A stretch of DNA of 24,581 bases from IMG/VR virus record IMGVR_UViG_3300031977_000998, positions 1 through 24,581 of that record. The stretch is one strand, 5' to 3'. Below, piece after piece: positions 1-24,581 of this stretch (its first letter is position 1; every line of letters starts with the position of its first letter). The notes below the pieces were generated by a model, which had not been told where the DNA came from, made no database searches, and was given only the letters and a program-made list of their open reading frames with translations. A program made the translations under genes and the position numbers. Source of the stretch: a virus.

Positions 1-1
1 C

Positions 2-364
2 ATTGTTAGAGTAACCAGAGATTTGGCTGGAGTTTCAAACACAACACTATTGGGTGGTGCTTCTAACTCTGCAAATGCAAGCGATTCAATCCATCAGGTT
101 GGTGTCGTTTCAACTTACTTCTATAAGACAGCAGTTCGCACTGGTGGCTGGAATGAATACTCAGGTGTATTCTCTCCTGCTGTTACTGTTGCTGACTCTG
201 GCGCATGGGATATTGCTGGTAATGCTGATGTTTCTGCTACTGTTAAAGCTAGTGGAACAGATAATGCAGCTAACCCAACGCAAACAGTACCCGGCGAGTT
301 GGTTTACCGCGATGGTAGCCCAATTCCAGTACAAGACAATTACAAAGAAAAAACCAACTGGTAA
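2..364 (+). CDS. C-terminal part of a probable virion protein (5' end outside window)
   Basis: The reading frame is open from the first bases of the window, so the true start lies upstream; a TTG at 23 is in frame but has no ribosome binding site. About 120 residues are visible, rich in Ala, Ser, Thr, Val, Gly and Asn and free of Cys. This composition is usual for beta-rich capsid, decoration or tail-fibre proteins. It ends with a more charged tail (GELVYRDGSPIPVQDNY). I recognise no specific family. The structural role is inferred from composition and from its place before the small membrane-protein gene; it could also be a secreted or adhesin-like protein. Confidence 0.55.
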   Translation: MVRVTRDLAGVSNTTLLGGASNSANASDSIHQVGVVSTYFYKTAVRTGGWNEYSGVFSPAVTVADSGAWDIAGNADVSATVKASGTDNAANPTQTVPGELVYRDGSPIPVQDNYKEKTNW

Positions 365-386
365 TATAACTTATTATACATCTTTA

Positions 387-407
387 GTGCAGTCTAATGG
401 GCTGCAC
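387..407 (+). other. Small perfect hairpin between two genes
   Basis: GTGCAG (387-392) and CTGCAC (402-407) form a 6-bp stem with a 9-base loop in the 63-base gap before the next gene. No T-run follows, so it is not a standard intrinsic terminator. It could stabilise the 3' end of the upstream message or be chance. Confidence 0.3.
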
Positions 408-427
408 CTGACCAAGCGGAGAACATT

Positions 428-727
428 ATGGAATCTGGCTGGATAGAAACGGTAAGGATTATAATTGAATTAGTTGCCATTGTATTTATTCCTGTAGTTG
501 GATATACTCTAAGGGGCGTTATATCTCAAGGAAGAAAAATAGAAATGATAGAACAAAAAGTGAACGATCAAATAAGTTCTAGAATTGAAAGGTTAGAAAG
601 AAAAATTGAATCATTTGATTCAAAAATTGAACAAAAACTTGACAGATTAGAAAGTAATCTTAATGCTAAAATTGACATCATGACAAGTGTTTTGTCAACC
701 TATACTAACAGCAAGAAGAAAGAATAA
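428..727 (+). CDS. Membrane-anchored coiled-coil protein, unknown function
   Basis: 99 residues. A hydrophobic segment (about residues 9-28, IIIELVAIVFIPVVGYTL) is followed by a long charged region (about 37-92) with heptad-like spacing of Ile/Leu and many Lys/Glu/Arg. This predicts one membrane span and an extended coiled coil. The ATG has GGAG (418-421) at suitable spacing. The gene sits after a likely virion gene and before a strong terminator. Size and topology would suit a spanin-like or other lysis/envelope accessory protein, or a virion-assembly scaffold. I see no lipobox or clear family signature, so the role is open. Confidence 0.75.
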   Translation: MESGWIETVRIIIELVAIVFIPVVGYTLRGVISQGRKIEMIEQKVNDQISSRIERLERKIESFDSKIEQKLDRLESNLNAKIDIMTSVLSTYTNSKKKE

Positions 728-756
728 TTTGAAAACAATAATCGCTTTTGTCAAAA

Positions 757-802
757 GGCAGAGTATAATTCCTTAATGGTTTGATACTCTGTCTTTTTTT
801 TT
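757..802 (+). terminator. Rho-independent terminator
   Basis: Left arm GGCAGAGTAT (757-766) pairs with right arm ATACTCTGTC (784-793), 10 bp with one G-U, followed by nine T residues (794-802). It ends the transcript of the membrane coiled-coil gene. A TATAAT box (764-769) overlaps the left arm and loop. Confidence 0.9.
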
Positions 803-812
803 GGAGCTAGTA

Positions 813-1046
813 ATGAAAGAATTTAACTACGGTCATAAACCTGATATTAATAGTCATACTTATCAAGTTGACCCAGATGTAGTTAGTCTATATGCAGATG
901 AAAATTGTAAGGAATGTTATGGTAGAGGATACCTCAGATTTCAGGTTGGTTCTGGAAGAGGAGGAACGATCAGAAAAGATCAACCTGTAAATAACTTTAT
1001 TGATAGATGCTCATGCACCTTAAAGGCTATGAAAAAGTATGGTTGA
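813..1046 (+). CDS. Small Cys-motif (zinc-binding-like) protein
   Basis: 77 residues. The ATG at 813 is chosen over an in-frame TTG at 801 because GGAG (803-806) sits between them at proper spacing and the T-run of the terminator covers the TTG. Residues 32-40 read CKECYGRGY and a CSC pair follows at 66-68. This C-x2-C-x-G-x-G ... C-x-C pattern resembles half of a DnaJ-type zinc-binding repeat, so metal binding is plausible. A related motif occurs in the protein at 6301-7059. The gene overlaps the dCMP deaminase gene by 8 bases, so the two are co-translated. The function is unknown. Confidence 0.75.
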   Translation: MKEFNYGHKPDINSHTYQVDPDVVSLYADENCKECYGRGYLRFQVGSGRGGTIRKDQPVNNFIDRCSCTLKAMKKYG

Positions 1047-1485
1047 TATAAAATGGGATCAAAGGTTTCTAGAGCTTGCTAAATTAGTATCAACATGGAG
1101 CAAAGATCCTAGCACAAAAGTAGGTGCAGTCATAACTGACGATAGAAGAATAATATCTGTTGGATACAATGGTTTTCCAGAAGGGGTTCTAGATAGTTCT
1201 GAACGCTACTCTAACAGAGAAATAAAGTATAAATACATGGTACATGCAGAAAGAAATGCTTTACTATTTGCAAATACTTCTTTAAAAAATACAACTCTTT
1301 ATACATATCCATTTATGCCATGTAGTGAATGTGCTGGTATGATAATCCAGTCTGGAATAAAAAGAGTGGTAACTTTAATAAATACTAATGAAAGATGGAA
1401 AGAATCTTTTGAAATAACAAAAAATATGTTTGACGAAGCTGGTGTAAGCCTTACTCAATATAGTAAAAATATTTTTTTTAATTGA
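1039..1485 (+). CDS. dCMP deaminase
   Basis: 148 residues. This is a zinc-dependent cytidine/deoxycytidylate deaminase fold. HAE at 69-71 supplies the zinc-binding His and the catalytic Glu, and PCSEC at 94-98 supplies the two zinc-binding Cys. The N-terminal part (DPSTKVGAVI, GYNGFP) is typical of ComEB/T4-type dCMP deaminases and the length is normal for them. The expected reaction is dCMP + H2O to dUMP + NH3, feeding dTTP synthesis. The position just before the ribonucleotide reductase genes fits a nucleotide-supply module. The start overlaps the upstream gene. No thymidylate synthase is in the window; the host or another part of the phage genome would supply it. Confidence 0.93.
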   Translation: MVDIKWDQRFLELAKLVSTWSKDPSTKVGAVITDDRRIISVGYNGFPEGVLDSSERYSNREIKYKYMVHAERNALLFANTSLKNTTLYTYPFMPCSECAGMIIQSGIKRVVTLINTNERWKESFEITKNMFDEAGVSLTQYSKNIFFN

Positions 1486-1705
1486 TAATGGCGACTTTAT
1501 TGGGGTGTATAATAAAGAGCCAGAATACTTAAAGAGCGTTGAAATCTTAAATAGATCAACTCACCGTTAAAGCGACACACTTTCTGGCGTTAAAATTAAA
1601 CCGCCACAATAAATCTTATTATAATAGTACAATTCCTTACTCGATTGACAACAAATATTTTTAGGTTTAAGTGGTCAATAAAAGTGTCGCTTCTGAAAAT
1701 TAGCA
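1486..1705 (+). ncRNA. Structured non-coding region before nrdA (leader or small RNA candidate)
   Basis: This 220-base stretch holds no credible gene but has several complementary segments. H1: GGC 1490-1492 plus CTTTATT 1495-1501 with AATAAAG 1511-1517 plus GCC 1519-1521. A: GCCAGAA 1519-1525 with TTCTGGC 1582-1588. Inside A: GTTGA 1538-1542 with TCAAC 1556-1560. B: AAGCGACAC 1570-1578 with GTGTCGCTT 1684-1692, extendable by TTT/AAA across a 2-base bulge. C: TGGCG 1585-1589 with CGCCA 1602-1606. D: ATTGAC 1644-1649 with GTCAAT 1674-1679. H1 and A share bases, A and C share bases, and A and B cross as in a pseudoknot. This suggests alternative folds, but pairing was found by eye and some may be chance. 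I recognise no known riboswitch class and found no T-arm consensus for a tRNA. Confidence 0.4.
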
Positions 1706-1743
1706 CCCGTCCCAAAGTATAATTGTTTTGGGATGGGTTTTTT
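1706..1743 (+). terminator. Rho-independent terminator upstream of nrdA
   Basis: CCCGTCCCAAA (1706-1716) pairs with TTTGGGATGGG (1727-1737), 11 bp with one G-U and a 10-base loop, followed by TTTTTT (1738-1743). It would end the dCMP deaminase transcript or the non-coding RNA before it. It lies only 26 bases before the nrdA start, so it could also act as a leader attenuator. The loop contains TATAAT (1718-1723). Confidence 0.9.
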
Positions 1744-1769
1744 ATTAAACAAAAGGATGGATAGAATAA

Positions 1770-3998
1770 ATGCAAGTAACAAAAAGAAATGGCAACAAAG
1801 AAGATTTCTCCGTAGAAAAAATTCATAAGGTAGTGGAATGGGCAACTAATGGTATAAACGGAGTTAATTTTTCTGATATTGAAATGAACGCTAATCTTTC
1901 GTTATATGATGGGGTTTCTACAGAAGAGATACATAAGATCTTAATTAAGTCTGCTAATGATCTAATATCAAAACATAGTCCCAACTACCAGTATGTAGCA
2001 GCTAGATTACTAAATATGCAACTAAGAAAAGAGGTTTGGGGTCACGGAGATCAGCCAACTGATTTTCTTTTATTTCTTCAAAGAAATGTAGATAATGGTG
2101 TTTATGATAGTAAGATGCTTGATAAGTGGAGTGATACCGAGATAGATTCTCTTGGTAAATATATCAATCATAGCAGGGACGATCAGTTTACCTACGCAGG
2201 ACTTCAACAGTTAATAGATAAATATCTTGTAAAAAATAGAAGCACTGGCAAAATATATGAGACTCCACAGTTTGCTTATATGGCTATTGCTATGTGTCTA
2301 TTTGATACAATAAATGAAGTAAAGCAAGCATATGATTGTTACTCGACTTTCAAGATTAATCTGCCTACTCCTATCATGGCAGGCGTTCGGACTAATATTA
2401 GACAGTTTGCATCCTGTGTATTGGTGGATGTTGATGACAATCTTGATGGCATTTTCTCTAGCATACATGCAGTCGGAAAATATACTGCAAGACGAGCCGG
2501 AATCGGACTCAATATCGGAAGAATGAGGCCAATCAATTCACCAATTAGAGGTGGAGAGGTAATCCATACAGGTCTTATACCTTATTTAAAAAACTTTGAG
2601 TCAGCAGTCAAGTCCACTTCTCAAAACGGCTTACGTGGAGGCTCTGCGACCGTACATGTACCATTCTGGCACTATGAGATAGAGGATATTCTAGTACTAA
2701 AGAATAATGCTGGAACTGACGATAATAGGGTTAGAAAGCTAGATTATAGTATTCAGTTTTGCAAATTATTCTATGATCGACTGATTGCAAATGAAGATAT
2801 TACCTTGTTTAGTCCACATGAGGCGAAGGGGTTGTATGAAGCATTTGGTGATAACGAAAAATTTGAAGAACTGTATCTTAAATATGAGAATAAAAGATCT
2901 CTAAAGTTTAGGAAAAAGATTCCTGCTAGGCAGCTTGCGCAAATTTATGCTAAGGAACGTCTTGAAACAGGAAGAATTTACAGTATGAATATTGATACTG
3001 CAAATGAAAATGGATCTTGGGATATCCGTTGCCATATGTCTAATCTTTGTCAAGAAATTATTCATCCAACTGTTCCAATTAAAAATATTAATGACTCCGA
3101 AGGTGAAATTGGAATATGTATTTTATCTGCTATAAATCTTTTAGAGCTTAGTAATGAGAAGGATGTTGAAAATGCTTGTAGAATGGCAGTTAGAACATTG
3201 GATGCTGTTATTGATTACCAAGACTATCCTGTTCCTGCTGGTGAAAATTTCACAAAGAACAGAAGGTCTTTGGGGGTTGGAGTAACAAATTTAGCTGGAT
3301 TTTTAGCAAAGAATAAATTAAAGTACGGTGATGAGGCTGCACTTGAATTAATCCATGAAACTATGGAACAAATCCAATGGAACTTGTTAAATGCTAGTTG
3401 TGAATTAGCAAAAGAAAAAGGCGCGTGTGCTAAGTTCGATGATACTAAATACTCTAAAGGTCTTTTGCCTATTGATTGGTACAAAAAGACAGTTGATGAG
3501 CTAGTAAAGCCTCATTATAATATGGACTGGGAAGCACTTCGTGAAAATATTAAACAGTATGGTCTGAGACACTCGACCGTATCTGCTATTATGCCATGTG
3601 AATCTAGTTCGGTTATTCAAAATAGCACCAATGGAATTGAGCCAGTCAGAAGTTTATTGATTCATAAAAAGGCTAAGAATGGTGTCTTGAAGCAATTAGT
3701 TCCAAATTATCACATGCGTAAAAATTATTACACACTAGCATGGGAAATGCAAAGCAATAAAGACTTAATGAATATTGCTGCTGTTATACAAAAATTTGTA
3801 GATATGAGTATGAGTACTAATTTGTATTATAATTATTCTCATTTTGAAGATGGTAATATTCCACTTAGCGTGTTAATTAAAGATCAAATTTACGGATACA
3901 AATATGGTTTAAAAAATTTCTACTATGCTAATACCCCAGATGGGGATGGTGAGACTGAAAAAGAAATGGGTTGTGCAGGAGGAGCTTGTTCGATCTAA
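1770..3998 (+). CDS. nrdA: Ribonucleoside-diphosphate reductase, class Ia large (catalytic) subunit
   Basis: 742 residues, full length. An N-terminal ATP-cone (about 1-90, MQVTKRNG start) implies allosteric activity control. Catalytic residues align with E. coli NrdA: redox pair C216 and C450, radical Cys C427 with N425 and E429 (SNLCQE), radical-path tyrosines Y718-Y719, and the shuttle cysteines C735 and C740 near the C-terminus (CAGGAC). The conserved region around residue 610 (PCESSSVIQNSTNG) is also present. It converts NDPs to dNDPs together with NrdB, using host thioredoxin or glutaredoxin as reductant. The gene starts a three-gene operon after a terminator; the SD (AAGGA, 1753-1757) is spaced rather far from the ATG, about 12 bases. 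No intron or intein is seen, although phage RNR genes often carry them. Confidence 0.97.
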   Translation: MQVTKRNGNKEDFSVEKIHKVVEWATNGINGVNFSDIEMNANLSLYDGVSTEEIHKILIKSANDLISKHSPNYQYVAARLLNMQLRKEVWGHGDQPTDFLLFLQRNVDNGVYDSKMLDKWSDTEIDSLGKYINHSRDDQFTYAGLQQLIDKYLVKNRSTGKIYETPQFAYMAIAMCLFDTINEVKQAYDCYSTFKINLPTPIMAGVRTNIRQFASCVLVDVDDNLDGIFSSIHAVGKYTARRAGIGLNIGRMRPINSPIRGGEVIHTGLIPYLKNFESAVKSTSQNGLRGGSATVHVPFWHYEIEDILVLKNNAGTDDNRVRKLDYSIQFCKLFYDRLIANEDITLFSPHEAKGLYEAFGDNEKFEELYLKYENKRSLKFRKKIPARQLAQIYAKERLETGRIYSMNIDTANENGSWDIRCHMSNLCQEIIHPTVPIKNINDSEGEIGICILSAINLLELSNEKDVENACRMAVRTLDAVIDYQDYPVPAGENFTKNRRSLGVGVTNLAGFLAKNKLKYGDEAALELIHETMEQIQWNLLNASCELAKEKGACAKFDDTKYSKGLLPIDWYKKTVDELVKPHYNMDWEALRENIKQYGLRHSTVSAIMPCESSSVIQNSTNGIEPVRSLLIHKKAKNGVLKQLVPNYHMRKNYYTLAWEMQSNKDLMNIAAVIQKFVDMSMSTNLYYNYSHFEDGNIPLSVLIKDQIYGYKYGLKNFYYANTPDGDGETEKEMGCAGGACSI

Positions 3999-4231
3999 TG
4001 ATTAGATGTAAGATAGATAACTGGTCAATAAGACTAAATACTATTTCTTGCAAAGTAATCATAAGTAGGAATGATAAGGTAGTAAAGGAATGTGGGACTA
4101 GATCTTTTTCTAGAGATGGACTCGGCGTACTACCTAAAAAACTTTATAACTTGATTTGTAAGGAAGTCAAGTATGCTAATATATACGATAAGTTCTTAGA
4201 AAAATTTTACAATTGGGAAGAATCAGAATGA
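3998..4231 (+). CDS. 77-residue protein between nrdA and nrdB, unknown function
   Basis: The start codon overlaps the nrdA stop (TAATG), and the end overlaps the nrdB start by four bases, so all three genes look translationally coupled. GGAGGAG (3979-3985) lies in the nrdA 3' end at long spacing. The 77 residues are basic in the first two thirds with three Cys and an aromatic-rich end (YDKFLEKFYNWEESE). There is no membrane span. I recognise no family. Position suggests a role linked to the reductase (small modulator, NrdB activation, or redox partner), but it lacks the CxxC of a glutaredoxin. This is inference from context only. Confidence 0.75.
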   Translation: MIRCKIDNWSIRLNTISCKVIISRNDKVVKECGTRSFSRDGLGVLPKKLYNLICKEVKYANIYDKFLEKFYNWEESE

Positions 4232-5298
4232 AAACTATTTTTAATACAAAAAATATTGACCCTATGAGTCAGCCACTTTTTTTAGGCAAGGATCTAGGTG
4301 TTCAACGGTATGATACGCTAAAATATCCTATTTTTAAGGATCTTGACAGTAAACAAATGATGAACTTCTGGCGACCAGAAGAGATTGAATTAAAGAAAGA
4401 TCGTGGTGATTTTAAAGAAATGTCTGATAATGAGAAGTTTATTTTTACTTCTAATTTAAAGTACCAGACAATGCTCGATAGTGTTATTTGTCGTGGAGTT
4501 CCAACACTTTTAGAATATGTAACAAATACAGAACTAGAAGCGTGCTTGATGACTTGGCAGTTTTTTGAAAAAATCCATAGTCAATCATACTCATATATTA
4601 TTCAAAACGTATATCCAGACTCTACAGAGGTATTTGGTGGCATCTATGAAGATAAAGAGATCATGAAACGCGCAAAATCTGCGATTGAAGATTATAATAA
4701 TCTTATGGGTATGAGTTGCAGTTCAACAAAACTAAGTGATCTAAAAAAACAAATCTACATGACTGTCATTAGTATCAATATACTTGAAGCTGTTAGATTT
4801 TATGTTAGTTTTATTTGTAGTTTTGCATTTGCAGAAAATAAAAAGATGGTAGGAAATGCAGATATTATTAAGCTAATTAAGCGAGATGAGGCTCTACACC
4901 TTACAAATACTCAAGAAATACTAAAAATCTTAAATAAAGAAGAAAGTGAAGGTTTTGTTGAGATCGCAAAAGAATGTCAAGAAGATGCCGTTAAGATGTT
5001 TGAAAATGCAGCAAAAGAAGAGAAAGAGTGGGCATCATACTTATTCAAAGATGGTTCTATTATAGGACTTAATGAAGTAGTTTTGCATCAGTATGTCGAA
5101 TGGTTGTGTATGACAAGACGCAAGAATATTGGACTACCTTATGAAACTGTAGGTAGAAACCCGATTGCCGGATGGACTGAGCCTTGGATGCAGAGTGAAA
5201 GCGTACAAGTTGCCCCCCAAGAGCATGAAATTACTAGCTATAAGATTGGTGCTAGTAAAAATGATTTGGATGATATGGATTTGGGCGATATGTTGTAA
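4228..5298 (+). CDS. nrdB: Ribonucleoside-diphosphate reductase, class Ia small (radical) subunit
   Basis: 356 residues from ATG 4228 (SD GGAAG at 4215-4219); a TTG at 4213 is in frame but would add only a non-conserved pentapeptide. The di-iron ligands match E. coli NrdB: D84, E114, H117, E187, E221 and H224. The radical tyrosine is Y121 (HSQSYSY). Y338 near the acidic C-terminal tail fits the tyrosine that relays the radical to NrdA. The ferritin-like helices NLKYQTMLDS and RDEALHLT are very well conserved. It generates and stores the tyrosyl radical used by NrdA. Nothing in the sequence suggests a manganese or tyrosine-less variant. Confidence 0.97.
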   Translation: MKTIFNTKNIDPMSQPLFLGKDLGVQRYDTLKYPIFKDLDSKQMMNFWRPEEIELKKDRGDFKEMSDNEKFIFTSNLKYQTMLDSVICRGVPTLLEYVTNTELEACLMTWQFFEKIHSQSYSYIIQNVYPDSTEVFGGIYEDKEIMKRAKSAIEDYNNLMGMSCSSTKLSDLKKQIYMTVISINILEAVRFYVSFICSFAFAENKKMVGNADIIKLIKRDEALHLTNTQEILKILNKEESEGFVEIAKECQEDAVKMFENAAKEEKEWASYLFKDGSIIGLNEVVLHQYVEWLCMTRRKNIGLPYETVGRNPIAGWTEPWMQSESVQVAPQEHEITSYKIGASKNDLDDMDLGDML

Positions 5299-5371
5299 TT
5301 ATTTTGGTGTATTCATGGTTGGCAAGGGGCTATCCGTATTCCTCGTAATGAAAGGGTAGGGTGATATAGAA

Positions 5372-6301
5372 ATGAGTGATGATTTTAATTCACCACAAGA
5401 GCTTCTAAATGCCTACAATAATGGCTTTGCTGGCGGTGAATGTGATCCAGAAGAGATTTTAGAGCTTCTGGGCAAACTTAGAAAACCCCTTTTTGGTGCT
5501 GCTGCCTATTCTCTTGAAGAATCTGGTGCTGGCAAATTGAGTTTACCGTTTAAATCTCTTATGAAATTCGTTCCCGATTTTGGTCCTTCTGAAAGACAGA
5601 CTACGGGCGATTGTGTCTCTCATTCTACTAGAAATGCTGTGGACATAACAAGAGCCGTTGAAATTGACATCAAAGGGCAGCAAGAATCTTTTGTTGCTCG
5701 TGGTGCTACGGAGGCGATTTATCAAAGTCGCGGTCATAAAAGACAAGGTATGACTTGTGCCGGTGCTGCAAAATATGTTCATGAGAGTGGAGGCGTTCTT
5801 TTAAGAAAGAAATATCCAAACTGTGATTTGTCTGTTTATAATTCAAGAATTGGTGCTAAACATGAAGTTCCTTTTGATATATACCATAAGGAGGCTAATA
5901 AACATCAAATACAGACAATATCTATGGTGACTACTGTAGAAGAAGCAAGAGACGCATTGGCTAATGGCTATGCATTATCTTGCTGTAGTGGTCTTGGTTT
6001 TACCTCTACAAGAGATAAAAATGGAATAGCTACAAGAAAGGGTAGCTGGAGTCATGCTATGGCTTGGATTGGTTGTGATGATACTAGAGAAATTTATGAT
6101 GAAACTCTATTTTTAATACAAAATAGTTGGGGAAAATGGAATAGCGGACCAAAAAGGCATGGACAGCCTGATGGTAGTTTTTGGGTAAGAGAAAAGGATG
6201 CTAGATCAATATTAAATGCAAAGGGTTCTTTTGTATTTAGTAATTTTGATGGTTTCCCAGCACGACAGCTTCCTGACTATGGACTTGGAGGATGGGTGTA
6301 A
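5372..6301 (+). CDS. Papain-like (C1A-type) cysteine peptidase
   Basis: 309 residues. The papain-family triad is visible: C81 in QTTGDCVSHS with Q76 as a possible oxyanion-hole residue, H228 in GSWSHAMAWIG, and N251 in IQNSWGKWNSG. No signal peptide is apparent; residues 1-70 may be a pro-region or a separate N-terminal segment. The SD is AGGG at 5357-5361. Next come genes for membrane proteins and a holin candidate, so it may act in lysis, or it may be a virion or maturation protease. A host-directed protease is a further possibility. The peptidase fold is well supported; substrate and stage of action are not. Confidence 0.85.
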   Translation: MSDDFNSPQELLNAYNNGFAGGECDPEEILELLGKLRKPLFGAAAYSLEESGAGKLSLPFKSLMKFVPDFGPSERQTTGDCVSHSTRNAVDITRAVEIDIKGQQESFVARGATEAIYQSRGHKRQGMTCAGAAKYVHESGGVLLRKKYPNCDLSVYNSRIGAKHEVPFDIYHKEANKHQIQTISMVTTVEEARDALANGYALSCCSGLGFTSTRDKNGIATRKGSWSHAMAWIGCDDTREIYDETLFLIQNSWGKWNSGPKRHGQPDGSFWVREKDARSILNAKGSFVFSNFDGFPARQLPDYGLGGWV

Positions 6302-7059
6302 TGGATTCTAGATTACGAGTTATATTAGGAGTCTTGCTTGTTGCTGCTGGTATTTTTTATGATAAAATTAAAAAATCAGAAGCACCAAAGTTAAAGGCTC
6401 CAGACTCTTCTATTGTTTCTTTAGTTAATAAACTTCCAGAAATAACAAGCGAAACTGATTCTAATAAACTTTCAGGTACTTTTTTTTCTATATCAGAAGG
6501 AGTTCCAAAAACAAATTTAGAATCTAACCTGCAAGTTCAATATTATTTGGACTATGTTGGTAAGAATACAATCGGAAACGAGTTACTTTTAGAAAATGGG
6601 CAAAAAAAATATCCTGATTTTTCTCCTGCTGCTGCATCAGCAATTGAAGAAACAATCGGCCCTCAAAACGAAAGTGATCCATTAACCGATGAAGAAAAGC
6701 AAAAACTAGAAAAATTATTTTATGGATTTGCTTGGAAATTATACAGTAGTTTACATGATGATGTCTTTGAAAAATATAAAGATAAGGCAAAAGCTGTAAT
6801 TGCAGAGTATAATTTAGATGAAGATATACCTGATACTGTTGTAGATACTGAGTGTATTTGTAATGGTAAAGGATATGTGATACATGGTGATGGTCATAAA
6901 ACTGATTGTCCGTGTATAGAGTCTGGAGAAGAATGTAAACATAATCCTGCTTGTAAAAGTAGTGGTGAAGAACCACCTCCTATACAAGAAGAAATAAAAT
7001 CACCAACCATAATACAAGAGAAAAAGAAAAAAGGTCTTTTAAAATGGCGGAAAAACTAA
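6301..7059 (+). CDS. Membrane-anchored or secreted protein with C-terminal Cys motif
   Basis: 252 residues. The ATG at 6301, overlapping the previous stop, is preferred to ATG 6292 because GGAGG (6287-6291) lies 9 bases before it. An N-terminal hydrophobic segment (about 5-20, LRVILGVLLVAAGIFY) acts as anchor or signal. The middle is polar and acidic. Residues 185-205 carry C-x-C, then GKGY and GDG, then C-P-C, followed by more Cys at 212 and 218, then a Pro/Glu/Lys-rich tail. The Cys module is DnaJ-repeat-like and resembles that of the 813-1046 protein. No enzymatic domain is recognised. The neighbours suggest an envelope, lysis or virion role. Confidence 0.75.
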   Translation: MDSRLRVILGVLLVAAGIFYDKIKKSEAPKLKAPDSSIVSLVNKLPEITSETDSNKLSGTFFSISEGVPKTNLESNLQVQYYLDYVGKNTIGNELLLENGQKKYPDFSPAAASAIEETIGPQNESDPLTDEEKQKLEKLFYGFAWKLYSSLHDDVFEKYKDKAKAVIAEYNLDEDIPDTVVDTECICNGKGYVIHGDGHKTDCPCIESGEECKHNPACKSSGEEPPPIQEEIKSPTIIQEKKKKGLLKWRKN

Positions 7060-7406
7060 AAGATTATGCAGAAGAACTTGCTTGGCAAGTTGGCAATGAT
7101 CTTAAACAATACGCGAGACAAGATCAGAAATATGGATTTGATCCTATTACTATTATAACTATTATAAAAATAATAATAGAACTTGTAAAATTGTGGAAAG
7201 ATACCCACAGTGACAAAGATGCAACAGAAATTGCTGAAAAATTTGGCAACATGTCTGTTCTTGAAAAATGGATACTATGGAGAACAGTAAGAAAGGATTT
7301 TGAAAATAGAAGAGAGGCTAAATATGTTTATCAATCTATGACTAAACTAACTAAAGAGATGTCTCTCCCAGCTCGTACTAAACTTTTTAACCTAGAGGAG
7401 AAATAA
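7044..7406 (+). CDS. Small protein with one amphipathic or membrane segment
   Basis: 120 residues, overlapping the previous gene by 16 bases. Residues 34-51 (PITIITIIKIIIELVKLW) are strongly hydrophobic with two lysines, consistent with a membrane span or a membrane-binding helix. Charged helical flanks surround it. The stop overlaps the next start (TAATG). I recognise no family. Together with its neighbours it forms a run of four small membrane-linked genes between the peptidase and a terminator. A lysis-accessory role (antiholin, spanin-like) is possible but unproven. Confidence 0.7.
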   Translation: MAEKLKDYAEELAWQVGNDLKQYARQDQKYGFDPITIITIIKIIIELVKLWKDTHSDKDATEIAEKFGNMSVLEKWILWRTVRKDFENRREAKYVYQSMTKLTKEMSLPARTKLFNLEEK

Positions 7407-7585
7407 TGAATAGCAAAGTTAAATCAATGATCGCCTCCAGAAGATTTTGGGTTGCTGCTGCTGGTTTGGCGGCAGTTGTAGGCCAAGATATTTTGGGTGT
7501 TGAACTTGACACAGATCAAGTAGTTGCGGTAGCAAGTATTGTAGTGGCTTGGGTTATTGGCGATACCGTTCGTGAAACCAAGTAG
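7406..7585 (+). CDS. Holin-like small membrane protein (59 aa)
   Basis: A short gene with an excellent SD (GAGGAG, 7395-7400) five bases before the ATG, which overlaps the previous stop. It begins MNSKVKSMIASRRFWVAAAG and has two hydrophobic segments, about residues 13-30 and 38-53, joined by a short acidic turn (GVELDTD). The SR-[RK]-FWVA start and two-span layout resemble small phage holin-type proteins that I know from many phages. As a holin it would oligomerise in the inner membrane and permit endolysin action. No experiment-linked motif exists, so this remains a candidate. Strong coding evidence; moderate functional confidence. Confidence 0.75.
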   Translation: MNSKVKSMIASRRFWVAAAGLAAVVGQDILGVELDTDQVVAVASIVVAWVIGDTVRETK

Positions 7586-7593
7586 GTGTTAAT

Positions 7594-7872
7594 ATGGAAT
7601 TACTTCAGAACCTTGATACATTTCAATGGATTCTAGTAGGACTTGGTGGATTGTTACTTTTTTGGCCCGCGATAAGCGGTCTTTTTAAAGAATCAAATCA
7701 AAAGGTTGCAAATAATCTAGAAAAGAATAGCCTGAGTGCTTTGGTTTATGAGTGGGAAAATTTATCTAAGTCTTGTCATGAAGCTGGACTACATGATGCA
7801 TGTAAAAAATTAGATGAAGTTTTTCCTTTATTAATTGAAGCAAATGAAAAGGCAAATGCCGTTGAAGAATAA
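7594..7872 (+). CDS. Small single-span membrane protein
   Basis: 92 residues. One hydrophobic segment (about 11-30, QWILVGLGGLLLFWPAISGL) is followed by a soluble, mostly helical tail that includes two Cys (KSCHEAGLHDACKKLDEV). The N-out or N-in topology cannot be told. It is the last gene before a terminator, directly after the holin candidate. That position suits an antiholin or another lysis regulator, but no family is recognised. Confidence 0.75.
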   Translation: MELLQNLDTFQWILVGLGGLLLFWPAISGLFKESNQKVANNLEKNSLSALVYEWENLSKSCHEAGLHDACKKLDEVFPLLIEANEKANAVEE

Positions 7873-7886
7873 GTTGTAATAACACT

Positions 7887-7926
7887 AGAGCTATTCAAAG
7901 TAAAATCTTTGTGTAGCTCTTTTTTT
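7887..7926 (+). terminator. Rho-independent terminator
   Basis: AGAGCTA (7887-7893) pairs with TAGCTCT (7914-7920); after a 2x2 internal loop, CAAAG (7896-7900) pairs with CTTTG (7907-7911). A T-run follows (7920-7926). It ends the peptidase/membrane-protein operon. The apical loop reads TAAAAT. Confidence 0.88.
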
Positions 7927-7943
7927 ATAGGATTTTTTAACAA

Positions 7944-8483
7944 ATGGTACATAAACCTTGTTTGATATTGAATCAAGACTATACTCCACTGACTATAATA
8001 AGTTGGAAACGTGCTTTATGTTTAGAAATCATAGGTAATGAGATGCCCGGAGAGGGTGTCTTTGTTCTAGAGCATTATTTAGATGATTGTGTTATATCTA
8101 GCGGGGGAGAAGAATTTTTTATACCTGCTGTAGCAGTAACTCCAAGATTCATCAAGAAAAGAAAAAGTGTTCCTGTTAAAAGGTATAATGTAGCAATAAG
8201 AGATGATTGGACATGTCAATATTGCAATACTAAATTACCATTAAACAAAACTACAATAGATCATATAATACCAAAGTCATCATTTAACAAAAAAGAAAAC
8301 GCGCATACTTGGGACAATGTTGTTATAGCATGTTCTAAATGCAATACTAAGAAAGGAAGCAAGACGCTTGAGCAGGCTGGTATGAAACTTTTAAAAAAGC
8401 CAACAGAACCAAATCCACATAATTTTATTTCCTTCATGTCTACTGATATACCTCAAGAATGGAGAACCTATGTACGAAGTTAG
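7944..8483 (+). CDS. HNH endonuclease
   Basis: 179 residues. The C-terminal half is a canonical HNH domain: paired zinc cysteines C91/C94 (WTCQYC) and C130/C133 (ACSKCN), the catalytic DH at 106-107, and N125 in HTWDN. The N-terminal 80 residues (LNQDYTPLTIISWKRA) are the extension common to a widespread bacterial/phage HNH family. It could be a free-standing homing-type endonuclease or serve in genome processing or host DNA degradation. Unlike the terminase-linked HNH proteins, no terminase gene is nearby. It is the first gene after a terminator and the first of the long downstream operon. Confidence 0.92.
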   Translation: MVHKPCLILNQDYTPLTIISWKRALCLEIIGNEMPGEGVFVLEHYLDDCVISSGGEEFFIPAVAVTPRFIKKRKSVPVKRYNVAIRDDWTCQYCNTKLPLNKTTIDHIIPKSSFNKKENAHTWDNVVIACSKCNTKKGSKTLEQAGMKLLKKPTEPNPHNFISFMSTDIPQEWRTYVRS

Positions 8484-8697
8484 ACATTGTGATAACTGCA
8501 ACAGAATGTTAAAACATGGACAAAAGGTTACTGTGATTATACCAGATGTAGAAATAGAAGGAAGGTATAGGAAAAATGCTGATGGATTTAGATTAAAGCT
8601 ATCTAATGATGGTGTGGAAATAAGGACATCTAAAATTTACTGTAAAAAGTGTTTAGATATTAAAAGACATTTTATAGAAGAAGAATCAGAGGAGTAA
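8470..8697 (+). CDS. Small zinc-ribbon-like protein
   Basis: 75 residues, overlapping the HNH gene by 14 bases with GGAGA just upstream. Cys pairs C7-x2-C10 (CDNC) and C58-x2-C61 (CKKC) flank a beta-rich middle, the arrangement of a zinc ribbon. The tail is acidic (EEESEE). No family recognised; nucleic-acid or protein binding through a zinc knuckle is the usual role of such folds. Confidence 0.75.
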   Translation: MYEVRHCDNCNRMLKHGQKVTVIIPDVEIEGRYRKNADGFRLKLSNDGVEIRTSKIYCKKCLDIKRHFIEEESEE

Positions 8698-8699
8698 AG

Positions 8700-9086
8700 A
8701 TGCCGGAATATAGTTTCACTTGTGAAAAATGTGACCATAATTTTAGTGAAATTTGGTCTATGAAGGAGTATGATTGTAAAGTAGGAAATACTAAGTGTCC
8801 TTCTTGTAAGTCAAAACAAGTTTATCGTGATTTTTTATCAGATAATTTTGTTCCTAATTATGTTAAAGGACTGCATGAGGCTGCCACTCTTGGCGAATAT
8901 GCTGATAAGCAAACAAAGAAATTAGGTAAAGCTCAAGTAGAGCAAATGAGAAGAGATCAGAAAACCAAAACTAAGAATACACTTGAAGAAAAACTTCCTC
9001 AAGGTATGAGTATGACCTCTTATGAGAATACTACTAGGATTTCTAAATCAGATATGTTGAAGCGTAGAAAAGGAAAAGGTAAATGA
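8700..9086 (+). CDS. FmdB-like zinc-ribbon protein
   Basis: 128 residues with a perfect SD (GAGGAG) before the ATG. The start MPEYSFTCEKCDHNF with C8-x2-C11 and C33-x2-C36 is the typical FmdB/CxxC_CXXC_SSSS-type regulatory zinc ribbon. The C-terminal two thirds are basic and low in complexity, ending in KRRKGKGK, which suggests nucleic-acid binding. The family is common in bacteria and phages but has no settled biochemical role. The stop overlaps the next start (ATGA). Confidence 0.8.
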   Translation: MPEYSFTCEKCDHNFSEIWSMKEYDCKVGNTKCPSCKSKQVYRDFLSDNFVPNYVKGLHEAATLGEYADKQTKKLGKAQVEQMRRDQKTKTKNTLEEKLPQGMSMTSYENTTRISKSDMLKRRKGKGK

Positions 9087-9478
9087 CAACATTTAAAATT
9101 AATTCTGATAAACAGGAAAACTCTACTCCTTCTGTAGAAGTTTATACGTTTAATGGCGAACATGACTTTTTTAACAAGCTGGGTTATCCTATGCTGGACT
9201 TAGACGAAAGCGATAGTCCGCTAAATGATCCAGATGCCTATGCTGTAAAGATAGTAAAAGGTCATAAAACAAATTATTTTGTAAAGCGTGGAAAGTATGG
9301 AAAGCTATTCAATCCAATCGGCATGTATACCGAAGGAAGGAAGAATGTTCAGATGCGCCACGCAGGTAGACCAGAATGGAGGATGGAACCAACTAACGAA
9401 AAGATTTTCACCTACTATATCAATTTTTTAAAAACGAAGAACCTAGCTTGGCTTAATAATGCAGAAAGGGAAATATAA
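9083..9478 (+). CDS. Conserved-looking hypothetical protein
   Basis: 131 residues, coupled to both neighbours by 4-base and 1-base overlaps. It has an acidic middle (LDLDESDSPLNDPD) and a basic, aromatic C-terminal half (FVKRGKYGKLFNPIGMYTEG and RPEWRM). No transmembrane segment and no Cys. I recognise no family. The position between a zinc-ribbon gene and the genes leading to the recombinase suggests an early or replication accessory function. Confidence 0.72.
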   Translation: MTTFKINSDKQENSTPSVEVYTFNGEHDFFNKLGYPMLDLDESDSPLNDPDAYAVKIVKGHKTNYFVKRGKYGKLFNPIGMYTEGRKNVQMRHAGRPEWRMEPTNEKIFTYYINFLKTKNLAWLNNAEREI

Positions 9479-9828
9479 TGGCTAAAGGAAAAGTTACAGA
9501 TCAAGAAGTATTTATTATTAAAGGTATGTATAGCGATGGCATGAGCATCAAGGAAATTTCAGAGGAGCTTTCTAGGGCTGAAAGCACTATTGAAAAATAT
9601 ATTGATGTTAAGGAACCTGAGCCTGAGCCTGAACCAGTAGCAGAACAAAAAGAAGTAGATAGATCAGAAACTACTATGTTTATTAAAAATACTGCTGGAA
9701 AGAACAATTCTGGCATTAGTGTTATGACTGATGCAGAATCTTCTAGAAGTGATATTACTAGAAGCAAAAGAGTTGGTAAAAAAATTACTAAAGCCCATAA
9801 GAAAAATATTCATACCATTTCGGATTGA
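9478..9828 (+). CDS. Small protein with N-terminal helix-turn-helix
   Basis: 116 residues. Residues 7-43 (around KGMYSDGMSIKEISEELS and STIEKYI) look like a resolvase/sigma-type helix-turn-helix. A Pro-Glu repeat linker (EPEPEPEP, about 46-53) leads to a basic C-terminal tail. This suggests a sequence-specific DNA-binding regulator with a flexible second interaction region. The target is unknown. The Pro-Glu repeat arises from a short CCTGAG DNA repeat near 9617-9633. It overlaps the previous stop by one base. Confidence 0.72.
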   Translation: MAKGKVTDQEVFIIKGMYSDGMSIKEISEELSRAESTIEKYIDVKEPEPEPEPVAEQKEVDRSETTMFIKNTAGKNNSGISVMTDAESSRSDITRSKRVGKKITKAHKKNIHTISD

Positions 9829-9830
9829 TA

Positions 9831-10265
9831 ATGGCAAAAAAGCAAACTCAAAAAAGCAAGTACCCATCTCGTTATTCGCCAAACGGCTGGGTACATGCGG
9901 CTCAGTATGTTACAGAATTGATTTGCGAAAAGAAAGCAAAAACAGAAGGTAAAGAGCTTCCCTTAAAGTTTTGGGAATTAAAAGAATGGCTAAAATTCTA
10001 CAGATATCAAATCACCTTAGCTAATAAACTTATCAAAGAATACGGTGAGCATGTTATCATATCTGCATTAAATGACAAAAGAATGTGGAAAACTTATTCT
10101 TTAAGAAGTCCGTTTTTGAAGAACGTGATTGAAGAATATCAAAAGAAACAGGAAATTGCTAAAGAAGTAGCAAAAAAAGTAGAGTATGATTTTTCTGACA
10201 AGAAAACTTTCGAGTCAAGTAATAAGAAAAAATCAATCATATCAAAACTTAGGGATTTAGAATGA
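9831..10265 (+). CDS. Hypothetical basic protein before the recombinase
   Basis: 144 residues from ATG 9831. A TTG at 9825 is in frame, but no SD distinguishes the two. The protein is Lys-rich and helical, with conserved-looking aromatic stretches (PNGWVHAAQYVTELIC and LKFWELKEWLKFYRYQ) and a disordered basic tail. It overlaps the RecA-like gene by four bases. In phages, small basic proteins in this place may be helicase loaders or recombination mediators. That is a contextual guess; no motif proves it. Confidence 0.72.
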   Translation: MAKKQTQKSKYPSRYSPNGWVHAAQYVTELICEKKAKTEGKELPLKFWELKEWLKFYRYQITLANKLIKEYGEHVIISALNDKRMWKTYSLRSPFLKNVIEEYQKKQEIAKEVAKKVEYDFSDKKTFESSNKKKSIISKLRDLE

Positions 10266-11254
10266 GTGAAAAAGATATATTAAAAGAGTTTGGAGATGTC
10301 TTACTAGAAGCATCTTATATTGTTGAAAATCCGCCTCCAATTATTTCTGTTAGTCCAAAGATTGACATAGCATTGGGTGGTGGTGTGCCAGAAGGCTGTC
10401 TTTTTATTATGACCGGCCCTGAAAAGGTAGGTAAAACAGTTCATGCTTTACAATTCTGTAAAAATGCACAAAAGGTAAAGCTAGAAAATGATGAAAAGAG
10501 AAAGATCTACTATGGCAATATAGAAGGTAGATTAAAGAAAAGAGACTTAGAAGGCATTAAAGGTCTTGAATTTGATCCAGAAAGTCTAAAGATTGTAGGT
10601 TCTACAAAAGGAAACATTCTATCTGGAGAAAAATACTTAGGAATTTTTGATAATATCATTCACAATGAGCCACATGCTGTGTGCGTTATTGATTCTTTCT
10701 CTGCTCTAGCAGCAGAAGCAGAACTGGTTAATGATATTACAGATGTTCAAGTTGCTGCCATGAATCGTTATCTTAGCAAGTTTACTAGGAGGTTTGCAAA
10801 TGTTTTGCCAATCAATCGTGTTACTCTTGTTGGTATTACTCACCTCATGGCTAACATCCAAAAGTTTGGTGCGGGTAAAAGTAAGGTAGAGAAATCAGGA
10901 AGTGCGTTGAAGTATGCTCAAGATGTGAAGTTGTGGGCTACCCACAAGGAAGCATTGAAGCAAGGAGAAACTCAGATTGGACAAAAAGTTCACTGGGTTG
11001 TAGAAAACTCTGCCATTGGTGCTCCGGGACAAAAAGTTACGAGTATAATTAAGTATGGACATGGTATTTGGAACGAATATGAATTAGCTGAATTGGCTAA
11101 GGATTATGGATTAGTAGAAGGAAAGACTTGGCTAACCTTGCCTAATGGTGAGAAGGTTCAAGGCATGTCAAACTTTGCTACATATCTTGAAGAAAATCCA
11201 TCTTACTATGATGATCTTAGGCAACAAGTATTTGAAATGGTAGGAATGGCATGA
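10262..11254 (+). CDS. RecA/UvsX/RadA-like recombinase ATPase
   Basis: 330 residues. A RecA-type core: Walker A GPEKVGKT at 52-59, Walker B CVIDS at 141-145, and a glycine-rich approach (IDIALGGGVPEG). A segment around 198-212 (NIQKFGAGKSKVEKSG) sits where DNA-binding loop L2 is found in UvsX-type proteins. It likely forms filaments on single-stranded DNA for strand exchange, repair and recombination-driven replication. Length is close to RecA and UvsX. A RadA/Sms- or DnaB-type role is less likely because a separate DnaB-like helicase is encoded at 12657. Confidence 0.88.
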   Translation: MSEKDILKEFGDVLLEASYIVENPPPIISVSPKIDIALGGGVPEGCLFIMTGPEKVGKTVHALQFCKNAQKVKLENDEKRKIYYGNIEGRLKKRDLEGIKGLEFDPESLKIVGSTKGNILSGEKYLGIFDNIIHNEPHAVCVIDSFSALAAEAELVNDITDVQVAAMNRYLSKFTRRFANVLPINRVTLVGITHLMANIQKFGAGKSKVEKSGSALKYAQDVKLWATHKEALKQGETQIGQKVHWVVENSAIGAPGQKVTSIIKYGHGIWNEYELAELAKDYGLVEGKTWLTLPNGEKVQGMSNFATYLEENPSYYDDLRQQVFEMVGMA

Positions 11255-11661
11255 GAGTAAGAGACTTGCATGGTAATGTATCTTCTTGGAAATTAACAGG
11301 AGATATCGTTTCTGCTAGTGATAATAGGAAGCGATCAAATCTACATGTAGAAGCTAGAAAGCTTTTATATGAGCTGTTTCCTACTATGCAAATACTAGAG
11401 GAAGTTCCAATAAAGCCAAGAACTATAAATACTCAATATCTTGATTTCTATATCAATCAGATTAAACTTGCTGTGGAAGTTCATGGACAACAACATTATA
11501 AATTTAATTCTATGTTCCATGCTTCCGCGCAAGATTTTCTGAACCAAAGAAGAAAAGATGCTGATAAAAAGGATTGGTGCGAGATAAATAATATTACTTA
11601 TATTGAACTACCTTATAATAAAAAGGTTGAGGAATGGAAAGAGATAATTCAATCGCGTTAG
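11251..11661 (+). CDS. Vsr/DUF559-like endonuclease (EDxHD-type)
   Basis: 136 residues, start overlapping the recombinase stop. The core reads YLDFYINQIKLAVEVHGQQHY (61-81 region): D65 followed by E76-x-H78, then a conserved K/D-rich helix (RRKDADKKDWCEINNI) and IELPY. This pattern is typical of Vsr-fold nucleases, including the EDxHD homing endonucleases and DUF559. It probably cuts DNA. The gene may be a free-standing homing endonuclease in the recombination cluster or a domesticated nuclease working with the recombinase (for example in junction or end processing). An upstream Glu (E35) could be the first E of the motif. Confidence 0.78.
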   Translation: MRVRDLHGNVSSWKLTGDIVSASDNRKRSNLHVEARKLLYELFPTMQILEEVPIKPRTINTQYLDFYINQIKLAVEVHGQQHYKFNSMFHASAQDFLNQRRKDADKKDWCEINNITYIELPYNKKVEEWKEIIQSR

Positions 11662-12122
11662 GACAAATGGAAAAGCTAGACGCAGCATTGGATGATTATG
11701 AAATTAAAATAGGAATATCTAAATTCTCAGAAGATCATCCAAATCAAACTGAAGTTAAAAAATACATGTCTATGTCCAGAGAACAAATGGAAGCATTAGA
11801 CATTGAAGATTGTGCTCAAGCTGCCATATTACTTGGTGGCTTTTCTTTTCATCTGCAAAGATGCTATAATAGAGAATCTGCTAGAGCAAAATGGGCTGCT
11901 GGTAAATTAAAATCATTAGTCTCTGGTAAAGAAGCTCAATATCGAGGCTCTTGGGATAGCCAATTTACACAAGCTGTAAATGAAAATGCCCATGCAAAAG
12001 ATTTATTACGTCTAAAAAATTATGCAGAACAAAGAGCAGAAAGATTAACGTATCTAGCAACATCTGTTAAAAACGTAAGTGATCTTTTTGTTAATCTGCA
12101 AAGGGCAAAGGTGATGAAATGA
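11634..12122 (+). CDS. Hypothetical helical protein
   Basis: 162 residues from ATG 11634; ATG 11667 is an alternative start (151 residues), just after the upstream stop with AGGA close by. The protein is almost wholly helical and charged (YNRESARAKWAAGKLK, AEQRAERLTYLATSVKNVSDLF). No Cys cluster or nucleotide-binding motif is seen. It lies between an endonuclease and a zinc-ribbon protein in the recombination/replication cluster. A recombination mediator or single-strand-binding accessory role is possible but not shown. Confidence 0.72.
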   Translation: MERDNSIALGQMEKLDAALDDYEIKIGISKFSEDHPNQTEVKKYMSMSREQMEALDIEDCAQAAILLGGFSFHLQRCYNRESARAKWAAGKLKSLVSGKEAQYRGSWDSQFTQAVNENAHAKDLLRLKNYAEQRAERLTYLATSVKNVSDLFVNLQRAKVMK

Positions 12123-12655
12123 ACAAAAAGGAACTTATAGCAAAACTTCTAAACAAGTTAAGTGAAGAAGATTTAATGGAACTGCTCAGTGATGAGCCAG
12201 AACCAAAACAAGAAGAACAAGTTAATGTACATATCCACTCTACTAGATCTGAAGGGACAAGTCACAGAAGAAAAGGTAGAGGACATTCTAAGAACTCAAA
12301 AACGCCTAGAAAATCAAAAGGTAATAAGAGATCATCTAAAAAATACACAAACTCTAAAGGTAGGGCGTGTAGAGTATTACCAATAGATATAGATTCAGAT
12401 AGAGTCAATAAATTTGAGGAAATGATAGGATCTGCTAATCTAGACGCAAATGAGAGAGTAGAATTGGCTAAGGCATCACAAGAAGATGAGAAAGCAAGAG
12501 AAGTAAAGACTTCTTTTAAAAAGCCTTCACGACAATCTTCTTTAGTTGATGTTGAGTGTTGCGTGTGTGGAGATGACTATGAAGTTTCTTCTACGCTCGT
12601 AGGCAATATTGATCGTTGGAAATGTAATTCTTGTTCATGTCAAGCTGGATATTAA
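12119..12655 (+). CDS. Basic low-complexity protein with C-terminal zinc ribbon
   Basis: 178 residues. The N-terminus is helical and acidic (ELIAKLLNKLSEEDLMELL). A long Lys/Arg/Ser-rich segment (48-82) follows, and the C-terminus carries C147/C148/C150 and C169/C172/C174 in zinc-ribbon spacing. The disordered basic part suggests binding to DNA or RNA. It directly precedes the helicase gene (one base between stop and ATG), so a replication accessory role, such as helicase or primase loading, is plausible. No family is recognised. Confidence 0.75.
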   Translation: MNKKELIAKLLNKLSEEDLMELLSDEPEPKQEEQVNVHIHSTRSEGTSHRRKGRGHSKNSKTPRKSKGNKRSSKKYTNSKGRACRVLPIDIDSDRVNKFEEMIGSANLDANERVELAKASQEDEKAREVKTSFKKPSRQSSLVDVECCVCGDDYEVSSTLVGNIDRWKCNSCSCQAGY

Positions 12656-12656
12656 T

Positions 12657-14114
12657 ATGATTTTATCTGACCCCGCTGCTGAGAGAGCAGTATTAGCTGG
12701 TATTTGTCGTCATGGATCTGAAGCTTACTTTGATGTAGCTGATATTGTAGATGCAAATACTTTCACTGTCGATTCAAATGCAATCATCTTTAGTTGTGCT
12801 AAAAGACTCTTAGACGAAGATGATACTAGAAAGATTGACGTTCCATCTATTCTATCTGCTGCAAAAGAGATAGGTCTTAGCGATTTCTTTAATAATAAGA
12901 ATGAAATCTCACATCTAAATGCTGTGATGAAGTTCCCAGTATTATTTGAGAATGTGAGAAAGTTTGCTGCAAAAACCAGAAAACTTCAAATAGCAAGAAT
13001 GATGGTAGATCAACTAGATGAAACAAAAGAAAAGTATACCCAGCTAAAGGGCGATGAGTCAGTGTCTCATATTCTTGGGATCGCTGAAGAATCAATTTTT
13101 GATTTCACTTCTCTACTTAATGACCATGACGATGCGCCAGAACTTCTATTCGGGGATTTGGATGAGTATTTGGAAGATAAAGCAGAGAATCAAGTGGATC
13201 AAATCGGGATTGCAACCGGCTTTACAAAGTACGATTTTGCAATCGGCGGGGGATTGAGAAAGGGGACTGTGAATGTTATCGGAGCAAGAACCAAGGTTGG
13301 TAAAAGTTTGATTGGCCTAAACATGGGTGCAGATATTGCTAACCGAAACATTCCTGTTCTCTATCTCGATACCGAAATGACCAAGAAAGACCAACAGAAC
13401 CGTGGAGGCTCTATGCTTTCATATGGTACTAATGGTAAATCAACTATCAATGATATTGAGACTGGACAATTTGCAAACAATGATTTCAGAAAAAATTCAT
13501 TGATGGAACTTGCAAAGAACAAAAAGAATATCCCATTCTATCATAAGAATATTGGTGGAAAGCCATTTGAAGATCAGCTTTCTATCATGAGAAGATGGTT
13601 AGCCAAGGTCGTTGGATTGAACGATCATGGCAAAGCGAAAGACTGTGTTATTGTATATGACTATGTTAAACTTATGGAAGCTTCTGAGCTTGCTAAGAGT
13701 GATCTAAAAGAATTTCAATTGTTGGGATTCATGATGACTGCACTTCATAACTTCGCATTACGATACGAAGTACCTATTTTATCTTTTATCCAATTAAATA
13801 GGGACGGTATCAACAAAGAATCAACTGATGCGGCTAGTGGTTCTGATAGAATCATGTGGTTGTGTTCTAATTTTACAATTTACAAGCAAAAATCTGACGA
13901 AGAAATTGCTCAGGATGGAGCAGAGAACGGAAATAGAAAGTTAGTACCTATTATCGCAAGACATGGAGAAGGTCTAGATAGCGGAGACTATATCAATGTC
14001 CTGATGAAAGGTGCTTACGCTAAACTGTTGGAAGGTCCAACTGCTTACGAATTGGCTAATGGTGGTTCTTATACGGAAGATGAAGTAGATGAAGAAGAAG
14101 ACGTGGCCTTCTAA
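12657..14114 (+). CDS. dnaB: Replicative DNA helicase, DnaB-like
   Basis: 485 residues. The ATG at 12657 gives the usual DnaB start (ILSDPAAERAVLAGIC), so the in-frame upstream ATG at 12609 is rejected. The N-terminal helical domain (1-110) is followed by a RecA-type core: Walker A GARTKVGKS at 209-217, D238/E240 in LDTEM, Walker B VIVYDY at 331-336, and LSFIQLNRDG at 375-384. It should form a hexameric 5'-3' helicase at the fork. The adjacent primase overlaps by 26 bases, as expected for a helicase-primase pair. The acidic tail (EDEVDEEEDVAF) may contact partner proteins. No intein is present, although phage helicase genes are frequent intein sites. Confidence 0.93.
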   Translation: MILSDPAAERAVLAGICRHGSEAYFDVADIVDANTFTVDSNAIIFSCAKRLLDEDDTRKIDVPSILSAAKEIGLSDFFNNKNEISHLNAVMKFPVLFENVRKFAAKTRKLQIARMMVDQLDETKEKYTQLKGDESVSHILGIAEESIFDFTSLLNDHDDAPELLFGDLDEYLEDKAENQVDQIGIATGFTKYDFAIGGGLRKGTVNVIGARTKVGKSLIGLNMGADIANRNIPVLYLDTEMTKKDQQNRGGSMLSYGTNGKSTINDIETGQFANNDFRKNSLMELAKNKKNIPFYHKNIGGKPFEDQLSIMRRWLAKVVGLNDHGKAKDCVIVYDYVKLMEASELAKSDLKEFQLLGFMMTALHNFALRYEVPILSFIQLNRDGINKESTDAASGSDRIMWLCSNFTIYKQKSDEEIAQDGAENGNRKLVPIIARHGEGLDSGDYINVLMKGAYAKLLEGPTAYELANGGSYTEDEVDEEEDVAF

Positions 14115-15234
14115 ATATACAGATCAGGCAAAGATTAATGAGCTAACTGAAATAGTATTAGAAAATATAGAAGACATCTATGAGTATTTTGATGTGAATT
14201 ATCATAGAGGTCAGAAGGTATATTTTTCTGAGTGCTTTATTCATGGTGGTGACAATAGATCTGCTCTTAATTTATATTACGATGCAGATTTTAGAGTTCA
14301 TTTCAAATGCAGAACTCACGGGTGTCAAAAACATTTTGGTACATCGCTATTGAGTATGATTCGTGGAGGATTATCTCATATAAAATATGGATGGACAGTT
14401 CCGGGAGATAAAACAGTAACATTTGACCAGACGATTGACTTTCTTCTTGACAGATACAAATTGAATTTCAATGGACTGCAAGGACAAAGCATTGACTCTG
14501 GAAACCATGAGTTCAGTAGGCTCGTTAATAATCTATCTGGATCTAAGACTAGAGGTAAAATAACCAGAGATTTTTATAGAGAAAGGGTTGAGATTCCATC
14601 AACTTACTATATGAATCGTGGATACAGTATCGAAGTTTTAGATGATTATGATGTAGGTGTTTGTAAGACATATGGAAAGCCTATGTATAATCGCTCTGTT
14701 GTTCCTATCTATGATGACATTGGAGAAACCATTATTGGTTTTTCTGGAAGAAGTATTTTTGACCAATGCGAAAAGTGTAAATCGTATCATGACCCATCAA
14801 AAGATTGTTACTATTTTCCAAAATGGAGACACTCTAAGGGGTTTGAAAAAGAAAAAGCATTGTATAATTATCATAATGCGAAAGAACATATTGCGTCTAG
14901 TGGGGTCATTATACTTGTTGAATCGCCCGGAAATGTCTGGAGACTAGAAGAATCTGGAATCCATAACTCTGTCGGATTATTTGGCACTACACTAAATCCT
15001 CCACAAAAACATTTAATTGATGAATCTGGTGCTTTGACTATTGTTATTATTATGGACAACGATGATAATGATGCTGGTCAAAAGGCAGCAGAAGAGATCA
15101 AGCAGCAGTTAGAAAAAACGTATCGTGTTTATATCGTTGATATCAATAAGAACGATGTTGGCGAGATGAGTACAAATGAAGTTACTGAAGATATTTTACC
15201 ATTAATCAATCAAGCAAAAGAGGTATACTTATGA
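14089..15234 (+). CDS. dnaG: DNA primase, DnaG-like
   Basis: 381 residues. A zinc-binding CHC2-like site (C49-x2-H52, C74 and C79 with H77 between) is followed by the RNA-polymerase domain (IYDDIGETIIGFSGRSI) and TOPRIM: E278 in ILVESPG and the acidic triad region D323/D325/D326/D328 in MDNDDNDAG. A second Cys group (C227, C230, C240) lies before TOPRIM, an insertion I know from other phage primases. It makes RNA primers for lagging-strand synthesis with the helicase. The C-terminal helicase-binding domain of bacterial DnaG is very short or missing. The ATG overlaps the helicase end and GGAAG lies upstream. Confidence 0.92.
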   Translation: MKKKTWPSKYTDQAKINELTEIVLENIEDIYEYFDVNYHRGQKVYFSECFIHGGDNRSALNLYYDADFRVHFKCRTHGCQKHFGTSLLSMIRGGLSHIKYGWTVPGDKTVTFDQTIDFLLDRYKLNFNGLQGQSIDSGNHEFSRLVNNLSGSKTRGKITRDFYRERVEIPSTYYMNRGYSIEVLDDYDVGVCKTYGKPMYNRSVVPIYDDIGETIIGFSGRSIFDQCEKCKSYHDPSKDCYYFPKWRHSKGFEKEKALYNYHNAKEHIASSGVIILVESPGNVWRLEESGIHNSVGLFGTTLNPPQKHLIDESGALTIVIIMDNDDNDAGQKAAEEIKQQLEKTYRVYIVDINKNDVGEMSTNEVTEDILPLINQAKEVYL

Positions 15235-15461
15235 GCGTTAAAAAACATGCTATTAACTATCTTTATAGCAAAGCAGAGTCAGAGTACGAATCAGCACTTA
15301 TGACATTTGAGCTTCTACTTAATAATCCTGTTGGTATCGGAGATCACTCTACTGGTGATTTTGAAGGCAATTTGGATCAAGCTCTACAAAAGCTATGTGA
15401 TGCAAAAGACAAATTAGATATGGTTGAGTGGATTGATGCTGAATATGGAGAAGATGTATGA
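15231..15461 (+). CDS. Small acidic hypothetical protein
   Basis: 76 residues, coupled to both neighbours by 4-base overlaps. It is helical and acidic, with a central Gly/Asp-rich turn (GIGDHSTGDFEGN) and the end DMVEWIDAEYGEDV. No motif identifies a function. Conserved-looking packing in the primase/dNMP-kinase operon supports a real gene. Confidence 0.7.
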   Translation: MSVKKHAINYLYSKAESEYESALMTFELLLNNPVGIGDHSTGDFEGNLDQALQKLCDAKDKLDMVEWIDAEYGEDV

Positions 15462-16207
15462 CACAAATCATAGGATTCGCTGGTAAAAAGCAAAGTGGTA
15501 AAAGCACTTGTTGCAATTTCATTATTATGCTAAAACTAATTGAGGATGGAGTTTGTAAGAAAGCCAGACTTAATGAAGATGGTGAGATTGAAGTATCTGA
15601 TGTATTTGGTGAAACAACTGATAAGGAATATTTTCCATTTAAAGCACCATATGTAAATGTTCAAGCTGTTTTAGACCAGATGGGATCAGTTAAGTTATAT
15701 GCATTAGCAGATCCTCTAAAGCGTATTATTATTGATATATTTGGTCTTGATGAGAATAAGGTATATGGAACAGATGATGATAAGAATAGTGTTACCCATC
15801 TAAAATGGAAAGACCTTCCTAAGAAAGTTGCTGGAAAGAGTGGCTTTATGACTATTCGTGAAGTGCTTCAATACTTAGGTACAGAAGTATTTAGGAAGAT
15901 GTATAATGATGTGTGGATTGATACCCTTGTTAGAAGGATCAAAAAAGATAATCCAAAGATCGCTCTTGTTTGTGATGTCAGATTTGATAATGAAATCGAG
16001 CTGCTTAAAAAGAACGATGCTATCGTAGTTGGTCTAAAGAGAGATTTGTTTGATTCCAAAGATACACATGCAAGTGAAAAGGTTAATCTTTCAAAATGCC
16101 ATGCAATAATTAATAATCAAGACTTAGAGATTCCAGAACTAAATAAGCAAGTTTATTTTGCATTGAAAGATTTGGAATGTAATAATCTTACAGATTTAGG
16201 AGTTTAA
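15458..16207 (+). CDS. Deoxynucleoside monophosphate kinase
   Basis: 249 residues. The P-loop GKKQSGKS (9-16) follows a beta strand (TQIIGFAG). LADPLKRII, REVLQYLGTEVFRKM and the later DVRFDNEIELLK are signatures of phage dNMP kinases of the T4 gene 1 type. It should phosphorylate dNMPs to dNDPs with ATP, salvaging nucleotides from degraded host DNA. It works with dCMP deaminase and ribonucleotide reductase encoded upstream. An insertion of acidic residues (LNEDGEIEVSDVFGETTD) between the P-loop and the base-binding region is moderately long. Start overlaps the previous stop. Confidence 0.9.
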   Translation: MTQIIGFAGKKQSGKSTCCNFIIMLKLIEDGVCKKARLNEDGEIEVSDVFGETTDKEYFPFKAPYVNVQAVLDQMGSVKLYALADPLKRIIIDIFGLDENKVYGTDDDKNSVTHLKWKDLPKKVAGKSGFMTIREVLQYLGTEVFRKMYNDVWIDTLVRRIKKDNPKIALVCDVRFDNEIELLKKNDAIVVGLKRDLFDSKDTHASEKVNLSKCHAIINNQDLEIPELNKQVYFALKDLECNNLTDLGV

Positions 16208-16208
16208 T

Positions 16209-17300
16209 ATGGGAATACCAATCGTATACTTCAGAAGTAGTTCTTTCAATACTCACAGAACTTGTCCTATGCAATTCTATATGGAGTATACGCTTGGCCT
16301 GCGTGGACTCGGTGGTAAGAAAGCCGATAAAGGAACTATCACCCATAAGATCTTAGAAATTACTGCTTTATGTAAAAAGGCAGAGCAAGATGGAATCAAG
16401 ATAATTGATGATGAAGATATTGGAGAAGTCTTTACAGACAATTATGAACCAGAGTATCTTAATGCAATAGGTGCTAGGGTTTATGAGTATTATACTAAAA
16501 ATCTTTTTAATTACCATACTGGTAAAAATGTATGGAGAGATAGAGACTTTGAAGATTGTTTAAGCTGGGCTTGGAAAGCATTAAAATTCAAAGATGGAAT
16601 GTATGACCCAAGAAAAAGAGATGTGGTAGACGCTGAACCGCATTTTGATTTTGAGATCAAAAAAGACTGGGCTAAGTATGATTATCCAGAGTATAATTTA
16701 TCTGGACATCTAGCACTTAAAGGCACAATTGACTTGGTTGCTGATTTAGGCGATGGTGTCTATGAAGTTATCGACTGGAAAACGGGTCAAAGAAAAGACT
16801 GGGCAACTGGTAAAGAATATAACCAGAACAATCTATTCACAAACCCGCAGCTAAGAATGTATCACTACGCATGTAAGCATTTGTATCCAGAGGCAAATAC
16901 ATTCCTAATGTCCATCTACTTCATTAATACTGGTGGTCCATTCACTGTTCATTTTCAAGACTCAGACCTGAATCAAACAGAAGATATTCTTGCAAAGAGA
17001 TTTGAAGAGATTAAGAATACTGATGAACCAGCCATACTTCCTAGAATCAGGCCAAAAGATAGATGGAAGTGTCGCACAATGTGTGATGCCGGAAAAACAA
17101 CTTTTGAAGGCACAAACATTGAACCAATAAAAGAGCATAGACCGGGACAAAGAACTCGATACGGAGAGGTAATGACTAAATGCGAACAAGTTAGGTATAT
17201 GATAAAATTAAAAGGTATTGATTGGGTTACTAGACATTATATGTCTCCCGGCTATACTATTGGTAAGTATGGTTCTGGGGGAGGAAAGGTTCAGGATTAA
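16209..17300 (+). CDS. RecB/Cas4-type PD-(D/E)XK nuclease
   Basis: 363 residues. AGGAG (16198-16202) precedes the ATG. Motifs of the RecB nuclease superfamily: S-F-x-T-H-R-T-C-P near the N-terminus (C19), H46 in GTITHKILE, D175 in KGTIDLV, E186-x2-D189-W-K191 (EVIDWKTG), and Q214/Y218 in PQLRMYHY. Additional C288, C292 and C325 near the C-terminus, with C19, are placed as in Fe-S-containing relatives such as Cas4 and AddB. The spacing differs from the usual C-x2-C-x5-C, so cluster binding is uncertain. Expected role: exonuclease in recombination and end processing. The stop overlaps the DnaE start. Confidence 0.88.
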   Translation: MGIPIVYFRSSSFNTHRTCPMQFYMEYTLGLRGLGGKKADKGTITHKILEITALCKKAEQDGIKIIDDEDIGEVFTDNYEPEYLNAIGARVYEYYTKNLFNYHTGKNVWRDRDFEDCLSWAWKALKFKDGMYDPRKRDVVDAEPHFDFEIKKDWAKYDYPEYNLSGHLALKGTIDLVADLGDGVYEVIDWKTGQRKDWATGKEYNQNNLFTNPQLRMYHYACKHLYPEANTFLMSIYFINTGGPFTVHFQDSDLNQTEDILAKRFEEIKNTDEPAILPRIRPKDRWKCRTMCDAGKTTFEGTNIEPIKEHRPGQRTRYGEVMTKCEQVRYMIKLKGIDWVTRHYMSPGYTIGKYGSGGGKVQD

Positions 17301-19189
17301 TGAAATATACGCCTCTTCATGTTCATTCGGAATATTCGCTACTAGATGGATTGAGCAAATGTAATAATATTACAAAACGTATTGAAAAGATTGGTGCTTC
17401 AGCCTGCGCTTTAACAGATCATGGGTCTGTAAGCGGGGCTGTTGACTTTTCAAGAGAAATGAAATCTGCTGGACTAAGACCTCTTCTTGGTAGCGAACTT
17501 TATGTTTGTCCAGATGATAGTGCGAGTGTAAGAAGGAAAGAAAACAAGAGATTAGTGCATCAACCAATCATTGCAAAAAATCTTGATGGATGGAAAGACC
17601 TTCTTCATATAGTTTCTTTATCTAATAGAAAAGAGCATTTTTATCATAAGCCAAGAGTCGATTTTGAAATTCTGGAACAAATTGGAAGCAAAGGTAATTT
17701 AATATGCTTTAGCGGACATTTAGGTTCTATTCTTGCTGATGCTATCACTGATGGAGAAAGTCTTGATCCTGACTGGAAAAAGAAAGGTGTCCGTATGGCA
17801 AGAAAACTTCAGTCAATGTTTGGTAAAGAAAACTTCTTTATCGAAATCCAATTAATTGATTCTAAAGTTAATAAGTTCGCTGAAGTAGTTGGAAATGCCC
17901 TTAGAGATATTGCTAAAGTAGTTGAAGCTCCTTGTGTTGCAACTCCAGATGCTCACTACTGCGAGAGAGATGATGCTGAAGATCAGCGTGTTTTGCTTTG
18001 CACTTACTTTAAGAAGAATATTTCTCAAATAGAAAGAGAGCTAAAGCAAGGTACGGCTAACCGTTCTCTTATGACATTCTTCCGTTCAAATAACTATCAC
18101 ATTCCATCGTATGAAGATATGAAAGTATTTCATACAGATGAAGAACTTGCTAATACAAACTTGGTATTGGATATGTGTGATGATTATAACATTCTTAAAT
18201 CGCCAGAGCCTCCACAGTTTAAATGTCCTGATAGCATGAGTCCAGAAGAATATTTAAGAAAACTTAATCGTGACGGTTGGGCTAGAAAGATGGGGCATGT
18301 CACTAAAGGAACTGAAGATTTTGCAAGATACGGAGACAGAGTAAACAATGAGCTTGAAGTTTTTACCTCAATCGGTTTGTCCAGTTATTTTCTTATTGTT
18401 GATGATATTCTCCGCTTTGTTAGATCAAAAGGGTATATTACTGGTCCGGGACGTGGCTCGGCTGCTGGATGTATGGTTTCCAATTTGCTGGGTATTACTC
18501 AGGTAGATCCTATTCCATATAACCTAATCTTTGAAAGATTCTACAATGCTGGTCGTAATGCGCCCGGAAAAATCTCTTGGCCTGATATTGACTTTGATAT
18601 TCCAAAAGCAGCAAGAGAAGAAACTATTGAATATATTAAAGGCAAGTATGGTGAAGAATGTGTTGCTCAAATTCAGACATTCCAAACACTTAAAGGCAAA
18701 GCATCTCTTACAAGAGTGATGGGCGCTCGTGGAAACATTTCTTTTGATGAGCAAAAAGCAATCACAAAATGTCTACAAGATGAAGCAAAGGTTTCTGATG
18801 AGCTAAAAGATATTGAAGAAGAATATGGTTACTCATCTAGTATTTTATGGGCATTGGAAAATACTCCAGATAAGTTAAAACAATGGTGTCATCTTGGTAA
18901 AGATGGAAAACTTGAAGGAAAGTTTGCCAAGATTTTTGAACAAGCCATTAGAATTGAACATACAAAAATTATTTCGGGTACACATGCAGCGGGTATTGTT
19001 GTATCCAGTAAACCTATTAGTGAATCTTGTCCTATGGTTCTAGATAGTAAAGGTAAAAGCTATCGTGCTGGTTTTGATGGTCCAAGTTGTGAAGATTCTG
19101 GACTTTTGAAATTGGATTGTTTGGCTATTAGAGGATTAGATAAAGTTATGGACGTTGTAAACATAGTCGGAGGTGAAGACCTGTGTTAG
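17300..19189 (+). CDS. dnaE: DNA polymerase III alpha, N-terminal half (PHP, thumb, palm)
   Basis: 629 residues. The PHP domain spans about 1-270, with metal-site candidates H7/H9, D40/H41, E66, H140, D217/H219. The palm follows: GPGRGSAAG at 382-390, D431 and D433 in WPDIDFDI, and the third catalytic Asp D606 in KLDCLAIRGL. THAAGIVVS at 561-569 is also typical. The protein then stops at residue 629, in the linker that in E. coli leads to VFQLES of the next domain. That remainder is encoded as a separate protein at 20561. There is no intein sequence at the end. The 3' end contains GGAGG, the SD of the next gene. It is the catalytic part of the phage replicase and needs the C-half for DNA and dNTP binding. 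Confidence 0.94.
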   Translation: MKYTPLHVHSEYSLLDGLSKCNNITKRIEKIGASACALTDHGSVSGAVDFSREMKSAGLRPLLGSELYVCPDDSASVRRKENKRLVHQPIIAKNLDGWKDLLHIVSLSNRKEHFYHKPRVDFEILEQIGSKGNLICFSGHLGSILADAITDGESLDPDWKKKGVRMARKLQSMFGKENFFIEIQLIDSKVNKFAEVVGNALRDIAKVVEAPCVATPDAHYCERDDAEDQRVLLCTYFKKNISQIERELKQGTANRSLMTFFRSNNYHIPSYEDMKVFHTDEELANTNLVLDMCDDYNILKSPEPPQFKCPDSMSPEEYLRKLNRDGWARKMGHVTKGTEDFARYGDRVNNELEVFTSIGLSSYFLIVDDILRFVRSKGYITGPGRGSAAGCMVSNLLGITQVDPIPYNLIFERFYNAGRNAPGKISWPDIDFDIPKAAREETIEYIKGKYGEECVAQIQTFQTLKGKASLTRVMGARGNISFDEQKAITKCLQDEAKVSDELKDIEEEYGYSSSILWALENTPDKLKQWCHLGKDGKLEGKFAKIFEQAIRIEHTKIISGTHAAGIVVSSKPISESCPMVLDSKGKSYRAGFDGPSCEDSGLLKLDCLAIRGLDKVMDVVNIVGGEDLC

Positions 19190-19395
19190 ATTTTAAAAAA
19201 GATATGGTCAGTCTTTCCTTAAAATATCCATTCATTAAAAAAGTTATGATTGATCCTGAATCATGGGGTGAAATGTGCGTATCTTTTGATAAGATGCTTG
19301 GAGAGCAACAAGGATATACTGAGAAATATATAGAGTCAAAAAGTGGATCAATGTGTTTTCAAAAATTATGCGTGGAGAAATTAGATGAAGAATAA
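19183..19395 (+). CDS. 70-residue protein inside the split polymerase locus
   Basis: GTG start at 19183, 7 bases inside the DnaE N-half gene, with a strong SD (GGAGGTGA) 9 bases upstream of it. The 70 residues contain three Cys and an alternating charged/hydrophobic pattern (KYPFIKKVMIDPESWGEM). It does not look like a piece of DnaE or of an intein. No family is recognised. Its end overlaps the exonuclease start by 11 bases. It may stabilise the split polymerase or serve an unrelated role. Confidence 0.68.
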   Translation: MLDFKKDMVSLSLKYPFIKKVMIDPESWGEMCVSFDKMLGEQQGYTEKYIESKSGSMCFQKLCVEKLDEE

Positions 19396-20074
19396 TAGAT
19401 GGATTATATGTTTTGACTTTGAAACAGATTTACCTGATAAAGACCTGTGCAATCCAGTTCAGTTAGCTGCTGTTCCGATTGATCCAGAAACCCTTGAAGT
19501 TAAAAAAGATCAAGCTTTTAATACCATGATTAAACCAGATGGTATTGATAAAACAGAATATTTTGAAGTACCTAAGAGAGAAGCCACAATTAATTGGCAC
19601 GCTCAAAACTACGGTATTACATATGAAGAAGTCATTGAAAGATGGAAAGGGGGAGTATCAGAGAAGGTTGCTTGGAAAAATTTTGCAACATACTGTAAAA
19701 AATATACAGTTGATAAAAAACCCGGACAATGGTTTCCTGAACCGATTCCAGCGGGGTACAACATTACAGGATTTGATATTCCGATTGCAGAACGTTTGTG
19801 TAAAAAACACAAAGTTAAAATGCCATTTTCGTCAGTCACAAAGCTAGATGCTATGGATAATTTGTTCTGGTGGTTTGAAAATCTTGAAGAACCATATGAT
19901 TTCAAAATGGATACTTGGCGTAAATTCTTTGGAATGAAAGCATTGGGCGTTGCGCATGATGCGCTTATTGATGTATTTGAAGAAGCAGCAATCATTACTA
20001 GATTTTTGAAATTTCATAGAAAACAATCTTCAATTTCTAAATTTAAAGGAAGTTTTGAGAACGTAGAGATATGA
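19385..20074 (+). CDS. dnaQ: DnaQ-like 3'-5' proofreading exonuclease (DEDDh)
   Basis: 229 residues. Exo I is D11/E13 in CFDFETD, Exo II is D131 in GYNITGFDIPI, and Exo III is H191/D196 in AHDALIDVFEEA. This is the complete DEDDh set of the epsilon/RNase T family. It should remove mismatched 3' ends made by the polymerase. The gene lies between the two polymerase halves and is coupled to its neighbours (overlaps of 11 and 4 bases), so all parts of the replicase are made together. Some DEDDh proteins degrade RNA or single-stranded DNA instead, but the context supports proofreading. A C-terminal tail of about 25 residues could be a DnaE-binding peptide. Confidence 0.9.
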   Translation: MKNNRWIICFDFETDLPDKDLCNPVQLAAVPIDPETLEVKKDQAFNTMIKPDGIDKTEYFEVPKREATINWHAQNYGITYEEVIERWKGGVSEKVAWKNFATYCKKYTVDKKPGQWFPEPIPAGYNITGFDIPIAERLCKKHKVKMPFSSVTKLDAMDNLFWWFENLEEPYDFKMDTWRKFFGMKALGVAHDALIDVFEEAAIITRFLKFHRKQSSISKFKGSFENVEI

Positions 20075-20568
20075 TAGAAGTTCAAATAACTGAAGAGATG
20101 AAGAAACGCGCATGGAAAAAGTCACGAGAAATGGGCGAGATAAATAACTCAATCATGAAAGGTGATGGAAATATTGCAGGTTTTTTAGGAGAAGAGATTG
20201 CAAATGAGATATTGCATGGTAGAATATGTAATACCTATGACTATGACATAGTTACTGATAATGCTACTTGGGATGTAAAAACAAAAAGATGCACCAGTCC
20301 TCCAAAAGAATTCTACGACTGTTCTGTTGCTAACTACAATACTAAACAGAAATGTGATAATTATATTTTCGTGCGTATTGAAAACAAGAATGGTCGCTGG
20401 GGTAGAGCTTGGGTTGTAGGATGGTTGCCTCATAGTGAATACTATAAAAAATCAAGGAAGCTAGTTAAAGGACAAAAAGATCCTTCAAACGGATATATTG
20501 TCAGGGCAGATTGTCATAATGTTGCCATCAAAGATTTGAACAAAGTTGAGGAATTGCAGTATGAGTGA
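20071..20568 (+). CDS. PD-(D/E)XK nuclease-like protein
   Basis: 165 residues. E41/E42 in GFLGEEIANEIL, an acidic approach strand (YDYDIV, D57/D59), and TWDVKTKR with D68-V-K70 give the alpha-E, D, (D/E)-x-K layout of PD-(D/E)XK nucleases. Cys residues at 74, 84 and 95 might add a structural metal site. The sequence ends VEELQYE, overlapping the DnaE C-half start by 8 bases. It could be a homing-type nuclease that once mobilised this segment, or a replication/repair nuclease. The family is known from phages, but its function is unproven. Confidence 0.78.
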   Translation: MIEVQITEEMKKRAWKKSREMGEINNSIMKGDGNIAGFLGEEIANEILHGRICNTYDYDIVTDNATWDVKTKRCTSPPKEFYDCSVANYNTKQKCDNYIFVRIENKNGRWGRAWVVGWLPHSEYYKKSRKLVKGQKDPSNGYIVRADCHNVAIKDLNKVEELQYE

Positions 20569-22186
20569 TTTTATAGAATTTCCATGTGGTTGTAAGTTTA
20601 AAAAAAATGCAAAAGGACTTCCTGTATTTAATCCCAATATCGAAGCATTACCACTTGATTGTGAAATGACTTGGGATATGATTTGTGAAGGAAATACTAA
20701 GGGGGTTTTTCAGCTTGAATCACAACTTGGTCAAAGCAAAGCAAAAGAAGTAAAGCCAAGAACAGTTGAAGAATTGTCTGATCTTATTGCTATTATTCGT
20801 CCGGGATGTGGTGATGCTATTGTAGATGGTAAATCTCTTACCCAGCACTATATTGATAGAAAAGCAAAAAGAGATGAAGTTAAATTCTTTGATCCAAGAT
20901 TAAAGCCAATTCTAGAATCAACATATGGTATTCTTGTATACCAAGAGCAAGCTATGCAAATAGCACAACTCGTTGCTGGATTCTCTCTACAGCAAGCAGA
21001 TAACCTCAGAAAAGCGATTGGTAAAAAGAAGGTTGATCTGATGGCAGAAGTTAAAAAAGAGTTCATGGAAGGCGCAGTAGACTTTACAGAGAAGGATGCA
21101 GAAGAAATCTTTAGCTGGATTGAGAAGTCTCAGAAATACTCTTTCAATAAATCTCACTCCGTAAGTTATGCTCTTAATGGATATCAGACAGCCTATGCCA
21201 AAGCCCACTTCCCTAGAGCATTCTTTACATCATATCTTCGTCATGCAGACGGAAAGCCTAAACCATTTGAAGAGATCAACGATCTTGTCAATAATGCTAG
21301 ATCAATGGATATTGATGTTCAGCCTCCAAGCATCATAAACATGAATGAAAACTTTTGCTTGGTAGATAAAAAGCCTACTTTTGGACTTGTTAATGTTAAA
21401 AGCGTTGGTGTCAGTGTATTCAAGCAAATTTATAATGTAGTAAAAGAGAACTCCTATGATGTTTCTAAGATGGACTGGGAAGAGTTCCTTATGAAGATTG
21501 GTAGGTATATCAAATCAAACTCTTTTGACTCTATGATTAGGGCAGGAGTGTTTGACTGCTATAAGAGACAGAGAAATGAAATGCTTTACCACTACAATAT
21601 ATTTAAGGAATTGAAGGATTCTGATAAGAAATATCTGTCTGAGTGTGATAGCAAAACTTTTGTTGATGGTTTGAAATCATTGATCCCTCATATTAAACAG
21701 TCCAAGAAAGCTACTGTGCATAGAGAGAGGCATATTGAAAATATTACTGGCTCTATTTCTGCCCTAGAAGCACCTCCTTATGAACTAATTGATAGGTGGT
21801 CTTGGAGAGCAAAACAAGAAAGAGACTTGCTTGGTGTTGAAATAACATGTTCTGATGTTGATGAGTATGATACAAGCAACGCAAATTGTACTTGCAGAGA
21901 ATACCTAAAAGGATTTGAAGCAAACTGGATAGCAATAGGTGCTCAGATCAGTGATATTAGGGAGTGGAAAATAAGAGGAGGGCAGCATAAAGGTGAAACT
22001 ATGGCTTTTCTAAAAATTTCAGATAGTTCTTGTTCTTTAGATAATGTTACTGTTTTTTCTGAAGATTGGAAGAAACTCAAGAGTAAAATTGAGATAGGCA
22101 AAGTTTTTTTGCTTAGAGGAAACAAAGATAAAAATCGAGGAAGTTTTTTAGTAAAACAAGCACAAAACATGGAACAATGTATATAA
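20561..22186 (+). CDS. dnaE: DNA polymerase III alpha, C-terminal half (fingers, beta-binding, OB)
   Basis: 541 residues from ATG 20561; GAGGAA lies just upstream and an earlier in-frame start (20546) adds only five residues. Residues 48-54 (KGVFQLES), 121-150 (YGILVYQEQAMQIA region, RKAIGKKK) and 195-220 (FNKSHSVSYALNGYQTAYAK) match the DnaE fingers region of E. coli closely. A helix-hairpin-helix (GLVNVKSVGVSVFKQI, 275-290) and a beta-clamp-side segment (QERDLLGVEIT) follow, then an OB fold (about 453-537). Together with the N-half it gives 1170 residues, like intact DnaE. The first 23 residues contain PCGC and have no counterpart in E. coli DnaE. Confidence 0.94.
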   Translation: MSDFIEFPCGCKFKKNAKGLPVFNPNIEALPLDCEMTWDMICEGNTKGVFQLESQLGQSKAKEVKPRTVEELSDLIAIIRPGCGDAIVDGKSLTQHYIDRKAKRDEVKFFDPRLKPILESTYGILVYQEQAMQIAQLVAGFSLQQADNLRKAIGKKKVDLMAEVKKEFMEGAVDFTEKDAEEIFSWIEKSQKYSFNKSHSVSYALNGYQTAYAKAHFPRAFFTSYLRHADGKPKPFEEINDLVNNARSMDIDVQPPSIINMNENFCLVDKKPTFGLVNVKSVGVSVFKQIYNVVKENSYDVSKMDWEEFLMKIGRYIKSNSFDSMIRAGVFDCYKRQRNEMLYHYNIFKELKDSDKKYLSECDSKTFVDGLKSLIPHIKQSKKATVHRERHIENITGSISALEAPPYELIDRWSWRAKQERDLLGVEITCSDVDEYDTSNANCTCREYLKGFEANWIAIGAQISDIREWKIRGGQHKGETMAFLKISDSSCSLDNVTVFSEDWKKLKSKIEIGKVFLLRGNKDKNRGSFLVKQAQNMEQCI

Positions 22187-22198
22187 TAAGGATATAAT

Positions 22199-22642
22199 AT
22201 GGATGAACTTATAGAAGAAAATATGGGCCTAGTTGTATCAATCGTAAATTCTTTTGGTCCAAAAAATCACACAGAAAGAGAAGATTTAATAGATGCTGGA
22301 AGAATTGGCCTTTGGAAAGCATTAAAAAAATATAAATCTGAAAATGGTTTAATCTCTACTTATGCTTGGCGACCTATTAGGTGGTCGATAATTAGAGAAA
22401 TTAAAAGCAGAAGAGTTCATGCTTCAATAGATAATATTGCATCGCCCTCGGTAGAAAGCAAAGATAATCTATGGGAAACTTATACTATTGACATGACAGA
22501 AGAAGAGAAGCGTTTAATTGAATTAAGAAAAGAAGGATATAAGTTCCATGAAATTTGTAGCCTTCTAAATCAAAAACCATCTAAAGTTAAAAATAAATTC
22601 TACCGACTTATAAATAGGTTAAAAGAGGCAAATGCAGAATAA
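22199..22642 (+). CDS. Phage sigma-70-family factor
   Basis: 147 residues, shorter than usual. Region 2 is clear: EENMGLVVSIVNSF, then EREDLIDAGRIGLWKALKKY and STYAWRPIRWSIIREI (about 7-68), the core-binding and -10-recognition helices. Residues 99-143 (EEEKRLIELRKEGYKFHEIC, then QKPSKVKNKFYRLINRL) form a region-4-like helix-turn-helix that is divergent. Region 3 is missing. It would redirect host RNA polymerase to phage promoters, probably middle or late. AAGGA lies 7 bases before the ATG. A T4 gp55- or SPO1 gp28-like role is the nearest comparison by type, not by sequence. Confidence 0.82.
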   Translation: MDELIEENMGLVVSIVNSFGPKNHTEREDLIDAGRIGLWKALKKYKSENGLISTYAWRPIRWSIIREIKSRRVHASIDNIASPSVESKDNLWETYTIDMTEEEKRLIELRKEGYKFHEICSLLNQKPSKVKNKFYRLINRLKEANAE

Positions 22643-24290
22643 AAAAAGAATATTGTTTGTAACTGAATCTCACAAACTAGCTTCTGGATTTGGTACATAT
22701 GCAAAGGAGGTCTTACATAGAGTTCATGCAAGTGGTAAATATGAAATTGCGGAGTTTGCTTGCTATGCATCTTCTGTAGATTTTCAAAATTATCCTTGGG
22801 TTATCTATGGAAATGCACCATGTCCACAGGAATCAGAAACAGAATGGGCTAAACAACACTCTACTAATCCAAATTTTCAGTGGGGTGTTGGAAGGTTTGA
22901 ACATGCTGTTTTAGATTTTAAACCAGACATTGTGGTTACTTATAGAGATCCTTGGATGGATGCGTATATTCACAACTCATCTTTACTTCCATTCTTTCAT
23001 TGGGTATGGATGCCAACCGTTGATAGTGAGCCTCAGAAAGACGAATGGCTTTACTGGTTTGAAAGGTGCGATGGTCTTATGGCATATTCAGAATATGGTA
23101 TTAGGACATTAGAAGAGCAAACAAATGGAAGATTAAAATTTCATGGTTGTGCTTCTCCAGCAATAGATCCAATCCAGTTTAATATCATTCCAAATAAGAG
23201 AGCGCACAAAGAAAAGTTTGGTATTGATCCAGATAGTTTTATTGTTGGAACTGTTATGCGTAATCAAAAGCGTAAAATGTTTCCAGATCTTATGCGTGGC
23301 TTTAAAGAGTTTTTAGAAAAAGCACCAAAAGATATCGCAGAAAAATCATATCTGTATCTTCATACTAGCTACCCAGAAAAAATGGGATGGAATATTACAT
23401 CCCTAGTTCATGAGATGGGGTTGGGTTCAAATTTGCTAGTAACATATGTCTGTAGATCATGCAAGCAATATACTACTTCGCATTACAGAGATGCTATTAC
23501 AATATGTGAAAAATGTGGTAGTCATGCTGCAACGATGCCCGGAGTACAAAATGGAGTGCCTCACTCAGAGCTTAGTAACATATATAATTTAATGGATTTG
23601 TATGTTCAGTATGCAATCTGTGAGGGGTTTGGTATGCCTCAAGTAGAAGCTGCTGCATGTGGAACACCAATAGCTTCAATAAACTACAGTGCTATGGAAG
23701 ATGTTGTAAAATTTTGTAATGGATATGCAATTGAACCAAATCTTTCTAGAGAAATGGAAACCAATGCAGATAGGTCTGGGCCAAACAATAGTAAACTCTC
23801 AGAAATATTGTTACATTGTGCAACAATGAAAGAGTCTCAATATAATAAAAAGAGATTAGAAACAAGAAAAGGATGTATATCAAGATATACTTGGGATAAT
23901 GCAGCAAAATCTTGGATGGATTATTTTGATTCCGTAGATCTAACAAAGAAACCATTGTTAGGAAAATGGGATTCGCCAGCTATGATTAACGATATTCCTA
24001 AAGAAATTCCTAAGAATCTTAATAACTTACAATTCTGTGAGTGGATATTTAATTCAGTTATTCAAGACGAATCTAAAATGTATAGTTATGATATGCTTAC
24101 AATGCTAAGAAACTTAAATTTTGGAGCAGCATTAAATACAGATGTTGGTCAGTATGACAGGAATCGTGCATTTGAAGAAAGTAAAAATTATGCACAACAA
24201 AGAAAGTATTTTGATTCACTAAGAGTCGAAAACGATCCTAGCAAAAAACCAATATTTATTCAGGAAGCACTTAGGAGATTCTCAAAATGA
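22632..24290 (+). CDS. Glycosyltransferase (GT-B, GT4-like) with an inserted zinc ribbon
   Basis: 552 residues. The N-terminus (RILFVTESHKLASGFGTYA) is the first Rossmann domain with a GFG loop. The second domain shows the GT4 motif E331-GFGMPQV-E339, which binds the sugar-nucleotide, followed by AAACGTPIAS. Between them, residues 274-295 hold CRSC and CEKC pairs (C274, C277, C292, C295), a zinc ribbon inserted in the second domain. A long C-terminal extension (about 440-552) has no recognised domain. Acceptor is unknown: phage DNA bases, virion proteins or host surface sugars are all possible. It overlaps the sigma-factor gene by 11 bases and precedes another glycosyltransferase-like gene. 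Confidence 0.88.
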   Translation: MQNKKRILFVTESHKLASGFGTYAKEVLHRVHASGKYEIAEFACYASSVDFQNYPWVIYGNAPCPQESETEWAKQHSTNPNFQWGVGRFEHAVLDFKPDIVVTYRDPWMDAYIHNSSLLPFFHWVWMPTVDSEPQKDEWLYWFERCDGLMAYSEYGIRTLEEQTNGRLKFHGCASPAIDPIQFNIIPNKRAHKEKFGIDPDSFIVGTVMRNQKRKMFPDLMRGFKEFLEKAPKDIAEKSYLYLHTSYPEKMGWNITSLVHEMGLGSNLLVTYVCRSCKQYTTSHYRDAITICEKCGSHAATMPGVQNGVPHSELSNIYNLMDLYVQYAICEGFGMPQVEAAACGTPIASINYSAMEDVVKFCNGYAIEPNLSREMETNADRSGPNNSKLSEILLHCATMKESQYNKKRLETRKGCISRYTWDNAAKSWMDYFDSVDLTKKPLLGKWDSPAMINDIPKEIPKNLNNLQFCEWIFNSVIQDESKMYSYDMLTMLRNLNFGAALNTDVGQYDRNRAFEESKNYAQQRKYFDSLRVENDPSKKPIFIQEALRRFSK

Positions 24291-24581
24291 ATGTACTATT
24301 TACAGGGCCATATAGACAGTCAGATAATTGGGGGAAGGTAAGTAGAGAATTTCTCAAGCTACTATATTCTCAAAAAGATTTGAATGTAATATCTAGACCG
24401 GTATACTACAATGTTAATGGATCTTTAAAAGATATAGGTGAACTAGAAGAATGTGAGTACAAAAAATTAGAAGAAGAAAAAGATATTCTAATTCAATTTG
24501 GACTGCCGATAACATTTGTTAGTAACTCTAGTTTTAAAAAAAATATTGGCATTACTATGTTAGACTCTAAAGTAAAAAATA
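24287..24581 (+). CDS. Second glycosyltransferase-like protein (3' end outside window)
   Basis: The frame opens at ATG 24287, overlapping the previous stop (ATGA), with TAGGAG about 10 bases upstream, and stays open to the end of the window (98 residues visible). The start NVLFTGPYRQSDNWGKVSREFLKLL has the beta strand plus Gly-rich loop seen at the N-terminus of GT-B glycosyltransferases. QFGLPITFV could be a strand of the same Rossmann domain. With only this part visible the assignment rests on similarity to the first domain of such enzymes and on the adjacent GT4 gene. Confidence 0.6.
   Translation, partial: MNVLFTGPYRQSDNWGKVSREFLKLLYSQKDLNVISRPVYYNVNGSLKDIGELEECEYKKLEEEKDILIQFGLPITFVSNSSFKKNIGITMLDSKVKN

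Follow-up and report, generated by a model that had tools for sequence, protein, structure and literature searches.

A DnaE-type replicative polymerase encoded by two genes, with no intein found at the break, in a clade of uncultured phages

Introduction

We describe a phage locus in which the replicative polymerase DnaE is encoded by two stably conserved genes, each contributing part of one active site; no splicing element was detected where they part. Replicative polymerases normally have a catalytic core that consists of one chain. The locus was analysed in a virus record of 24,581 nt (the window, meaning the whole stretch of DNA); comparison loci are labelled with L-numbers (e.g. L184). 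The two genes probably specify a C-family replicative polymerase of two polypeptides, products of a single operon that associate by non-covalent docking, with an exonuclease likely to serve in proofreading and a cut that is ancestral.

This is the only recognisable replicase in a widespread group of uncultured phages, and its active site is shared by two genes. The split is stable across deep divergence, apparently without splicing. If this reading is correct, the palm–fingers joint of DnaE can be broken while function stays, a natural split polymerase becomes available for engineering and the origin of multi-subunit enzymes becomes testable. These phages would be misinterpreted in surveys where 'fragmented' DnaE genes are merged or dropped.

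Organization of the locus

The genes from the upstream replication module to the downstream glycosyltransferase are all on the + strand. The DnaE N-half (17300..19189; 629 aa) contains the PHP, thumb and palm regions and terminates in the linker after the palm. The C-half (20561..22186; 541 aa) opens with an extension (C-G-C...C pattern, about 25 residues), which is followed by the fingers, helix–hairpin–helix (HhH) and OB regions; it starts at the ATG at 20561, and the reading frame is already open from a TTG at 20546. A first-pass annotation had divided DnaE between these two open reading frames. Its coordinates were reproduced exactly, and the Pfam matches agree with its domain assignment: PHP (7e-33) and DNA_pol3_alpha (3e-60) were matched in the N-half, and DNA_pol3_finger (1e-44) and HHH_6 (9e-7) were above the cut-off in the C-half, with a weak OB match.

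Three genes lie between the halves: a 70-aa protein (19183..19395) with a GTG start and a 7 nt overlap with the N-half, a DEDDh 3'-5' exonuclease (19385..20074; 229 aa; PHROG polymerase exonuclease subunit, 3e-10) and a putative PD-(D/E)XK-like nuclease (20071..20568; 165 aa). Neighbouring genes in the locus overlap by 4–11 nt, in line with the coupling noted earlier; the Shine–Dalgarno sequences, which had been called good throughout, are plausible for most of the genes.

Upstream of the N-half is a Cas4-like PD-(D/E)XK exonuclease (16209..17300; Pfam PDDEXK_1, 2e-19), a conserved neighbour in relatives. It is preceded by a replication module (12609..16207) that comprises a DnaB-like helicase (12609-14114), a primase (14089-15234) and a dNMP kinase (15458-16207); the assignments are based on PHROG and Pfam matches, and the gene order is kept in relatives. 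Downstream of the C-half, Pfam identified a sigma-70-like factor (22199-22642) and a glycosyltransferase (22632-24290), the order of which is kept in close relatives. Elsewhere in the window, a UvsX-like recombinase gene (10262-11254) overlaps a candidate gene for a free-standing homing endonuclease, a small ORF (11251-11661) that matches homing-endonuclease families in PHROG and, weakly, DUF559. A free-standing HNH endonuclease gene is found at 7944-8483 (Pfam HNH, 1.5e-13).

Domain composition and position of the cut

Pfam and PDB matches place PHP, palm, fingers, HhH and OB in DnaE order across both halves, the OB match being weak. Each half is predicted to fold well on its own: AlphaFold2 models of the N-half and the C-half alone have mean pLDDT values of 89.8 and 91.0, respectively, and the top PDB matches of both are DnaE structures.

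The cut was located by alignment to solved alpha subunits. The N-half was matched to residue 628 of Taq alpha and the C-half from residue 644; the corresponding residues of Mycobacterium DnaE1 are 598 (end of the N-half match) and 606 (start of the C-half match). These gaps place the cut in a short linker near the palm–fingers boundary, the domain borders being those known for the Taq and E. coli enzymes. The linker is variable. At its other end the C-half stops about 60–100 residues before the end of Taq alpha, and the C-terminal (tau-binding) tail seems from this alignment to be absent, while the roughly 25 residues with the C-G-C...C pattern are gained at the N-terminus. The earlier observation that the summed length of the halves equals that of an intact DnaE is partly coincidental, because this loss and this gain are both contained in the figure.

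Of 39 relatives, 35 have the first two cysteines of the extension and 36 have the third; the cysteines are missing from a few divergent members, from L184 and from phage phiT1. The C-G-C...C region (window 20561-20665) is predicted to form a beta hairpin. The conserved cysteines may bind a metal where the new chain begins.

The first-pass annotation had also assigned a beta-binding part to the C-half. This was not borne out, as the clamp-binding motif Q..[LM]F was not found in C-half residues 280–450 of 39 sequences. Phage members of the DnaE family vary, and absence of the motif does not bar membership of the family as a whole. A search for a sliding clamp using beta and PCNA models gave no match; the gp45 clamp model matched nowhere, controls included.

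No substitution was seen in 39 relatives at the three palm aspartates named in the first-pass annotation (D431, D433 and D606) or at the finger residues R150, K151 and K156 of the C-half. Most of the 39 also retain the PHP metal-binding positions; L012, L018 and L025 have a degenerate PHP site. Retention of the PHP site in most relatives would also be expected if only one half were active (for instance a PHP nuclease in the case of the N-half, a DNA-binding protein in that of the C-half) and replication were left to an enzyme of the host, such as its polymerase, or to an unrecognised one. We regard this as improbable: without joint catalysis one would hardly expect invariant catalytic residues in both the palm and the fingers, the three relatives just named have lost an intact PHP site, and the phage encodes its own helicase and primase in the same operon.

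Conservation of the split

IMG/VR was searched with both halves and with their alignments, which yielded at least 179 loci, some of them the same contig twice; the clade is larger than this count. L249, a bacterial contig (about 1x coverage in its title) with a single in-frame stop near the cut site, was left out. Among the matches listed, the search for a shared break point, which had been proposed at the outset, returned the same linker cut in 158 of 158 viral loci with both halves, and none of these 158 has an intact DnaE. The junction sequences comprise at least 115 distinct examples from many metagenomes, with identities of about 38–90%. The matched ends of the halves are separated by 684 to 5613 nt. 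Distances calculated for the N-half and the C-half are correlated (0.94 for 90 loci), as expected of co-inherited genes. No record in the phage collection has halves of more than 60% identity, and the nearest intact polymerases are about 30–34% identical.

Where dS could be estimated, dN/dS was about 0.04–0.08 in both halves, with synonymous sites near saturation; these sequence estimates indicate that both halves are under purifying selection. In long virus records (89–224 kb, n = 19), one N-half domain and one finger domain were found in each, the single N-half domain of L150 lying in two exon-like pieces. Searches of these 19 records, which are possibly incomplete, for polymerases of families A and B gave no match. 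A second polymerase accompanied by decayed halves, raised earlier as a contrary possibility, was not encountered in these records among polymerases of these two families, and the halves are single-copy and under selection.

The window by itself is a single metagenomic contig, as would be the case for an assembly or sequencing artefact or for decayed pseudogene halves. Such an origin has a negligible probability given the at least 115 distinct junctions from many metagenomes, the low dN/dS and the presence of the same cut in the isolate phiT1, and the earlier statement that the split is no sequencing frameshift is upheld by the same junctions. As far as sequence can show, the evidence supports a split that is real and functional, because the break is conserved, purifying selection acts on the halves and no other polymerase was found on the long contigs.

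Inteins, introns and other insertions

No intein domain was detected by Pfam in either half. In nearly all loci the N-half ends about 0–15 residues past the conserved match, which leaves no room for an N-intein, and the C-halves begin with the short conserved C-G-C extension and have no C-intein block. No trace of an intein was found at any junction examined. The first-pass annotation had reported no intein pieces here, and both the Pfam searches and the tail lengths concur. Rfam returned no family for the window, the junction or the L150 insert.

Two relatives served as positive controls for the detection of inserted elements. In L168 a split intein, recognised from its own sequence and from weak Pfam matches, cuts the N-half at GPGRG|SAAGC; the N-intein is at the end of L168:5835-7205 and the C-intein, ending in VEGIGVHN|S, is at the start of L168:7293-8126. 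The N-half being split again (L168:5835-8126), the polymerase of this phage is encoded in three genes. In L150 (L150:3141-8119) an insert that carries a LAGLIDADG ORF (6414-7265) breaks the N-half gene immediately ahead of PDIDID; the insert is termed intron-like only, since it has no Rfam match. The Cas4-like gene upstream in L150 has an intein-like insertion with a LAGLIDADG domain. The DnaE insertions in L168 and L150 are at catalytic motifs, whereas the main cut is in the variable linker. In Bacillus phage Jayan (L264:3980-7387), a short stretch with a small ORF breaks DnaE at the same PDIDxD motif; this interruption is possibly an unannotated intron.

The intein-type elements of L168 and L150 are what might suggest that the halves are rejoined by trans-splicing, as in the cyanobacterial split DnaE and the marine fractured genes, with intein halves that are very divergent. 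We consider this very improbable in view of the missing intein domain and C-intein block, the N-half tails of 0–15 residues and the position of the cut in a variable linker rather than a catalytic motif; the FNKSH motif, moreover, is unbroken in the C-half.

Genes between the halves

The residues D11, E13, D131, H191 and D196 of the exonuclease are invariant in eight diverse relatives and correspond to the D-x-E, D and HxAxxD residues of DEDDh (DnaQ-like) exonucleases, so that its annotation as a complete DEDDh enzyme stands. Among the matches listed, all 158 loci with both halves have it between them. Because it is a constant neighbour of the halves, the exonuclease is likely to be a proofreading subunit or partner, and we infer that it belongs to the polymerase complex. 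With the L025 sequence as the query, no record in the phage collection matched the exonuclease. An apparent fusion of the N-half and the exonuclease (two loci, one contig) was rejected: a stop codon lies between them and had been overrun by the alignment.

For the nuclease candidate (20071-20568), no Pfam or PHROG match was obtained. The open reading frame is as annotated; its PD-(D/E)XK label has support from a D..DVKTK-type motif and from nothing else, and is retained as putative. The motif is conserved in most homologues and degenerate in one relative. The position of the gene differs among relatives: homologues are upstream of the N-half in L005, L006, L007, L008, L011, L012, L013, L017, L018 and L020, and among the close relatives examined only the window has it between the halves. 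The 70-aa protein has no family match in Pfam or PHROG and is present in only some close relatives (L002, L005, L009, L010, L013, L015, L016 and L019).

The gap between the exonuclease and the C-half may carry other genes, such as thyX in L013 and a D12-class methyltransferase in L025. An ORF of about 109–119 aa recurs in this gap (L003:10876-11205, L010:11109-11438 and L012:11016-11375); it has a nuclease-like VDGDTxDF motif and no Pfam match.

Sister lineage and phage phiT1

The split clade is monophyletic (100/99), with L184 as its sister (100/100). L184 (SHMW01000005.1:52510-66555) is located on a 104-kb contig and has the gene order and the cut of the split clade. Between its halves are a DUF4326 protein and a small ORF, with no exonuclease; a weak exonuclease-like match occurs at another place on the contig. 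The cut in L184 is therefore independent of the presence of an exonuclease between the halves. L184 and L181 (JABXKB010000087.1) are phage-like contigs binned in Lokiarchaeota MAGs, which seems likely to be mis-binning.

In the isolate Rossellomorea phage phiT1 (PV767480; gp20-gp19-gp18), DnaE is cut at the same linker. As in the window, a PHP–palm gene and a fingers–HhH–OB gene are separated by other coding sequence (here one small ORF of 49 aa) and no intein domain is present. Unlike the window, phiT1 has no exonuclease between the halves and no C-G-C extension, and its halves are about 30% identical to those of the window. An independent origin of the phiT1 break was suggested by a first tree; a careful tree and the AU test do not decide for it, the latter not rejecting a common origin with the split clade (p = 0.856). 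PhiT1 offers a tractable test system for the split polymerase.

The first-pass annotation had proposed either a non-covalently assembling polymerase–exonuclease complex or a fractured gene that had lost its inteins. Non-covalent assembly is the best remaining explanation; the exonuclease as the reason for the locus has to be qualified, because in L184 and phiT1 this break occurs with no exonuclease between the halves. The second proposal fares less well, with a break in a linker, insertions of relatives in catalytic motifs and no trace at the junctions. As an account of origin only, in which a mobile element (intein, intron or homing endonuclease) broke the gene and was then lost while the halves came to assemble non-covalently, it is somewhat doubtful. 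Mobile elements do strike the same gene in relatives, the window has a nuclease candidate between the halves, and a homing endonuclease is reported to have split a phage nrd gene (PMC10448857). Yet the known insertions of relatives are not at this linker, the nuclease candidate varies in position and does not lie between the halves in other close relatives, and L184 and phiT1 share the cut with unrelated small genes between.

Proposed assembly

In the preferred reading, a two-polypeptide polymerase that docks non-covalently, the N-half would supply PHP, thumb and the catalytic palm, and the C-half the fingers, HhH and OB domains. Made from one operon, the halves would dock near the palm–fingers boundary and so rebuild the active site, joined by neither protein splicing nor RNA splicing. 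The exonuclease encoded between them would be the likely proofreading subunit. The cut would have been fixed in the ancestor of the phage clade, with other genes entering and leaving the gap later. We infer both docking and joint activity.

A stronger form of this reading is put forward tentatively: the polymerase may be an obligate multi-subunit enzyme throughout the clade, whose members are large phages, with palm and fingers separate, a dedicated interface (possibly the C-G-C...C hairpin), the exonuclease as a third core subunit and an activity that depends on assembly.

Comparison with known split enzymes

In the cyanobacterial DnaE, the cut falls within the fingers, at FNKSH. This enzyme is encoded by two genes and joined by a split intein (PMC3919608, citing Caspi 2003). 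The window likewise has a two-gene DnaE, but no split intein was found, and FNKSH is intact. Dassa and colleagues are said to have described, in 2009, fractured genes of marine phages with split intein halves and an endonuclease. Phage MIJ3 has an intein-associated split PolB, also with split intein halves and an endonuclease (PMC6892783). In both cases, as in the window, further coding sequence separates the two parts of a phage replication gene; the difference is that they have intein halves at the break and the window has none.

In group 2.2 jumbo phages, a minimal Pol III alpha core is divided between two proteins from which the enzyme is believed to be reconstituted; the core lacks the remaining Pol III domains, the genes are distant and a family B polymerase is present alongside (PMC7824862). 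The window, in contrast, has the full domain set (PHP, HhH and OB) and adjacent genes, and no family B polymerase was found in the 19 long records. DnaE is likewise annotated as two genes in isolated phages of Gordonia (Suzy and Beyoncage) and Microbacterium (Tedro), where the cut is early, at about 318–345 residues in the PHP region, whereas that of the window is in the polymerase core.

A precedent for the proposed assembly is the ribonucleotide reductase gene of a phage (NrdA), which is reported to have been divided by a homing endonuclease into two working polypeptides (PMC10448857). The likeness to the window lies in an essential enzyme of nucleotide metabolism whose two polypeptides cooperate without splicing; the enzyme is a different one, and its gene was divided by that of a homing endonuclease.

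In the non-subscription literature searched, we met no account of a full-length DnaE whose split is intein-free and fixed in a phage clade. Split viral enzymes are already known, and a full-length intein-free clade-fixed split of DnaE is apparently new. The split in the window combines a full domain set, a cut in the polymerase core, a break without an intein, a constant exonuclease neighbour and fixation in a large clade as the only polymerase found.
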